Source: Chitinophagaceae bacterium
GTDB taxonomy: Bacteria; Bacteroidota; Bacteroidia; Cytophagales; Cytophagaceae
Reading direction: 5' to 3'
NCBI GenBank assembly: GCA_028288405.1
Contig: JAQBNS010000025.1
Coordinates: 1 to 64,000 of the forward strand
DNA: 64,000 nt
Positions 1 to 64,000 of this stretch are shown here, piece after piece. Within the stretch, counting starts at the first letter, position 1, and each line of letters begins with the position of its first letter. The notes beneath the pieces are model-generated. The model did not search any database. It saw only the letters and a list, made by a program, of their open reading frames with translations, and was not told the DNA's origin. Position numbers and translations under genes: made by a program.

Positions 1-1013
1 GTTGCAAGGTTCACTTTGGTGTGGAGGCTTCTATCGGTAAAGCCGCTTTACCGGAATCATTAAAAGATATCGATTCCATTCAAAAAGTAAAACTCTCCGA
101 TGCCTTTGCTGATTTGAGTTTAGCGATTCCTGTTAAGCATAAAGATAAAATTCTTGCCATTCTTTTATTGGATGGTAAAACAAGCGAAGAGGAACAAGAT
201 ACTTCGTTCATTCAAACGTTTACCAACATTACACTGGTGGCGATTGAAAACAAACGACTGGCGCGTTTGAACCTGGAACAAGAAGCGTTGAAGAAAGAAA
301 TAGAGATTGCCAAACGCGTACAGCAAAATCTGATTCCGGATCATTTGCCGCAAACGGATCAACTGAAAATATTTGCTTCGTATTATCCCAATAAGATAGT
401 AGGAGGAGATTACTACGATTATATTCCTTTAGATGAAAATCGTTTCTACGTATGCATCGCTGATGTATCAGGCAAAGGCATTCCTGCCGCACTCCTGATG
501 TCTAACTTTCAGGCTTGTCTTCGCACACTGGTACTTTACACCAGCGATTTGAAAGACATTATAAAAAGACTCAATGAACAAGTCTTTAACCATACCAAAG
601 GGGAGAAGTTCATTACTGTTTTCTTAGCCTATATCGACATCAAGGAAAAAGTAATCCGCTGCGTCAATGCCGGTCATAATCCTCCTTTGCTCTTAGAAGC
701 AGATGGTCATCAATGGCTCGATAAAGGAACTTGCATATTGGGCATGTTTGAAAACTTACCTTTCATAGAAGAAATGAAAGTGGATATTCGTTCCAAAGTT
801 CGTTTGTTTGCCTATACTGATGGTGTATCAGAAGTGATGAATAACCGTGGAGATGAATTTGGTCAGGAAGGTTTATTTGATTTTATCTCCGGAGTGAAGG
901 AGCTATCCGATGCTGCACACTTGCAGTTGTACGACCGCATGACCGCATTTAAGGAAGACCAGGAGTTTCCGGATGATATTACTTATATGAGTTGTATAAT
1001 AGATCCGGAATAG
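1..1013 (+). CDS. GAF-SpoIIE (PP2C-type) serine phosphatase, C-terminal part
   Basis: This is the C-terminal part of a PPM-family phosphatase of the RsbU/SpoIIE type, which dephosphorylates serine or threonine on partner-switching anti-sigma antagonists. The frame is open to the left edge (reading from base 3), so the start is missing; the GTG at 21 is internal. The first ~80 residues look like the end of a GAF domain, followed by a short coiled linker. The SpoIIE domain then carries GGDYYDY, a metal-binding aspartate in ADVSGKG, AGHNPP and the late metal motif YTDGVSE. The domain is complete to the C-terminus. The stop codon merges into a run of 7-bp repeats. No anti-sigma partner gene is visible here, so the pathway is inferred from the family. 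Confidence 0.9.
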   Translation, partial: CKVHFGVEASIGKAALPESLKDIDSIQKVKLSDAFADLSLAIPVKHKDKILAILLLDGKTSEEEQDTSFIQTFTNITLVAIENKRLARLNLEQEALKKEIEIAKRVQQNLIPDHLPQTDQLKIFASYYPNKIVGGDYYDYIPLDENRFYVCIADVSGKGIPAALLMSNFQACLRTLVLYTSDLKDIIKRLNEQVFNHTKGEKFITVFLAYIDIKEKVIRCVNAGHNPPLLLEADGHQWLDKGTCILGMFENLPFIEEMKVDIRSKVRLFAYTDGVSEVMNNRGDEFGQEGLFDFISGVKELSDAAHLQLYDRMTAFKEDQEFPDDITYMSCIIDPE

Positions 1014-1041
1014 TCGTTAGTAGTTAGTCGTTAGACGTTAG
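1014..1041. repeat. Four tandem 7-bp repeats after the phosphatase stop
   Basis: Four heptads in a row, TCGTTAG, TAGTTAG, TCGTTAG, ACGTTAG, follow the stop codon directly. Their reverse-complement counterparts (CTAATGA, CTAACCA, CTAACGT, CTAGTTT, 1102-1129) lie on the other side of the hairpin at 1048-1086, so the hairpin is framed by inverted heptad arrays. Confidence 0.7.
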
Positions 1042-1047
1042 TAAAAT

Positions 1048-1086
1048 AAAAAAGAGGGTCATGAATTTTTCATGACCCTCTTTTTT
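1048..1086. terminator. Bidirectional terminator hairpin between convergent genes
   Basis: A near-perfect inverted repeat with arms around AAGAGGGTCATGAA and its complement has an A-run before it and a T-run after it. It lies between the convergent phosphatase and Wzz genes, so it can act as an intrinsic terminator in both directions. Confidence 0.85.
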
Positions 1087-1115
1087 ATTTCTTATTTTTT
1101 TCTAATGACTAACCA

Positions 1116-1970
1116 CTAACGTCTAGTTTCTAATTCATCAAAATCTTTTCTGTCCTTAATCAATAAGAACAAGAGTGTAATAATGAATGTACTCAAACAA
1201 GCGCTGGCTATAAGGATCATGCGTTTCGGTTTTTCTTTCTTCCAGTTTGGAACGGCTTTCTCAATGACCTGTACGGTTTGTACATCGTCTTGAATGGCTT
1301 CCAGGTTTACTTCCGCTTCTTTTACTCTTGTAAAAGCGTGAAACATTTCCATGCTGGTTACTTCTCCGCTTGGAGATTTACTTTGCGACTTGATGGCATT
1401 CAAAATCTCTGCTAAACTATCCAAACCATTATACTTCTCGATCATCACTTTTTGATAGGTTTTGAATTGCCTCTGGATGGCGTCAGTAATGACCGATTTA
1501 TTGATGACGTTAATTTGAGCAATAACATCATTGACAATCAGTGCAGCGGTGTCCGCATCTTTATCGTAAAACGTAATGGAGATCGCTCCTTTATTGGTTT
1601 CTTTTACATCCAGATTTCCCTGGTATTCCTGACGTAAATAATAAACATCGCTGGCTTTTTTTGTGTTGTACTCGTAACGCTCGGCCAAATTATATTTCGA
1701 TATCAGAAAATCTCTTATTTCTCCGGACTCTGCTAAAGCAACGGTACGATTCACATCTTCTACCGATCCGTAAAGTTCCATGTAAGAAAATTTCGTTCTC
1801 GGATCGTAGGATTTTGGACTTAATGGAAAAAGAACAGCCGTTGATGCGTAGATAACAGGCAGCAAGAAGGCGATGAGTGTACTGACAGCGAAAGTGCAGA
1901 TAAAGACAATGAAGAAATATTTCTTGCCTCTATTCAAAATGTTCAGTACCGTTAAAATATTAATTTCCAT
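1116..1970 (-). CDS. Wzz/GumC-like polysaccharide chain-length determinant
   Basis: A 284-residue inner-membrane protein of the Wzz (polysaccharide co-polymerase) family, which sets the chain length of O-antigen or exopolysaccharide. It has a transmembrane helix near residues 16-38, a periplasmic region with helical, coiled-coil-prone stretches, and a second helix near residues 250-270 that ends in a charged tail. There is no cytoplasmic tyrosine kinase domain, so it is a Wzz-like rather than a Wzc-like form. Its start overlaps the end of the O-antigen ligase gene by 11 bp, so the two form an operon. The C-terminus runs into the 7-bp repeats, and the stop codon is part of a heptad. Confidence 0.85.
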   Translation of the reverse strand: MEINILTVLNILNRGKKYFFIVFICTFAVSTLIAFLLPVIYASTAVLFPLSPKSYDPRTKFSYMELYGSVEDVNRTVALAESGEIRDFLISKYNLAERYEYNTKKASDVYYLRQEYQGNLDVKETNKGAISITFYDKDADTAALIVNDVIAQINVINKSVITDAIQRQFKTYQKVMIEKYNGLDSLAEILNAIKSQSKSPSGEVTSMEMFHAFTRVKEAEVNLEAIQDDVQTVQVIEKAVPNWKKEKPKRMILIASACLSTFIITLLFLLIKDRKDFDELETRR

Positions 1971-3429
1971 TGGTTTGTTGTTTAGTAATAAGTTGAGCTT
2001 TCTTCTTTTCTATCGCCATCAGAATAATTCCGGCAGAAAAGACGAAAAACAGGGATGCTGATTTATCAATATCGAGAAAGTTATTAAAAAAAGAGTGAAA
2101 GACAAAGGTGATGTATCCTCCAAGTAGCGCTTTGATGTATAATTTTTCCTTTTCATCCGTGCTGTTATAGTACAGGTTAAACGCTTCTTTAACGGTATAT
2201 AGTATACACACCACAAAACCAATCAAAGCGATGATACCACTTTCCGCAGCATACAACAGGTATTGAGAATGAGCTGTTCCTCCCATGCCTTGAGAAAAAT
2301 TGTCGCTTGCACGGTTTACGCTGATCGGGGTTTTATCTTCGGGTTTCTGAAAGGGAATAAAGTTAAATTGGTAAGTACCAGGTCCATGTCCGGTAAGCGG
2401 CCTGCTGTTGAACATGCTCAATGCGGATTTCCAACGGTTGATGCGTTCCAGGTTCGATACATCTGTGGAAATATTTCCCACTGATTTCAATTGATCAGAG
2501 ACTTCTGCTTTGCGGGATTTGGAATCACTCCGGTTCTGAGAAAGGTAATCAACAGCGGTTTCCTGAAATATAGCGATCAGGATTAGAAAGCAGACCAAGG
2601 CTGTTGTCAGTTTTTTTATAGGTATTCTGATTTTGAGTAAATAATACACTGCCAATACGACGATCAAGCTCATCCATACCGCTCTGCTGTAGGTCGTAAA
2701 AATGGCCAGTATAAACAAAAACATACACAGCACATAAAAGATTCTGTTCAATGCAGAGGAAGAAGTTCTGATCCAGTAATACAACACCGGAATGAAAAAG
2801 GCCAGACAAGTACCGTATATGGTATGGTCAGAAAAGAAAGGAGGAGGAACGCGCATCGCCATGGATCTGGCAAATAAGAAAGAAGCATGTTCCATAGTGG
2901 TGATCAGACAGACTATGAGTAAGCCTATGAAATAATAAGCAATGGCAGATTTAATTTTTGCTACCCTGTCTTTAGGATATAAAAACCACTGCAAATAAAA
3001 GGTAGTCAGGTATATGGTGAAGATTATAACGGATTTGAGAGATACAATCGGGAGGTTAGAATTGATCGTTCCTACAACCAAGCCTACCCAAAGGAGTAAC
3101 AAAGCTCCTGTAACCGGATGAAAGTCTTCTTTTCTCCAAAACTTCCGGTAGGCCATGAAATTAACGGCTGCCATACAAAAGATCACCACTGCAATGAGTT
3201 CGGAAGGGAACATGATATCACCCATTCCCGGGAGCTTCAGTTCTATGGATAAAGGAATGGATAGAAAGAATAGATTATTGAGGGTATTGGCGCCACTGAG
3301 AAGAACAACAAAAAAGACAAACCCTGCCATGATGATCAACGGTGCCCACTCACTCAGCAAAACAGCTAAGGTGGTAGCGGACAATACGGTGAACAGGATC
3401 CAGAATGCTTTTTTGGAAAGTGGTGTCAC
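1960..3429 (-). CDS. O-antigen ligase / polymerase family membrane protein
   Basis: A 489-residue protein with about ten to twelve hydrophobic helices. It has the large extracytoplasmic loop and Wzy_C-type signature of the O-antigen ligase (WaaL)/polymerase (Wzy) family, including GHGPGTYQFNF near residue 345. Members either join O-antigen to lipid A core or polymerise repeat units; sequence alone does not separate the two. It is first in a two-gene minus-strand operon with the Wzz-like gene. It is divergent from the flippase/deacetylase/glycosyltransferase operon, from which 145 bp separate it. The pairing with a chain-length regulator fits either role. The start codon is the ATG at the right end. 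Confidence 0.85.
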   Translation of the reverse strand: MTPLSKKAFWILFTVLSATTLAVLLSEWAPLIIMAGFVFFVVLLSGANTLNNLFFLSIPLSIELKLPGMGDIMFPSELIAVVIFCMAAVNFMAYRKFWRKEDFHPVTGALLLLWVGLVVGTINSNLPIVSLKSVIIFTIYLTTFYLQWFLYPKDRVAKIKSAIAYYFIGLLIVCLITTMEHASFLFARSMAMRVPPPFFSDHTIYGTCLAFFIPVLYYWIRTSSSALNRIFYVLCMFLFILAIFTTYSRAVWMSLIVVLAVYYLLKIRIPIKKLTTALVCFLILIAIFQETAVDYLSQNRSDSKSRKAEVSDQLKSVGNISTDVSNLERINRWKSALSMFNSRPLTGHGPGTYQFNFIPFQKPEDKTPISVNRASDNFSQGMGGTAHSQYLLYAAESGIIALIGFVVCILYTVKEAFNLYYNSTDEKEKLYIKALLGGYITFVFHSFFNNFLDIDKSASLFFVFSAGIILMAIEKKKAQLITKQQTNGN

Positions 3430-3574
3430 TAAAAAGGGTTAAACGGTTCGTGTCCTAAAATTCAGGCATTAAATCTAACAATAATATGCTAGCTATAAAA
3501 TCTGACGGGTCATTTTTATGTTAAAAATAACTTTTTAACATTAACTTCGCTGAACTGATTTTAGTATAGGATCA

Positions 3575-4996
3575 GTGGATTTTATTAAAAAGTTCATCGG
3601 AAATATCGGTCTTATCGTCGTGCTTAACTTTTTGATTAAGCCTGTGTGGATTGTGCTTGACAACAAAGTACAAGATACCATCGGACATGCGGACTATGGT
3701 GTCTTTGCCGCTTTGTTTTCATTGTCATTTTTGTTCGCTACGCTTTCTGATTTCGGTATCAATCAATACGTCACCAAAAAACTGGCCGGAGAACCCCATA
3801 AGATTGAAGAAGTCTTTCCCGTAGCATTAGGGTTTAAACTGCTTTTGCTGGTTTTGTATCCTTTATTCATGACTGTAGTGGGGTACATCATGGGTTATGG
3901 TATGCAGGAACTCTATTTTCTCTGGTTGCTGTCTATTTTCCAGGCGGCAGTACAACTGGTGATGTTCTTTCGTGCAAACTTCCAGGCGCATCAGAAGTTC
4001 TTTATCGATTCCTTTGCTTCTATTCTGGATAAGTTTTTACTGATCATCTTTCTGGTCATCGTATTTTACATCCACGTTACGGTGGAGAGTTTTATTTATG
4101 CACGTGTTTTGTCCATCGTTGCTACGGTAGTATTGGTGTATGTCTTTTACATTGCTACCTGTCATTGGCATGGCCCTTCACTTAAAATAGAAAAACTCTT
4201 TCCACTGATTCGCCACAGTTTACCTTTTGCCATGGTTACCGTTTTATATTCTTTCAATGAGCGTGTAGATCAGGTAATGATCGAACGTTTATTGGGTGGC
4301 ACAGAATCCGGGTTATATGCCGGCGCTTACCGCTGGCTCGATGCGGTGATGATGTATTTGTGGATTGTATTGCCGATGTTTTTTGCGCGCTTCGCCTTTT
4401 TGAAAAGTGATCCTGTCGCCTTGTATAAAACATTCAAAATCGGTCACGTGATTGCTTTCCTTCCTATGGCCATGGTGTGTGGCTTTGTGTTTCTCTATCC
4501 TGAGAAATTATTTTTTCTTTTCAAACACAGTTCCACGCAGGAAATCGAAATCATGTGCAATGTCTTACGCATTCTTTTCATTGCATCCCTGATGCATGGT
4601 CTGTTTGCTATATACAGCACCTTACTCACTTCTACAGGTTATGAAAAACAAACCAGCATTTTGATTTTAGTCAGTGTATTGATCAATATTGTGTTGAATT
4701 TTATACTTGTTCCTCTTTATGGTATCTACGCCTCCGCCTGGGCCACCGTGGTGTCTACGGTATTTTTATCGGCAGGCTATATCGTATACATCCGGAGAAA
4801 TAATATTGTTAAAATTCCGGTGGTCACGATTTTAAAACTTGTTCTTGCTTTCGTGTTATTCATGGCGGTCTATTACGGCTTAACATTTACGAGTTTGCCC
4901 TGGTACATCAATACCGGCTTAGCCGGAGTTTTCTTACTGGCCGTAACCTGGCTGTTGGGCTTGTTGCATTTCAAAGAACCGTTAACCGAAGTTTAG
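3575..4996 (+). CDS. Wzx-like polysaccharide flippase (MOP superfamily)
   Basis: A 473-residue protein with 12-14 predicted transmembrane helices and the look of the polysaccharide biosynthesis/RfbX (MurJ/MATE) family, which flips undecaprenyl-linked oligosaccharides across the inner membrane. Supporting features are the N-terminal GVFAALFSLSFLF-type helix, the FNERVDQVMIE segment near residue 230, and LVPLYGIYASAWAT near the C-terminus. The only start after the upstream in-frame stop is the GTG at 3575. It is the first gene of a plus-strand operon, and the deacetylase starts one base after its stop. The neighbouring ligase and chain-length genes support a surface polysaccharide role. Confidence 0.88.
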   Translation: MDFIKKFIGNIGLIVVLNFLIKPVWIVLDNKVQDTIGHADYGVFAALFSLSFLFATLSDFGINQYVTKKLAGEPHKIEEVFPVALGFKLLLLVLYPLFMTVVGYIMGYGMQELYFLWLLSIFQAAVQLVMFFRANFQAHQKFFIDSFASILDKFLLIIFLVIVFYIHVTVESFIYARVLSIVATVVLVYVFYIATCHWHGPSLKIEKLFPLIRHSLPFAMVTVLYSFNERVDQVMIERLLGGTESGLYAGAYRWLDAVMMYLWIVLPMFFARFAFLKSDPVALYKTFKIGHVIAFLPMAMVCGFVFLYPEKLFFLFKHSSTQEIEIMCNVLRILFIASLMHGLFAIYSTLLTSTGYEKQTSILILVSVLINIVLNFILVPLYGIYASAWATVVSTVFLSAGYIVYIRRNNIVKIPVVTILKLVLAFVLFMAVYYGLTFTSLPWYINTGLAGVFLLAVTWLLGLLHFKEPLTEV

Positions 4997-4997
4997 C

Positions 4998-5639
4998 ATG
5001 AACAGTTACGGTCTACGCAATCTCTTCCCTCGTTTGTTTCCCAGTTTGACCTGGCGCAGGGCGAATGTCGGTAAAACGATTTACCTGACCTTTGACGATG
5101 GTCCTGTGTCGGACGTTACAGAATGGGTGCTGGATCTATTGAAAGAAAAAAAGATAAAGGCTACTTTTTTTGTAGTCGGAGATAACGTGAAAAAATATCC
5201 GGCGGTGATGCAACGCGTGGCAGCAGAACAAGCGTATGCCAATCATACCTACCATCACGTAAAAGGCTGGTCCTATTCTGTGGAACATTACCTGGAAGAA
5301 GTGAAACTCTGTGATGAGATCATGGAACAGGTAACAGGCAGCTCCCTGTCTGCAAACACTAGCCGACGCTTGTTCCGCCCACCTTACGGACGCATCAAAG
5401 GCAATCAATTGAAGGCGCTGCAGCCGGATTATGAAATCATCATGTGGGATGTATTGACCGGTGATTACAACAAACACTTGAATCTGGAAAGCGCCTTTCA
5501 AAGGAGTTGTAAGGAGACTCGTTCAGGAAGCATCATTGTTTTTCATGACAGCTACAAAGCGGAAAAGCAAATGAAAAATTTACTACCGCGTTATATCGAT
5601 TATTGTTTGTCACAAGGATATACGTTTGAGTGGTTATGA
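4998..5639 (+). CDS. NodB-type polysaccharide deacetylase (CE4)
   Basis: A 213-residue carbohydrate esterase family 4 protein that removes acetyl groups from N-acetylated sugars in glycans, using a metal ion. The motifs are clear: TFDDGP (catalytic base Asp and a metal Asp), NHTYHH (metal histidines), FRPPYG, WDVLTGDY and VFHDS. The segment before motif 2 reads AAEQAYANHTYHH instead of the usual GHxIGNHT, a small deviation that keeps the histidines. There is no signal peptide or membrane segment, so it may act in the cytoplasm on lipid-linked sugars. It sits between the flippase and GT2 genes in one operon. Confidence 0.92.
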   Translation: MNSYGLRNLFPRLFPSLTWRRANVGKTIYLTFDDGPVSDVTEWVLDLLKEKKIKATFFVVGDNVKKYPAVMQRVAAEQAYANHTYHHVKGWSYSVEHYLEEVKLCDEIMEQVTGSSLSANTSRRLFRPPYGRIKGNQLKALQPDYEIIMWDVLTGDYNKHLNLESAFQRSCKETRSGSIIVFHDSYKAEKQMKNLLPRYIDYCLSQGYTFEWL

Positions 5640-6769
5640 TGTGGCTTGATTATTTATACTATCTATTGCTCTTCGTTCTTGCGGCGTACTTTGGTATGAC
5701 CTTAGTGATGTTTGTCGTGCTTCTCAAAAAGAATAAAAAAGAGTGGAGTGAAACAGTGTTGAATCGGGAGCCGCAAGTTTCCGTGTTGATCGCAGCGAGA
5801 AATGAAGAAGACAACATTATCCGCTGCTTACAGGCTTTAGTAGAACAGGATTATCCGGTATCTAACATTCAGATCTTAGTCGGTGACGACGATTCCGACG
5901 ACAATACGGCGGCGCTGGTAAGAGAGTTTATTGTGAAACATCCGCACATTGAACTCGTTTCCATCGTGCCTTCTGCCTTGAGCAACCTCAAAGGTAAACC
6001 AAATGTATTGGCGGCACTATTTAAAAAAGTAACAGGCGAATTCGCTTTCATCACAGACGCAGACATTGCGGTCAATCCGAATTGGATCAAAGGGATGTTA
6101 CTTGGATTACAACGGGAAGGAGCAGACGCCGCTTCGGGTACGACGTTCGTGGCGCATCAAAACAGTTTTCACCTCTTCCAAACCATCGAGTGGATGGAAG
6201 CTTTAGGTTTTTTGTATACAGCCGATCAGTTGCACCTGCAAGTCACCGCAGTAGGCAATAATATGGTCATCAGTAAAGCAGCTTATGATGCCATAGGTGG
6301 TTACGAAGCCATTCCTTTTTCAGTGACGGAAGACCTGGATTTGTATTTAGCGCTAAAGAAAAAGAATTATGTGCACCGTTTGTTCCTGGGACCGGAAGCG
6401 TTGGTCTGGACAAAACCTTTAGATAACATTAAAGCCTTGTTCAAGCAACGCAAGCGCTGGCTCAAAGGAGTAGAGAGGACACCGTTACTGTGTCAGTTTT
6501 ATCTGGGTGTGCATTCTGTCTTTGCTTTATTTATTATCGCGCTGTGTTTTTTCAACCTGTCCCTGGGCATTGGTTTATTTGTTCTTACTTTTATCACACA
6601 TATCATTCGTGTACAGTTGATGTGCAGGGCAACGGGTGTTCCCTTTAAAACATCCTGGCTCGGTCATTTGCTGATCCTGGATATTTACCAGACGGCATTC
6701 AATGTTTGTCTGTTGGTATATTTTGTTTTACCTACAGGTGTAGAATGGAAGAAGAGGCGTTATGTCTAA
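5636..6769 (+). CDS. Glycosyltransferase family 2, membrane-anchored
   Basis: A 377-residue GT-A fold glycosyltransferase with an N-terminal membrane helix (about residues 5-28) and two or three hydrophobic helices at the C-terminus. Motifs in order: VSVLIAARNEEDNI (nucleotide-binding start), GDDDSDDNT, TDADIAVNP (DxD-like metal site), TEDLDLY (catalytic-base region) and KQRKRWLKG (QxxRW, typical of processive GT2 enzymes). Sugar donor and acceptor cannot be told. The start is taken as the ATG that overlaps the deacetylase stop as ATGA; an in-frame ATG follows at once, and a GTG lies 6 bp upstream. It is last of the polysaccharide genes, and its end overlaps tatD by 8 bp. Confidence 0.9.
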   Translation: MMWLDYLYYLLLFVLAAYFGMTLVMFVVLLKKNKKEWSETVLNREPQVSVLIAARNEEDNIIRCLQALVEQDYPVSNIQILVGDDDSDDNTAALVREFIVKHPHIELVSIVPSALSNLKGKPNVLAALFKKVTGEFAFITDADIAVNPNWIKGMLLGLQREGADAASGTTFVAHQNSFHLFQTIEWMEALGFLYTADQLHLQVTAVGNNMVISKAAYDAIGGYEAIPFSVTEDLDLYLALKKKNYVHRLFLGPEALVWTKPLDNIKALFKQRKRWLKGVERTPLLCQFYLGVHSVFALFIIALCFFNLSLGIGLFVLTFITHIIRVQLMCRATGVPFKTSWLGHLLILDIYQTAFNVCLLVYFVLPTGVEWKKRRYV

Positions 6770-7535
6770 GATCATAGAAACACACGCGCATTTGTATTCG
6801 GAGGAATTCAAAGCGGACATTCATCCATTATTAGAACAAGCGCAATTGGCGGGCGTGGCGCAATTCGTGATGCCTAACGTAGACGAGACGTCTATTGATG
6901 GCATGTTGGAGTTGGAAGAACAATACAAAGACATTTGTTTCTCGAGTATGGGTTTGCATCCTTGTTACGTGAAGAAGGATTTTGAAAAACAATTGTATCT
7001 TGTAGAGGATTGGTTGAACAAACGAAAGTTTGTTTCGGTAGGGGAAATCGGCATCGACTTGCATTGGGATAAGACGACCTTAGCCTGGCAGGAAGAAGCG
7101 CTGAAGATTCAATTGCGTCTGGCAGCCAAACATAAATTGCCGGTGATTTTGCACACACGCAATGCCTTTAAAGAAACTTACGACCTGATCCAATCGCTGG
7201 CGATTCCGGATTTGAAAGGTGTCTTTCATTGTTTCTCCGGCACGGTCGAAGAGGCGCAAGACGCTATCAGCCTGGGTTTTCAGCTGGGTATCGGTGGGGT
7301 AGTAACCTTTAAGAACGGAGGCCTGGACAAGGTAGTAGCCGAGTTACCGCTCGAGTCTTTGGTGTTGGAAACGGACTGTCCTTACCTGGCGCCGATTCCG
7401 CACCGTGGAAAAAGAAATGAACCTTCTTTCATCGCTATCGTAGCACATAAGGTGGCAGAGCTGAAGAAAATACCGGTGGAAGAAGTCATACAACAAACAA
7501 CAACAAACGCTAAACAACTCTTTTATGCGCTTTAA
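6762..7535 (+). CDS. tatD: TatD family metal-dependent hydrolase / DNase
   Basis: A 257-residue TIM-barrel amidohydrolase of the TatD family, cytoplasmic 3'-5' exonucleases linked to DNA repair and fragmentation. Metal ligands and signatures are all present: ETHAHLY (HxH), SVGEIGIDLHWD (Glu), LHTRNA (His), FHCFSGT (His) and LETDCPYLAP (Asp). The length is normal for the family. The gene overlaps the GT2 gene by 8 bp and the asparaginase gene by 11 bp, so the three are co-transcribed. Its job is unrelated to polysaccharide synthesis; it is a housekeeping gene at the operon end. Confidence 0.92.
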   Translation: MSKIIETHAHLYSEEFKADIHPLLEQAQLAGVAQFVMPNVDETSIDGMLELEEQYKDICFSSMGLHPCYVKKDFEKQLYLVEDWLNKRKFVSVGEIGIDLHWDKTTLAWQEEALKIQLRLAAKHKLPVILHTRNAFKETYDLIQSLAIPDLKGVFHCFSGTVEEAQDAISLGFQLGIGGVVTFKNGGLDKVVAELPLESLVLETDCPYLAPIPHRGKRNEPSFIAIVAHKVAELKKIPVEEVIQQTTTNAKQLFYAL

Positions 7536-8604
7536 AAAAGATCCTTTTTTAGTTAACCGTTCTCCCTTTGGGATTGAAGTATTAGTGATCTATACCGGCG
7601 GTACCATGGGAATGGGGATGACGTTAACAGGCAAAGACGAAGTGCTTTTGCCCCGTGACTTCTCCCGTTTGTCAGAGGCTGCACCGGAATTGCTGCGCCT
7701 GAATACAAACATTACACTCATTGCCGCGGAGAAACCCCTCGACTCTTCTAACGTGAAGCCGTCCGACTGGATTGACCTTGCGGTATTGATCGGTGAGAAC
7801 TACGACCGTTACGACGGCTTCGTGATTTTGCATGGTACAGATACGACAGCGTATACCGCATCGGGATTGAGTTTCTTGTTGGAAGGATTGGATAAACCGG
7901 TGGTGTTCACAGGTGCTCAATTGCCTTTAGAATCGGTGCGTACAGACGCGCGTGAAAATTTGATCACAGCCATCATGATTGCTGCAGAGCAACACAACGG
8001 TGCAGCTTGTGCACCGGAAGTCTCTATTTACTTCGATGGTCACTTGTACCGCGCCAACCGTTCGCGTAAGACCCACAGTTCTTACTTCGATGCCTTCGTT
8101 TCCTACAACTATCCTTTACTGGCGGAAGCCGGTATCCGCATCGATTACAAACACGCCAACATCCGCAAGCCGGGTAAGACGAAGTTTAAATACTATAAAC
8201 AGTTAGAAGAAAACATAAGCATTGTACGCTTTTACCCTGGACTGAAAGAATCGGTTTTCGAAGCACTGACTTCCGATCAGGACATGAAAGGCCTGATCCT
8301 GGAAACCTTCGGTATGGGCAATGCCCCGACCGACAGCTGGCTGGAACCGGCGCTTCGCAAATTGATTGCCCGCGGAGTAGTGGTGCTTAATGTCTCGCAA
8401 TGTCCGGGAGGAACGGTTGTTCAAGGCCGCTACCAAACCAGTAAACACTTAAAAAGCAGCGGAGTAATAGGTGGCGGAGATCTGTCTACCGAAGCAGCGC
8501 TGGCCAAAATGATGTTCGTACTCGGCAACGATCCCTTCAAACAAGACCCCGCCAAATACCTGCAAATGGATTTGAGAGGGGAATTGACGGAGGAGGAGAG
8601 ATAA
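7525..8604 (+). CDS. ansA: Type I (cytoplasmic) L-asparaginase
   Basis: A 359-residue asparaginase/glutaminase family protein that hydrolyses L-asparagine to aspartate and ammonia. Both catalytic threonine motifs are visible: IYTGGTMGM near residue 24 and LHGTDTTAYTAS near residue 107. The nucleophile-region loop and the C-terminal domain with SQCPGGTV are intact. No signal peptide is present, which fits the cytoplasmic type I form rather than periplasmic type II. It overlaps the tatD end by 11 bp and is the last gene before the tRNA region. Confidence 0.92.
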   Translation: MRFKKDPFLVNRSPFGIEVLVIYTGGTMGMGMTLTGKDEVLLPRDFSRLSEAAPELLRLNTNITLIAAEKPLDSSNVKPSDWIDLAVLIGENYDRYDGFVILHGTDTTAYTASGLSFLLEGLDKPVVFTGAQLPLESVRTDARENLITAIMIAAEQHNGAACAPEVSIYFDGHLYRANRSRKTHSSYFDAFVSYNYPLLAEAGIRIDYKHANIRKPGKTKFKYYKQLEENISIVRFYPGLKESVFEALTSDQDMKGLILETFGMGNAPTDSWLEPALRKLIARGVVVLNVSQCPGGTVVQGRYQTSKHLKSSGVIGGGDLSTEAALAKMMFVLGNDPFKQDPAKYLQMDLRGELTEEER

Positions 8605-8655
8605 GAGTTGGTAGAACGAATAAAAATTAGTTACTTTGTCACCCCGAGAACGTAA

Positions 8656-8709
8656 TCGTACCTCCTAGCTCCTTGCTTGAAGGTACGAGCGAGGAGCCAG
8701 GAGGCACGA
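8656..8709. repeat. REP-like imperfect palindrome
   Basis: The arms TCGTACCTCCTAGCTCC (8656-8672) and GGAGCCAGGAGGCACGA (8693-8709) pair at 15 of 17 positions around a 20-base loop, which itself contains a GTACGAGC segment echoing the left arm. It lies just upstream of tRNA-Ser. The size and form fit a REP/RAYT-type intergenic palindrome. Copy number outside this window is unknown. Confidence 0.6.
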
Positions 8710-8739
8710 AAAAGTTTGACCGGGAAATGAAGTCCAACC

Positions 8740-8829
8740 AGAGAGGTGTCCGAGTGGTTGAAGGAGCACGCTTGGAAAGCGTGTAAACGGGTGACTGTTT
8801 CGAGGGTTCGAATCCCTTCCTCTCTACCA
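8740..8829 (+). tRNA. tRNA-Ser (anticodon GGA), CCA encoded
   Basis: A class II tRNA about 90 bases long. Acceptor arms AGAGAGG and CCTCTCT pair perfectly. The anticodon stem CACGC/GCGTG holds the loop TTGGAAA (anticodon GGA, serine). There is a long variable arm, a T-loop TTCGAAT, and an encoded CCA end. It is followed closely by a terminator hairpin, so it is a single-gene transcript. Confidence 0.95.
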
Positions 8830-8842
8830 CACTGAATTAAGG

Positions 8843-8875
8843 AGCCCTGGAATTTTATTCCAGGGCTTTCTTTTT
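8843..8875 (+). terminator. Terminator after tRNA-Ser
   Basis: The stem AGCCCTGGAAT with its complement and a 3-base loop is followed by CTTTTT, directly downstream of the tRNA. Confidence 0.85.
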
Positions 8876-8942
8876 ATTTATATTATTTATAGAATGTATT
8901 TTAGCCATATATCAATTATATTGATTATGTAAATGCGAAGTG

Positions 8943-10151
8943 ATGAAAATAGAAAAATTAAGAATACAAAACTTTAAAGTTTATAGAGATACAGAAATAA
9001 GAGATTTGCCAAACTTGTGCGTTTTTTTAGGAGCAAATGGTTCAGGTAAATCTACTCTATTTGATGTATTTGGTTTTCTAAGTGACGCATTAAAAAGTAA
9101 TGTAAAAACGGCATTGAATAAACGAGGTGGTTTTAGGGAAGTTTATTCTAGAAATGGTGAAGGTCCTATTGAGTTTGAAATAAAATTCAGAAATCCGGAT
9201 CTAGATGGCAAAAAACAACCTTTAATTACATACGAACTTTCAATTGATTTAAAGCCTAATTCTCAAATTCCATTTGTATCAAAAGAAATATTGAGTTACA
9301 GAAGGGGAAAACATGGAAGACCATTTAGATTTTTGGAATTCACAAATGGTAAAGGTTTTGCGACAACAAATGAAGACGAATTTGAAATCGAAAAACAAGA
9401 CTTTGAAGAACAGAGAGAAGAGCAAACTCTTGATGCTCCAGACATATTAGCTTTAAAAGGATTAGGTCAATTTCAAAAATTCAAATCCATAAGTTCTTTT
9501 AGAAGGCTTTTAGATAATTGGTATGTTTCTAATTTTCAAATTCAAGCGGCCCAAAATGTTGAAGACACAGGATTAAGTGAACATCTATCAACTACAGGGA
9601 ATAATTTAGCTCAAGTTACAAAATACATATTTGAAAATTATCCAGATACTTTCAGGTTAATTCTTGAAAAAATGAAAACTAGAGTTCCTGGAATTGAAAA
9701 AGTTGAAGCTTCAGAAACAATTGATGGGCGAATTGTTTTACAGTTTAGAGATGGAAGTTTTAAAGATCCCTTTATTTCAAGATTTGTTTCAGACGGAACA
9801 ATAAAAATGTTTGCATATTTAGTTTTATTGAATGACCCACAACCACATCCTCTCTTGTGCATTGAAGAACCTGAAAATTATTTACATCCGGAATTATTAC
9901 TAGAATTAGCAGAAGAATTTAGAGAATATGCTAATAAGGGAGGACAGGTTTTTGTTTCTTCACACTCTCCCGATTTTGTTAATGCTTTAGAAATTTCTGA
10001 ATTGTTTTGGTTAAATAAAGAGAATGGTCATACTGTTATCAAAAGAGCATCAGATGATGAGATGGTTAAAAACTTGTTTAGAGAAGGAGAGCCACTAGGA
10101 GCAATATGGAAGCAAGGTTATTTGGTTGGAAGTGGTCCTAAAAAGAGATAA
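8943..10151 (+). CDS. AAA family ATPase (RecF/OLD-like ABC-type NTPase)
   Basis: A 402-residue ATPase of the AAA_15/AAA_21 group related to RecF, SMC and OLD-family nuclease ATPases. It opens with MKIEKLRIQNFK, followed by Walker A GANGSGKST near residue 32, an ABC-like region with RFVSDGTIKMFAYL before Walker B (LLCIEEPENYLHP), and an H-loop VSSHSPDF. There is no nuclease domain in this chain, but the next gene, one base downstream, encodes a TOPRIM-like protein. This is the two-gene layout of PARIS- and OLD-like anti-phage systems. A GTG one codon upstream is a possible start. The gene is visibly more AT-rich than its neighbours and lies just after a tRNA, both signs of transfer. The defence role is inferred. 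Confidence 0.85.
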   Translation: MKIEKLRIQNFKVYRDTEIRDLPNLCVFLGANGSGKSTLFDVFGFLSDALKSNVKTALNKRGGFREVYSRNGEGPIEFEIKFRNPDLDGKKQPLITYELSIDLKPNSQIPFVSKEILSYRRGKHGRPFRFLEFTNGKGFATTNEDEFEIEKQDFEEQREEQTLDAPDILALKGLGQFQKFKSISSFRRLLDNWYVSNFQIQAAQNVEDTGLSEHLSTTGNNLAQVTKYIFENYPDTFRLILEKMKTRVPGIEKVEASETIDGRIVLQFRDGSFKDPFISRFVSDGTIKMFAYLVLLNDPQPHPLLCIEEPENYLHPELLLELAEEFREYANKGGQVFVSSHSPDFVNALEISELFWLNKENGHTVIKRASDDEMVKNLFREGEPLGAIWKQGYLVGSGPKKR

Positions 10152-10152
10152 G

Positions 10153-10719
10153 ATGAAGAGATTGGAGATTTTAGTTGAAGAAAAATCTATGGAAAGTCTT
10201 TTACGTGTATTGCTTCCCAAAGTACTTCCTTCAAAATGGCAATTAGATGTGAATTGTTTTGTTCGTAGTTTTGAAGGTAAAAGTGATCTGCAAAAATCAA
10301 TACCTAAACAAGTCAGAGCATTTTCTCACTTTCCTGAACCTATTGGAGTTATCATTTTACATGATCAAGATAGTGCTGATTGTAAAAAACTAAAGCAAAA
10401 ATTAAAAAAAATGGTTGTTCAGAATGGAGATTGCAATCATTTAATTAGAATTGTTTGTAAGGAATTGGAGTCTTGGTACATAGGTGATTTTGCTGCTGTA
10501 AAACAAGCATATCCTACTTTTAAGTCGGAACAATTTATTAAAAAAGCTAAGTATAGAAATCCTGATCTATGCAATGCATCATTTGAATTGAGGCAAATTT
10601 TACCTGAATTTCAAAAGGTAACTTCAGCAAATAAAATAGGTCATTTTTTAGATTTGAATAATAATAAATCAGAAAGTTTTAATCAGTTCGTGAGTGGAAT
10701 TATGAATTTTGCTAAGTAG
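10153..10719 (+). CDS. DUF4276-like TOPRIM-fold protein, partner of the ATPase
   Basis: A 188-residue protein that resembles DUF4276 family proteins, which are predicted to have a TOPRIM fold. Consistent residues are an early acidic pair in ILVEEKSMESLL (TOPRIM glutamate) and a DxD motif in ILHDQDSADC (~residue 75). A CKELESWYIGD segment follows that is characteristic of this family. DUF4276 genes are commonly found next to AAA ATPase genes. The start is the ATG one base after the ATPase stop; a longer frame begins upstream inside the ATPase gene and is less likely. It probably supplies the nuclease or effector activity of a two-gene defence unit. That function is inferred from layout and family, not shown. 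Confidence 0.72.
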   Translation: MKRLEILVEEKSMESLLRVLLPKVLPSKWQLDVNCFVRSFEGKSDLQKSIPKQVRAFSHFPEPIGVIILHDQDSADCKKLKQKLKKMVVQNGDCNHLIRIVCKELESWYIGDFAAVKQAYPTFKSEQFIKKAKYRNPDLCNASFELRQILPEFQKVTSANKIGHFLDLNNNKSESFNQFVSGIMNFAK

Positions 10720-10814
10720 TTTTTGGTTTTTCATATATTGATTTATTTGTATTGTTTATATAGTAAAGGTCATATGCTGTATTTAGCTTATTTATCAATT
10801 TCATCGGTTAGAAT

Positions 10815-10855
10815 CGATATATATCGGTGCTAATTTACATAGATCATCTGCCCGG
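10815..10855. repeat. Intergenic dispersed repeat copy (pairs with 18807-18847)
   Basis: Starts with CGATATATATCGGTGC and ends with CATCTGCCCG. The same 40-base layout recurs at 18807-18847 with about 29 of 40 bases equal, including a CGATAT...TATCxGTGC palindrome and a CATCTG end. The 10720-10981 gap holds this copy and no gene. Confidence 0.55.
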
Positions 10856-10981
10856 GCTTTGTTAAGAATAAAGAATTATCATATAATTGAGAATTAGATA
10901 ATTTTAAAGAACGTAAAATAAATTATAGTTATCGAACCATATATTACCCGCATAGTATCATACATATTATAATGATGACAT

Positions 10982-12148
10982 ATGAAACAATTTTTATTAT
11001 CCCTACTTATTTTTTCTATAATTGCTTGTAGTTCCGACCCGGAAAAAAAAGCTGAACTCGTTGAAATCACCGATACTGTTACAGCACCCAAAGCAATTCC
11101 CGAACAGCAACAACCAACTGAAGAGAGTGAGTATTCGGAAAAGAAATCTTTCATTGCTTATCAAGGAGCTGTCAAGGATAAATATAGAACATCACTTGAA
11201 ACGTTTCCCGCTTTTGAAAAGTTAAGTTCTCTTTCAGCTGCTGCCATTCAATTGAAAGACAGTATCAAATACCTGCGCGACGTTCAGGAAATTACAGATC
11301 CTAACGACAAAAAGATTTTTATACCTGCAGAAAATCGTGCTTATCAAGCGATCTTGGCTTATCAAAAGGCACTTCAGGATAATCCTCATGTGCATGACGT
11401 TTCTACTAAATTGATTGAACTGACAAGAATACCTGACCCTAATGATTCTTCTTTTCTAGTGTTACCACAGGTGGGAAAATCAACTCTTCTTAGTCAGGGC
11501 AACTTTTTCTTCCTTGGTGGGGCTCCTTTTATCACCAAGCTGGATGCTGACAACAAGACTGTTTATACAGATGCAAATGGTAATCCTCAGACACGCTTTC
11601 TAGGTGACATCTCAGAAAACACGAGCTACATTCTTAATTCCCTTTTGCATTTCAATAACAGTCCTGTTAAAGTGACATTTGGGCACCCGCTAAGTAGTTA
11701 TGATATAAAAAAGCATGAAATACATGACATCGGATTTCTTAAGCATGAATTTGTAAATCCTATTCCAGCGTTTTTCTTAACAGAACAGGGATTAGTCCCT
11801 GCTCATGTTGCTGCCGTAGATTTGAAATTGATCCCTCAAAATTTGGGATGTCTATCTGATCAGCCATATGTAACATTTACTTGTTCGAAGTATTTAAATG
11901 AAAAAGACATTTTAGGAATATATATTCCTTACGATTCAACACCGATAAGTTCTTGCGTAATTAAAAGATATGATGATAACCGCGTATGGACAATTGATTT
12001 GAACAACGATGGTATTCCTGAATTGGCTTGTGTTTCGGATACGTTCACAGGAATCTCTGATGATAAAATGGTAGAAGAAATTTGGTTTGTCAATATTGAT
12101 GGTGCCTGGAAAATTATTGATTGGGCGGCTGAATTAGATTGTACATGA
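10982..12148 (+). CDS. Lipoprotein of unknown function
   Basis: A 388-residue protein that starts with a lipoprotein signal peptide: a hydrophobic stretch, then FSIIACSSD with the lipobox cysteine at about residue 16. Directly after it come an acidic and proline/glutamine-rich linker (EQQQPTEESE) and a globular region. I do not recognise a family. Near residues 335-350 it has WTIDLNNDGIPELAC, a short FG-GAP/VCBS-like calcium-binding motif often seen in extracytoplasmic proteins. It is probably attached to the outer membrane or facing the periplasm. The last bases overlap the next gene's start as ATGA, so the two are translationally coupled. Confidence 0.65.
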   Translation: MKQFLLSLLIFSIIACSSDPEKKAELVEITDTVTAPKAIPEQQQPTEESEYSEKKSFIAYQGAVKDKYRTSLETFPAFEKLSSLSAAAIQLKDSIKYLRDVQEITDPNDKKIFIPAENRAYQAILAYQKALQDNPHVHDVSTKLIELTRIPDPNDSSFLVLPQVGKSTLLSQGNFFFLGGAPFITKLDADNKTVYTDANGNPQTRFLGDISENTSYILNSLLHFNNSPVKVTFGHPLSSYDIKKHEIHDIGFLKHEFVNPIPAFFLTEQGLVPAHVAAVDLKLIPQNLGCLSDQPYVTFTCSKYLNEKDILGIYIPYDSTPISSCVIKRYDDNRVWTIDLNNDGIPELACVSDTFTGISDDKMVEEIWFVNIDGAWKIIDWAAELDCT

Positions 12149-12696
12149 AAAGGCAGTACTCCAAAGGACTTGTTGTGCTGATTACGTTTTTTCTGCTGGT
12201 ATTAGCTTGTTCATTTTATTTCAACCGCAATTTTTATCAATTGGCAATTGCGGGAGAATCTTCTGCTGGAACTTGGCTTTCAGGCGTGCTGTTGGTCATG
12301 TCAGCTACATTGTCAATGGTCATTGGAATGCGTACAAAAGTATTTCCATGGTTTTGTATGACAGCCTTTTTTCTGGTTTTGGCATTAGACGAGCGTTTTA
12401 TGTTTCATGAACAATTGAAAGAAAGGTTAATCTTTGCTTTTCATCCTGCGACTCATTCACATTTGATCTATGAACTTCCTGTTATTCTTGCATCTTGCAT
12501 AGGTGGACTAATTTCTTTTTTGCTCTGGAAAGAATTTACAAATGCGAATCGTATATTATTATACTTTGCAATTGGACTAGGATTGATATCTGTTGTATTC
12601 GATGTTTTTACTGCAGGAGTTTTAATTGAAGAATGCGCTAAACTTTTGGCAGAGGTTGCTATTACTTGTGCACTATTAAGACAGGTGGAAATCTGA
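12145..12696 (+). CDS. Multi-pass membrane protein with a DExxxxHE motif
   Basis: A 183-residue protein with five or six hydrophobic helices. I do not recognise a family. Polar and charged residues inside or beside helices stand out: LALDERFMFHEQLKER (about residues 76-91) and EECAKLLAE (about residues 162-170). Conserved-looking Asp/Glu/His groups near helices could bind a metal, as in several integral-membrane hydrolases, but this is only a suggestion. It is coupled by a 4-bp ATGA overlap to the lipoprotein gene before it, which implies a shared envelope function. Confidence 0.6.
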   Translation: MKRQYSKGLVVLITFFLLVLACSFYFNRNFYQLAIAGESSAGTWLSGVLLVMSATLSMVIGMRTKVFPWFCMTAFFLVLALDERFMFHEQLKERLIFAFHPATHSHLIYELPVILASCIGGLISFLLWKEFTNANRILLYFAIGLGLISVVFDVFTAGVLIEECAKLLAEVAITCALLRQVEI

Positions 12697-12710
12697 GTTT
12701 CAAATCACCC

Positions 12711-12775
12711 CCGCTGGCGCGAGCATCCTGCTCATGCCCCAAAGTCCATAGAGCGTCCCGCTCGGGAATGCTATA
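12711..12775. repeat. Dispersed GC-rich intergenic repeat, copy A
   Basis: GC-rich against an AT-rich background: CCGCTGGCGCGAGCATCC, then ATAGAGCGTCCCGCTCGGG, then AATGCTAT. The segments recur at 22718-22756 (GCTCGGGAATGCT), 19421-19450 (AAAGCGTCCCGCTTGAG) and, inverted, at 40745-40812. It sits between two convergent genes. Confidence 0.6.
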
Positions 12776-12811
12776 ACACCGCAAGGTCATTCAATCCCTT
12801 TCTACCTGTAT

Positions 12812-13510
12812 TCAACAGATCATCAACAACCTATTCTGCCCCTCTTTTTCTTTTGGTGCACGGTGAATACAAGGGAAGACGAGACTTTCAGGATGATCAA
12901 CCGCCAACTTCCACAAGTGACCCAGACCTAAGCAGATAGGCTGTGCATGAGGTTTAGGCAGATAATGCAGATCAAAGAAATGTTCACTTAAGAATAAGTC
13001 AAATTCTTCGGCTGCTCCAGGATAGATTTTTTTAAGTGCATCACGTAGTTCAGGAACCAATATTTTTTGTATGGCTTGTGCATTGGGTAAGATCTCACTG
13101 GACTCGCCATGGTAAGTGCATAAAAAGGTATCGGTCGGTACAGGAGAACGGTCTACATGAAAAGAATACACATCCGTTGGAAAAAAAGGGTAGGTGTCAT
13201 CTTTCTCATAACACTTTATAACATTAAGGATGGGAGAGGCACCATGAGCTTTCAACGCCTTCAAGTCATGCAAAAGAATTTCACGGGCAAGCTGTCCCTG
13301 TTCACTCAATGGAAGTACTAAAAGCTCCTCTTGATCAAGTACGGCTATATTTTCATTTAGTTCTATCTGATTAGCAATCTCAGCAAAATCACCGCTTAGT
13401 TGACGAGTCCAGTACATGGCATTCATAGCTCCATGAAAAGGCGTTGAAACAAGGTCTTGAAAATTGGTAACACAGTGAATTTGATTGAAGGTATGAGATA
13501 AATCTATCAT
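12812..13510 (-). CDS. DUF1826-like protein
   Basis: A 232-residue cytoplasmic protein that matches what I know of DUF1826. The central YSFHVDRSPVPT (about residues 115-126) with FLCTYHGESSE just after it corresponds to the family's FHVDxVP...TYxGPGTEWL. The C-terminal CIHRAPKEKEGQNRLLM corresponds to the family's HRSP...RLLL ending. In the family the His/Asp/Arg cluster looks like a metal or substrate site. DUF1826 genes in proteobacteria are often found near zinc-responsive genes, but nothing of that kind is seen here. It stands alone on the minus strand. Function unknown. Confidence 0.6.
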   Translation of the reverse strand: MIDLSHTFNQIHCVTNFQDLVSTPFHGAMNAMYWTRQLSGDFAEIANQIELNENIAVLDQEELLVLPLSEQGQLAREILLHDLKALKAHGASPILNVIKCYEKDDTYPFFPTDVYSFHVDRSPVPTDTFLCTYHGESSEILPNAQAIQKILVPELRDALKKIYPGAAEEFDLFLSEHFFDLHYLPKPHAQPICLGLGHLWKLAVDHPESLVFPCIHRAPKEKEGQNRLLMIC

Positions 13511-13685
13511 AATACTAATTAGATATAGAATCAGTTAAGGAAGTATGGAGCGTAGAAACACGTCAAAATAGTTTACAGCATTTATCACACAGCTGTTTTA
13601 AACTTCGGTCATTCCAGTTTTAATACAAGGTAATGAATCTTAAAAAAACAAAGTCTTAATTTCTCTATAATTCTAACGGTCGTAT

Positions 13686-14470
13686 TTAATGCTTAAAATA
13701 ATAGGCTAATGACCTATACTTTATCCAATCGTATTGAACTATGGAAGGAAGTTTATCTTCCTGTACTTCTCTCAACCATTTTTTCATATTCGATACGGAG
13801 GTATTACCAGCCCAGTGGTTTAATCGTATCTGCAAAGGAACTTGCGGTACGTATTTCTTTTCTGAATGCAGCCACTTACCGTCTACAAACCAGGAGACAC
13901 TGTCCTGAGTCCAAAGGATTCCATAATTATGGTATTCTTCCGAAATATCAAAACCAAGTTCTTTTGTTGTCGTTGAATAGTTATGAACCGTTCCTCCTTG
14001 CTGATAATCATGGGTGGTCATTTGGATGGATGTTTTTTTATTCCCTGTAAATTCAATATCAATTTCTTTATGTTCCCAATTATTGGGTACCCACTTATTC
14101 ATTAAGAAAAAAGAGCCTACTGTACCTGAAACAATATTCGGTTTCATTCTTACTTCATAAAAACCGAATGACATGAATTTAGCATTCCCTATTTCTCCGC
14201 CATTATAGGATTTGGGAAGATCTCCATGCTTATTTTGGAGGTGGTTAATGTTAAGATGGAGTTATTGATGGAAATATTTTCTTCTGTCATATTAGAGCCA
14301 TTCTCTTCAAAACTATAGCGTTGAATTTCCCATGCTGCATTCAGTGAATCAAACGTCTCGTAGTAATCACCGGCACTGTATATTGAATGGGCTAGAGGTT
14401 TTTTATTTTTGAAACCAAAAAATAGTATTAAAATAGTTAGCGCTATTAAATTGAAAATATATTTTTTCAT
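13686..14470 (-). pseudogene. Glycoside hydrolase family 16 gene with a frameshift
   Basis: Two frames together encode one GH16 beta-glucanase-like protein. The first (start at 14470, MKKYIFNLIALTILILFF signal or anchor) runs to a stop at 14189. The second carries the rest, including the catalytic motif EIDIEF and WTQDSVSWFVDG. Just before the first visible Met of the second frame (14174), the same frame reads YNGGEIGNAKFMSFG, a typical GH16 continuation. The break is therefore a single missing base between about 14190 and 14250. The total would be about 260 residues, normal for GH16 (licheninase, laminarinase or agarase type). It could be a real mutation, a sequencing error, or, less likely, recoding at CCCAAAT (see findings). 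Confidence 0.8.
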
Positions 14471-14588
14471 CTTTTTATTGTCAAACAAACTTCCAATCAA
14501 AATTAGCAAACCCTGTTTAATATGAAATCGCGGACGCATAAAACCACTCTATAGTTAGCAGACTCAGTTGAAAATAGAAAGCGTTCGT

Positions 14589-15734
14589 TTAGTTGAACCT
14601 CTCTTTTATTTTTAAAAAGTACGACTCATAATATTCATAGGATAAATAGCTTATCAGCATACTAATGCCCAGACCCAGGAAGCCCCTGAGTAATGCTCCG
14701 GTAAAACTGTCTGCATAAGTCAGGTGACATGCGTTTAGGAGGCTATCACAAATGAGGAGCGCAATGGGATGAAGCAAATATAATCCATACGTATACTTAC
14801 CCCAAAAACTCAGCGCTTTGCTTTTTGAAAATTTGTAGAACGAGCGGCTGTAATTCTGTTCCAATATAATAAAAGAGAAAAACAAAGCGCTTATCAGTCT
14901 TGCAAATACAGGAAAGAAGTAAAAATTAGTTACGCCGTTGGAGTACATCATCCACAAAATTCCTGTTACATAGATGCCCATGATGGCCTGACGGCTCAGT
15001 TTTTCAAAGAACGTTTTAAATGCGGTTGAATAGATAGCATAATAAGCGCACATACTTCCGAGGGCCAGATCGCCGCAAGCGCTTAATGAATGATAATATA
15101 AAACGACCGGATCATTTATATAAATAAATCTAAAAACCAATGAAAGTATTATTACGGAGATGAAGATTACCGGGTAAATTTTTTTTGGAGCAAAATAGAG
15201 GAGCAGTGGCCAGATCAAATAAAATTGTTCTTCTATGGCTATGGACCAGGTAATGCTTACTGGTGAAGTGTTCATGCCTGGAAAACTTTTTTCGACCTGT
15301 AGGATGTCAAAATTGGAAAGGAATGAAAAGAAATAAGCAGGATGATAGAGCATGTGTGCGGTGTGTCCGGTAACGGATTGCAGGTAAGGATAGAGTAGGA
15401 AACAAAAAATGAGTACAGCAAAGTAAAGAGGCCATATCCTCAACGCTCTTCTGATATAAAAATGTACGATATCAAATCGGCCTTTCTGTTCGGACTCCTT
15501 TAAAAGTAAATAAGTAATAAGAAAGCCACTTAGAACTAAGAATGCAGAAACCCCGATGCCTCCAATATGGTATAATTTGCGCAACGTATTTTCTGTAAAT
15601 GTATAGTTGTCCCCCAGGTATTTTATGCATCGCCAGAATCCGTGGACGAGGAAAACGGTAAGGAAAGCGACGGTTCTGAAACCGTCCAGGTTAGGAAAAA
15701 AAATCTTTGAAGGACTTAATGATTCTTTATGCAT
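14589..15734 (-). CDS. Acyltransferase 3 family membrane protein (OafA/NolL-like)
   Basis: A 381-residue protein with about ten transmembrane helices that transfers acyl groups (often acetyl) to sugars of surface polysaccharides. Signatures: FPNLDGFRTVAFLTVFLVHG (N-terminal, with the conserved His), GISAFLVLSGFLIT-like segment (here GVSAFLVLSGFLIT), FYIRRALRIWPLY, and SITWSIAIEEQFYLIWPL. The start is placed at the ATG at 15734, which has AAGG upstream; a TTG 36 bp earlier is possible. It stands alone, separated from the polysaccharide cluster by 8 kb. Substrate unknown. Confidence 0.88.
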   Translation of the reverse strand: MHKESLSPSKIFFPNLDGFRTVAFLTVFLVHGFWRCIKYLGDNYTFTENTLRKLYHIGGIGVSAFLVLSGFLITYLLLKESEQKGRFDIVHFYIRRALRIWPLYFAVLIFCFLLYPYLQSVTGHTAHMLYHPAYFFSFLSNFDILQVEKSFPGMNTSPVSITWSIAIEEQFYLIWPLLLYFAPKKIYPVIFISVIILSLVFRFIYINDPVVLYYHSLSACGDLALGSMCAYYAIYSTAFKTFFEKLSRQAIMGIYVTGILWMMYSNGVTNFYFFPVFARLISALFFSFIILEQNYSRSFYKFSKSKALSFWGKYTYGLYLLHPIALLICDSLLNACHLTYADSFTGALLRGFLGLGISMLISYLSYEYYESYFLKIKERFN

Positions 15735-16036
15735 TGATAACCTTATGCAGGATGCAGGTAGTATTATCAATATAAGAATAAATCCCGATAGGAGTTTCGT
15801 TTTTTTTAACTTGGTTTGCTATCGAAAGCCCCCGCTCGAGCCTTAGCAGCTCCAAATGAACAAATACACCCACTTCCCCCAGCCAACAATTCTTGTTACA
15901 CCAACCACTTTCTTAACAAAGATCAATGCATCACAAAATACTTTGATGGATCTTTATGTTAGATAAAGCGGTGATCATTTCATTTGTCCGGTTATACGGA
16001 TATATTGAAACGAAACACGGCTATAAAAAACAGACT

Positions 16037-16951
16037 ATGCTTGAAATCGTCATTGACTCCCGCACGGCGGCGATAAGTCCTGAAATGAAAGTGAAGCGCA
16101 TCCTTCCCTTCAGATTGCGCAGGATGGTCGGTCCTTTTATTTTCATGGATCATGCCGGACCTATTGTAGATGCGCCTTCCCAGCTTTCCAGTTTGGATGT
16201 GCTGCCTCATCCGCACATTGGCCTATCGACGGTTAGCTATTTGTTTGGCGGTGAAGTTACGCACCGTGACAGTTTGGGTGTGCAACAAATCATTCGTCCC
16301 GGCGAAGTCAATTGGATGACAGCCGGCAGCGGCATCTCACATTCCGAGCGGTTTGAAAATCCTTCTTCACTCAACGGAGGTTTAGAAATGATACAAACCT
16401 GGGTAGCCCTTCCGGAAAAAGACGAAGAGTCAGCGCCTTCTTTTGTCAATTATACACCCGAACAATTACCCGTCTTTCAGGAGAAAGGTATTTGGATGCG
16501 GCTCATTGCAGGCAATGCATACGGCCTGCAAAGCAACGTGAAAACAAATTCTCCCTTATTTTATTTGCATGTGGTATTGCAGAAAGGCGCACTGTTCGGT
16601 CTTCCGAAAGAACATTCCGAACGCGGCTTCTACATCGTCAGCGGGAGCGTAGAACTAGCGGGCGTTACCTATGCAGCAGGAAAAATGCTGGTGTTCACAA
16701 AAGGTGTGGACCCGCGCATTGTGGCGAAAGAAACGACAACGCTGATGCTTCTGGGTGGAGAACCTTTAGGTGAACGCTTCATTTGGTGGAACTTTGTTTC
16801 CTCCCGAAAAGAACGCATCGAACAAGCCAAAGAAGATTGGAAACAAGGCCGGATCATTTTACCGCCTAACGATAACCACGAATTTATTCCACTGCCCGAC
16901 GATCACTCCAGACCGGCAGGAACGGCGCCCCGTCCGGAGCCGTTGTCCTGA
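16037..16951 (+). CDS. Pirin family protein
   Basis: A 304-residue bicupin of the pirin family, iron-binding proteins with roles from quercetin oxidation to transcription cofactors. The N-terminal metal site is seen in LPHPHIGLSTVSYLF (two His) and ISHSE (His and Glu ~40 residues later). The C-terminal cupin carries GERFIWWNFVSS, a family hallmark. The start is set at MLEIVIDSRTAA, where the family normally begins; the longer frame reaching back to 15956 has no supporting signal. It is followed by a 66-bp gap and the LLM oxidoreductase on the same strand. Confidence 0.9.
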   Translation: MLEIVIDSRTAAISPEMKVKRILPFRLRRMVGPFIFMDHAGPIVDAPSQLSSLDVLPHPHIGLSTVSYLFGGEVTHRDSLGVQQIIRPGEVNWMTAGSGISHSERFENPSSLNGGLEMIQTWVALPEKDEESAPSFVNYTPEQLPVFQEKGIWMRLIAGNAYGLQSNVKTNSPLFYLHVVLQKGALFGLPKEHSERGFYIVSGSVELAGVTYAAGKMLVFTKGVDPRIVAKETTTLMLLGGEPLGERFIWWNFVSSRKERIEQAKEDWKQGRIILPPNDNHEFIPLPDDHSRPAGTAPRPEPLS

Positions 16952-17017
16952 TGGCGGGAGTATGAGAGAAGTGATAATCATTGTGAAACAATAAAAGAAC
17001 TTAAAGTATAAAACGAT

Positions 17018-18046
17018 ATGGAAATAGGAATAGACAGTTTTGCATCAGCCATGTACGGTAACAAAAGCCTGAGCAATGTAGACGCGATGGAGCAACTCCT
17101 GGATAGAATCAGTTTTGCCGATGAGACGGGGCTTGATGTGTTTGGAATCGGAGAACACCATCGCAAAGAATTTTTAGATTCAGCCACCGCCGTCATCCTG
17201 GCCGCGGCAGCTTCGAGAACGAAACGGATTCGTTTGGGCAGCGCCGTTGCCGTGCTGAGTGCAGCGGATCCTGTTCGTGTGTTTCAAAATTTCGCCACCT
17301 TAGATTTGATCTCTAAAGGAAGAGCTGAATTGATCGTGGGCAGAGGATCTTCGGTGGAAGCGTATCCCTTATTTGGATTCAGCCTGAAAGACTACGATGC
17401 CTTGTTCAAGGAAAAGCTCGAGTTGTTGCTTCAAATCCGCGACCAGGAATTTGTGACCTGGTCAGGGAAGTTCCGTCCGGCAATGGATCATCAACCGGTT
17501 TATCCAAGGCCCTTGCAAGAGAAGCTGCCCGTCTGGCTGGGAGTAGGAGGCACGCCCGAATCGTTCATCCGTGCAGGAGCATTAGGCTTGCCGCTCATGG
17601 TGGCTGTGATCGGCGGAGAGACACATCGTTTTCGTCCTTTGGTAGATTTGTACCGGGAGGCCGGACATGCAGCGGGGTTCAGTAAAGAGCAATTAAAAGT
17701 AGGTTTACATTCTCCGGGCTATGTAGCTGAAACAACAGAAAAAGCGATTGCCGATTATTATCCGGGCTATGCGGAGCTTTGGACAAAGCTTGGACGTGAA
17801 AGAGGATGGCCTGCAGTGACAAGATCACACTTTGATGCACTCATGGGTCCGAAGGGAGTATTGGTAGTCGGGAGCCCTGAACAGGTCGCAGAAAAATTAG
17901 TGCAACACAGTGAAGCATTGGGTGGCGTAGACCGCTTTACCTTTCAGATGGATAATGCAGGTCTGAGCCATGCGCAATTGATGAGTTCGATTGAACTGAT
18001 CGGTCGTAAAGTTATTCCTTTAGTAAAAGCGACTACCGGTTTGTAA
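17018..18046 (+). CDS. LLM class flavin-dependent oxidoreductase
   Basis: A 342-residue member of the luciferase-like monooxygenase family, flavin-dependent enzymes with a TIM barrel. Signatures: MEIGIDSFAS start, FGIGEHHRKEF (active-site EHH), IRLGSAVAVLSAADPVRVFQ, and the phosphate-binding GRAELIVGRGSS. C-terminal half: LPVWLGVGGTPESFIRAGALG. The closest kind is the Atu2307-type LLM subgroup of unknown substrate. It is 66 bp downstream of pirin on the same strand and could be co-transcribed. Confidence 0.9.
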   Translation: MEIGIDSFASAMYGNKSLSNVDAMEQLLDRISFADETGLDVFGIGEHHRKEFLDSATAVILAAAASRTKRIRLGSAVAVLSAADPVRVFQNFATLDLISKGRAELIVGRGSSVEAYPLFGFSLKDYDALFKEKLELLLQIRDQEFVTWSGKFRPAMDHQPVYPRPLQEKLPVWLGVGGTPESFIRAGALGLPLMVAVIGGETHRFRPLVDLYREAGHAAGFSKEQLKVGLHSPGYVAETTEKAIADYYPGYAELWTKLGRERGWPAVTRSHFDALMGPKGVLVVGSPEQVAEKLVQHSEALGGVDRFTFQMDNAGLSHAQLMSSIELIGRKVIPLVKATTGL

Positions 18047-18051
18047 TTCCA

Positions 18052-18148
18052 CAGCTAGCGCCGATGTCTGTCGGTGCTAGCTGTATATATATTGGTATAT
18101 CACGTGATGTCTCTTTCGTTGGTGCGAGCAGGATGATCGCGCCAACAA
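18052..18148. repeat. Two intergenic hairpins of the dispersed repeat family
   Basis: First hairpin: CAGCTAGCGCCGA and TCGGTGCTAGCTG pair over 13 bases around TGTCTG. Second, at about 18119-18146: TTGGTGCGA and TCGCGCCAA around GCAGGATGA. There is no T-run after either, so these look like palindromic repeats rather than simple terminators. The CCGATGTCTGTCGGTGC core resembles the copies at 10815 and 18807. Confidence 0.55.
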
Positions 18149-18300
18149 GAGCTAACTTAAGCGGCTTATTTTTTGAATGATTAAGTCGAATAATTTTTTT
18201 ATATTGAATGGAAAGCTGCTTCGAAGCTTGGTGTTGAAATAATGCAAAAGGCCTTCATTCAATTTTTGATTATTGCACACAAAAATAAGTCTATCATACG

Positions 18301-18753
18301 ATGCAAAAAATAATAGTTACGCTCGGTTTGTATTTTGTTTCTATTCTTGCTTACGGTCAGGTAAAACCGGGAGTATATACGTTGGAATATTCTTATAAAA
18401 ATTCGTTAACCACGGATAACAAAGAGGGAGGAGGCCATTATAATGCCGAGACCTTAACGATTGATTCTCTCGGGGCAGACGGGAGCTATACATTTTCCGG
18501 ATACATCGAAGGCAATGCCTGTGTTATTGTTGTGATTAAAGGTCACTGGACATGTAAAGATAATATATTGACCTATGCCAGCGAGTCTATAACAGAAAGA
18601 GACAAGTGTTCTAAAAAATTCAGTCGTCCCAGAAAAGAAAAAGGCTACGATGGAATCACTCATTACAAAATAGTGAAATTCTCGGAAGATTCTTTTCTTG
18701 GAGAAGCGGTGGAAGATCCTAATGTGAAGGTTAAATGGACAAGAAAGAAATGA
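18301..18753 (+). CDS. Small secreted protein of unknown function
   Basis: A 150-residue protein with a signal peptide (MQKIIVTLGLYFVSILAYGQ, cleavage likely after AYG). The mature part is beta-rich and polar, with pairs of cysteines (NACVIVVIKGHWTC and DKC) that could form a disulfide. I do not recognise a family; the pattern resembles small periplasmic lipocalin-like or heme-free beta-barrel proteins, but this is not firm. It has no operon partner. Confidence 0.6.
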   Translation: MQKIIVTLGLYFVSILAYGQVKPGVYTLEYSYKNSLTTDNKEGGGHYNAETLTIDSLGADGSYTFSGYIEGNACVIVVIKGHWTCKDNILTYASESITERDKCSKKFSRPRKEKGYDGITHYKIVKFSEDSFLGEAVEDPNVKVKWTRKK

Positions 18754-18806
18754 TTGAAAAGTAAAATTTGATTAAAAAAAGTTATCACACTGACCTCTGC
18801 TGGCAC

Positions 18807-18847
18807 CGATATCTATCAGTGCCTTTTCACAAATGACATCTGTCCGA
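18807..18847. repeat. Intergenic dispersed repeat copy (pairs with 10815-10855)
   Basis: CGATATCTATCAGTGCC through CATCTGTCCG, about 29 of 40 bases equal to 10815-10855. The preceding GGCAC lets the first half form an imperfect palindrome (GGCACCGATA/TATCAGTGCC). Confidence 0.55.
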
Positions 18848-18926
18848 TAATTCGAAATAAGATCGTACACATTTGTATTCAAAGAAAATCATATTACATT
18901 GTATTTCAAACTAAACCAATAGTATC

Positions 18927-19355
18927 ATGGAATTACTCATTAACGTACCTGCCATTCTTGTGGCTGTTGTCATCAATTTTATCCTTGGCTTCGTCTGGTT
19001 CACACTATTGTTTGGCCAACTATGGGGCAGAGAAATGGGCTACGATCCAACCATAAAACTAGAAACCGGTGTGATGGTAAAAGGCATGCTCTTTATGCTC
19101 ATCGGTAACTTACTTTTTGCCTGGGTATTTGCACACAATATCGCCGCCTGGACATTTGTTCCGGGTGTAAAGGATATGAGCCCAGCTGCCAATGCCATTA
19201 GTGCAGCCGTATTTACCTGGATAGGTTTTTATGTACCCGGACACCTTGGAAGCACGGTATGGGAGAAAAAATCCTGGACGCTTTTCGCCATCAATGCAGG
19301 CTATAACCTGGTTTCATTATTGGTCGTTGCATTTATTCTTTGCTACTGGAAATAG
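18927..19355 (+). CDS. DUF1761 family membrane protein
   Basis: A 142-residue protein with four hydrophobic helices. It matches the DUF1761 pattern: N-terminal helix followed by LGFVWFTLLFGQLWGREMGYD, a middle GMLFMLIGNLLFAWVFAHN, and a C-terminal W-rich part (WEKKSWTLFAINAGYNLV). DUF1761 proteins are small integral-membrane proteins of unknown function. It stands alone and is followed by a strong terminator. A near copy of its last ~17 codons lies 3.4 kb downstream at 22765-22820. Confidence 0.85.
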   Translation: MELLINVPAILVAVVINFILGFVWFTLLFGQLWGREMGYDPTIKLETGVMVKGMLFMLIGNLLFAWVFAHNIAAWTFVPGVKDMSPAANAISAAVFTWIGFYVPGHLGSTVWEKKSWTLFAINAGYNLVSLLVVAFILCYWK

Positions 19356-19378
19356 GCATTCACCACTATATTTAAAGC

Positions 19379-19410
19379 AAAAGGCACAAGCTCATACTTG
19401 TGCCTTTTTT
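19379..19410 (+). terminator. Terminator after the DUF1761 gene
   Basis: The stem AAAAGGCACAAG with a perfect complement and a 6-base loop ends in a T-run. Confidence 0.9.
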
Positions 19411-19420
19411 GTTTAAAACC

Positions 19421-19450
19421 ATTGGCACCAGTTAAAGCGTCCCGCTTGAG
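19421..19450. repeat. Fragment of the dispersed GC-rich repeat
   Basis: ATTGGCACCAG followed by TTAAAGCGTCCCGCTTGAG. The AGCGTCCCGCTxG core equals copy A at 12711-12775 and the inverted copy near 40766. The rest of the 19411-19642 gap holds no recognisable feature. Confidence 0.45.
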
Positions 19451-19642
19451 GTTTAATGAAGGAATATTTACTGCTAGAAGTACAGCCATAATCTGGATGA
19501 ATGTGTCCCGAAAGCTCAAATGAGCAAGGGAATAGGCAACTTTGCATTCACTAGTTCAACAAGTCTTCAGAATTCAGCAGTATCTTGAATGGTTGGAGAA
19601 AGAGCATTTTCTGTTATAGTTTTAATGACAATATAATCGAGT

Positions 19643-22600
19643 ATGAAAAAGATAGTGTATGTTTTTTTAGGCGTAAGTATTTTAATCTTAGGAATACTTT
19701 TTTCTCTACCGCTTGTATTTAAAAAACAGATCAGGGAAAGAGCGGAACAAGAGATCGATAAAAGGGTAGAGGCGTTCGTTAGTTTTGACCGGGTAAGTGT
19801 TTCCGTGTTGAATCATTTTCCTCATTTTACACTTTCGCTTCATGATCTGGTAGTACTGAACAAAGGTCGGTTTTCAGGAGATACACTGACTTCCATCAAA
19901 GAACTGGCGGTGGATGTTAACCTTAAAAGCATATTCTTTGGAGAGGAGATAGAAGTGAACAGCATTTACCTTATTGAGCCGGATATAGATGTTGTAGTAT
20001 TGGCAGATGGGTTAACGAACTATAATATTTTTATTCCCGATACAACGGAAGTTTCAGGTGATGCTGCGGCTAAGCCCGTGAATATTGCATTGGATCAAAT
20101 CATCATTAGAAACGGGCACATTCGTTACGACGACAGAGGTTCGCATACGTTTGTGGACATGATTGATTTTAACTACGACGGCAAGGGTGATTTCGAAAAA
20201 GAAATTTTTGACCTCACGACTAAAATGGAAGTGGCGCAGGTAACGATGGATTATGGTCGTGTGCGCTATTTGAATGAAAAGCATGTGAAGATCGACATGA
20301 TCATGGAAATGAATCAAAAAGAACAAAAGTACACATTCAAAGAAAATAACATCCAGGTCAATCATTTTAAATTAGGAATGGAGGGTTCCTTTATACTATT
20401 GGAACACGGCTATAACATGGATCTACATTTTGCCACACAGGAAACAGCTTTTAAAAACATACTCTCTCTGGTGCCTGGTGTATACATGAATGATTTTGAA
20501 CAGATCCAAACGAGCGGTGATGTGGCGCTTGCGGGCTTCTTGAAAGGTGTATACGACGATAGTCTTCAAAGCATTCCTGCTTTTCACCTGGATCTTCAGG
20601 TAAAAGACGGCATGTTTAAAATAGATACACTCCCGGCTGCGGTCACCAATATCCAATTGGAATTGGTACTGGATAATCCTACAGGTATTATTGACAGCAC
20701 ACGCTTCAATTTGAAAACATTTCACATGAACATGGGTAAGCACGCTGTGCATGGAAGAGCAGATATACTCGGACTTGTCAATCCAAAAGTAGACATCGAT
20801 ATTTTTGCAGATTTTGAATTGTCTGAGCTTGAAAAAATGTATCCTGTAAAAGGGTTGGATCTTAAAGGTAAATTGGATTTTGAATTGAAAGCGAAAGGAA
20901 CGTACCGTCCTAAACATGAAGTACTCACGGAAGAGCTGCCTGTGTTTAACCTGAACTTAAAATTGACTGATGGAAAAATCAAATACGACAGTCTTCCTTC
21001 TGCCATTGAAGACATTCAATTGCATCTGCTGGCAAACAACAGCGATGGTAAATTGGAAAATACAGTTTTCGATTTTAAGAGCATTCATTTTAATATGGGT
21101 AAAAATCCTGTGAATGGATTTGCACGGGTAGAAGGAGTCAAGGTGTGCAAAGTAAATGCAGACTTAAAAGCCAGTTTGAATTTGGAAGACGTAGAAAAAA
21201 TGTATCCTGTTCAGGGTTTGGTGTTGAAAGGATTGTTGGATCTGAACGTGAAGGTAAATGGCAATTACGACCCGGCTAAGAAAAAAATACCGATCATTGA
21301 TGCGAACATCAATTTGACCAATGGATTCTTGCAAACAAACAGTTATCCTGAACCGATAGAGAAGCTTCATCTCATCGCAGAAGCGACAAACAATACAGGT
21401 AATGTAGAAGATACCAAATTGACCATTCAACAGTTTACTTATACACTGGAAGGCGAACCGTTTGAGGTGAAAGGCTCTGTTTCGAATTTAAAAACGTATG
21501 CTTACGATTTGAAAATGAAAGGCAAGATAGACCTGGAGAAAATTACCAAAATATACCCTGTGCCGAATTATCAACTTACGGGCATTATAAAAACAGATAT
21601 AGAAAGCAGAGGAACGCTCACCGATCTCGAAGAGGGCAGGTACGATAAGATTTTTTCTGAGGGATCTGTCGAGATGAAACATGTAAAGATAAGAAGCAAT
21701 ACGATCAAACAACCGATTCATATTAAAGATGCTTATTTTACTTTTACGCCTGAGAAAATTGTCATGGAGCGGTTTGTTTCTAAATTCGGAAAAAGTCACG
21801 TCTCCATGACGGGCGATCTCACGAATTACATGTCGTTCATCAGCCCAAGCAGCCATAAGATGGTAACAGCGGACCTGAAATTGACTTGCGATACCTTAAA
21901 CCTGAACGAATGGTTAGCAGACAATGTAAATACGGTGAATGAGACAACAACGGCTGTACCAATGGATACTTCCGTACATCCGCAAATTGGCGTATGGGGA
22001 GTACCACGAAATTTGGATTTCACGTTTGACTCCAAGATCAACGTCATCATATATGAAGATATGTATATGACTAAAGTAGATGGAGAGATCCGCATCAAGG
22101 ATGGAGTGCTGTCCATGACTGAAACGGGTTTCAATACATTGAATGCTTTGTTCAGCGTTAGCGGAGATTATAATACTCAAAATATGGAAAAACCATTGTT
22201 TGATTTTAAACTCAATATCAAAGAGCTGGACATCAATAAAGCATACCGGGAGTTAAAGCTTGTCCGGGATCTTGTTCCTGCTGCTGCCGATGCTTATGGT
22301 ATTTTCTCTATAGATTATTCGATCAAAGGTGAATTGGATCAAAACATGAATCCTAAATTAAATACGCTGGAAGGCGGCGGAAAAGTACGCATTGCAGACG
22401 CCAAGATAGACGGGATGAAGATGTTTGATGAGATCAGTAAAGCAACTAAAAAGCAAGAGCTTAACGATCCTCATTTAAAAGATGTGGTGATTGATACAGA
22501 AATCAGAGATAATAAATTGTACGTCAAACCATTTTCCATGAATATTTCCGGATTTGATATGGACATAGAAGGCGTTAACGACATCAGTGGTACGATTAAT

Positions 22601-22708
22601 TATTTGGTTAAGATTGAATTGTTTCCCATTGATAAACTTAAAATCCCTGTTCATGTTACCGGTACTTATGACAATCCCAAAGTATTGTTAGGTAAAGGAA
22701 AACAATGA
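19643..22708 (+). CDS. AsmA-like envelope protein
   Basis: A 1021-residue AsmA-family protein. Such proteins have an N-terminal inner-membrane helix (here residues 4-25) and a very long periplasmic beta-groove, and are thought to move lipids between membranes or help outer-membrane assembly. The AsmA start is clear: VEAFVSFDRVSVSVLNHFP and LHDLVVLNKG, then LTSIKELAVDVNL. From about residue 330 there are three related ~150-residue units that share phrases such as FHMNMGKHAVHGRADI and FNMGKNPVNGFARV, each with a xMYPVxGLxLKG core. The C-terminus holds the AsmA_2-type end (LNTLEGGGKVRIADAKIDG). It is single, between two copies of a DUF1761 tail sequence. Confidence 0.88.
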   Translation: MKKIVYVFLGVSILILGILFSLPLVFKKQIRERAEQEIDKRVEAFVSFDRVSVSVLNHFPHFTLSLHDLVVLNKGRFSGDTLTSIKELAVDVNLKSIFFGEEIEVNSIYLIEPDIDVVVLADGLTNYNIFIPDTTEVSGDAAAKPVNIALDQIIIRNGHIRYDDRGSHTFVDMIDFNYDGKGDFEKEIFDLTTKMEVAQVTMDYGRVRYLNEKHVKIDMIMEMNQKEQKYTFKENNIQVNHFKLGMEGSFILLEHGYNMDLHFATQETAFKNILSLVPGVYMNDFEQIQTSGDVALAGFLKGVYDDSLQSIPAFHLDLQVKDGMFKIDTLPAAVTNIQLELVLDNPTGIIDSTRFNLKTFHMNMGKHAVHGRADILGLVNPKVDIDIFADFELSELEKMYPVKGLDLKGKLDFELKAKGTYRPKHEVLTEELPVFNLNLKLTDGKIKYDSLPSAIEDIQLHLLANNSDGKLENTVFDFKSIHFNMGKNPVNGFARVEGVKVCKVNADLKASLNLEDVEKMYPVQGLVLKGLLDLNVKVNGNYDPAKKKIPIIDANINLTNGFLQTNSYPEPIEKLHLIAEATNNTGNVEDTKLTIQQFTYTLEGEPFEVKGSVSNLKTYAYDLKMKGKIDLEKITKIYPVPNYQLTGIIKTDIESRGTLTDLEEGRYDKIFSEGSVEMKHVKIRSNTIKQPIHIKDAYFTFTPEKIVMERFVSKFGKSHVSMTGDLTNYMSFISPSSHKMVTADLKLTCDTLNLNEWLADNVNTVNETTTAVPMDTSVHPQIGVWGVPRNLDFTFDSKINVIIYEDMYMTKVDGEIRIKDGVLSMTETGFNTLNALFSVSGDYNTQNMEKPLFDFKLNIKELDINKAYRELKLVRDLVPAAADAYGIFSIDYSIKGELDQNMNPKLNTLEGGGKVRIADAKIDGMKMFDEISKATKKQELNDPHLKDVVIDTEIRDNKLYVKPFSMNISGFDMDIEGVNDISGTINYLVKIELFPIDKLKIPVHVTGTYDNPKVLLGKGKQ

Positions 22709-22717
22709 TTAAAAACT

Positions 22718-22756
22718 CCCTGGCGCTAGCATCCCGCTCGGGAATGCTCTACATGC
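22718..22756. repeat. Dispersed GC-rich repeat, copy F
   Basis: CTGGCGCTAGCATCC followed by CGCTCGGGAATGCT. AGCATCCCG and CGGGAATGCT form a small hairpin. It shares GCTCGGGAATGCT with copy A (12711-12775). It could double as a weak terminator for the AsmA gene but lacks a T-run. Confidence 0.5.
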
Positions 22757-22764
22757 CAGTAAGA

Positions 22765-22820
22765 GCTATAACCTGTTTTCATTATTGGTCGTTGCATTTA
22801 TTCTTTGCTACTGAAAATAA
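22765..22820 (+). pseudogene. Duplicated 3' end of the DUF1761 gene
   Basis: A ~55-base stretch almost identical to 19300-19355, the last ~17 codons of the DUF1761 gene (from GCTATAACCTG to the stop); only about three bases differ. No upstream part of the gene is present, so it is a gene remnant that flanks the AsmA gene as a direct repeat. Confidence 0.75.
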
Positions 22821-22921
22821 GTAATCTGTTGAAATGAAATAGAACTTAAACACAAGCATCCATTGGGTCTAAAAGTCCTCGCAAGTACAGGTATAGCAAA
22901 TGCTTGCCCATACAACACTGA

Positions 22922-23443
22922 CTAACGATACTGCTGTTCTGCCGCTTTACCAGAAGTAATATAGTTGAATAAGTAATCTTTGATCACCGTCGTCCATCCC
23001 TGCTGTGATGTTGAAACTTCTATGGTTGTAGTAAAGCTTTCAAGGTAGTTATATAGCAAATTTTTAATGCAGTAATCACATATTTCCTTCAACCTTTTTT
23101 GTTCAGATTCTAAAACAACTCCGTCATAAGTGAATGTAATTTGAGTACCTCCGCTTCTTGGAAATAATTCAAAAATCATTTTTGTTCCAGTCCAGTCAAA
23201 GTTGTCGGTGCTGCGTTTACTTTCAGTTGTAAGCCAAGCAAATTTTTTGTCCGGAATAAATTCAATCACTTTGTTTCTGGAAAAATGTTCGCTGCCAATC
23301 TTTAAAATAAACTCTGCATTGATTCTCAATTCTTCACCAACAAATTCTTCAGCCCACCATTTTGAAAGTTTAATGAGACGGTTGAAAACCACATTTGCTG
23401 ATTTTGTAACCTCAATGGATACTGTATACATAGTGTTTAACAT
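22922..23443 (-). CDS. SRPBCC (AHSA1-like) domain protein
   Basis: A 173-residue protein of the START/SRPBCC superfamily, small helix-grip folds that bind hydrophobic ligands or, in AHSA1, stimulate Hsp90. Pattern: an N-terminal strand TVSIEVTKSANVVFNRL, KLSKWWAEEFVG, then a DKKFAWLTT strand pair, FELFPRSGGTQITFTYDG and a C-terminal helix (CIKNLLYNYLESF). It is paralogous to the next gene downstream on the map (23519-23971), with the same WW, EF/QF and YxxxxE layout. An ATG 12 bp inside is an alternative start. Ligand unknown. Confidence 0.78.
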   Translation of the reverse strand: MLNTMYTVSIEVTKSANVVFNRLIKLSKWWAEEFVGEELRINAEFILKIGSEHFSRNKVIEFIPDKKFAWLTTESKRSTDNFDWTGTKMIFELFPRSGGTQITFTYDGVVLESEQKRLKEICDYCIKNLLYNYLESFTTTIEVSTSQQGWTTVIKDYLFNYITSGKAAEQQYR

Positions 23444-23518
23444 TCTCTTTTAAATTTATAGGAGTATAAAGACATTCTTATTGCTCGCAAGAACAGAAAT
23501 GATATTCTGCATACTTGG

Positions 23519-23971
23519 TTAAATAGTCGGCTCACGAAATACCCCTTTGCCTGTTGTAAGGTACGAAAACAGACTTGTTTCTATCCAGTGCGTCCAGCCC
23601 GGTGCGCAATCTTTGTAGCATTGTACATCCGGAGTGAGGCCTTCGTGCGTGAAGTTTACGATGGTTGTACCATCGGATTCCGTGAGATCAAAAATCAGTT
23701 TGGTATTGGCCCATTCCTTTTTATTTTCATACCAGGGCATGTTACAATCCGTCACTAGCCATACCAATCGTTTATTGGAAATCAATTCCGTAACAGTAAA
23801 ATGGAAAAAGGAATCAGCTCCCATGGTGACAGTAAAGGTGTCGCTTTGTTTTTCAGCGTGCCCAGAAAATTGTACGCCCCACCAGCCTTGCAGTTGACTG
23901 ATCTTTTGGAGGACTTCACCGGCGCTGGTCTTTACGGTAATGCTGCTTTGAAAATTGTAGTTAGTTGCCAT
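23519..23971 (-). CDS. SRPBCC (AHSA1-like) domain protein
   Basis: A 150-residue SRPBCC-family protein: INFxSSITV-type start (here NYNFQSSITVKTSAGEVL), LQGWWGVQFSGH, NKRLVWLVTD, a central strand WANTKLIFDLTESDGTTIVNFTHEGL, and a final helix (WIETSLFSYLTTG). It is co-directional with and downstream of the AraC-type regulator (59 bp gap), so the two may form a unit. It is paralogous to 22922-23443, and both share a CTCGCAAGxACAG stretch just after their stops, which suggests an old tandem duplication. Confidence 0.8.
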   Translation of the reverse strand: MATNYNFQSSITVKTSAGEVLQKISQLQGWWGVQFSGHAEKQSDTFTVTMGADSFFHFTVTELISNKRLVWLVTDCNMPWYENKKEWANTKLIFDLTESDGTTIVNFTHEGLTPDVQCYKDCAPGWTHWIETSLFSYLTTGKGVFREPTI

Positions 23972-24029
23972 GTCTTTTTTTTAACAAAAATAGACAGGTA
24001 TAGGATTCGGGTATTGTACAAATCGGAAC

Positions 24030-24878
24030 TCAACGTTTGAAATTACGAATGCTGAGTTCGTTTGTACTTTTTTGTAGGTCAGAGAGCGTCGTTCCGGTAA
24101 ACCGTTTGAAAGCCCGGATAAAATGTGACTGGTCGTGGTAGCTGTTGTAGATGTATCCCTTTAATACATGAGGTTCCATGCCATTGGAATAGGCCTGGTA
24201 AAACTGTTTGAAGCGAATGATTTCAGAAAAGTTTTTTGGACCGGTACCCAGGTACTCCAGAAATTTTTTATGAAGCCAGCGAGAACTATAACCGGTTTCC
24301 TTTTCCAGTTGAGCGACCGTTGCAAGGCCATTGGTATTCAGTATACGCTGTATACAATAATCAAAAACCGGGTCGCCGGGGATCTTTTCCAGTTGCTGGA
24401 TCAGGAACGCCTGCAGCAGCTGCAATTTATCGCTGATGACATGGGTATTACTAAGACGGCTGCGCAGTTTTTCCGCTTCGTTACCTATTAGGTCCGGCAG
24501 TTCTATGATTTGATTTTTGAATTCGCTAAAACCAAGGTGGAAAAAACGATAGGTTCCGAGCGCATTAAATTCAATGATGATGGTTCCTGTCTGCGCATCT
24601 TCTGTGGCATCTAGTATAACAGGTGTATCAATCAGACCGGATAGACTTAATTTGTTTTCGTTTTGAATAAATTTTTTGCCATCAATGAGCACTGATATAC
24701 CGTTGCGATAGGTGAGTGTCAACTTAAGGTTGGCATTCGGAACGATCAGCTTTCTATCCACCGCCGGGAGACGGCCACTGCTTTCAAACACAGATATTCT
24801 ATCAACAAAGGGTTGCAGCAAAGTATGCGGTACGACCGAATGAAACCTGAAATCTGTCATTTGCTTTTCCAAAATCAT
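24030..24878 (-). CDS. AraC family transcriptional regulator (DUF6597-like N-domain)
   Basis: A 282-residue regulator. The N-terminal ~170 residues form a beta-rich sensor domain of the type found in Bacteroidota AraC proteins (VVPHTLLQPFVDRISVFES). The C-terminal part is a two-helix-turn-helix AraC DNA-binding domain: VAQLEKETGYSSRWLHKKF and a second helix pair containing YNSYHDQSHFIRAFKRF. Two start codons 18 bp apart (24878 and 24860) have the same upstream sequence because of a tandem duplication, so either can be used. It is directly upstream of the SRPBCC gene on the same strand and may control it. Confidence 0.88.
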   Translation of the reverse strand: MILEKQMTDFRFHSVVPHTLLQPFVDRISVFESSGRLPAVDRKLIVPNANLKLTLTYRNGISVLIDGKKFIQNENKLSLSGLIDTPVILDATEDAQTGTIIIEFNALGTYRFFHLGFSEFKNQIIELPDLIGNEAEKLRSRLSNTHVISDKLQLLQAFLIQQLEKIPGDPVFDYCIQRILNTNGLATVAQLEKETGYSSRWLHKKFLEYLGTGPKNFSEIIRFKQFYQAYSNGMEPHVLKGYIYNSYHDQSHFIRAFKRFTGTTLSDLQKSTNELSIRNFKR

Positions 24879-24895
24879 TTGCTTTTCCAAAATAT
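24860..24895. repeat. 18-bp tandem duplication over the AraC start
   Basis: On the minus strand TTTTGGAAAAGCAAATGA occurs twice in tandem. Each copy holds a GGAAAAG ribosome-binding-like sequence and an in-frame ATG. Confidence 0.85.
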
Positions 24896-25397
24896 AGGGA
24901 GCTATTTAAATATAAGTAAAAAAGTGAATCTGTCAAGAAAGTAATCAAATGAACCTTCTCATACGCATACTGTATCAATCCCCATTCCGCAAATTGCATC
25001 ATTAAAACAAGACGGCTGTGTAAGTGAACGCATACTTCCTTTATATTTTTTTAGACCGACATTCCTTCAACTGATTGATAATAAAATTCTTGCAGGTATT
25101 CTTTACCAGATTCTTTTATGTTTTAAACATATAAATCGCCTTTACTTTTCTGATTCTATAGTTTTACTTATCTGATAATTAATTGGACAATTCAGGGATC
25201 TGTAAAGGGCCTGATTACGCATCAAAAACATATAATGCCCTCAGCAGGAAGAAATTGTTTGTTTACAATTGAAACGTTGAGAGGTCTTCATTTTACGAGA
25301 ACAATTGAATCCGCTATCATTCAATAAAAATCAACCATCCATTCAGTGGTTAATTAACTGACCACCGAAACAAACAACAACCACAACTAAACAAACC
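24896..25397. other. Intergenic region before the GH99-like gene
   Basis: About 500 bp between divergent genes, so it must hold promoters both ways. A short palindrome around TTAATTAA near 25353 is followed by GACCACCG; otherwise I see no gene, RNA or clear promoter consensus. The last ~60 bases, rich in A and C, form the leader of the large secreted protein. Confidence 0.4.
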
Positions 25398-28300
25398 ATG
25401 AAACAATTTGTACAACACAAACTAACAGCTTGGCTTCTTGTACTGGCATTGTTTGCCGGATCATTCGCTCAGGCGCAATCACCGGTCGGTGATGTAGTAG
25501 GTAAAGTGACGGTCGGCTATCAAGGCTGGTTTGCTGCTCCGGGCGATGGATCTCCTTTCGGCGGCTGGTGGCACTGGACCTCCGTGGGCGGCGCTCCTTC
25601 AGCGACCAACACCGGAATAAAATCATGGCCGGATACGCGGGAGTATACGACTACTTTTCCAACGGCTTATAACAATGCTCCGAACGGCAGACCGGGAAAT
25701 CTTTTTTCTTCTTATACCGATCAAACCATCAACACACAATTTCTATGGATGCAGCAAAACGGCATCGACTGTGCGGCTTTGCAACGCTTCGATCCTGTAG
25801 GCGGTGAAGGTCCGATCCGCGATGCGGTGACAGCCAAAGTGAAAACAGCAGCCGAAGCGCATAACGTGAAATTTTACATCATGTACGATGTGAGTGGATG
25901 GATGAACATGCAAACGGAAATGAAAGCAGACTGGACGAATAAAATGTCTGCTTACACTGCTTCTTCTGCTTATGCGAAGCAAAACGGTAAACCGGTGGTT
26001 TGCATCTGGGGTATGGGATTGAACGATACCAATCATCCTTTCTCTTCAGCGGTTTGTGTAGATGTCATCAACTGGTTCAAAGGACAAGGCTGTTATGTGA
26101 TCGGTGGTGTAAGAGGAGAGTGGCGCACCGTGAATGATGGGTATACCGATACCTACAATGCCTTCAACATGATTACGCCCTGGCTGATTGGAAAGGTCGG
26201 AAGCTTAAGCAGTGCAGACAGTTATTACACCAATACCAGTGTCGGTGATCAGGCTTATTGCAATGCACACGGCATCGATTACCAGGCTACCATTTTGCCC
26301 GGAGATTTGCAGGAGCGTCAACGTGTGCACGGAGACTTCATGTGGAAGCAATTTTACAACATGAAAAGATTAGGTGCACAAGGCATTTACATTTCCATGT
26401 TTGATGAATACAACGAAGGAAATCAAATTGCGAAAACGGCAGAAAATCAATCGCAGATTCCAACGGGATCATCCTACCTTGGTTTGGATGAAGACGGTGT
26501 AGCCGTATCGGCAGATTATTATTTGAGGTTGACCAACGATGGCGGAAAAATGTTCAAGGGACAAACCCCTTTGACAGCGACACGTCCGACGCCTTACTTT
26601 GTCAATGCGGCACCAGGCATCACGAACCTCGCGACAACCAGCGCTCAGGCGGGAACCTACTTAACTTACAACATCGCTGCTTCGGGCGGACCGACAAGTT
26701 TTAATGCAGCAGGCTTACCTGCCGGTTTAACAGTAAATACAACCACCGGTGTCATCAGCGGTATTCCTGCAACAGCCGGAAATTATGCGGTGACATTAAG
26801 TGCGACCAATGCTTATGGTACAGGTTCAGCTCCATTGAGTTTCACCATTACTGCAGCACCGCCGCAAGCGGCTTATGGCGGTACGCCCTGGGCTGTGCCA
26901 GGAAAAATTGAAGCGGAGAATTTTGATACCGGTGGACAAGATGTGGCGTATAGCGATGCTACATCCACCAACACCAGCGGACAATACAGAACAACAGATG
27001 GGGTAGATATAGAAGGCGCAGCGGACACTGGTGGTGGCTTTGACATTGGATTCACCAATGCAGGCGAATGGCTGGAATACACGGTTAACGTGGCCACGGC
27101 AGGTACTTATACTTTCCAGGCCAGGTTAGCGACAGCCGCTACAGGTAATACGTTTCATATCGAAGTAGACGGATTCAATATTTCAGGAAGCATTGCGGTG
27201 CCGAACAGCGGCGGATGGCAAGTGTGGGAAACCGTAAGTTTTACCACACCGATGATCAGCAGCGGACAACATGTCATTCGCTTCTATGAAGAGACAGGTG
27301 GTTACAACATCAACTACATTAATTTTATTTCATTGTCTTCCGCACCTGTTATATCAAGTCCGGCGACGGCGACAGGTACAACAGGTGCTGCATTCAACTA
27401 TACGATCACTGCGTCTAATTCACCGACCAGTTTCGGTGCGACAGGTTTGCCTGCGGGTTTATCGGTCAATACCTCCACAGGCCTGATCAGCGGTACGCCA
27501 ACAACGGGCGGTACTTACACCGCAACTATTAGCGCAACCAATGCCGGCGGTACGGCAAGCAAGACCTTGATCCTTACCATTAATTCCGGTGTGCCGGCTC
27601 CTGTGATATCCAGTGCAGCAACCGCAACGGGTACAGTAGGTGCTTCGTTCAGCTATGCGATTACAGCTTCTAATACACCGACAGGTTTTGGTGCGACAGC
27701 TTTGCCTGCCGGTGTATCTGTCAATACTTCTACAGGCTTGATCAGTGGTACGCCTACAACAGCGGGTACATATACCACTACGGTGAGCGCGACGAATGCA
27801 GGCGGTACCGCAACGAAACAGGTAACGATCACCATCAATCCTGCTACGGTTCCTGAATCTCCTTATGGAGGAGTGGCGGCAAGCATTCCCGGAAAAATTG
27901 AAGCAGAGAATTATGACCTGGGCGGACAAGGTGTTGCGTATAACGACAACGACGCCACGAACAGCGGAGGACAATACAGAACCACTGACGGTGTCGATGT
28001 AGAAGGTACCGGCGATACAGGCGGTGGCTACGACATCGGATTTACCAATGCCGGTGAATGGATGAAGTACACCGTGAATGTCACCACTGCTGCAGCCTAT
28101 ACCTTACAGGTACGCGTGGCTTCTCCGGGAACAGGCAATACTTTGCATGTGGAATTGGATGGCATCAATATTTCAGGAAGTCTGACCGTACCGAATACAG
28201 GCGATTGGCAGATCTATCAAACTGTCAGTGTCACGACGCCAAGCCTTTCAAGCGGACAACACATCCTTCGCATCTATGAAGAGACAGGTGGATTCAATAT

Positions 28301-30164
28301 CAACTACGTGAACTTTGTCGCAATATCTGCAGCTCCGGTAGTATCAAGTGCTGCAACGGCTACAGGAATTGCCGGTACATCGTTTACGTATACCATTACC
28401 GCATCTAACTCACCAACCGCTTATGCTGCGACAGGCCTGCCTGCGGGATTAACAGTGAATACATCAACCGGTGTAATAAGCGGCACACCGACTACGGCAG
28501 GAACTTACAACGTAACGGTCAGTGCAACAAACGCTGGCGGTACGGGAACCAAAGCGGTAACATTTACTATTAACAATCCTGCTCCGGTGATCAGCAGTGC
28601 TGCAACAGCCAGCGGAACAACAGGTGCAGCCTTTACTTATACCATTACGGCATCCAATGCACCAACAACTTTCAGTGCAACCGGTTTACCTGCGGGTTTA
28701 ACTGTAAATACGTCTACAGGTTTGATCAGTGGCACACCGACAACAGCGGGTACTTATAACGCTACAGTCGGCGCAACGAATGCAACAGGAACAGGTACCA
28801 AGCCGGTTACGATTACAATTAATCCTAGCGGAAGTACACCTTACGGCGGTACGGCCTGGGCAATACCTGGTAAAATAGAAGCGGAAAATTACGACGACGG
28901 CGGCGAAGGAGTGGCTTACCACGATGCGGAAGCATTGAACCAAGGCGGCCAGCAACGTACCAACCAGGGTGTGGATGTAGAAACTTGCGGAGAAGGCACT
29001 TACGATGTAGGGTGGACCGGTGCAGGAGAGTGGTTGAAGTATACCGTCAATGTGACGACTGCAGGTGTATACACTTTGCAAGTGAGAGTAGCCTCTCCTA
29101 ATTCGGGAAAAGGATTGCATGTGGAAATTGATGGAACAACGATAGCCACAGTATCTGTGCCGAATACAACAGGTTGGCAGACATATCAGACGGTAAGCGT
29201 TACCACGACAAGCATTGCTGCAGGTACACACAGCCTGCGCATTTACATGGACACAGACGGTTTTAATTTGAACTATGTTACTTTTGCGCAAGCCGCAGAT
29301 CCTGCCGGTGTTGTCACTTGTTACAAAGCGCCGACTGCGATTACAGTCAATGGAAGTTTGTCTGAACCCGGATGGAATTTGAACAAAACGATTTCGAAAG
29401 CAACCATCGGAATACCTAACAATACCGCAACCTTTGGAGTACTGTGGGACAATACTAATCTATACATTGGTGTTAAAGTATTGGACGGCAGTTTGCATAC
29501 CAATGCTACCGATTACTGGAACAGTGATGCCATTGAAGTATTCATCGATGCTAACAATAATAAACTGGCTTCCTATGATGGCAATGACAACCAGTTCATC
29601 AAAGCCTACGGTCAGTCCGGTGTATTCAGCAAGGTAGCGATAAGCGGTTTGCAGCATGCATGGGCTGCTGTTAGCGGCGGCTATACGATAGAGTTTGCCA
29701 TACCGTGGTCTCAACTCGGCATTACGGCCCCTGTGCAAGGCACGAGCATTGGTTTTGACTTGAGCAATGACGATGACGACAGCGGTACAGGCAGAAGTAC
29801 ACAGGCTGTATGGAACGGTACAGGAAACAATTACCTGACGACTGCTGCTTTTGGTACGCTGACTTTAAACGCTGCGAATTCAGGCGTACGACTGGATGCA
29901 GAAGAAAGCACTGATGCAGCCGATCTGAGTGTGTATCCAAATCCCGTGATAGAAAATAGTACATTGACTATTCAAACGAATAACTGGGAAGGACAATCTT
30001 CCATTGAAATCGCTAACCTGCAAGGACTCGTACTGAAAGAATACAAGGTTCAGCTCTCTGGTTCGGAAATCAATGTAAGTACAGACAATCTGTCTGCAGG
30101 AGTTTACCTGCTGAGAGTGAAAAACGGTTCGAATGTAGCCACTAAGAAATTTGTCATCGAATAA
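25398..30164 (+). CDS. Secreted modular glycoside hydrolase (GH99/GH71-like, 3x CBM6, CBM9-like, T9SS)
   Basis: A 1588-residue secreted protein. Signal peptide 1-27. Residues ~30-395: a TIM-barrel domain of the GH99/GH71-like group (VGYQGWFAAPGDG start, ISMFDEYNEGNQIA near 345 with paired carboxylates); these enzymes cut alpha-mannan, alpha-glucan or related chains. Then a He_PIG-type Ig repeat (~400-490), CBM6 (~493-645, GKIEAENFD), two Ig repeats, CBM6 (~820-970), two Ig repeats, CBM6 (~1145-1295), a CBM9-like domain (~1305-1490), and a T9SS sorting domain (~1508-1588, LSVYPNPV). The repeats are similar at DNA level, so recombination between them is likely. Substrate is inferred only as a polysaccharide. 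Confidence 0.85.
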   Translation: MKQFVQHKLTAWLLVLALFAGSFAQAQSPVGDVVGKVTVGYQGWFAAPGDGSPFGGWWHWTSVGGAPSATNTGIKSWPDTREYTTTFPTAYNNAPNGRPGNLFSSYTDQTINTQFLWMQQNGIDCAALQRFDPVGGEGPIRDAVTAKVKTAAEAHNVKFYIMYDVSGWMNMQTEMKADWTNKMSAYTASSAYAKQNGKPVVCIWGMGLNDTNHPFSSAVCVDVINWFKGQGCYVIGGVRGEWRTVNDGYTDTYNAFNMITPWLIGKVGSLSSADSYYTNTSVGDQAYCNAHGIDYQATILPGDLQERQRVHGDFMWKQFYNMKRLGAQGIYISMFDEYNEGNQIAKTAENQSQIPTGSSYLGLDEDGVAVSADYYLRLTNDGGKMFKGQTPLTATRPTPYFVNAAPGITNLATTSAQAGTYLTYNIAASGGPTSFNAAGLPAGLTVNTTTGVISGIPATAGNYAVTLSATNAYGTGSAPLSFTITAAPPQAAYGGTPWAVPGKIEAENFDTGGQDVAYSDATSTNTSGQYRTTDGVDIEGAADTGGGFDIGFTNAGEWLEYTVNVATAGTYTFQARLATAATGNTFHIEVDGFNISGSIAVPNSGGWQVWETVSFTTPMISSGQHVIRFYEETGGYNINYINFISLSSAPVISSPATATGTTGAAFNYTITASNSPTSFGATGLPAGLSVNTSTGLISGTPTTGGTYTATISATNAGGTASKTLILTINSGVPAPVISSAATATGTVGASFSYAITASNTPTGFGATALPAGVSVNTSTGLISGTPTTAGTYTTTVSATNAGGTATKQVTITINPATVPESPYGGVAASIPGKIEAENYDLGGQGVAYNDNDATNSGGQYRTTDGVDVEGTGDTGGGYDIGFTNAGEWMKYTVNVTTAAAYTLQVRVASPGTGNTLHVELDGINISGSLTVPNTGDWQIYQTVSVTTPSLSSGQHILRIYEETGGFNINYVNFVAISAAPVVSSAATATGIAGTSFTYTITASNSPTAYAATGLPAGLTVNTSTGVISGTPTTAGTYNVTVSATNAGGTGTKAVTFTINNPAPVISSAATASGTTGAAFTYTITASNAPTTFSATGLPAGLTVNTSTGLISGTPTTAGTYNATVGATNATGTGTKPVTITINPSGSTPYGGTAWAIPGKIEAENYDDGGEGVAYHDAEALNQGGQQRTNQGVDVETCGEGTYDVGWTGAGEWLKYTVNVTTAGVYTLQVRVASPNSGKGLHVEIDGTTIATVSVPNTTGWQTYQTVSVTTTSIAAGTHSLRIYMDTDGFNLNYVTFAQAADPAGVVTCYKAPTAITVNGSLSEPGWNLNKTISKATIGIPNNTATFGVLWDNTNLYIGVKVLDGSLHTNATDYWNSDAIEVFIDANNNKLASYDGNDNQFIKAYGQSGVFSKVAISGLQHAWAAVSGGYTIEFAIPWSQLGITAPVQGTSIGFDLSNDDDDSGTGRSTQAVWNGTGNNYLTTAAFGTLTLNAANSGVRLDAEESTDAADLSVYPNPVIENSTLTIQTNNWEGQSSIEIANLQGLVLKEYKVQLSGSEINVSTDNLSAGVYLLRVKNGSNVATKKFVIE

Positions 30165-30165
30165 T

Positions 30166-30206
30166 AAAAAGAAGCCGGCATTGTAAAGATGCCGGCTTCT
30201 TTTTTC
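30166..30206 (+). terminator. Terminator after the GH99-like gene
   Basis: A perfect 16-base stem, AAAAAGAAGCCGGCAT with its complement, a 7-base loop, and a T-run. Confidence 0.95.
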
Positions 30207-30224
30207 GCCGCTGTTTTTGTTTCT

Positions 30225-30264
30225 AAATAAGAAAGCCTCTGTCAGCAGAGGCTTTCTTTATTTT
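30225..30264. terminator. Second hairpin terminator in tandem
   Basis: The stem AAATAAGAAAGCCTCT with complement around GTCAGC is flanked by A-rich and T-rich ends, so it can work in both directions. It backs up the one before it. Confidence 0.85.
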
Positions 30265-30413
30265 ATGACTTGAATATTTTGTGATGGCCGGCAAGATCTT
30301 TTTCACCTGTTATATAACCAATCTTCAGGTGGTGAAATAAAAGCTTAATAAGTATATAAACTGTACATGCATCGAAAGCCGGTTAATGCTTAAAAAATAG
30401 ACGCTATACTTTT

Positions 30414-31007
30414 CTAAGCTCCAACAGTTCCAGTCTTCACTTCTCCTGCTCTCTTGTAGTTGGCCATGATTACTCCACTTGGCGTAGCAGTACTTTCAGC
30501 TAAAGTAAAAGCGGAAGGTATCGCGTTGTTGTCAAACAACTTTTTACCTTTTCCCAAAAGTATGGGATGAATATTGAGCCACATTTCGTCCACTAAATCA
30601 TGCTCAAGCAGCAAATGAACAAGCTCGCTGCTGCCCCATATTTTGAGATCAGCGCCGTCTGAACTTTTTATTTTTTTAATGTCTTCTACGCTGTTGAGGA
30701 AAATACAATTTTGCCAATCCGATTTCTTCCTTGTATTGGACAAGACGTATTTGGTCACCTCATTGACACCCGGCCAAAGCTCTGCGTGTGAGGGCCAGTA
30801 AGACTCCCAGATGTCAAATGTTTTTCTGCCCAGCAAAAGATCCGCCGGCTTTATTTGTTTCTCCATGATCTTAGCAGAGACTTCGTCGTTATACGACGAA
30901 GTCCAGCCTCCATATTGGAATCCATTGGAAGGATCTTCTTCCGGCCCACCTGGAGCCTGCATCACGCCGTCCAGGGTGATGAAGGATAATACAATTATTT
31001 TTCTCAT
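30414..31007 (-). CDS. Dihydrofolate reductase family protein (RibD C-terminal domain)
   Basis: A 197-residue protein of the RibD_C/DHFR-like family (NADPH-dependent reductase fold). Signatures: RKIIVLSFITLDGVMQAPGGPEED-type start, GRKTFDIWESYWP (substrate and cofactor loop), a central WGSSELVHLLLEHDLVDE, and PILLGKGKKLF. The members are stand-alone reductases of uncertain substrate and are common in Bacteroidota near AraC or ArsR regulators. A pair of 22-bp direct repeats lies 62 bp upstream of the start. It is divergent from the MFS gene. Confidence 0.88.
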   Translation of the reverse strand: MRKIIVLSFITLDGVMQAPGGPEEDPSNGFQYGGWTSSYNDEVSAKIMEKQIKPADLLLGRKTFDIWESYWPSHAELWPGVNEVTKYVLSNTRKKSDWQNCIFLNSVEDIKKIKSSDGADLKIWGSSELVHLLLEHDLVDEMWLNIHPILLGKGKKLFDNNAIPSAFTLAESTATPSGVIMANYKRAGEVKTGTVGA

Positions 31008-31069
31008 AGCTGTTTCATTTAGTTTTTGTTAAGATACAAATCTCTTCTAAAAATAGCGAGGTGTTGTGG

Positions 31070-31113
31070 TCTCCATGCGACAATTTGGGGACCTGCATGC
31101 GACAATCTTAGGA
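31070..31113. promoter_or_regulatory. Pair of 22-bp direct repeats upstream of the DHFR-like gene
   Basis: Two 22-base units (31070-31091 and 31092-31113) match at about 17 of 22 positions, with CATGCGACAAT in both, exactly 22 bases apart. This puts two binding sites on the same face of the helix, as for AraC-type activators. The array edge is 62 bp upstream of the minus-strand gene and about 100 bp from the MFS start. Role inferred. Confidence 0.6.
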
Positions 31114-31211
31114 GATAAAAACATTGTGAAGCTCGTAAGTAATGTATAACTTTTGGATAGGTTAGAATTCCCTCACTGTAAAAAGGAATTCTTTTACCGT
31201 TTAATAAACAC

Positions 31212-32414
31212 ATGCAAGACTCTAATAAAAAAAGAAACCTCTGGATTATCATTGGTATTACCGTATTGAATGCAATTGGAATGACGATCGTCTTACCGCT
31301 CTTTCCCTTTCTTTTAGAAAAATATGTTCCCGCTACAGACATCGCATTGGTGATGAGTGCACTCGTATCGGTGTTCGCCGTCTGCACATTCTTGGCTGCC
31401 CCTGTCTTTGGTGCGCTCAGTGATCGCTATGGACGTAAATCAGTTTTAATGGTCAGTCTGCTGGGTTCTGCGGTAGGATACTTATTGCTTGGTGTTGGCG
31501 GAGCGCTTTGGGTGCTTTTTCTCGGAAGAATAATTGATGGACTTACGGCAGGAAATCAAAGCGCACTCTTTGCGTATGTCACAGACAGTACAGAACCTCA
31601 TGAAAGAGGCAAATGGTTTGGTTATATCGGCGGAGCCATTGGCCTCGGGTTTATGATCGGACCGAGTATTGGCGGAGTGCTTGGAGCCGTTTCTATTACC
31701 TTGCCTTTCTTTATCACAGCAGGAATTACTATTGTATCCATGCTTTGTATCGCACAACTTCTGCCGGAGTCGCTTCCCGTAGAAAAACGTAGCACACACC
31801 TTACACTGAATAATTTCAATACGTTTTCTCATTTCAAAGACGTGTTTTCTATGAAGGAGGCCCGGGCATTATTGATCATGGGTGCGTTCTTTTACATTGG
31901 ACTCAACATATGGCAATTTAACGCGAGTATCTTTTTGAAAGATGTGTTCCTATGGGGGCCATCATTTATCGGTGGCATATTTGTGTTGGTCGGAGTCTGT
32001 GATATCCTGTCGCGGGTTATCGTGTTGCCGCAGCTTCTTAAGGTATGGACGGAACAAACCGTTGGCGTCATTGGTCTGTGCGGACTTTTTCTGGGACTTG
32101 GCTTTTTATTTCTAAGCGCTTATATCCCTTCTGTCATTCTTGTTATCGCAGCAGTGGCCTGCATTGTATTGGGTGAGGGTTTATTTGATCCTTCTTATAA
32201 TGCACGACTCTCTTTGTCTGTTGATGAAAGCAATCAAGGTCAGCTTCAGGGAACCAATCAAAGTCTGCAAGCTTTATACCATGTGATTGTTCCTATTGGA
32301 GCAGCCTTTATCTATACTTACGATCACGGTGCGGTCTTTGGAATTGCCGCGTTATTCATGATTGCCGGATTGATCCTGTTTGTAAAATTAAAAAACAAAG
32401 GAGTAAATAAATAA
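31212..32414 (+). CDS. MFS transporter (TetA/MdtG-like drug exporter type)
   Basis: A 400-residue major facilitator superfamily transporter with 12 predicted helices. The loop 2-3 motif is clear: GALSDRYGRKSVLMVS (about residues 63-78). Motif C-like glycine-rich sequence GYIGGAIGLGFMIGPSIGG is in helix 5, a mark of proton antiporters. The family exports drugs such as tetracycline, but the substrate cannot be deduced. The second half is intact. Followed 6 bp later by a small membrane protein gene, likely co-transcribed. Confidence 0.92.
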   Translation: MQDSNKKRNLWIIIGITVLNAIGMTIVLPLFPFLLEKYVPATDIALVMSALVSVFAVCTFLAAPVFGALSDRYGRKSVLMVSLLGSAVGYLLLGVGGALWVLFLGRIIDGLTAGNQSALFAYVTDSTEPHERGKWFGYIGGAIGLGFMIGPSIGGVLGAVSITLPFFITAGITIVSMLCIAQLLPESLPVEKRSTHLTLNNFNTFSHFKDVFSMKEARALLIMGAFFYIGLNIWQFNASIFLKDVFLWGPSFIGGIFVLVGVCDILSRVIVLPQLLKVWTEQTVGVIGLCGLFLGLGFLFLSAYIPSVILVIAAVACIVLGEGLFDPSYNARLSLSVDESNQGQLQGTNQSLQALYHVIVPIGAAFIYTYDHGAVFGIAALFMIAGLILFVKLKNKGVNK

Positions 32415-32420
32415 ACCACG

Positions 32421-32801
32421 ATGCAGCTTTTTCAACTGATCCAGAAACCGGTATACCAGGCATTGCTCTTTGTCCTTTTGACTCTTGTGTTGGCATGGAT
32501 TGTAAAGCCAAAGACTGCCGATAAAATATGGGTAATTGGTGGATTGATGTATTGCTTTTTTATACTCACTAATTTCGTTTTATCTTTTTGGGCGATTGAT
32601 ACCTGGTCCTATTTTTTCATTTCATTAGGTTTCTCCTTGTTGTACTTAGCCGTGATTGTTCTTGTGGTGAAGGTTCTTATGAAAATGCTTAAGTTGGAAG
32701 GATCAGAAGAAAGCGCTATGATTTTTCTGGTCATTATTTTTCACCCGTTTTTCTTGTTGCTGGCGATCTTTTTTAAATGGGGTTTCTTGAAAATGTTCTG
32801 A
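32421..32801 (+). CDS. Small integral membrane protein
   Basis: A 126-residue protein with four hydrophobic helices and a short charged loop near residues 93-101 (KLEGSEESAM). No family recognised. It starts 6 bp after the MFS transporter and is probably its operon partner. The real gene ends before the MITE-like element at 32845. Confidence 0.65.
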   Translation: MQLFQLIQKPVYQALLFVLLTLVLAWIVKPKTADKIWVIGGLMYCFFILTNFVLSFWAIDTWSYFFISLGFSLLYLAVIVLVVKVLMKMLKLEGSEESAMIFLVIIFHPFFLLLAIFFKWGFLKMF

Positions 32802-32844
32802 TAATTTCTGTTTTAGATTTTAGAATACTTTCATTGATTAAATT

Positions 32845-33078
32845 TTTTTAGATATACCCTGACAAATACTATGATTTTCTTATGTTCTGTCTTGCCCCTA
32901 AATCCCCTGAAGGGGTCTTTTATTCAGAGTAATTATATAAACTGTAAATGAAAGTAGGACTCTATTTATTGAGGACTATTTTATAGACTATGAGGAGAAG
33001 TCCTCTTCAGGGGATTTAGGGGCGGATGAAATGATTTTCTTAGTTTTGTAATAGTATTTGTCAGGGTATATCTAAAAA
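32845..33078. mobile_element. MITE-like element with 28-bp terminal inverted repeats
   Basis: The terminal inverted repeats are perfect over 28 bases: TTTTTAGATATACCCTGACA at the left end (32845) and its complement at the right end (33051-33078). Inside are a second inverted pair, GCCCCTAAATCCCCTGAAG (32894) and its complement (33003-33023). Total 234 bp, no coding potential. The form is that of a miniature inverted-repeat transposable element. A target duplication is not clear because the flanks are AT-rich. GCCCCTAAATCCCCT-type sequences are common in Bacteroidota intergenic DNA. Confidence 0.7.
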
Positions 33079-33111
33079 TATAAATCTGATGGGAGGAGAA
33101 ATCTATTGCAG

Positions 33112-33921
33112 CTATAGCCAATCGGATGGGGCTTTGCCGAACTTCTTTTTAAAAGAATGCGAGAAATGAGAAAGACTTTCAAATCCTAATTCGAGGTAGA
33201 TGGCAGAAGACTTCATCTTCTTTTTTTCTATCAGGTGGCGTGCTTCCATCAATCGTTTTTCGAGTAACCATTGCCTTGGCGATGCACCAAATGTTTTTTG
33301 AAAGTCACGCTTGAAGCCCGCAAGACTTCTGCCGGTGAGCTGTGCAAACTTCTCAACAGGAACATTGAAATGATAATTGCGGAGCATAAACTTTTCCAGA
33401 TCGATCTTATAAGGATCGGAAAAGTCAAACAAAAATGTTTTGAGCTCCGGCATGGTATGCAGCAATAGCTTTACCACCTCATTTACTTTCAATAGACCGA
33501 TGGCAGTTGTAAGGCTTTCCGCCGGATTTCGCACATAGGGTATTACAGATTGAAAATAGCCTTGCAAAAAATCATTTGCGGGAATGAGAATATTAGGCGG
33601 ACCGATGTATTTCTGATGAATCTCTATTTGCTCTTCCAGTGCGATCTTTCGGAGCAAGTCTTCCTGTATGGAAATGACAATCGTTTCATAATCCTCATCG
33701 GGTAGCGGAGTCTTGGTGATCTGTGCCAGTTGGTTTTTACCAATCAGCAACATTTCACCTTTCCTCATCGATATTTTTTGACCGGATGTTTCCAGCGTAA
33801 ACATTCCGGAGACCAGCAACACCAAAGTATTGTGTCCCATAAAGCCTACTTTATCCTTTCGCTGCGTAGAGAGATAAGAATAAAAGAGGACTCCTGGAAT
33901 TATTTCGTTTGGATTGATCAT
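33112..33921 (-). CDS. AraC family transcriptional regulator
   Basis: A 269-residue regulator with an N-terminal cupin-like sensor domain (about residues 20-140, VLLVSGMFTLETSGQKISMRKGEM) and a C-terminal AraC DNA-binding domain: LTGRSLAGFKRDFQKTFGASPRQWLLEKRL and YLELGFESLSHFSHSFKKKFGKAPSDW. The start is set at the ATG at 33921 (MINPNEIIPG). A longer frame goes to 34026 inside the neighbouring reductase gene and is unlikely. It lies 43 bp downstream of the aldo/keto reductase gene on the same strand, so it may control its own operon. Confidence 0.92.
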   Translation of the reverse strand: MINPNEIIPGVLFYSYLSTQRKDKVGFMGHNTLVLLVSGMFTLETSGQKISMRKGEMLLIGKNQLAQITKTPLPDEDYETIVISIQEDLLRKIALEEQIEIHQKYIGPPNILIPANDFLQGYFQSVIPYVRNPAESLTTAIGLLKVNEVVKLLLHTMPELKTFLFDFSDPYKIDLEKFMLRNYHFNVPVEKFAQLTGRSLAGFKRDFQKTFGASPRQWLLEKRLMEARHLIEKKKMKSSAIYLELGFESLSHFSHSFKKKFGKAPSDWL

Positions 33922-33964
33922 TCTATATAAAGATAATAAAAAGGGGATTCTATGTGAAGCTTTA

Positions 33965-34936
33965 TTACCTCTGTAAATAGGTACCGCCAAGGATTGCTCC
34001 TGATGCAAAATGGGTGTTAAGTACATTCATTTCGTCAGGACTGAACTCGATCTCCATCGCCTGTATATTTTCCGGCAGTCTTGATCTACGGCTCATACTG
34101 ACCAACGGCATGACATAGTCGCCTTGTGCATTTACCCAGGCAATAGCCAATTGTGTCGGAGTGAATCCTTTTTCTTTTGCCAGTTGCTTTAGTACTTCAA
34201 CTTTCTCCAGGTTACTGATCAGATTTTGTCCCTGAAAACGAGAGAAGTGATGGTGGTAGTCACCGGCCGGAAGAGGTGCTTTCATCTCACCGGTCAGTAA
34301 TCCTTCCGCAGTATTGGCAAAGGCTACAACACCTATGCCCAATTCTTTAGCCGCAGGAAGCAGGTCGCTTTCGATCTGACGATCCGCCAATGAATAACCT
34401 ATTTCCAATGCTGTTACAGGGTATATGCTATTGGCCTTGCGCAGTTGATCTGCCGTTATTTCAGAAACGCCGAGATGACGCACCTTACCTTCTTTGATCA
34501 GGTCAGCAATAGTACCGATCACATCTTCTAGAGGTACGCTGTTATCCAATCTGCAGGGCTGGTAAAGATCAATGGTATCTATGCCCAAACGTACCAAAGA
34601 ATAGTTGATAAAGTTTTTAATGGATGTTGGACGCAGGTCCAACCCGAGCATGTGACCGCCATAGAAGATCGCGCCAAACTTAACACTTATAAAAGCATCG
34701 TCTCTGCGGCCTTTGATGGCTTTACCTACAAGTAGTTCATTGTGACCGCTGCCGTAAAAGTCTCCGGTATTCAGAAAATTAATGCCACTGTCTAATGCCA
34801 TCTGAATGGTATTGATGCTTTCATTTTCATCATTTACAGGACTTCCCCAAACAGAGGACATGCGCATGCAACCCAATCCAAGTTTGGATACCAGTGGCCC
34901 ATTTTTTCCAAGAGTTATTTTTGTTCTATTTTTCAT
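33965..34936 (-). CDS. Aldo/keto reductase family protein
   Basis: A 323-residue (alpha/beta)8-barrel NADPH-dependent reductase. N-terminal MRMSSVWGS-type active-site region, GDFYGSGHNE (catalytic Tyr), SVKFG (catalytic Lys), and C-terminal NADP-binding MSRRSRLPENIQA. The segment where the catalytic His normally sits reads IDLYQPCRLD, so the His is replaced by Cys. Some subgroups with LYQPxRxD lack this His. It is the first gene of the operon with the AraC regulator. A pair of 22-bp direct repeats lies 61 bp upstream of the start. Confidence 0.9.
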   Translation of the reverse strand: MKNRTKITLGKNGPLVSKLGLGCMRMSSVWGSPVNDENESINTIQMALDSGINFLNTGDFYGSGHNELLVGKAIKGRRDDAFISVKFGAIFYGGHMLGLDLRPTSIKNFINYSLVRLGIDTIDLYQPCRLDNSVPLEDVIGTIADLIKEGKVRHLGVSEITADQLRKANSIYPVTALEIGYSLADRQIESDLLPAAKELGIGVVAFANTAEGLLTGEMKAPLPAGDYHHHFSRFQGQNLISNLEKVEVLKQLAKEKGFTPTQLAIAWVNAQGDYVMPLVSMSRRSRLPENIQAMEIEFSPDEMNVLNTHFASGAILGGTYLQR

Positions 34937-34997
34937 TGCAGATATTTATTTATATTAACAGAACAAAGATCAGTACTTTTGTTCATCTGCTATTTCT

Positions 34998-35041
34998 CAG
35001 GTGGCTCAATTTACTTGTCCGGGTGGCTCAGCTTTCGATGG
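34998..35041. promoter_or_regulatory. Pair of 22-bp direct repeats upstream of the AKR gene
   Basis: Two units of 22 bases (34998-35019 and 35020-35041), each with GGTGGCTCA at the same offset, 22 bases apart. It is the same architecture as at 31070-31113 but a different motif. It lies 61 bp upstream of the reductase start. The candidate binder is the AraC-type regulator encoded in the same operon. Confidence 0.6.
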
Positions 35042-35096
35042 CATAGCGAGAAACCTTTGTCTTAAACCATTCAACCAATAAGTAACAGCAAACAAT

Positions 35097-35204
35097 ATGA
35101 GCACACTACACGGCACCATGGCTAAACTACAACTCGCACAAATCGGGTGGGTCGTTCCGGACATTCACGCTGCCGTAAAACTAAAAAGACAAAATAAATT
35201 ATGA
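35097..35204 (+). pseudogene. Truncated start of a VOC (glyoxalase-like) gene
   Basis: A 35-codon frame, MSTLHGTMAKLQLA then QIGWVVPDIHAAVK, followed by an unrelated tail (LKRQNKL) and a stop. The IGWVVPDIHAAVK part is a typical beginning of a VOC-superfamily domain. The rest of the domain is missing. The stop overlaps the start of the next gene. It is a short remnant and is unlikely to be functional. Confidence 0.5.
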
Positions 35205-35581
35205 CAGAAGGACAAAAATCATTACCTAAATGGATACTGATCGTATCAGGACTTTTTGCATTACTTGAAGTGATGGTAAGTGTATCTTTATGCGTTTCAC
35301 CGCAATCGGTGGTGGAAACTGTTGACCTTAGCGCAAAAGGTGTTGACTACTTAATTTATATGTGGGCTGCCCGACAATTTGCACTTGGTTTTATCTTTGC
35401 GTTGGCAACATTTAAAAAATCAATTCCTATGCTGACCATTGCCTATGTTTTCCTTTTCGTAATGTTTATTGGCGATTTTGTTATTGGCATTTTGCAAAAA
35501 GAGAATTCAATGATCGTTGCTGCTATAGTCATGTGTATTGTTTCTTCAGCATTGATAATTGCACTAAATAAGAGGAAATAA
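35201..35581 (+). CDS. Small integral membrane protein (DUF4345/DUF4267-like)
   Basis: A 126-residue protein with four hydrophobic helices: WILIVSGLFALLEVMVSV, then a helix ending in MWAARQFALGFIFALATF, IAYVFLFVMFIGDFVIGI and a C-terminal AAIVMCIVSSALIIALN. The MWAxRQFALG segment is seen in small Bacteroidota membrane proteins of the DUF4345/DUF4267 kind; the assignment is tentative. The start overlaps the stop of the VOC remnant as ATGA. Confidence 0.6.
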   Translation: MTEGQKSLPKWILIVSGLFALLEVMVSVSLCVSPQSVVETVDLSAKGVDYLIYMWAARQFALGFIFALATFKKSIPMLTIAYVFLFVMFIGDFVIGILQKENSMIVAAIVMCIVSSALIIALNKRK

Positions 35582-35599
35582 TTTTGAGTAGGACATAAC

Positions 35600-35752
35600 A
35601 TGGCGACTTACGACGATGTGAAACATTTTGTCGCGTTTATACAAGCCTAATGAAGGTGCATTCCCGATTTTTGTAATCGTTATTAAAATGAAAATAGGTT
35701 ACTGAAAAATAAAAAAGTAGCCATCCTGGGTGCAGGACCTGAGTCGGAATAG
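35600..35752 (+). pseudogene. Fragments of gene starts, one FAD/NAD-binding
   Basis: Two short frames. 35600-35650 encodes MATYDDVKHFVAFIQA and stops. 35687-35752 encodes a stretch ending LKNKKVAILGAGPESE and stops; NKKVAILGAGP is the dinucleotide-binding strand and glycine loop that opens many FAD-dependent monooxygenases. Neither continues into a full domain. Together with the VOC remnant they look like a cluster of decayed gene starts. Confidence 0.45.
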
Positions 35753-35759
35753 TATTTAA

Positions 35760-36341
35760 TTATCCGAAATTATAGTTAATAGTCCAGAAACGGTAAGGCA
35801 GCTTAGCATCTTCGCCTGCATAATCAACGCCTATACGCGGGCCGACCTGTATATCGCCTGGTTTTAGTTGCACATGATCGTCCTGCAGCCAAATCTCTTT
35901 TCCTGTTAAAGATAAACTATTATGGAGAAGGTCTATTCCCAAAGCCTGTGACACTTTACCGGGTCCTACGCATAAATTTTTAGAAAACTTTACCCCGCGT
36001 CGTTCGATGATTTCTTCAATACCTGTTGTCGGATAGATGGCGCGTATTAAGATGGCGTGGGGAATACCTTTAGTATTTGTAACGATGTTAAAAAGCCGGT
36101 GAATACCGTAGCACAAATACACATAACTTACGCCGCCTTTGCTGTACATGGGTTCTGTTCTGTTGGTCCTTTTGCCGTTGTAGGCATGCGAAGCTTTATC
36201 GTTCACACCGGCGTAAGCTTCCGTTTCTGTTATGATACCGCAAGTAAGTATATTGTTGATGCGCGTGCAAAGCGTTTTGCCAATCAGATCTTTGGCAAGA
36301 AAAACGACATCTGTATTTAAGTAATAAGAAGCTTTTAGCAT
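35760..36341 (-). CDS. DNA-3-methyladenine glycosylase (AAG/MPG family)
   Basis: A 193-residue alkyladenine DNA glycosylase. It removes alkylated purines in base excision repair. Signatures: DLIGKTL, ITETEAYAGVNDKASHA (catalytic Glu), RTNRTEPMYSKGGVSYVYLCYG, and FNIVTN with later GPGKVSQALGI. Length is normal for the bacterial form. It is 18 bp downstream of the VOC protein gene on the same strand. Confidence 0.93.
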   Translation of the reverse strand: MLKASYYLNTDVVFLAKDLIGKTLCTRINNILTCGIITETEAYAGVNDKASHAYNGKRTNRTEPMYSKGGVSYVYLCYGIHRLFNIVTNTKGIPHAILIRAIYPTTGIEEIIERRGVKFSKNLCVGPGKVSQALGIDLLHNSLSLTGKEIWLQDDHVQLKPGDIQVGPRIGVDYAGEDAKLPYRFWTINYNFG

Positions 36342-36359
36342 GTGGACTATTTCAAATTA

Positions 36360-36773
36360 CTAACTCTCAACAGGCTCCCATAGTTCAATCTTGTTTCCTT
36401 CTGCGTCCATGATATGTACAAATTTTCCATAGTCGTAAGTCACAATGCTGTCGAGTATGGTGACTCCGTTTTCTTTGAGTTTATGAACAAGTCCTTCAAT
36501 ATTCTGAACCCGGTAATTGATCATAAAATCTTTTTTGGAGGGGGAAAAATAATCATCTCCATTTTTGAAAGGACACCATTGAAGAGAGTTGATTTCTTCC
36601 GGTTTGTTAACGTTTCTGGATTCAAAACTCGACGAACCCCAGTCATTGATTTCAAGTCCTAAATTTTTGGTATACCATTCTTTCGTTTGCTGCAGATTGT
36701 CTGAAAAAAAGAAAATACCGCCAATTCCTATCACTTTTGGTGTGGTGTCCGTTTGATTTTTTGGGTCTTCCAT
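36360..36773 (-). CDS. VOC family (glyoxalase/bleomycin resistance-like) protein
   Basis: A 137-residue VOC-superfamily protein with two beta-alpha-beta-beta-beta units: GIGGIFFFSDNLQQTKEWYTKN at the start, then a loop with SSFESRN, a second half with YRVQNIEGLVHKLKENGV, and DYGKFVHIMDAEGNKIELWEP with the C-terminal metal-site glutamate. Substrate unknown. It is first in a small operon with the DNA glycosylase gene. Five degenerate 22-bp repeats start 67 bp upstream of its start. Confidence 0.88.
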   Translation of the reverse strand: MEDPKNQTDTTPKVIGIGGIFFFSDNLQQTKEWYTKNLGLEINDWGSSSFESRNVNKPEEINSLQWCPFKNGDDYFSPSKKDFMINYRVQNIEGLVHKLKENGVTILDSIVTYDYGKFVHIMDAEGNKIELWEPVES

Positions 36774-36840
36774 ATTGTTTTTAGTTGATCGCAGGGCTAA
36801 ATTAAAAATACAAAAAATATTGATACAGAGTAACTGTGTA

Positions 36841-36947
36841 CTTCCCAGCTAAGCCAAATCCCCCTCCCAGCTAAACTATATCAATCCGAACTAAACCAGA
36901 TCACTTCCGTAGTAGACTATAATTACTTCCAAGGTAAACGTTTAGGC
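36841..36947. promoter_or_regulatory. Array of five degenerate 22-bp repeats upstream of the VOC gene
   Basis: Units begin at 36841, 36863, 36885, 36904 and 36926 (steps 22, 22, 19, 22). The shared pattern is CTTCCxAGxTAAACTATA. It lies about 67 bp upstream of the VOC gene start, comparable to the repeat pairs upstream of the DHFR-like and AKR genes. This looks like an operator made of several sites on one helix face. Confidence 0.55.
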
Positions 36948-37381
36948 TATACTGTTTGCCGCTAAGCAGGCATTTTATGCTACATATTCGTTCATATTCA
37001 ATTTGTTGCGGCTTAAATGACGAGTTTTAACTTCATATTTTCCGAATAATAATCCATACTGAATACAGATTGTATTTTGCTTATTTGTTATTAGTCAAGT
37101 GTTTATGTTATAGTATTCAAGTGTGTCGTCTTGATTTTTTTTGGACAAGTAGATTTAGCAGGTTTCTATGCCTTGATTTGCGGTATGTAGAATTATAAAA
37201 ATCAATAGTTAAATCCTATTGGTTAAGATTTGTCCGCTAGACTTCTCTCCTCGGCCTACAGACTAATACGTTTATTAGACAACAAAAAAGAAGATTGCTT
37301 GATTTGGGATGCTCCGCTGTTAGTTCATTCTTAATTCAGGTAACAAGAAGCAGCACAATCGAACTCTAGAAATTAAAGAAA
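36948..37381. other. Intergenic, upstream of the lectin gene
   Basis: About 430 bp with no gene or clear repeat, AT-rich, with an oligo-T run near 37131. It must hold the lectin promoter. The leader just before the start is AAATTAAAGAAA. Confidence 0.4.
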
Positions 37382-38833
37382 ATGAAAAAAATCTACGCAA
37401 ATATTAACAACGGAAGAAGTGATGCTTCATGGTTTATGAAAGTAGTGCTCTTATTAAGCCTATTGTTGATCGTAAACAGCCTTCGTGCGCAAACCGTAAC
37501 CGGCAGTACCTGGGACCTGGCCAATGCGACAGGCAGTGCAGGGTATATAAATTGGGGTAGTGGTGTTATTTCATTAACAGATACGCTTACAGGCGGTGGT
37601 GCTTGCCAGGGATCAGCTGTGATAGAGACCAGTGGATATAATCCGGCGACTAACTTCAGTAAATGCTTCCGCGTGTTTTTTGGCTGCCCGGGTAACGATG
37701 TGATCGGTACATTGGCTAGTCCTTATACCGACTTTAACGGTGATGGGATGGCTTTTTCTTTTTGGAAAAACAATGCTACGTATAATGCCAGCAATGGTAA
37801 TACCTGCGGTGGTGGATTGGGATATGACAATTCCTTAACCGGTGGAGCGAACGATGGTAAAATGATCACTATTGAATTTGATACTTATAGTAGTTTAGGT
37901 ACGAGTACCGTGGACGGTAGTTATGGTGGTGGTGCACCGGGTTCAGGAAGCATCAACGATGAAATATCTGTTCACAAAGATCAAAATTCCAATGATCTGG
38001 GTTTATTGACTAGTAGTACTATGAATGCAGGAAATCTGGAAGATGGTTTGGAGCATGAAGTATGTATTACGTACGATGCCACTACGCATTTGTTGAATGT
38101 CACAATTGATGGAGTTGGTAAATTAGTAAATTACAATTTGGCCACTACCGGTGGTGGCAGTGACCTGGCTACTTATTTTGGTGGTGCTACACTCAACTAT
38201 AGCTGGTCGGCCGGTAAATACGGAGCGAATAACATGCAGACCATTGCACCAACCGGGATTTCTATATTCGGTACTATAGGACACAATTTGTGTTCGAATA
38301 CCTTGCCGGTGAAATTAATTAATTTTACAGGCAGAATGCTCAACGAAACAACCGTGTTGAATTGGGCTACCGCACAAGAAATAGACAACAAAGAATTTAT
38401 CATTGAACGTTCCGCTGACGGATCCAACTGGCAGGCCATAGGCGATTTACCGGGTAATGGTAGCAGCTCAGCTGTTCATTCTTATGCCTATACCGATTAT
38501 GCTCCTTTTGACGGTACCTCTTACTATCGCCTGAAGCAGGTAGACATCAATGGTGCGTTTGAATACAGTAAAATTGTTGCCGTGCAAAAAACGAATGCTC
38601 ATCATATTAGTTTAATGCCTAATCCTTTTGACGATGTGATTACCATCAGCAGTGACAGAGATGGTAAAATGACGATCGAAATCTATGATGTACTGGGCAA
38701 GTTAGTATACAGCACTACCAACGAAAGCAGTGGTGGTCTGCAAAGCATCCAGCCTCAATTGCCGGCAGGCACTTATCTCCTTACGATACAAACAGATTCG
38801 TTTGTGGAACAACAAAAGATTATCAGGAGATAA
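37382..38833 (+). CDS. Secreted L-type lectin-domain protein with T9SS sorting domain
   Basis: A 483-residue secreted protein. It has a signal peptide with a late hydrophobic core (about residues 19-36, ending in LRAQ); a start at the internal ATG at 37436 would give a more usual form. Residues ~40-310 form a legume-lectin-like (concanavalin A) beta-sandwich: DGMAFSFWKN, GKMITIEFDTYSS, DEISVHKDQNSND, and LEHEVCITYDATTHLLNVTID. Then a ~100-residue Ig-like part (KLINFTGRMLNETTVLNW), and a T9SS sorting domain (~405-483, SLMPNPFDDVITI). Lectins of this sort bind sugars on surfaces; the ligand is unknown. Confidence 0.87.
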   Translation: MKKIYANINNGRSDASWFMKVVLLLSLLLIVNSLRAQTVTGSTWDLANATGSAGYINWGSGVISLTDTLTGGGACQGSAVIETSGYNPATNFSKCFRVFFGCPGNDVIGTLASPYTDFNGDGMAFSFWKNNATYNASNGNTCGGGLGYDNSLTGGANDGKMITIEFDTYSSLGTSTVDGSYGGGAPGSGSINDEISVHKDQNSNDLGLLTSSTMNAGNLEDGLEHEVCITYDATTHLLNVTIDGVGKLVNYNLATTGGGSDLATYFGGATLNYSWSAGKYGANNMQTIAPTGISIFGTIGHNLCSNTLPVKLINFTGRMLNETTVLNWATAQEIDNKEFIIERSADGSNWQAIGDLPGNGSSSAVHSYAYTDYAPFDGTSYYRLKQVDINGAFEYSKIVAVQKTNAHHISLMPNPFDDVITISSDRDGKMTIEIYDVLGKLVYSTTNESSGGLQSIQPQLPAGTYLLTIQTDSFVEQQKIIRR

Positions 38834-38865
38834 AAATATCCTTGTCTACATACATGATGATCATC

Positions 38866-38900
38866 AAAAAATCCATTTAGGTAAACTAAATGGATTTTTT
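38866..38900 (+). terminator. Terminator after the lectin gene
   Basis: AAAAAATCCATTTAG and its perfect complement around GTAAA, followed by more T. Confidence 0.92.
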
Positions 38901-39155
38901 TTTGGGATAGTGATGCAAATTGAAGGTGAGCGGATCGACTCCTGGAATTTATTTCTTGCAGGTAATTAATGCAGACATAAATACCTTGAGGAAGAAGTTT
39001 GTTGTACAATAGGCCTTAGAAAAATGAATGGTTAAAAAAGGCTCCGGATTATCCGGAGCCTTTTTTGTTTTTATCGACATAACAGCAACTAACAATCGGA
39101 TATCTGTCCATAAGTTTTGTAATTTAAGGACAGAGAATTTTAAAATTAAAACGAT
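38901..39155. other. Intergenic between lectin and cupin genes
   Basis: About 250 bp without a supported gene. It holds a second strong terminator-like hairpin (39034-39066) and the cupin leader. A GGACAG/CTGTCC inverted pair lies near 39104-39136, just before the cupin. Confidence 0.4.
39034..39066 (+). terminator. Second terminator hairpin before the cupin gene
   Basis: AAAAAAGGCTCCGGA with a perfect complement and a 3-base loop, followed by a T-run. No gene ends directly before it; it may end a short transcript or back up the first terminator. Confidence 0.9.
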
Positions 39156-39551
39156 ATGGAAATCAAACGCAGCGGTTCACAACCTTCCGGCAAAGGTCCG
39201 GCAGAATATTTTACAGGAACAGTACGAATCGATCCATTGAATAATCCACCGGAACCGGCACGTGTCGCTATGGCTTTGGTGACCTTTGAACCGGGCGCAC
39301 GCACGGCATGGCATACGCATCCACTTGGACAAACCCTGATCGTGACTTCCGGCGCCGGCTGGGTGCAGCGTGAAGGAGGACCGATTGAAGAAATATCTTC
39401 TGGTGATGTCGTGTACTTCACACCGGGTGAAAAACATTGGCACGGTGCTACAGCGACTACAGCGATGAGCCACATTGCCATTCAGGAAAAGTTAAATGGT
39501 TCGCCCGTGGATTGGTTGGAGCATGTTACGGAGGAGCAATATAAAAAATAG
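39156..39551 (+). CDS. Cupin-domain protein (YhaK/AF2118-like)
   Basis: A 131-residue single-domain cupin. The metal-binding motif is [20 protein letters not shown] (two His and a Gln in the Glu position), and the second motif is [12 protein letters not shown] (His). It resembles cupins paired with carboxymuconolactone decarboxylases, but none is adjacent. Enzymatic role unknown. A hairpin terminator follows the stop directly. Confidence 0.88.
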
Positions 39552-39556
39552 ATATG

Positions 39557-39609
39557 TGAGAAAATAGAAATGAGAGATGGTATTCTCATCTCTCATCTCT
39601 ATTTTCTCA
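39557..39609. terminator. Long hairpin shared by two convergent gene ends
   Basis: A 23-base arm pairs at 22 of 23 positions around a seven-base loop (39580-39586). One end overlaps the stop codon of the DoxX gene (39607-39609), and the other starts 5 bp after the cupin stop. It probably ends transcription from both sides. Confidence 0.8.
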
Positions 39610-39948
39610 TTTCTCATTAATTGTCGCCACTACCCAAACAACGGACAAAAGAATCAATGCCGGAGCAATGTAATGCCAGAGCTCATCCCCTAAATAATGG
39701 TGTGTCCATACCGCACCAAACATAATTCCGCACAGCATCAAACCGCCGAGGCGTCTTGTTTTTACAGGAAGTACCAAAGCACCACCTACCATCTCTGTAA
39801 CGGCGACTAGGTAATAGAGCCAGTCCGGATATTTTGCCCGTTGGAAAATTTCAATAGACACCGTATCCAGGTGTAACAGTTTCGCTGCACCCGTAAGAAT
39901 AAACAGTATCCCGATGATATAGATGACAATTGTTTTGGCTAGTTTCAT
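39607..39948 (-). CDS. DoxX family membrane protein
   Basis: A 113-residue protein with four helices, of the DoxX/DoxD-like family (GILFILTGAAKLLHLDTV start, LYYLVAVTEMVGGALVLP, and a HHYLGDELWHYIAPALILL loop). DoxX proteins are small integral-membrane proteins linked to redox and thiol stress in some species. It stands alone. Confidence 0.88.
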   Translation of the reverse strand: MKLAKTIVIYIIGILFILTGAAKLLHLDTVSIEIFQRAKYPDWLYYLVAVTEMVGGALVLPVKTRRLGGLMLCGIMFGAVWTHHYLGDELWHYIAPALILLSVVWVVATINEK

Positions 39949-40144
39949 AGGTGTATTGGATTGATGATATAATATAAAATATTTTTTCGGAATTACCTTC
40001 TATTCTCGTGACTGTTAAAATTCAATAATTTTTCAGAAATAACTTTTATCACAAGAAGTCCTTTTTTGTTCAAAGAAAACAATGGAGTTTTTTGTGAATT
40101 TATGGTAGATCATAGAAGATAGATGAGCTTGAACCGGAGAATAA

Positions 40145-40177
40145 AAAAAGGCGGTGAGAATTTCTCACCGCCTTTTT
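40145..40177 (-). terminator. Terminator after the small lipoprotein gene
   Basis: AAAAAGGCGGTGAGAA with a perfect complement. It is the near twin of the hairpin at 40816-40850. Confidence 0.9.
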
Positions 40178-40179
40178 AT

Positions 40180-40608
40180 TTAACGTTTATTTTTACTCGC
40201 TTCATTTATACTCCCGCCATCTCCCACACCGGCACCTCCGCCTTGTTCTCCGGCTACACCGGAATTAATTTTTATAGAATCATTTTTGGAACGTCCGTTG
40301 AAGGATTGTGTGGAATGATCTACTCTGGCCTTACGGTTTAAATTTGAAGGAGCCGTAGAGTAATCTTCTTTCGTAGAAGTAGAGACGTGTTTATTGTTGT
40401 CGTCTGTCAGCGGCTTATTGCTGGCGCTTGCATCGTAAGTAGGTGCTTGCCCGTTGTTGTTATGATTCGTTCTGTTCAGCGAACTGTCTACGGGAACGTA
40501 AGAAGATCTGTCAGAAGTGTCAGATGCTTTTCCCTTCTTGTGATCGTTGCTGCAAGAAGCTAGCATGGTGCTACAAAGAGCGATGGATAAGAGGTGTATA
40601 TTTTTCAT
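40180..40608 (-). CDS. Small low-complexity lipoprotein
   Basis: A 142-residue predicted lipoprotein. The signal ends with the lipobox LASC at about residue 20. The mature part is rich in Ser, Asn, Asp and Lys, has no predicted fold, and ends in a Gly-rich stretch (GVAGEQGGGAGVGDGG). No family recognised. Start set at the ATG at 40608 (MKNIHLLSIAL); a frame extends 27 bp upstream. It is flanked by two near-identical terminators. Confidence 0.6.
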   Translation of the reverse strand: MKNIHLLSIALCSTMLASCSNDHKKGKASDTSDRSSYVPVDSSLNRTNHNNNGQAPTYDASASNKPLTDDNNKHVSTSTKEDYSTAPSNLNRKARVDHSTQSFNGRSKNDSIKINSGVAGEQGGGAGVGDGGSINEASKNKR

Positions 40609-40744
40609 AATGTTGTTTTTGTTTAACAACATCAACGAAAAGTATGCCTGTTTATAAAAGTCGTTTTTAATACATTTTTGTAATTCCCCTATAAAAAAAT
40701 GACCACACTTTGTGTATAATTATTCCTCGTTTCTTTCATTCCCT

Positions 40745-40812
40745 GTCATGGCAAGCGAATCCCCAAGCGGGACGCTCTATATACTTTTAGATCCAAGCGT
40801 GGACGCTTCAGC
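40745..40812. repeat. Inverted copy of the dispersed GC-rich repeat
   Basis: AAGCGGGACGCTCTAT is the reverse complement of the ATAGAGCGTCCCGCT core of copy A (12711-12775). It is followed by CCAAGCGTGGACGCTTCAGC, which holds a second small palindrome. Confidence 0.5.
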
Positions 40813-40815
40813 AAT

Positions 40816-40850
40816 AAAAAAGGCGGTAAGAATTCCTCACCGCCTTTTTT
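40816..40850 (-). terminator. Terminator after the alcohol dehydrogenase gene
   Basis: AAAAAAGGCGGTAAG and its complement (one mismatch). It has almost the same sequence as 40145-40177. Confidence 0.88.
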
Positions 40851-40867
40851 ATTAATGACTATGTTGA

Positions 40868-41908
40868 TTACAACGTCGCAATATCAATCACAAAACGATA
40901 ACGTACATCGCCTTTCAACATGCGCTCGTAGGATTTGTGAATGTCTTTGATGTCGATGATTTCGATATCGGATAGGATGTTGTGCTCTGCGCAATAGTCC
41001 AGCATTTCTTGTGTTTCCGGAAGACCGCCTATACCTGAACCTGCCAAACTTTTTCTGCCGCCTATGATAGAAAAAGCAGAGACGCTGTGCGGATCAGAAG
41101 GAACACCTACTATGATGAGCGTACCGTTTGTTCTTAATAAAGATAAATACATGTTCATGTCGTGCTTCGCCGACACGGTGTCTAAGATGAAATCAAACGA
41201 TCCTTTGACAGCTTCTATTTGTGCCGCATCAGAGGTGACTACAAATTTGTGAGCGCCTAATGCTTTCGCTTCTTTTTCTTTGGAAGGAGAAGTACTTAAT
41301 ACAGTCACTTCAGCACCAAACGATACGCCGAATTTTACCGCCATGTGTCCCAGGCCGCCTAATCCCACTACTGCGAGTTTATGTCCTTTGCCTACTTTCC
41401 AGTAACGAAGAGGAGAGTAGGTAGTAATGCCAGCACACAATAAGGGCGCTACTGAAGCGAGTGGTAATTTGTCGGAGATGTGTAAAGCGAAATCTTCGTG
41501 TACGACAATGTTGTTGGAATATCCTCCGTAAGTAGGTAAACCGTCTTTGCCTTTAGCGTTATAAGTACCGACACCGTGATTCAAACAATATTGTTCCAAT
41601 CCTTCCTGGCAGTTTTCGCAGGTTCTGCAAGAGTCCACCAAGCAGCCTACGCCGGCCAGATCACCGATTTTAAATTTCTTTGCATCCGAACCTACTTTAA
41701 TGATTTTACCGACGATCTCGTGTCCGGGTACCATGGGAAAGATACCTGGAAACCAATCGTTTTTAATTTGATGAAGATCAGAGTGACAAACACCGCAAAA
41801 TTGTATTTCAATTTGTACATCGTGTGCGCCGACTTCTCTGCGTTCGAAATTCCAGGGCGCTAAATTTGTTGTTGGGCCTTGAGCCGCGTATCCTTTAGAT
41901 GCTATCAT
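40868..41908 (-). CDS. Zinc-dependent NAD(P) alcohol dehydrogenase (YahK/CAD-like)
   Basis: A 346-residue medium-chain dehydrogenase. Catalytic zinc ligands: FCGVCHSDLHQ and GHEIVGKI. The structural zinc site has four cysteines: CLVDSCRTCENCQEGLEQYC. The nucleotide loop is VVGLGGLGHMAVKF. The pattern fits the YahK/cinnamyl alcohol dehydrogenase group, which reduces aldehydes with NADPH. The start is set at MIASKGYAAQ, where family members begin. A single gene. Confidence 0.93.
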   Translation of the reverse strand: MIASKGYAAQGPTTNLAPWNFERREVGAHDVQIEIQFCGVCHSDLHQIKNDWFPGIFPMVPGHEIVGKIIKVGSDAKKFKIGDLAGVGCLVDSCRTCENCQEGLEQYCLNHGVGTYNAKGKDGLPTYGGYSNNIVVHEDFALHISDKLPLASVAPLLCAGITTYSPLRYWKVGKGHKLAVVGLGGLGHMAVKFGVSFGAEVTVLSTSPSKEKEAKALGAHKFVVTSDAAQIEAVKGSFDFILDTVSAKHDMNMYLSLLRTNGTLIIVGVPSDPHSVSAFSIIGGRKSLAGSGIGGLPETQEMLDYCAEHNILSDIEIIDIKDIHKSYERMLKGDVRYRFVIDIATL

Positions 41909-42135
41909 AATGGTTTGATAAAATAATAAATTCAATGAAGGTGTTTAAAGGTAAACATTTGAAATAAAAACGCAAATAGCTCTGCCGTTAAGAAATTATT
42001 TTTTATGCGAGAATAAAAAAAAGAAAAAAATAGTGTGTTGATGTCCTAAACATCGGTAGATATATTAAAGTTCCATGAGGGTATTTAACTTATCGACAGC
42101 ATGTGCTGTGTAATAATCCTGGAACGGAACGCTTA

Positions 42136-44013
42136 TCAAATTTTCTGTTCTGATTGAACGTCTACGGGAAGAGTAAAATGAAAACAAGCACCTTCATTCG
42201 GTCTTGCTTCTGCCCATATTTTTCCGCCGTGTTTTGTAATGATGCGGTGTACGATAGCTAAACCAACACCCGTACCTTCAAATTCTTTATCCGAATGCAG
42301 GCGCTGAAATACACCGAAAAGTTTATTGACGTATTTCATGTCAAATCCTACACCATTGTCTTTCACGGAATAGGTAACATATTCTTCTGATACCATAGCT
42401 GATATTTCGATCAAGGGCGTAGGGTTCTTGGCAGAATATTTAATGGCATTGGAGATCAGATTTATCCATACCTGATTGAGCAAGGCACGATCGCCATATG
42501 CAGGGAGGATATTGTTTAGCTTTATAGTATTAGTTCCGTTCGCAGCACGAATATCCTGTAAGATGAATTGTATCATTTCTTCCATATTGATATTGGATTT
42601 GCGAACTTCTGCTTTACCCATTCTCGAAAAAGCTAATAAATCATCGATGAGAGTCCCCATTTTCTTGGCATTGTGTACGATGCTATTCAGCATACTCTTT
42701 GCCGTATCATTTATCGTATTTCCATAATCTTCCTGGATCATATGAGCATAGCCACTAAGCGCCCTGAGAGGAGCACGTAAGTCATGCGAAATGGAGTAGG
42801 AGAAAGACTCTAGTTCTTTATTGGTGATTTCAAGCTGTTCAAGGTTACTTTGTAAGTCTGTATTTAATTGTTTAATGTGTTCATCGGCAATTTTTTGTTG
42901 GGTAACATCCTGTTCCGTAATAGCAATAGATTGTTCCTGCTCATCTGAATTATGTATAACGGATGCAGAGAATATCACATCTAATAGTTTGCCGTGTTTG
43001 GTAATGCGTTTGGTTTCAAGCGCATTAATTTTTTCTCCATGCATGATCTTGTTGACAAGCTGTCCGGTCTCAGGTTGCATGTATTCCGGAATGATATTCC
43101 AGATCTTCATCTTTAATGCTTCGTCTTCTGCATAGCCATACATTTTTTCAGCCCCTTCATTCCAGGAGATGATCTGACCTTGGTGATCATGAATATAAAT
43201 GGCATCGTTCGATTGTTTGACGACTGTTGCAAGGTAGTTCCTGATTTTTTCAACCGATTTTATTTCTGTTATATCTCTTGCATTCACATACCATTTGCCT
43301 TCCTTCACGACTACTTTCCACTGCAGCCACTTCATCGTTCTGTCTTTGCAATAAATATGTGTTTCAAATGACAACTGGTCTTTGGTTTCTTCACTTAGTT
43401 TTTTAACTAACTTCCGGTCCTCATTGCTTAGTAAAAAAGGGAGAGAAGTCTGTTTTATTTCGTTAAGCTCATAACCAAGTATATTGGAAAAGGCCTGATT
43501 TATTTCTTCTATTTTTAACGTTTTTGCGTCGATAATTCCAATAATATCTGCTGAGTTATTGATGAGTAATGCGCTTTTTTGCAAAGAAATATTTTTTTCA
43601 ATTAACTCTTTTTTTTGCAACTGTATTTTTAAAAACACAGATACTTTAGCCTTTACAATGTCCGGATCCAGTGGTTTGAAGAGGTAATCGATGGCACCTT
43701 CTTCATAACCTTTCATTTGTGACTGGTGTTCTTTTTTTTCAGCGGAAGCGAAAATGATGGGAATATCTTTCGTTCTTTTGTTTGATTTTAAAATATTCGC
43801 TACTTCAAAACCATCCATGTCCGGCATTTGAACATCTAAAATAATAAGATCGATTTCATGGTTCAATATCACTTGCAATGCTTCTTTCCCACCTGCCGCA
43901 GTGAGCAGTATAGTATCTTTGTTGGCAAGCAAATTTTCCAAGGCATAAATGTTGCCTGGTTTATCGTCAACAATTAGAATAACTGCCTTATTATCTTTTT
44001 TCATTGTCAGCAT
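42136..44013 (-). CDS. REC-PAS-PAS histidine kinase
   Basis: A 625-residue cytosolic hybrid kinase. Residues ~10-125: receiver domain (VILIVDDKPGN acid pocket, LIILDVQMPDMDG phosphoacceptor Asp, KPLD). Two PAS domains follow (~145-260 and ~270-390; the second contains AIYIHDHQGQIISWNEGAE). Then a coiled linker and HisKA with the H-box ELESFSYSISHDLRAPLR, and HATPase_c with NLISNAIKYS, DNGVGFD and GTGVGLAI. No membrane segment. It is the last gene of a five-gene operon and overlaps CheB by 23 bp; a start 9 bp later (44004) is possible. It probably receives a phosphoryl group through its N-terminal REC and modulates its own kinase output. Confidence 0.92.
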   Translation of the reverse strand: MLTMKKDNKAVILIVDDKPGNIYALENLLANKDTILLTAAGGKEALQVILNHEIDLIILDVQMPDMDGFEVANILKSNKRTKDIPIIFASAEKKEHQSQMKGYEEGAIDYLFKPLDPDIVKAKVSVFLKIQLQKKELIEKNISLQKSALLINNSADIIGIIDAKTLKIEEINQAFSNILGYELNEIKQTSLPFLLSNEDRKLVKKLSEETKDQLSFETHIYCKDRTMKWLQWKVVVKEGKWYVNARDITEIKSVEKIRNYLATVVKQSNDAIYIHDHQGQIISWNEGAEKMYGYAEDEALKMKIWNIIPEYMQPETGQLVNKIMHGEKINALETKRITKHGKLLDVIFSASVIHNSDEQEQSIAITEQDVTQQKIADEHIKQLNTDLQSNLEQLEITNKELESFSYSISHDLRAPLRALSGYAHMIQEDYGNTINDTAKSMLNSIVHNAKKMGTLIDDLLAFSRMGKAEVRKSNINMEEMIQFILQDIRAANGTNTIKLNNILPAYGDRALLNQVWINLISNAIKYSAKNPTPLIEISAMVSEEYVTYSVKDNGVGFDMKYVNKLFGVFQRLHSDKEFEGTGVGLAIVHRIITKHGGKIWAEARPNEGACFHFTLPVDVQSEQKI

Positions 44014-44581
44014 GAATGTTAATTAGGAATTTTTGTATTTCGGCGAGTTGCCAGACCTGTTCGATCACATGCGCTTGAATAGCAGCCAAAGGCATAGCTG
44101 GGAACTCCGCTTCCTTAGGGTCTTGCGCAATGGTAAGGCCCGCGTATTGTTTAATGACTGACATACCTTCAGAACCGTCTCTGTTTGTACCTGTAAGTAT
44201 GATTCCAATAAGTTTGTTGGCATACACAAGAGCAGCTGATTCAAACAAAACATCGATGGAAGGTCTGCTGTAATTTACAGGTTCATCCGATGTCAATGAA
44301 AAAGTATAGTCACGCTCGATCAGAAGGTGGTAATTGGGAGGGGCTATGTAAACTACTCCCGCGAGGATGCTCTCTTTCTCTTCTGCCTGTTGAATTTTTA
44401 TGAGGCATTTGCTTTGAAGAACCTCTTCCAGTAAGTTTTGATGATCCTTGGATCTATGTTGTACAATAATAATAGGCAAAGAATAATAGGATGGAAGGAT
44501 ACTCAATAAAGCTGTAAGTGCGGACAGGCCTCCTGCAGAGGTTCCTATTACAATCGCTTCATATGTATGATCGATATCCAT
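43991..44581 (-). CDS. CheB-type methylesterase, catalytic domain only
   Basis: A 196-residue CheB-like protein-glutamate methylesterase without a receiver domain. The catalytic Ser motif is VIGTSAGGL, the catalytic His is in VQHRSKDH, and the catalytic Asp in LTGTNRDGSEGM. VVYIAPPNYHL is also typical. CheB normally demethylates chemoreceptors; here no receptor or other chemotaxis gene is present, so it probably modifies one of the kinases. Its start overlaps the CheR stop by one base (TAATG). Confidence 0.9.
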   Translation of the reverse strand: MDIDHTYEAIVIGTSAGGLSALTALLSILPSYYSLPIIIVQHRSKDHQNLLEEVLQSKCLIKIQQAEEKESILAGVVYIAPPNYHLLIERDYTFSLTSDEPVNYSRPSIDVLFESAALVYANKLIGIILTGTNRDGSEGMSVIKQYAGLTIAQDPKEAEFPAMPLAAIQAHVIEQVWQLAEIQKFLINIHADNEKR

Positions 44582-45396
44582 TAAATGTTCTTTATAAATA
44601 TTTTTTCCTTTCTGTCAACGTCATCAAAGAAAGATTTCTTTTCAGAAAACAATAGTGATTCTTTATTTCCCAGACCAAGAATTCCGAAGGGGCATAAGCT
44701 TTCATAAAAAAGATTAATTACTTTGTTCTGTAATTGCTGGTTAAAATAGATCAACACGTTTCGGCAAAGAATCAATTGAAATTCATTGAATGACTTATCT
44801 ACTGCCAGATTGTGAGAAGAAAAAACAATGTTCTTACGCAAAGATTTATCGAATAATACGGAATCGTATTTGGACGTATAATAGTCGGAAAAAGATTCCG
44901 TCCCTCCTGAATGCTGATAGTTCTGTGTGTATTGCTTCATTCGATCTATAGGGAAAACTCCTTCTTTGGCTATCTGTAAAGAGCGTTGATTGATATCCGT
45001 AGCATAAATAACAGCCCGGTCTAACAGATTGGCTTCTTTCAAAAGGATGGCAATAGAATAAACTTCTTCTCCGGTTGCACATCCTGCAACCCAAACTTTT
45101 ATAAAAGGGTAGGTAGCGAGCCTTTTTATTACGTGGTCGCGCAAACTTTTATAAAAATCAGGATCTCGAAACATTTCAGTCACTGTTACGGAAAGTTCTT
45201 GTATGAATTGTTCAAATATCATTTCATCCCGAAGGAGTAAATGCGCGAAATCAGGAAACGCCGTTATTTTTCTGGTGCTCATAAACAATGACATTCTTCG
45301 TCTGACCGAAGCTTCAGCATATTCTGTGAAGTCATATCCGTAGGCCGATAGTATAGACTGAAGTAACTGTTTTATTTCCTTGCTTTCTACATTCAT
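44581..45396 (-). CDS. CheR-type SAM-dependent methyltransferase
   Basis: A 271-residue CheR-like protein-glutamate O-methyltransferase. An N-terminal helical domain (YGYDFTEYAEASVRRRM) is followed by the SAM-binding fold with VWVAGCATGEEVYSIAI (motif I), YATDINQRSL, and LILCRNVLIYFN. Full length for CheR. Start taken as the ATG at 45396 that overlaps the preceding receiver gene's stop as ATGA. Together with CheB it forms a methylation pair inside a kinase operon. Confidence 0.93.
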   Translation of the reverse strand: MNVESKEIKQLLQSILSAYGYDFTEYAEASVRRRMSLFMSTRKITAFPDFAHLLLRDEMIFEQFIQELSVTVTEMFRDPDFYKSLRDHVIKRLATYPFIKVWVAGCATGEEVYSIAILLKEANLLDRAVIYATDINQRSLQIAKEGVFPIDRMKQYTQNYQHSGGTESFSDYYTSKYDSVLFDKSLRKNIVFSSHNLAVDKSFNEFQLILCRNVLIYFNQQLQNKVINLFYESLCPFGILGLGNKESLLFSEKKSFFDDVDRKEKIFIKNI

Positions 45397-45773
45397 ATTA
45401 CCCACCTGATCAATTTGTCCATTAGCGTTTTCATGTCCATTGGTTTTGACATATAATCCCAGGCACCTGCATCAAGACATTTTTCTTTGTCGCCTACCAT
45501 GGCTTTGGCAGTAACTGCAATTACCGGTATATGTTTAAGTGAAGGATTTTGTTTTAATATACTGAGTGTTTCATATCCGTCCATTACAGGCATCATCATG
45601 TCCAATAAAATAATGTCAGGCTTATTTTCTTTTTGCAATGATGAAATAGCTTCTTCCCCGTTTCCTGCAATGGTTACTTTCATGTTCATCGCTTCGAGGT
45701 AGCTGCCAAGAGCAAAAGTATTTCGTTCGTCGTCATCAACAATCAATACCCACTTGTTTTGTAATCTTTCCAT
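45393..45773 (-). CDS. Single-domain response regulator
   Basis: A 126-residue receiver domain alone: VLIVDDDERNTFAL acidic pocket, IILLDMMMPVMDGYE (phosphorylated Asp near residue 57), AVTAKAM (switch Thr) and a KPMD Lys. No output domain. It is probably a phosphate shuttle between the large hybrid kinase upstream and other partners. It is 28 bp downstream of that kinase and overlaps CheR by 4 bp. Confidence 0.92.
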   Translation of the reverse strand: MERLQNKWVLIVDDDERNTFALGSYLEAMNMKVTIAGNGEEAISSLQKENKPDIILLDMMMPVMDGYETLSILKQNPSLKHIPVIAVTAKAMVGDKEKCLDAGAWDYMSKPMDMKTLMDKLIRWVI

Positions 45774-45801
45774 AAATTGTTCTTCCGCAACCTGTGATGT
45801 T

Positions 45802-48800
45802 TTATTTATATAACCAAACGCGCATCAAAGAGAGCAGTTGTTCAATGTTTACAGGTTTCGATACATAATCTGACATACCAACCTCCAGGCACCTTTCGCG
45901 ATCACCTTTCATCGCTTTAGCCGTCAGTGCGATGATCGGTATTTTACTGAACTTGGTCATGTTCCGGATTTCTTTGGTGGCTTCATAACCATCCATTTCA
46001 GGCATCATGACATCCATGAGTATCATGTCGATAGCAGGATTATCACTCAATATTTTTAATGCTGCTTTTCCATTTTCGGCAGTAATGCAGTTCATTCCTT
46101 CTTCTTCTAATACATTGGTAAGAGAATATATATTACGGATATCGTCATCTACCACAAGTATTTTTTTACCGATTAGTATTTCATCTGTTTTGTGCAGCTT
46201 GCGAATGATGTTTTGTTTTTCTTTGGGCAAATGAGATTCTACCCGGTGAAGAAACAGACTGGTCTCGTCTAAAAGACGTTCTTGTGAATCCGCGGTTTTA
46301 AGCACTACAGCATTGGCTAACTTATTCAACCGGTTATTTTCTTCTTTGCTTAGATCTCTTCCGGTATACACAACAACCGGTGTTTTATTCAACCGGCTAT
46401 CTGCCTTTAGTTTCTCCAGTAACTCGAAGCCAGACATGTCGGGTAGACCAAGGTCCACAATGACACAATCATAATGATCATTCAACATCATTTCATAAGC
46501 TTCATTTCCTGAATAAGCAGAGAAACATTTCACATCACCGTTTCCAATCAGTTCACGAATAGCTTTGTTCTGAGTTTCGTTATCTTCTATAATTAATAAT
46601 TTTTTTAATTTTCTATTTACAAATTCTTCGATCCTGCCAAAAGCATTTTGCAAATCGTCTTTCGCAATGGGTTTACGGATGAAATCAAAAGCCCCGAGTT
46701 CCATTCCTTCCTTTCGCTTGTCATAACCGGAAATGATCTGAACAGGCACATGTCGCAATAAAGGATCGTTTTTTAATTGTCTCAGTACTTCAGTTCCATC
46801 CATTACAGGAAGTTTCATATCCAGAATAATGGCGTCAGGAACGTAATGCCTTGCAAAGCTTAGACCTGTGTTGCCTTGCATCGCTACAATTCCTTTATAG
46901 TGGCGTTCTCTTACAAAGCTGAGTAAATGCAATGCAAATGTTTTGTCATCCTCCATGATAAGAACCACTTTATCATTTTTTTGAATGGTATCGCGGTCAT
47001 CGTTAATCTCTCCATCGACAACTTCAAACTTATTAAGTTCACTTAAAGGTTCTATTTTCCTTTCTCTTACTTCCACTTGCTTTTCTGCCGGAGCCATAAT
47101 GGAAGCGTCAAAAGCAAGAGGTAAGTATAATGTAAAAGTACTGCCTTCACCTTCTTTACTCTCCAGGTGAATTTCTCCACCGAGTGCGTTAGCGAGCTCT
47201 ACACTGATGGAAAGCCCAAGTCCGGTACCTCCGTATTTTCTTTTGGTAGAACCGTCAGCTTGTTGGAATGCTTCAAAAATTACACTTAGTTTATTTTCGG
47301 GAATACCAATACCGGTATCTGTCACGGAAATAGCTACAATATCCTGACGGCTCTGAAGTTTGTTGTTTTTGAATTTAACCTTGGAACCTGCTTTGTCGAC
47401 AAGCATTTTTACAGAGCCTCCATTGTTGGTGAATTTGAAGGCATTCGAAAGCAGGTTTCGTATAATTTGTTCCAACCGTTGCTTATCTGTAAGGATAAAA
47501 TCACCCAGAGTCTTTTGATTGTATTGAATCGTAAAATCAATGGATTTGTTTTTAGCTATTTCAGAAAACATGGAACTGATTTGGCCATTGATTTCTTCAA
47601 AAGGAGTTTTAGCAATTTCAAGTTCCATTTTACCTGATTCCACTTTTGAAAGATCAAGGATTTCATTGATGAGATTAAGAAGATCCGCGCCGGAATTGTA
47701 AATGTTTTTTGAGAATTCTACTTCTTTGTCACCAAGGACTTTGCTTTTATTTTCGGAAAGTAGCTGGGCAAGAATTAAAATGCTGTTGAGAGGAGTACGT
47801 AGTTCATGCGACATATTAGCAAGGAATTCCGACTTGTATTTACTGCTCACCTCCAGTTCACGAACTTTATTTTCTACATCTATTTTGGCATCTTCCAGTT
47901 TTTCTTTTTGATCTTCCAGAAGATTTGCTTTTTCTTCCAGTTCTTCATTCGTTTGCTGCAATTCTTCTTGCTGTGCTTTTAATTCCGCTTCTGATCTTTC
48001 CAGCAATTGAGATTTTTCCTGTAATTCTTCATTGGATTGTTTTAGTTCTTCCTGCTGTGTTTCCAGTTCTTCTGCCTGACGTTGTGTCTCTTCCAGCAAC
48101 TCTTGCATTTTTGTTCGTGACTGAGCGGCGCTAATCACTATGGCGATGTTCTCGCTTATTCTATTAATGAATTCCAGTTCCAGTTCAGTTAAAGTTCTGG
48201 AGAAGCCCATTTCTATTACACCTTTTAGGGAATTATCCTGAAGCAAAGGCACCACTATAAGATTGGTAGGTACGATGTTTCCTAAACCGGAATTGATCTT
48301 GATATAATCATCAGGCAGTTCTGTAAAGACAATAGACTTCTTCTCACGGGCAGCCTGTCCCACTAAGCCTTCTCCGAGTTGAATGGTAACATTATTATGT
48401 TTGCGAAAGTGAAAGGCATAGCTGCCTGCTTGTTGAAGTACTCCATTATCAAATAGATAAACGACACCAATTTGTGCCTTTAGATAATTGCAAATTTGAT
48501 CAACAATAGTTTGAGCCAATGCCCTCTCTTCCCATTCACCTCTTGTTTTTTCGTTGAGTTCAAAGTTGCCGGATAGGAGCCAGTTAATATTGGCACTTTC
48601 CTGTTCGGCTTTTTTTAATGCATTGAGATTAGTAATGATGATGATGTATACACAGATGAGTAGTACAGCGATCACCAAAAGCAGCAGCATAAAAATGGTA
48701 GTGAAGTTTCGGGCATCTTCTTCACTGGACTGTTTCCGTTCTTCCAGAAGGGCGGTTTCTGTAGCTTTACATTTGCTTATCAGTCTTCGTATTTCATCCT

Positions 48801-49245
48801 CGATTTGTTTGCCTTTACCGGAAACAGTGAGTGCTCTCGCTTTCTCAAAATCGATTTTCCGTAAGTTAATGCACTCGTCAAGATGTCGGGTCAATTGATC
48901 GGTGAGTTTGCGTAAGGATTCTATATTCTTTTGTTGAGTGGGATTATCTTCAGTGAGCGCTTGCACCTTGTCGAGATGCTCTGTAATACGCTCTTTAGAA
49001 TTCTCATAGGGTTTTAGAAAAGAGTCATTACCTGTAATAATAAAACCGCGTGTACCTGTTTCTGCATCTACGGTGACGGTTAGCACTTGATCGAACTCGT
49101 ACAACACTTCGTGTGTATGATTCACCCATTGGTTTGTTTCAATGAATTTTTCACTATTTCTGAAAGAAAAAATAGCGACAGCAATTAAAATCACCGTGCA
49201 GGATATAAATCCAATAAGTATTTTTCGGCCTAAAGTCATTTTCAT
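45802..49245 (-). CDS. CHASE3-GAF hybrid histidine kinase with three receivers
   Basis: An 1147-residue inner-membrane sensor. A TM helix at ~8-28, a CHASE3 periplasmic domain (~30-175, FDQVLTVTVDAETGTRGFIITG), a second TM helix at ~180-205, a GAF domain (~230-375), then a long Glu/Gln-rich coiled coil (~380-470). HisKA with H-box EFLANMSHELRTPLNSIL, HATPase_c (NLLSNAFKFTNNGG, DTGIGIP, GTGLGLSI), then three receivers (~750-870, ~880-1000, ~1030-1147), each with a phosphoacceptor Asp (LDMKLPVMDG, VDLGLPDMSG, MDVMMPEMDG). It heads the operon with REC, CheR, CheB and REC-PAS-kinase. A 31-bp element shared with another signalling gene lies 70 bp upstream. Confidence 0.92.
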   Translation of the reverse strand: MKMTLGRKILIGFISCTVILIAVAIFSFRNSEKFIETNQWVNHTHEVLYEFDQVLTVTVDAETGTRGFIITGNDSFLKPYENSKERITEHLDKVQALTEDNPTQQKNIESLRKLTDQLTRHLDECINLRKIDFEKARALTVSGKGKQIEDEIRRLISKCKATETALLEERKQSSEEDARNFTTIFMLLLLVIAVLLICVYIIIITNLNALKKAEQESANINWLLSGNFELNEKTRGEWEERALAQTIVDQICNYLKAQIGVVYLFDNGVLQQAGSYAFHFRKHNNVTIQLGEGLVGQAAREKKSIVFTELPDDYIKINSGLGNIVPTNLIVVPLLQDNSLKGVIEMGFSRTLTELELEFINRISENIAIVISAAQSRTKMQELLEETQRQAEELETQQEELKQSNEELQEKSQLLERSEAELKAQQEELQQTNEELEEKANLLEDQKEKLEDAKIDVENKVRELEVSSKYKSEFLANMSHELRTPLNSILILAQLLSENKSKVLGDKEVEFSKNIYNSGADLLNLINEILDLSKVESGKMELEIAKTPFEEINGQISSMFSEIAKNKSIDFTIQYNQKTLGDFILTDKQRLEQIIRNLLSNAFKFTNNGGSVKMLVDKAGSKVKFKNNKLQSRQDIVAISVTDTGIGIPENKLSVIFEAFQQADGSTKRKYGGTGLGLSISVELANALGGEIHLESKEGEGSTFTLYLPLAFDASIMAPAEKQVEVRERKIEPLSELNKFEVVDGEINDDRDTIQKNDKVVLIMEDDKTFALHLLSFVRERHYKGIVAMQGNTGLSFARHYVPDAIILDMKLPVMDGTEVLRQLKNDPLLRHVPVQIISGYDKRKEGMELGAFDFIRKPIAKDDLQNAFGRIEEFVNRKLKKLLIIEDNETQNKAIRELIGNGDVKCFSAYSGNEAYEMMLNDHYDCVIVDLGLPDMSGFELLEKLKADSRLNKTPVVVYTGRDLSKEENNRLNKLANAVVLKTADSQERLLDETSLFLHRVESHLPKEKQNIIRKLHKTDEILIGKKILVVDDDIRNIYSLTNVLEEEGMNCITAENGKAALKILSDNPAIDMILMDVMMPEMDGYEATKEIRNMTKFSKIPIIALTAKAMKGDRERCLEVGMSDYVSKPVNIEQLLSLMRVWLYK

Positions 49246-49589
49246 TAGCTCAAAATTTTAATTCATTTTATCTTTGATGATCAGGAAAAAAGCCAAGATG
49301 AAACTTGTATTTTTGTCGATTAAATGCTCAATATAGTTGACTAATGTGTAATAGTCTTGCTTTTTTTGATATTATTTAGCCTTAATGACATCATTGTGTT
49401 CAGCGGATGATAATGAGGAAGGTATTTTCTTTATGATCTATCGCAAGTCTTCAGACTGGTAGGAAAAATAGCTCTTTATATAAGTTGGTATTGGCGACAG
49501 TTTTAACTGCTGCCGTTATGGTATGGAGCTTAAGTTCGGGATAGTGTAAAAAATAATCTTAGCGTTGGCTATAAACTGCAAGCCTGATT
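49246..49589. other. Intergenic upstream of the kinase operon
   Basis: About 340 bp, no gene seen. It holds the 31-bp element at 49315-49345 and probably the operon promoter. The stretch between 49345 and 49589 shows nothing recognisable. Confidence 0.45.
49315..49345. promoter_or_regulatory. 31-bp element shared with 52512-52542
   Basis: GTCGATTAAATG starts this element and GACTAAT ends it; 27 of 31 bases equal the element at 52512-52542. It is 70 bp upstream of the hybrid kinase start, in the opposite orientation relative to the gene compared with the other copy. Likely a binding site or a small conserved transcript. Confidence 0.5.
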
Positions 49590-50633
49590 TTATTGGACGA
49601 TTTCAAAATCCACATGAAAGTGGTCATCATGCGCCTGATTAAGCATAGGCGTGAGTGTATGAGCAAAACGGATGTGTCTATCTTGTAGTTTTTTTCCGGA
49701 AGGCGTTGCAAATAGAAAGGGCTTCAGCGCTGTTTTTAAAATGACAATTCTTATGCGTACACCATTTTTCCTACAAGCATCGTCCAGCGCCAGCAGGAAG
49801 CGTGCGTTGGTTTCAAAATCCAGTTGTGTATCGTCAGCATAGCGATTGATCGGCTTGCTCTTGTTGACTTTCCCTTTTTCGTCTGTGTCTAAGCCATAAC
49901 CGTAAGCATTAAGCAGTCCAACCGGATCATAAGGTTCATTGTTTTTTTTGTAGTTCAACAGCAGGTCCACACTCAATCCGTTTTGGTGCGTGCGGTGATT
50001 GAAAATGTAAGGACCACCTCTTCTCATCGAACCTTCACCGGTATAGAATGTAATGCCGGGGCATGTGGTTTCACAAATCATATACGCATCAATCAGTGAT
50101 TGTTTTACTTTTTCATGTACAAAACAATTGCCTTTCAAATAACTGAGAAAGTTGAAGTATTGAAAATTGTTTCCCCGAAACAGCATGCGTCTGCCGTGTT
50201 GTAAACTTCCGTTACCGGAAGTGCCTATACTGCGGCTGGGTTCATTACTGTCCAGCGCACACAATAGATTGGGGTTGATGCGCAGGATAATGAATACCAA
50301 TATTATCCCTCCGAAAATCCAGCGGTATATTTTTCTTTGTTTAAAAAATAAATGAATCTGCTTCAGGACTACGATCAGCAGCCAGTAGTGTAAAAAAACG
50401 AAAGGGATGAAATAATAGCTGTTGACAAAATGAACAGACAACAGATCCGATAAAGGCCAGGTGAGCAACGCAGACATTTTACCTGCTTTTATTCCAATGG
50501 CCTCCTCGTCGTAGATGATGTGTTGGCTGGTCAGGTAAAGCGGAAGGAGTTTAGTGAGGAGTACAAAAAGAAAAGTCAGTATACCGGCTATCAACAATTG
50601 ACTGCGCTGAATAAAAAGGGATTTGAAATTCAT
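49590..50633 (-). CDS. Membrane-anchored MepA-like (LAS/M74) peptidase
   Basis: A 347-residue protein. The first ~120 residues hold three hydrophobic helices. The rest resembles penicillin-insensitive murein endopeptidase MepA: GNGSLQHGRRML start, HRTHQNGLSVDLLL (zinc His and Asp, HxxxxxxxD), and AHDDHFHVDFEI (HxH). Such LAS-family enzymes cut peptide bridges in peptidoglycan. Normal MepA is a soluble periplasmic protein with no membrane domain, so the N-terminal fusion is unusual. The stand-alone gene is not tightly linked to the neighbours. Confidence 0.75.
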   Translation of the reverse strand: MNFKSLFIQRSQLLIAGILTFLFVLLTKLLPLYLTSQHIIYDEEAIGIKAGKMSALLTWPLSDLLSVHFVNSYYFIPFVFLHYWLLIVVLKQIHLFFKQRKIYRWIFGGIILVFIILRINPNLLCALDSNEPSRSIGTSGNGSLQHGRRMLFRGNNFQYFNFLSYLKGNCFVHEKVKQSLIDAYMICETTCPGITFYTGEGSMRRGGPYIFNHRTHQNGLSVDLLLNYKKNNEPYDPVGLLNAYGYGLDTDEKGKVNKSKPINRYADDTQLDFETNARFLLALDDACRKNGVRIRIVILKTALKPFLFATPSGKKLQDRHIRFAHTLTPMLNQAHDDHFHVDFEIVQ

Positions 50634-50726
50634 GAGAGTAAGCGGCTAAAGACTGAATCTAAAAGTAAGATAAATGCTTTTTGTTATTTAGGCAAGTATA
50701 CCTCTACTGATCGTAAGCCTTAAGGG

Positions 50727-52151
50727 TTAATAGTCATTGCCTGACAACCAAGGCAAAGACTTCTTGTTTTGTTTCTTCCTTTTTGCTGCATAGGAAAGCA
50801 ACAGCTTTTCAAAAAACGATTCAATCGGTTTCAGCAGTAAAGCGAGTAACAGTTTGGTCGATAAGTTTAACCATATATTGGTAGAATAAGAATCTACAAT
50901 AGGATCGAGAAAACCTTCTGAGAGCAGAAACAAGGCAATCGCAACAAGGAGCGTCAAGGAAGTCGCGAACCTACTGATGCGTACTCGTGTGAGTTCATCA
51001 ATCGTTTCTGTCAATTCTTTATTGGCGCTATCGAGTTCGTCGTTGGCATTTTTTAATTCCACGTTCCTCAAGCGTTCAATCTCCGCGTCTTTGGCTGCTG
51101 ATTCCAGTTGGTTGATGACATGGATGTTCTTAATGCGGGCAGCAGTTTCCGCATTGTAGATTTCTTCTCTCAGCGCATGATACTTTTCCAGGTGTGCAAA
51201 AGCTTCTGTTGCATTGTTTTCTAATCGTGCTATTTCGCAAAGCTCTTTGTGTACATCGGCCATGATGCCTTTGTAATCTTTGCTTTCGGCAAGGACAAAA
51301 GCTTCTTTTAATATTCTTTTGGCTTCCACTATGCGATGGATCTTTTGGTAACAAGTACCAATGTCAATCATCGTAACGACCTGTACATACGTATGCTTGA
51401 GCAGTAAAGCCGTCTCTAACAGTTTGTCATAATACTGCAGGGACATTTCGTATTGCTGTTGCTTCTCGTGCCATTTGCCAATACGACTGTAGGTGATATT
51501 ATTACCCAAATCACCATTCAGTGCGGGGATTGTTAAACTTTCCCGGAAGCATTTTATGGAGTGGTCAAAGTCATTCGCATTCAGGTAGATCATGCCTGTT
51601 ACCATGAGCGTATAGCGTTCCTGCTCCTTGTCGTTGAGTTCGCGGGCATAGGCAAGACTTTGGGAGGCGTACTGTATAGCGGTGGACAGGTCTTTGAAAT
51701 AAGAATAAATTCTCGCCATGTTGATCAGCGTTTTGGCTTCCTGTGCTTTGTCGCTGAATGTGGTACTGATCTTTTGACTTTCTAAAAAGAGATCCAGCGC
51801 TTTGTCGTAATTGCTGAGTCTACTGTGTGTGATGCCTAAGATGTACAAAGGAAAACTAATTTCCTTTTGCGCTCCGATTTTTTTATAAAAAGAAATAGCT
51901 TGGTAAGAATATTCGAAAGCGTGTTCAATGTCGGAGAGCTGCAGTTTGTGAAAACCAAGAATGGCTAAACTGTCTGCCAGTCCTTTATCGTAGGAGAGCG
52001 CCAACGCTTTTTCATGTGCTTCTTGCGCCAGGAGCGCAGATTTCTTGGCATCGGTATGATGCATTTCCTGCGCTGATTGATTGAGCAGATCAATTTTATG
52101 TTCCTGTTCGTTGACCGTAAATTGTTCTTCTTTCATAGGAAACAAAACCAT
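50727..52151 (-). CDS. TPR protein with coiled coil and C-terminal membrane domain shared with 52579-53565
   Basis: A 474-residue protein. About seven TPR-like helix pairs (~20-330, e.g. ADSLAILGFHKLQLSDIEHA and ITHSRLSNYDKALDLFLESQ), then a long coiled coil (~335-395, ELKNANDELDSANKEL), then two hydrophobic helices at ~397-455: VAIALFLLSEGFLDPIVDS and LLLKPIESFFEKLLLS. These last segments are strikingly like the C-terminus of the divergently transcribed REC-PAS gene. No kinase or cyclase domain is present. It may tether or sense through the membrane domain and bind partners by TPR. Start could also be the ATG at 52136. Confidence 0.8.
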   Translation of the reverse strand: MVLFPMKEEQFTVNEQEHKIDLLNQSAQEMHHTDAKKSALLAQEAHEKALALSYDKGLADSLAILGFHKLQLSDIEHAFEYSYQAISFYKKIGAQKEISFPLYILGITHSRLSNYDKALDLFLESQKISTTFSDKAQEAKTLINMARIYSYFKDLSTAIQYASQSLAYARELNDKEQERYTLMVTGMIYLNANDFDHSIKCFRESLTIPALNGDLGNNITYSRIGKWHEKQQQYEMSLQYYDKLLETALLLKHTYVQVVTMIDIGTCYQKIHRIVEAKRILKEAFVLAESKDYKGIMADVHKELCEIARLENNATEAFAHLEKYHALREEIYNAETAARIKNIHVINQLESAAKDAEIERLRNVELKNANDELDSANKELTETIDELTRVRISRFATSLTLLVAIALFLLSEGFLDPIVDSYSTNIWLNLSTKLLLALLLKPIESFFEKLLLSYAAKRKKQNKKSLPWLSGNDY

Positions 52152-52578
52152 TCAAAAAGCAGCTGGTCTATGATGGATAGTTTAGAGAGAAGGTACAGTA
52201 TTTTTTAGATTATCCCGAATTCGACCGGCTGTTATTGTATTAGAGATTATGGCGCAGCACGTGATCCGAAATAGCCTTTTTAGGAAGACCCTTCACGTAT
52301 TGTGTTAGCGTTTTTTATTCCCTCTACTCCTGACCAATACCACTATGCAATACTGAAAATCGATCTGTTCACTATTTTCTTAAGGGAAATGGATAACCAG
52401 AATGAAGGCCTGCGTGTGACTATTGGTTTATGGCTAAGGTTCTTGAGTACTCTATATTAGGTATTACAAATAAGCCTTTTTACTTATTTTTGCCATTAAA
52501 CTTTGTTTTGTGTCGATTAAATGTTAAATATATTAGACTAATTTACTCTTTTCTGTTTTTATTAAACCAAAGTTGGAT
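52152..52578. other. Intergenic between the divergent TPR and REC-PAS genes
   Basis: About 425 bp, AT-rich, no gene recognised. It contains the 31-bp element at 52512-52542 near the REC-PAS start. It must hold promoters in both directions. Confidence 0.45.
52512..52542. promoter_or_regulatory. 31-bp element shared with 49315-49345
   Basis: The same 31-base layout, beginning GTCGATTAAATG and ending GACTAAT, ends 36 bp upstream of the REC-PAS start. Only four positions differ from the element upstream of the hybrid kinase operon. Confidence 0.5.
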
Positions 52579-53565
52579 ATGAAATATAATGTTTTAGTTG
52601 TTGACGATAATGAAGAAGATATTTTCTTTTTTAAAAGAGCGCTCTCGGCAACCGCATTAGAAGTTGATTTAAGTAGTACTTATGATGGCTCAAAAGCCAT
52701 TGAGCTTGTTACCAAGGAACCTTATGATTGTATTTTTCTGGATTATAATATGCCGGGTTACGATGGATTGGAGGTTCTTAAAAAAATAAGGCAAACCAAT
52801 TCGTATACACCGGTTGTCATGCTTACAGGGCAGAAAGATCAGCAAATGATCATTAAACTCATGCAAGAAGGAGCAAATGACTATTTGTCAAAGGATAGTT
52901 TATCATCAGAATCCCTTCGCATCAGCCTTGAAAATGCGAGAAGAATTTATCTCATGAAGCAAGAAAAATACCAGGCAGAAAAAGCACTTAAAAATAGCGA
53001 AGCGAGGCTTGCCGAGGCTCAGCGTATAGGTCATATAGGAAATTGGGAGTTTGATACCCGGACAAAATCTTTCGTACTTTCCGATGAGGCTATGCGCATT
53101 TCAGAATCTTACCATGATAATAAACGATTGTTAAATTTTTGCAGGAAAATTCATTATAAAGATTTTCATTTGTTTAAAGAAACGATCAAGAACCTGGAGG
53201 TTAAGCAAACATTTGACATTACTTTTCGGTACTTACGATGGGCTAAAAATGAAAATTGCATAAATCTTAAAGGCACCATGGTATCGGAAAATAAAATAAT
53301 TGGAACGATACAGGATGTCACTAAATTAAAGAGCGCATTATTGGAAGCACAAAAAGCGTCTATCAAAACGAAGGCAACGAAGATCGTGTTGGCTATTGCT
53401 ATAGTTATATTTCTTTTATCAGAAGCGGTGTTGGATCCGGTCATTGATTCCCTTACCGCAAGCTTAATCATCTCGCTGTCTTTCAAAGGCAGTATAGCGG
53501 TAGCGCTAAAACCAATTGAGTCATTACTGGAGCGAATTATGATGAGTAGGGTATCGCTTGGCTAG
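52579..53565 (+). CDS. REC-PAS protein with the shared C-terminal membrane domain
   Basis: A 328-residue protein. Residues 1-120: receiver domain (VLVVDDNEEDIF, IFLDYNMPGYDG with the Asp, MLTGQKD). Residues ~135-245: a PAS-like fold (GHIGNWEFDTRTKSFVLS, IIGTIQDVTKLK). Then a short helix and a membrane domain ~262-325 (IAIVIFLLSEAVLDPVIDS, ALKPIESLLERIMMS). There is no kinase or DNA-binding output. 24 of 51 residues equal the C-terminus of the divergently transcribed TPR protein. A soluble receiver with a C-terminal membrane hairpin is rare. Start is the ATG at 52579 (a TTG two codons earlier is less likely). Confidence 0.82.
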   Translation: MKYNVLVVDDNEEDIFFFKRALSATALEVDLSSTYDGSKAIELVTKEPYDCIFLDYNMPGYDGLEVLKKIRQTNSYTPVVMLTGQKDQQMIIKLMQEGANDYLSKDSLSSESLRISLENARRIYLMKQEKYQAEKALKNSEARLAEAQRIGHIGNWEFDTRTKSFVLSDEAMRISESYHDNKRLLNFCRKIHYKDFHLFKETIKNLEVKQTFDITFRYLRWAKNENCINLKGTMVSENKIIGTIQDVTKLKSALLEAQKASIKTKATKIVLAIAIVIFLLSEAVLDPVIDSLTASLIISLSFKGSIAVALKPIESLLERIMMSRVSLG

Positions 53566-53617
53566 TATTGGTCTATATGAAATCGATAATGGACAGTCTT
53601 GGACTTTGATCCACAAA

Positions 53618-53643
53618 AAAAGACCGGTTAATACCGGTCTTTT
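53618..53643. terminator. Terminator between the REC-PAS and desaturase genes
   Basis: AAAAGACCGGT and its complement around TAAT, flanked by A- and T-runs. It lies between convergent genes and can work both ways. Confidence 0.88.
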
Positions 53644-53665
53644 CCATTTCCATCTTATTTGTTTT

Positions 53666-54739
53666 TTAACCGGCTATCCCCATTTTTCTGATGTGCTTCA
53701 GGTGAGACCAAAAAGCTGTTCCCAGCGAAGAGAATTCCAAATAGGAAACATTAAACTCTTTGCACGTTTCTTTCACCAGCTTATTGATGGCAGGGTAATG
53801 CACATGACTGATGCGTGGAAACAAATGATGTTCTACCTGAAAATTTAAACCACCCAGAAACCAGGATAAGGTTTTATTTCCCGTACCGAAATTAGCGGTG
53901 GTTTCTATTTGATGTATGGCCCATTCTTTATTGATCTTATTGTTTTCTTTATCCGGTTTGGGAAAGGCTGTGTTTTCGACCACGTGAGCCATTTGAAAGA
54001 CGACGGCGATGGTTAATCCACAAACGAATGTCATGATCCCGAAACCAATTAAGGTATTGATGAAACCAGCGAAATAGACCGGTAATCCGATGTACAAACT
54101 GATATATCCTAGTTTGGTACACCAGAAAATAAGATGTTCTTTGAACGTCCATTTTTGATGATCACTGTTAGAAACAATTTTTCCACTGAAGTATTTGACA
54201 AAGTCATCTATAAATATCCAGGACAAATAGGTAATGCCGTAGAGCAAAAACCAATAGATATGCTGAAAACGATGTATCCAATACCTGCGTTGTGTTGCAT
54301 GGATACGCATATACGGTTGTACGTTAATGTCATCGTCCATTCCTTCAATATTGGTATAAGTATGATGGTTGATGTTATGTTTCGTTTTCCAGAACAAGGC
54401 GCTTCCTCCCAATACATTCAGAGAATAAGCAGAGAGCTGATTGATCCATTTTATTTTAGAAAAGCTCTGATGGCCTCCTTCGTGCATGATATTAAAGCCT
54501 ATAAAGGCCAGATTACTGCCCAACAGAGCACATAAGATGACCGCAAGAAAAGGATCGGGATGCAGAAAGACAAGGCTAATATATAGCCCTATAGCGCTGC
54601 ACACTTGAAATATGCTTTTTACATACAGCTTAGTGTTTCCTGTAGCAACCGTATTGTTTGTTTTGAAATACAGATCTACTTTTTCTTTCAGGCGCTGAAA
54701 GAAAAGGTTGTTTTTGTTGTTGAAGGTGATTTTTTGCAA
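53666..54739 (-). CDS. Membrane fatty acid desaturase (acyl-CoA/lipid desaturase)
   Basis: A 357-residue integral-membrane di-iron desaturase. All three histidine boxes are present: MHEGGHQ (HxxxH), HNINHHTYTN (HxxHH) and FQVEHHLFP (QxxHH). The last, with Q first, is the front-end (delta-5/delta-6 or linoleoyl-CoA) desaturase type. No cytochrome b5 domain. Four or more membrane helices. The frame has no ATG upstream before the in-frame stop; TTG at 54739 is the only plausible start, so this gene probably starts with TTG. Its product adds double bonds to membrane lipids. Stand-alone. Confidence 0.9.
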   Translation of the reverse strand: MQKITFNNKNNLFFQRLKEKVDLYFKTNNTVATGNTKLYVKSIFQVCSAIGLYISLVFLHPDPFLAVILCALLGSNLAFIGFNIMHEGGHQSFSKIKWINQLSAYSLNVLGGSALFWKTKHNINHHTYTNIEGMDDDINVQPYMRIHATQRRYWIHRFQHIYWFLLYGITYLSWIFIDDFVKYFSGKIVSNSDHQKWTFKEHLIFWCTKLGYISLYIGLPVYFAGFINTLIGFGIMTFVCGLTIAVVFQMAHVVENTAFPKPDKENNKINKEWAIHQIETTANFGTGNKTLSWFLGGLNFQVEHHLFPRISHVHYPAINKLVKETCKEFNVSYLEFSSLGTAFWSHLKHIRKMGIAG

Positions 54740-55235
54740 AGCGAGGTGATCGGTTGATGTATAATCATTAACGTATTATTAGACGTTTAGGTGCCTAATT
54801 CTCTAAACTTAAGTCAGCAAGTATGTATTAATTAAAGCGATCTTCATGATAAACGTTGCAAAAAACAAAAGCATCGGCATAAGCGATGCTTTTGAGGATA
54901 TGGTACATGTAGGTTAATATACCAATTGCTAAAAGAAGCACCAGACGAGGTTTCTATTCAAATTTATCATTTTTGATCCCTCTGACAGGAAATACATTAC
55001 TGAATTTTATCTGAAATCATTTTTAGCCCTTAAAAGGTTAATCTCATAAGAGTTATATTTTTTCTTTGCCACATACTAGGTCATGTCTACAGGTGGATAA
55101 AAAGCATGGTTACACATAAATATACTTATTAGTAAGTATCCACTGTACTTTACTTATCAGTAACTTCGCTGTCGACTCCTCGCCGCATCATTCTTTTAAT
55201 TATTCTTTTTGGTTTATATCTAGTCAATTTCTTTT
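54740..55235. other. Intergenic between divergent desaturase and giant T9SS genes
   Basis: About 495 bp. It contains one hairpin (54867-54893). The rest shows no gene or clear motif; promoters in both directions must lie here. Confidence 0.4.
54867..54893. terminator. Hairpin, possible terminator or attenuator
   Basis: AAAAGCATCG and CGATGCTTTT form a 10-bp stem around a 7-base loop. No gene ends here. It lies between divergent genes, so it could end a short leader or antisense RNA. Confidence 0.45.
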
Positions 55236-58200
55236 ATGAAATTATTTTATTCTTTGCTTGCCCTGTGTATTCTATTTACCGGCGAGCTATCCGCACAAAA
55301 CATCAACTGGGCGTTCAATACCGGTGGTGCACTTACAAATACCAACGATGTAGAAGAGTCGGGGGTATTTGTCCTGAACGATGGGAGTGGAAACCTGATC
55401 AACATCGGAAATTTTAAAGGCACATCGGATTTGGATCCTTCTGCTTCATCTGTCGTGAATCTTACCTCTACGAGTGCGGATCAAGTCAGTACTTATATGG
55501 CGAAGTATGATACCAACAAAAATTTGTTGTGGGCAAAGAAAATAGATAACCTAAGCGCCTATGCCTTGCAGGATGCGCGGGCAGACAAGAGTGGTAATTT
55601 TTACATTGCAGGTTTTGTGAGCCAAAGTGTAAATTTTAATACGAGCGGAGGCAGCACCATCTTTCCTTACAGTTCTTCTGATCAAACCACTGATTATTTT
55701 ATAGCAAAATACAACACAAGCGGTGACCTCATCTGGGTGTATAATTTTGTAGGAGTAAGTAAAATAACTACAGATGATTTTAATAACTTCTATGTATACG
55801 GAGTTCTTTCCGGAGCAACGGATGTTGATGTGACAGCAGGTGTGCATATCGTTTCACCGGCGAATGCCGCGGCCAATTATTTTGCCAAGTACGATGTGAA
55901 CCTGAATGTATTGTTGGTGCAAAAAATAGAATGTGGTACAGCCAGTGTACAAGGTTATGCGAGCGTTGATGCGATTGCCACGGACAATACCAATATTTAT
56001 CTTTCAGGAGACTATTACGGGACGGTTGACTTTGATCCTTCTCCTACAGCCACAGCCAATATTGCTGTTACTCCGACAGGCGTTCCACATAGTGATCCTT
56101 ATTTTGCCAAGTACGATGGAACTACCGGAGCCATGGCCTGGGCAAAGAGCATTACCTGTAATGGAGAAAACGCTTTCATTCATAACAATGTAGATGCTTC
56201 AGGCAACTTCTACATCATGGGTTTTACCAATTCCACCACGATGGATTTTGATCCTTCTTCCGGTGTAGTAACGGGCACAGGCAGCGGTGGTTCAGACAGC
56301 TATTTGGCGAAGTATACAACCAATGGAGATTTGGTTTGGGTAAATTACTTTAAAGGCATATCGGATTTCTCTTTCATTGTGAGTCCACAGCATGTTTATT
56401 TACATGCCATGGCTGGACCTACACTCAACCTGAATCCTTCCGGTGCGCAGCCTTTTTATATCAATGCAAATAATAATTTCATCGGTGCCTATAATCTAAA
56501 CGACGGTACATTGGATTGGGCTTCGGGCATCGGTGGTGCCAATCAGGTTACCCTTTCTCCTAATTTGCTGTACTCTTACGGTGGACATTCTATTACAGTA
56601 GATGCACAGGAAAACGTATATGCCACAGGATGCTACTATCCGGTACCAGGTAATACCGTCAGTGATTTTGATCCTACTCCGAATGTATATCAATTGACTT
56701 TAAAGGGTGACAGAACAGATTCCTATCTGGTGAAATATTCTCCCTTGAAATTAGATTTCACTACCGACAAGTCTGCTTATTGTCAGAGTGAAACAATGAC
56801 AATAAATTTCAACCCCTTCGGTTATTACCCGACAGGCAATCAATATACCTTCCTGCTTTCCGATGCGAACGGAAGTTTTGCTGCTCCTGTTACTTTGTCT
56901 ACACAGACTACTTCTGTGGCTGGAACGTTCACTTATCTTATACCTGTGGGTACACCGGCAGGTACGGGCTATAAAATCAGAATGACCGCTTCCAATCCTT
57001 CCACTGTTCCTGTAGTAGAGAAAAGTATTGTCATCAATGCTATTCCTATTACTCCTGTTATTTCCGGCGCACTATCGGTTTGCGGCAATGCTCAAAGCAA
57101 AACCTATTCCATTACAAACCATGCAGGCTCTACTTATGTGTGGACCGCTCCAGCCAATGCCGCGATCAGTGGTAGCAATAGCAATCAACAAGTGGTATTG
57201 AACTTCTCCGGTTATGTTACGACAGGAAATGTATCGGTCGTCGAAACCAATACCTTAGGCTGTGGAAGTGCACAGGCTTCTCTGTCTATTGCACCATTAG
57301 CGGTACCGGTAGCACCAACGATATCAGGAAGTGCATCGGTATGCGGGAATGCCGGCGGCAAAGTATATGCCGTTACGAATACAGCAGGTTCTACCTACAA
57401 CTGGAATTTCCCTGCAACCGCTACCAACAGTGGTATTTTAAATTCAAACAGCATAACACTTGATTTCATCGGCTTTACTACTACCGGTACAATTAGTGTA
57501 GCGGAAACCAATAGTGCCGGTTGTACCGGACTTGCCGGTAATTTTACCGTGAGTCCTTTGGTTGTACCGGTTACGTCTTCCATTACAGGATCCGCCGCAG
57601 TATGTGCGAATGCAACCAGTCAATCGTATACCGTAACGAGTACTTCCGGCTCTACTTATGCCTGGTCAGTGGCAGGAAGCGGAACGGTTTCTTCTGGTCA
57701 GGGAGGTAATACCGCAACAATTAATTACAGTGCTTTTAGCGGTGGGAGTATAGTTGTAGTAGAAACGAATACTTCTAATTGTAAAGGCGAACCTGTTTCT
57801 TTACTCATCACCGGTCTTGCGACACCTGTAACTTCTGCCATTAGTGGCGCTGCTTCTTTATGTGGCAATGCCGTGCTTGCTCCTTACAGTGTAACAGCTC
57901 ATGCCGGCAATACTTACGCTTGGTCATTTCCTTCTCACATCAGCATTGACGCGGGAGCAGGTACAAACGCAGTAACGGTAACGTGCAGCACTTTCGTAAC
58001 AGGTGCTAATGCAACAGTTATAGAAACGAATACCTCATCCGGTTGCAGTGGATTACCTGTATCTTTATTTATTAATCCATTGGCTGTACCCGTTAATACC
58101 ATTACAGGAGCGGCCAGTATTTGCGGGAATGCAAAAGGAGTGACCTATAGTGTACCAGCTACAACAGGGAGTGTTTACAGTTGGACACCTGTTCCGGGTA

Positions 58201-61200
58201 CCACGGTAATTGGTGCATCTAATCAACATGCGATTCAATTTGATTGTACGGATTTCAATACGGGCTTTACACTAAAAGTGCAGGAGACAACATCAGCAGG
58301 TTGTACAGGACCGGATGCTACACTTAATTTGATACCGCTTTTGGTTCCTCCTGCTAATCCTATCCTTGGATCTTTAGTCAATTGTACTCCCGGTACTTCT
58401 TTGATGTTTATCTGTGGCCAGCTGGGACCTGGATCTACTTATCAGTGGATGCTTCCTTCCAATGCGGCGGCGGAAACTGCTACTACTCAAACTACTTTAG
58501 GAATGCACTTCAACAACAGTGCTGGCGGTGATTTGAAAATGACTGAGAAGTTAAATTTGTCAGGTTGTACGTATGAAAATATTTTATCCATTGAAGCGGC
58601 GCCCGTGCCTGTTATTACAGGACCTGCCGTAGTTTGCGGACAACCTGTGGCAGCGTATACGTTTTCTACTGCTCAGTTATCTAATGCGACTTACAACTGG
58701 GTTTATAATTCTCTGATGAGTCCGCAAGGACCGGCTACAGGTTCTTCTATCGACTTGAAGTTTAACAATTTTACATACGCTTATCCTCTTACGGTGAATG
58801 TTACTTATAAAGGATGTTTACGCAGTGCAACCTTTACCGTCTCTCCTAAAACGTCTCCCGATCTTCCGGTCATTCAGGGACCCGCGTTTACATGTAACTC
58901 TGCAAATAATGCGGTGGTACCTTATCAGCTGAATCATAGCAACAGTGGATATCATTATGCGTGGTCAATTCCTCCAAACATGTTTGTAACAGGCAATGAT
59001 TTGTCAGCTAGTGCGATCTCATTAAATTTATCAAACATTGCCTCCTTGCGATCTGCAGGAATAATTTCCGTTTCAGAAATAGACAATACCGATCAATGTG
59101 TAGTGGCACAGGTTAGTAAAACAATCACTGGATATGCACCGGTGATTAGATTATCAAGTGGCAGGCTAGCCGTTTGCGATCTCAGTAAAAATTATGCTTT
59201 TAGTGTAAGCAGTCTAAGTCCAGGAAGCACCTATAATTGGGTGGGTGTTCAAAATACAACGGTAGTATCTGGTAATGGAACCAATACTGCGAACTTACAT
59301 TTCAATACAGCAGTAGCAATCTCACAATTCTCGGTATCAGAAACCAATGCTCTGGGTTGTCCGGCAGGCCCATTTGGTTTTGATGTACGCTATAACGGAT
59401 CTCAATACGGCATGCCGAATCAGGTAGTTTCCTGTGCCGGAAGTTCATTTATGATAAGCATCGCTAGAAGTTTTGAACCGAATATAAATAAGATGGAGAT
59501 CAATCTCACTTACAATTCTTCTTATGCTTCATTGGCTACGTCACCAACTTATTATCTCGATGGTATAAGCTCTAGTGATGGCACAGCGGTTCAGGTATCT
59601 ATTACAGAATCGATTCCGGGGAATTTAAAAGTTGTTTTTTCCGCTCATGCTGGTGCTAGTTTGATTTACTTGTATGGCAATCTCATTTACCTGCGCTTTG
59701 ATATCAATCATACCAATATGTTGGTAGGTAATGTGAATACTTTTGCGAGCAGCAGTATTTTGGAATATTACCTGGATGGTTCTGTTGAAAGTTGCAATAC
59801 AGTAAGCGCTACCGTGACAAAGGTAGCGACGGCTGGTGCTTTAAACGGAACGTTGGTTTATTCGGACACAGGCCTAAGATTAGGTTACAACAGCGCGCAG
59901 CCTTCACAATACCTGGTTACTAATATTTCAGGTACATCAGACTGTTCAGGACTAAGCAGTCCGATTGTTCCAAATCTCAATGGTAACTTTACCTACAATT
60001 TAACGAACGGCGATAACCTAAACATCAAACGAGATATCGCACCTGCTACGGATGTAACCAAATATATTAATGCGGACGATGCGCTTAAAGTATTTAAAAT
60101 TATCGATGCTCTTGATCTATCAGATAAAAAGAATACGCCGGTCACCATGTGTTCGCTTTTAGCCGCAGATGTAAACCGTGACGGTAAGATCACGTCAGAT
60201 GATCATGATCAGATAGTTCTCCGTAGTGCAAAAAAAATAGAGTCTTTTCATCTACAAGGTAATTTGCTTACCGAAACCCCGGATTGGAATTTCATTGATG
60301 AAACGACTATTAGCAATACAGCTGCCTACCTGAATGCACAGAATCAATACATGATAGCCTCTACTAAGAGTCCGGGAATAATATTTGATGTCACCCAAAC
60401 ACTACCAATCATTCCTTCTTGTCTTCCTATCCATCATACGATTAACGGATCTTGTGCGGAAGCACCACCTGAAACTTATCATGGTATATTGATGGGTGAT
60501 GTAGAATTGCCCAGTCCTTATAAAGGTACTGCTGGTTACTTTGATAACGCGGCAGGTTCTCAGATGAGAACACAAGAGGTAACGGAAAATAATGCAACAG
60601 TCATTTATGACTTGTCTGCGGCTGTTCAGCTTCCCGGTAACAAGGTTCGTTTCCCTCTGTATTTCTTTGCCGCAGATACCGCACAAGCACTCGATGTGCA
60701 ATTGGATTACGATCAAACCAAAATCAGAATTGATACGGTTGAAAACACTACAGAAGAAATCAATAAAGATTTTATATTTGCATATAATGATGCTAATCAC
60801 GATGTGCTAATCATTAGTGGTTTTGGTAAACAACCGTTGTTGTCCAATACAACTTTATTAAATGTTACAGCAACCCTGCTGGATGGAAACATTTCGAAAT
60901 CAATGTTAGGCGATTTTGGTATAACACTGATCAATGGAAATCCAGCGCAAGGACAAATTGTTGAAGCCACAGCCACGGCTATTGTAGAAAGTGAAGCCTT
61001 TAAAAATGTTCGCTTATTTCCAAATCCTACTACAGGCCAATTGCAGTTGACGGGTCTTGAAAATGTTTCCAGCTCAGTACAAATTGTGAATACGTTAGGA
61101 GTTGCTGTAACAGGGGAGCATGTGAATGCGACCAGTATGGATGTCAGCAATCTGGCGGCAGGTTTATATTATGTGAAGATCAGTGTCGATGGAAGCGATA

Positions 61201-61226
61201 AGATGATTCGATTCATCAAATTGTAA
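55236..61226 (+). CDS. Giant secreted SBBP/PKD-like protein with cohesin-like and dockerin-like parts (T9SS)
   Basis: A 1996-residue secreted protein. Signal peptide 1-20. Residues ~25-500: SBBP-type beta-propeller repeats (TYMAKYDTNKNLLWAKKI, YFIAKYNTSGDLIWVYNF). Residues ~600-1395: nine PKD-like/Ig repeats of ~85-90 residues, each with a CGN-type cysteine early and an ETNxxGC-type cysteine late. ~1405-1530: a cohesin-like beta domain (NKMEINLTYNSSYASL). ~1645-1665: a dockerin-like calcium loop (AADVNRDGKITSDD). ~1795-1895: a second cohesin-like domain (LDVQLDYDQTKIRIDT). ~1915-1996: T9SS sorting domain (VRLFPNPTTGQLQLTG). Probably a cell-surface adhesin or scaffold; no catalytic domain is seen. 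Confidence 0.82.
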   Translation: MKLFYSLLALCILFTGELSAQNINWAFNTGGALTNTNDVEESGVFVLNDGSGNLINIGNFKGTSDLDPSASSVVNLTSTSADQVSTYMAKYDTNKNLLWAKKIDNLSAYALQDARADKSGNFYIAGFVSQSVNFNTSGGSTIFPYSSSDQTTDYFIAKYNTSGDLIWVYNFVGVSKITTDDFNNFYVYGVLSGATDVDVTAGVHIVSPANAAANYFAKYDVNLNVLLVQKIECGTASVQGYASVDAIATDNTNIYLSGDYYGTVDFDPSPTATANIAVTPTGVPHSDPYFAKYDGTTGAMAWAKSITCNGENAFIHNNVDASGNFYIMGFTNSTTMDFDPSSGVVTGTGSGGSDSYLAKYTTNGDLVWVNYFKGISDFSFIVSPQHVYLHAMAGPTLNLNPSGAQPFYINANNNFIGAYNLNDGTLDWASGIGGANQVTLSPNLLYSYGGHSITVDAQENVYATGCYYPVPGNTVSDFDPTPNVYQLTLKGDRTDSYLVKYSPLKLDFTTDKSAYCQSETMTINFNPFGYYPTGNQYTFLLSDANGSFAAPVTLSTQTTSVAGTFTYLIPVGTPAGTGYKIRMTASNPSTVPVVEKSIVINAIPITPVISGALSVCGNAQSKTYSITNHAGSTYVWTAPANAAISGSNSNQQVVLNFSGYVTTGNVSVVETNTLGCGSAQASLSIAPLAVPVAPTISGSASVCGNAGGKVYAVTNTAGSTYNWNFPATATNSGILNSNSITLDFIGFTTTGTISVAETNSAGCTGLAGNFTVSPLVVPVTSSITGSAAVCANATSQSYTVTSTSGSTYAWSVAGSGTVSSGQGGNTATINYSAFSGGSIVVVETNTSNCKGEPVSLLITGLATPVTSAISGAASLCGNAVLAPYSVTAHAGNTYAWSFPSHISIDAGAGTNAVTVTCSTFVTGANATVIETNTSSGCSGLPVSLFINPLAVPVNTITGAASICGNAKGVTYSVPATTGSVYSWTPVPGTTVIGASNQHAIQFDCTDFNTGFTLKVQETTSAGCTGPDATLNLIPLLVPPANPILGSLVNCTPGTSLMFICGQLGPGSTYQWMLPSNAAAETATTQTTLGMHFNNSAGGDLKMTEKLNLSGCTYENILSIEAAPVPVITGPAVVCGQPVAAYTFSTAQLSNATYNWVYNSLMSPQGPATGSSIDLKFNNFTYAYPLTVNVTYKGCLRSATFTVSPKTSPDLPVIQGPAFTCNSANNAVVPYQLNHSNSGYHYAWSIPPNMFVTGNDLSASAISLNLSNIASLRSAGIISVSEIDNTDQCVVAQVSKTITGYAPVIRLSSGRLAVCDLSKNYAFSVSSLSPGSTYNWVGVQNTTVVSGNGTNTANLHFNTAVAISQFSVSETNALGCPAGPFGFDVRYNGSQYGMPNQVVSCAGSSFMISIARSFEPNINKMEINLTYNSSYASLATSPTYYLDGISSSDGTAVQVSITESIPGNLKVVFSAHAGASLIYLYGNLIYLRFDINHTNMLVGNVNTFASSSILEYYLDGSVESCNTVSATVTKVATAGALNGTLVYSDTGLRLGYNSAQPSQYLVTNISGTSDCSGLSSPIVPNLNGNFTYNLTNGDNLNIKRDIAPATDVTKYINADDALKVFKIIDALDLSDKKNTPVTMCSLLAADVNRDGKITSDDHDQIVLRSAKKIESFHLQGNLLTETPDWNFIDETTISNTAAYLNAQNQYMIASTKSPGIIFDVTQTLPIIPSCLPIHHTINGSCAEAPPETYHGILMGDVELPSPYKGTAGYFDNAAGSQMRTQEVTENNATVIYDLSAAVQLPGNKVRFPLYFFAADTAQALDVQLDYDQTKIRIDTVENTTEEINKDFIFAYNDANHDVLIISGFGKQPLLSNTTLLNVTATLLDGNISKSMLGDFGITLINGNPAQGQIVEATATAIVESEAFKNVRLFPNPTTGQLQLTGLENVSSSVQIVNTLGVAVTGEHVNATSMDVSNLAAGLYYVKISVDGSDKMIRFIKL

Positions 61227-61241
61227 TACATCGTAAAAAAT

Positions 61242-61286
61242 AAAAAAGGGTGAAAGGCAAAGTTACTTTGTTTTTCACCCTTCTTA
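61242..61286. terminator. Terminator between the giant protein and chitinase genes
   Basis: AAGGGTGAAA and TTTCACCCTT with an inner CAAAGT/ACTTTG pair. A- and T-rich ends serve both convergent genes. Confidence 0.85.
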
Positions 61287-61291
61287 TTTTC

Positions 61292-62833
61292 TTAATTCAC
61301 AATTACTTTTACACGGTACTGCTTACCATTTCCTGTAGCAGATAAAATATAAATGCCGGGACGAATGCTATTCAATTTGATCGTATGCGTTTCCTTCACT
61401 TGCTGTGCGGTCAGTATTTCGCTATAGTAAGTAGCACCTAACAAATCTGTTAGTTCCAGTTGCTGTGCTTCAGAAGCGTGATTGAATTGCACCTGAATTT
61501 CTTGTTGTGTGGCAGGATTGGGATGTACGTCAAACCAAATGATGTCTGCAGAATTCCACTGCACGTACACAATAGAAGTATAGGTAGAAGCACCGTCGGT
61601 ATCTACTTGTTTGATCCTGTAATAGATCGGATTGCTAAGAGGTTGCGTATCCAGGTAAGTATAGCGAGAGATCGCTGTCGTGTTTCCTGATGCCACTACG
61701 CGATCTACTGCCTGAAAGGATAATCCATCGATACTGCTTTCTACGACGAAGTAGCCGTTCTTTTCTTCTTTCGCTGTACTCCAATCGAGCTTCACGAATT
61801 GTCCTTCTGTCCATGCAGAGAAATCAAGCCAGGTCACTGGCAATGGAGCAAGCACCTGACTCACCGCTAGCAACAAAGAGCGGCTATCTGAAGTCGCACA
61901 ATCCTGTGTGAGTTCCCATATCATCACACCGGCTGCATTTTGCGCGGCATAGGTAGTCTTTTGTTTGATGGTTGGAATACCGTTGTAATAAATCACATTA
62001 CCACCTGACCCCACCTGATCGTTATTTTGTGAGTTGGGATAAGTATTCACAATGTCGCAATATGCGATGCCGGCGGAGTAAAGCGATCCCCATCCATAAC
62101 CATAAAAAGGTAACCCTACGACCAGCCTGGAGGCGGGTACACCTTTGGTAGTGTTCCAGTATTGAAAATCATCAGTCGTCATCGTATAAGGAGCATGTTG
62201 ACCGGGACCGGTCCATGAGCCATAGAGGTCGTAAGACATCATGTTGATCCAATCGAATTGATTGGCGGCGGTGCTCGTTACGTATTGGCCGAACCATGTT
62301 CCCAGAGCCGATGACATTTTTTTGTTAATGTTATGCAAAGCCGTACCTAAAGCGGTAACAAAGTTTTGGTATTGAACAGCGGTCAGTGTATTGCCATCTA
62401 ATATATTTCCTTCAATGTCTACATCAATACCATCCAGGTTATACGTGGTAGCAAAGGCTGCTATTTTGGTAACGAAGGCATTGATATTGGCCGTACTGCT
62501 CAAGAGTGTCTGGTAATTTGTGCCAGAGGCACCGCCACCGCCGATGGACATAAATACTTTTACATTTTTAGCATGAGCCGCATTCACCACCGTTGTAATA
62601 TTCGCTGTAGTACCATAAGAAGGAACAAGGTTTCCGGCACCATCCGGGTTGGCAAATGCAATGTATAAATGAGTGATCTTCGCCAGATCCAGGTTATTGA
62701 CACCATTCGGATAACCTCCGGCATAAGTAGGATAATAGCCGATTACCTTGAATTGCGCCTGAGTTGTTGTAACAAACAGAGCGCCTATAACAAGCGTAAA
62801 GAGTAAAACTGATTTTTTAAGAGTCGGATACAT
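61292..62833 (-). CDS. GH18 chitinase with T9SS sorting domain
   Basis: A 513-residue secreted glycoside hydrolase family 18 enzyme that cuts chitin. Signal peptide 1-26. Catalytic domain ~28-330: FMSIGGGGASG (SxGG motif), catalytic DGxDxDxE as LDGIDVDIEGN (final Glu is the acid), MMSYDLYGSW and GVMIWELTQD. Next a ~100-residue Ig-like/FN3-type module (~335-430), and a T9SS sorting domain (~437-513, FDVHPNPATQQEIQV). No chitin-binding module. It is convergent with the giant T9SS protein gene. Confidence 0.93.
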   Translation of the reverse strand: MYPTLKKSVLLFTLVIGALFVTTTQAQFKVIGYYPTYAGGYPNGVNNLDLAKITHLYIAFANPDGAGNLVPSYGTTANITTVVNAAHAKNVKVFMSIGGGGASGTNYQTLLSSTANINAFVTKIAAFATTYNLDGIDVDIEGNILDGNTLTAVQYQNFVTALGTALHNINKKMSSALGTWFGQYVTSTAANQFDWINMMSYDLYGSWTGPGQHAPYTMTTDDFQYWNTTKGVPASRLVVGLPFYGYGWGSLYSAGIAYCDIVNTYPNSQNNDQVGSGGNVIYYNGIPTIKQKTTYAAQNAAGVMIWELTQDCATSDSRSLLLAVSQVLAPLPVTWLDFSAWTEGQFVKLDWSTAKEEKNGYFVVESSIDGLSFQAVDRVVASGNTTAISRYTYLDTQPLSNPIYYRIKQVDTDGASTYTSIVYVQWNSADIIWFDVHPNPATQQEIQVQFNHASEAQQLELTDLLGATYYSEILTAQQVKETHTIKLNSIRPGIYILSATGNGKQYRVKVIVN

Positions 62834-63408
62834 AAAAACTTCAATAGCTGTTGATTTTCAGAAGTCTGGGCTACTGCTTGTGTAGCCTTATAGAGGCAGG
62901 CTTTTATAAATCAATAATACAACACACGTTTTTATAGTAATATTTTTACCGGGTTTAATTTTACGGACAAAAACTGGACAGACAAGAGTAGGACATTTTA
63001 TATGATTAGTTATGAGTGAATTGACTGTTTAAGACAAAAAACGTTGCATGTTTGACTCTTGTAAATGGTATCACTTGTTTGAGTTTGCCAGAACAATAAT
63101 CTTTATGGCTTGCAGGAATATTTTTCGGTTTCATACGGATGTACCGTTTAAAGATTCGGGTTGCTTATCTACAATTAGCTATTATTTTTACAAGCAGAAT
63201 AACAAGCGTGATGGTACGACCCGAAGAATACAAGCCAGGAAATTACATTGTTCTCCGATCTGAGGGGAAGCCCCTTTGCCTAAAGTAAAATACGAACACC
63301 TCCGTAAAAAAATTTATGAGGAGCAAACAGGTAAACAGCTTCAACGGAATAAATAAAAAAAGCACACATAAAAATGATGTATGCTTTTTTTCTACTGAGA
63401 TGGTTCTG
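62834..63408. other. Intergenic upstream of the chitinase gene
   Basis: About 575 bp. The open frame at 63048-63263 has no family, no ribosome-binding sequence and unlikely composition, so it is not called. A terminator (63354-63390) belongs to the gene on the right. Confidence 0.45.
63354..63390 (-). terminator. Terminator after the CIA30/CBM11-like gene
   Basis: AAAAGCACACAT and ATGTATGCTTTT pair at 11 of 12 positions around a 7-base loop, with T-runs on the minus strand. Confidence 0.8.
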
Positions 63409-64000
63409 CTAGTCCTTATAATTTCTTCCCTCAATCGGTGTATAAACAAAACGAATGTTGTCAATAAGCAAGCTTCCTGTATCTCCTGCTTTTCCTTGTA
63501 TGAACCATTGCAACGCTTTGAGCTCTTCTGCATGTAAAGGTGGTTTTTCGCCATTGCCAAAATCAGGAGACTGCTCTAAATCCGCAATTGGAATAAGAAT
63601 AGTAGTCCATTCTTCACTGGCCGGAACATTTTTTCTGTAGTAATTATAATCTGTTACATCATTGGTACAAAACTGAAAGGCATGTTTAGGGCCTTTGTAA
63701 TCGTAAGCGACATATACGATATGTTTAGGATAGCTACTGGCTCGTGTGGTACAATATATTCCTACATAGGGATCGTATTTTAATTCTCCTTGATTCAATG
63801 TATAGTTCACTTGTAATACCTTACCATGTTCTTTATCGCTTATAATGAAGTTTGGACTTATGGTGGATGCTCCCTTATTATCAACGTCTGAAAGAGTGAG
63901 CCAGGTTTCTCCTCTTAATGTGTTTCGATTAAAAGTTTTTGATCCGGCTCCTTCGAAATCAAAACGATCAATCCAAACATCTTCTTTAGTATGCGTTTTT
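63409..64000 (-). CDS. CIA30/CBM11-like beta-sandwich protein, C-terminal part
   Basis: The C-terminal ~197 residues of a protein that runs off the right edge. The frame stays open from 63810 to 64000 on the minus strand, so a GTG at 63810 is not the true start. The sequence begins KTHTKEDVWIDRFDFEGAG and holds TLRGETWLTLSD, a jelly-roll pattern with strands IVYVAYDYKGPKH and EWTTILIPIADL, and LLIDNIRF near the end. This fits galactose-binding-like CIA30 or CBM11 domains that bind beta-glucans. It lacks a T9SS C-terminal domain. The N-terminal part could be catalytic but is outside the window. Confidence 0.7.
   Translation of the reverse strand, partial: KTHTKEDVWIDRFDFEGAGSKTFNRNTLRGETWLTLSDVDNKGASTISPNFIISDKEHGKVLQVNYTLNQGELKYDPYVGIYCTTRASSYPKHIVYVAYDYKGPKHAFQFCTNDVTDYNYYRKNVPASEEWTTILIPIADLEQSPDFGNGEKPPLHAEELKALQWFIQGKAGDTGSLLIDNIRFVYTPIEGRNYKD

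Follow-up and report, generated by a model that had tools for sequence, protein, structure and literature searches.

The C-termini of two proteins encoded in a 64,000-nucleotide stretch of DNA (the window), one a TPR protein and the other a REC–PAS protein, belong to a single undescribed family of ~70-residue domains that is found across the Bacteroidota. The domain consists of two membrane helices joined by a short acidic loop that is probably periplasmic. In a large group of relatives it follows a SiaD-like stalk, and the resulting stalk and two-helix protein occupies the slot of the SiaD diguanylate cyclase in SiaABC partner-switch operons. The reading that we favor, at a probability of roughly 0.6, is that this hairpin family fills the output position of many signaling proteins and that switching in a coiled coil is passed into the membrane hairpin. 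The domain is probably a membrane output of bacterial signaling rather than a private link between the two window genes. If this is true, Bacteroidota signaling would have a new membrane output domain of general use, and a Sia output that operates without diguanylate cyclases.

The domain shared by the window proteins

The TPR and REC–PAS C-termini align over 51 residues without gaps, with 24–25 identities. The local score of this alignment is 146, compared with 29 ± 5 (maximum 60) when the same hydrophobic tail is shuffled 2000 times with its composition preserved, and BLASTP of the two tails gives 3e-15 unmasked and 3e-6 once low-complexity regions are masked and composition is corrected for. 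An earlier interpretation made from the DNA letters (the sequence-only reading) had described a gapless 51-residue match with 24 identities, the landmarks FLLSE, LDPxxDS and LKPIES in both C-termini and the positions of the two genes, all of which are borne out. It had also proposed that the two proteins have in common an unrecognized two-helix membrane module following a helical linker; the module is real and is unnamed in the libraries searched. As that reading held, Pfam finds no kinase, cyclase or DNA-binding output in either protein. Its domain assignments stand for the TPR repeats, which exceed the Pfam cut-offs (TPR_12 at 5.5e-23, and others), and for the receiver, and are weaker for the PAS domain, which falls below the Pfam cut-offs in the window protein, is weak in the L016 ortholog and shows up in the AlphaFold model as a PAS-like block. 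As in single-domain and PAS-linked response regulators, the receiver is canonical (PF00072) and all key residues are present, namely the phosphoacceptor D56, the acidic pair D10/D11, T83 and K105, but the window protein ends in a membrane hairpin where those regulators have a soluble output or none.

The AlphaFold2 model of the TPR C-terminus (37 sequences) predicts a coiled-coil helix that runs through TM1, followed by a second helix. The REC–PAS model shows the same helix plan, at residues 247–288 and 292–326, after the receiver, a signaling helix and the PAS block. The window TPR protein lacks an N-terminal hydrophobic segment and has a single KD19 peak, at residues 401–419; the REC–PAS protein has peaks at residues 269–287 and 294–312 (numbered from its TTG start), and TM2 is marginally hydrophobic in many family members. 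Lysine and arginine residues average 3.5 before TM1, 0.3 in the loop and 4.7 after TM2, a positive-inside pattern that fits a cytoplasmic location for both termini (N-in/C-in). Conserved positions include a glutamate in TM1, a lysine or asparagine in TM2 and a near-invariant (K)P(I/L)E motif at the cytoplasmic end of the domain, and conservation extends beyond hydrophobicity to a phenylalanine, an alanine and a proline present in 0.92, 0.85 and 0.99 of the sequences, respectively. A Foldseek search of the PDB with the hairpin fold gave zero significant matches (best E 2.9).

Table 1. Positions of the features discussed within the window
Feature	Position	Strand	Basis
TPR protein, 474 aa: cytoplasmic TPR array, coiled-coil linker and C-terminal two-helix membrane domain	50727..52151	-	ORF; TPR_12 etc. 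(Pfam)
TPR protein: predicted continuous helix, residues 350-422, from coiled-coil linker into TM1, with linker motif TIDELT	50886..51104	-	AlphaFold2 helix 2-74 of modeled segment, mean pLDDT 89.8
TPR protein: two-helix membrane domain, residues 388-459	50775..50990	-	Family HMM matches
TPR protein: predicted second helix, residues 426-465, TM2 and cytoplasmic amphipathic tail with KPIE motif	50757..50876	-	AlphaFold2 helix 78-117
REC–PAS protein, 328 aa	52579..53565	+	ORF
REC–PAS protein: receiver domain with D10, D11, D56, T83, K105	52591..52899	+	Response_reg 2e-26; residues read
REC–PAS protein: PAS-like domain	53035..53316	+	AlphaFold2; PAS_3 4e-5 in ortholog L016, below gathering cut-off
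REC–PAS protein: predicted continuous helix 247-288, linker and TM1	53317..53442	+	AlphaFold2
REC–PAS protein: two-helix membrane domain	53350..53559	+	Family HMM; two KD19 peaks
CHASE3–GAF hybrid histidine kinase with three receivers; candidate phosphodonor for REC–PAS	45802..49245	-	Pfam; conserved neighbor of REC–PAS in genus g3

Members and architectures of the family

Relatives were gathered by iterated searches at family, order, class and phylum level, and architectures were read from the loci and, for representatives, also from Pfam. The domain is located near the C-terminus in all 88 proteins sampled: 39 SiaD-like stalk proteins, 16 Reg_prop/Y_Y_Y sensors, 12 REC–PAS proteins, 9 periplasmic and 8 cytosolic TPR proteins, 2 FIST-adjacent coiled coils (one locus twice), 1 SiaC–stalk fusion and 1 REC–coiled coil protein. 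These are counts of sequences rather than of independent genes, a few loci having been fetched twice. The sequence-only reading had suggested an HMM search for further domain partners; TPR and REC were recovered together with Reg_prop, SiaC-linked stalk and FIST-linked forms, and GGDEF was not. That reading overlooked the main contexts of the domain, which are SiaABC operons and periplasmic Reg_prop and TPR sensors. Elsewhere in the collection, a FIST-domain sensor gene (L023:5768-7199, G008) is followed by a coiled-coil and hairpin protein in the position expected of a kinase, and some genomes (G020, G414, G454 and G695) carry the domain 9 to 12 times, for the most part in long ORFs resembling Reg_prop or TPR proteins.

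HMMs built from single groups recover the other groups and match zero non-family ORFs among the loci; one reversed decoy matched in one of four such searches, in a database small enough that the E-values are relative. A tree of the domain, which is short and leaves many other forks poorly resolved, separates two branches with support of 100/94: type I (stalk, REC–PAS and cytosolic TPR proteins) and type II (Reg_prop and periplasmic TPR proteins). In type II proteins, a separate TM helix comes just before the domain. Among the type I proteins, the linker motif TIDELT occurs in 8 of 8 cytosolic TPR and 39 of 39 SiaD-like proteins. The Reg_prop/Y_Y_Y relatives share their propeller, Y_Y_Y and TM layout with the hybrid sensors of Bacteroidota, but the hairpin replaces the histidine-kinase output.

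The domain is unnamed in the libraries searched and undescribed in the literature found. A match to a named membrane domain would have told against the sequence-only reading, and no Pfam-A or NCBIfam domain exceeds its curated cut-off over the hairpin in the window proteins or the stalk–hairpin proteins. Thirty-seven family members compared with Pfam gave zero consistent domain matches over the hairpin, and neither SLATT-type nor similar pore-forming two-TM effectors are among the Pfam matches listed for members; GGDEF is absent from every member scanned with Pfam. A search of viral contigs with the TPR protein returned zero relatives, and a scan of NCBI genome contigs gave only two loci because the degenerate pattern used was narrow.

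SiaABC operon context of the stalk relatives

SiaABC is known to control the synthesis of c-di-GMP. In 36 of 39 cases the stalk gene is the next one after SiaC, in the same orientation, with gaps of -17 to 190 (35 of them ≤124), and SiaB is upstream of SiaC in 31 of the 36; for several of the five that lack it, the gene upstream is truncated or overlapped in the locus retrieved. In two examples given family assignments, SiaC is well above its Pfam cut-off and the SiaB-family kinase is above the NCBIfam subfamily cut-off in both. The YxNTS phospho-site motif is kept in 39 of 41 SiaC proteins. In Pseudomonas aeruginosa, the NTS phospho-site region of SiaC contacts SiaD, and the SiaC contacts on SiaD include S82, D83 and Q86 (PMC8457831). 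An SDRxQ-type motif is present in the stalk of all 39 stalk proteins and of the SiaC fusion, and in 0 of the other 48 members. Two profile searches place SDRxQ on positions 83–87 of the 7e6g chain, with E-values (0.41 and 0.55) that are weak alone; these positions become 82–86 if the deposited chain carries one extra N-terminal residue. The similarity of stalk and SiaD sequences is below significance by itself, and a PDB search with a single full-length stalk sequence gave chance matches only. SiaD was missed by two short stalk profiles (A4 and A5), and the stalk–SiaD link therefore rests on the operon, the motif and its register. One fused gene (L083:2652-3626, genome G026) joins SiaC, an SDRxQ-bearing stalk and the membrane hairpin.

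As a system, the stalk arrangement amounts to a variant of SiaABCD of P. aeruginosa (PDB 7e6g; PMC8457831, PMC7647112) with a different effector. Like SiaD, the stalk proteins are encoded in a SiaB–SiaC operon, their SiaC retains the NTS phospho-site and SDRxQ falls, with the weak E-values given above, at the SiaC-contact register; unlike SiaD, they carry the two-helix membrane domain in place of GGDEF, and their host genomes mostly lack GGDEF. Of the 42 domain-bearing genomes tested, some of them incomplete, 41 lack a GGDEF gene. A stalk–hairpin protein in the SiaD slot would offer a direct, testable answer to the question of what the Sia switch controls in genomes without GGDEF. SiaC itself occurs in 138 of 390 sampled genomes of the order, about a third, and work on SiaABC in Bacteroidota was not found in the literature searched.

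The Sia context is that of the relatives, not of the window proteins, which have the hairpin without the SiaC-binding stalk. SiaC adjacency was found for 0 of 12 REC–PAS and 0 of 8 cytosolic TPR forms, and the window proteins themselves have neither a SiaC neighbor nor an SDRxQ motif. Across the sampled lineages, no gene other than the Sia genes was seen to recur beside the domain.

The source genome contains two SiaB–SiaC pairs, L106 (G000:C90:18000-31000) and L105 (G000:C97:45000-58000), one of which has an upstream SiaA-like phosphatase of GAF–PAS–SpoIIE type; the C90 copy has CheB- and CheR-like genes nearby. Here, too, SiaB–SiaC is followed by a membrane protein, but in both cases the third gene encodes an ABC-2 transporter of ~1025 aa with an N-terminal TerB domain rather than a stalk–hairpin protein. 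In a genome from another class of the phylum (L108, G891), a SpoIIE–DUF6272 fusion, SiaC and a stalk–hairpin protein precede two genes that by eye resemble those for the flagellar rod proteins FlgB and FlgC, the first of them having no Pfam match. In the loci seen from family f64 (L070, L073–L079, L081 and L082), SiaB, SiaC and the stalk–hairpin protein are followed by a gene that, by eye, is cysteine-desulfurase-like.

Output, anchor or dedicated pair

The proposal that the hairpin is an output builds on the identity of the domain, its architectures, its linkage to Sia operons, the absence of GGDEF and the predicted continuous helix. In this mechanism, an input (SiaC binding, receiver phosphorylation, TPR binding or a ligand of the periplasmic propeller) would alter the pairing of a coiled coil that we infer to be dimeric. 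Since the coiled-coil helix is predicted to continue unbroken into TM1, the switch could alter how the hairpins pack or oligomerize within the membrane, and the hairpins may then form a pore or engage a membrane target. The dimer, the topology and an active role for the hairpin are inferred. Receivers, TPR proteins and propeller sensors can all end in this one domain, which points to a common membrane output that has no name among the curated families searched. More tentatively, phospho-relay, TPR, propeller and SiaABC inputs might all converge on one type of membrane-acting hairpin, as a pore or as the regulator of a shared target, which would replace c-di-GMP as the Sia output.

The main rival to the output reading is that the hairpin is a mere membrane anchor that brings soluble sensors (TPR, REC–PAS or SiaC stalk) to partners at the inner membrane. 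Soluble cytoplasmic modules would gain a membrane location in this way, the hairpin is short and accompanied by no catalytic domain, and a receiver or TPR array is able to act by docking alone. We nonetheless consider an anchor-only role rather unlikely, because sensors with a TM helix of their own also carry the hairpin: the Reg_prop/Y_Y_Y and periplasmic TPR proteins already cross the membrane. Further, the conservation of the phenylalanine, alanine and proline positions exceeds what hydrophobicity requires, and the stalk proteins have nothing else left to serve as an output.

The sequence-only reading had held that the TPR–hairpin and REC–PAS–hairpin proteins are a dedicated unit that meets in the membrane. 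The two genes are divergent and 0.4 kb apart in the source genome, and both carry one domain family, yet we regard such a pairing as very improbable. The TPR ortholog was found in one other genome only (G006, 78% identical), which makes it the single informative genome for synteny. There, the TPR and REC–PAS orthologs are on different contigs with the partner in neither flank, and the conserved pairing that was put forward as a check is not seen. The TPR domain of the window is 83% identical to its G006 ortholog, 51–53% identical to stalk proteins and ≤40% identical to any REC–PAS domain, its neighbor included. In the domain tree, it lies inside the stalk clade (99/98 support) and the window REC–PAS domain lies outside, a result that also rules out local duplication of one tail onto the neighboring gene. 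Four copies of the domain are present in the source genome, the window TPR form and three REC–PAS forms (typical ones in the window and on C24, and a third on C102), and three genomes (G002, G003 and G007) have REC–PAS without TPR. The window TPR and REC–PAS proteins are two separate users of the module. A better candidate partner for the REC–PAS protein is the CHASE3 hybrid kinase encoded near it both in the window and in genus g3, where the homologs are 54% (L022) and 51% (L021) identical.

Least credible of all is the alternative, also raised in the sequence-only reading, that the tails are alike only as any hydrophobic helical hairpins would be, without a common origin; the segments are short and hydrophobic, and single members have weak, inconsistent matches to many Pfam membrane families, but for the window forms this is ruled out by the shuffle control, by HMM recovery across groups without matches to unrelated ORFs and by profile–profile E-values of 1e-9 to 1e-28 with conserved polar positions.

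The REC–PAS–hairpin paralog on C102 (L026:6342-7433) has a degenerate receiver that has lost the acidic pair and the threonine, and a nearby gene resembles a DNA cytosine methyltransferase. In the window, the gene next to the TPR gene (49590-50633) encodes a membrane protein that contains a domain of peptidase M74, a penicillin-insensitive murein endopeptidase.
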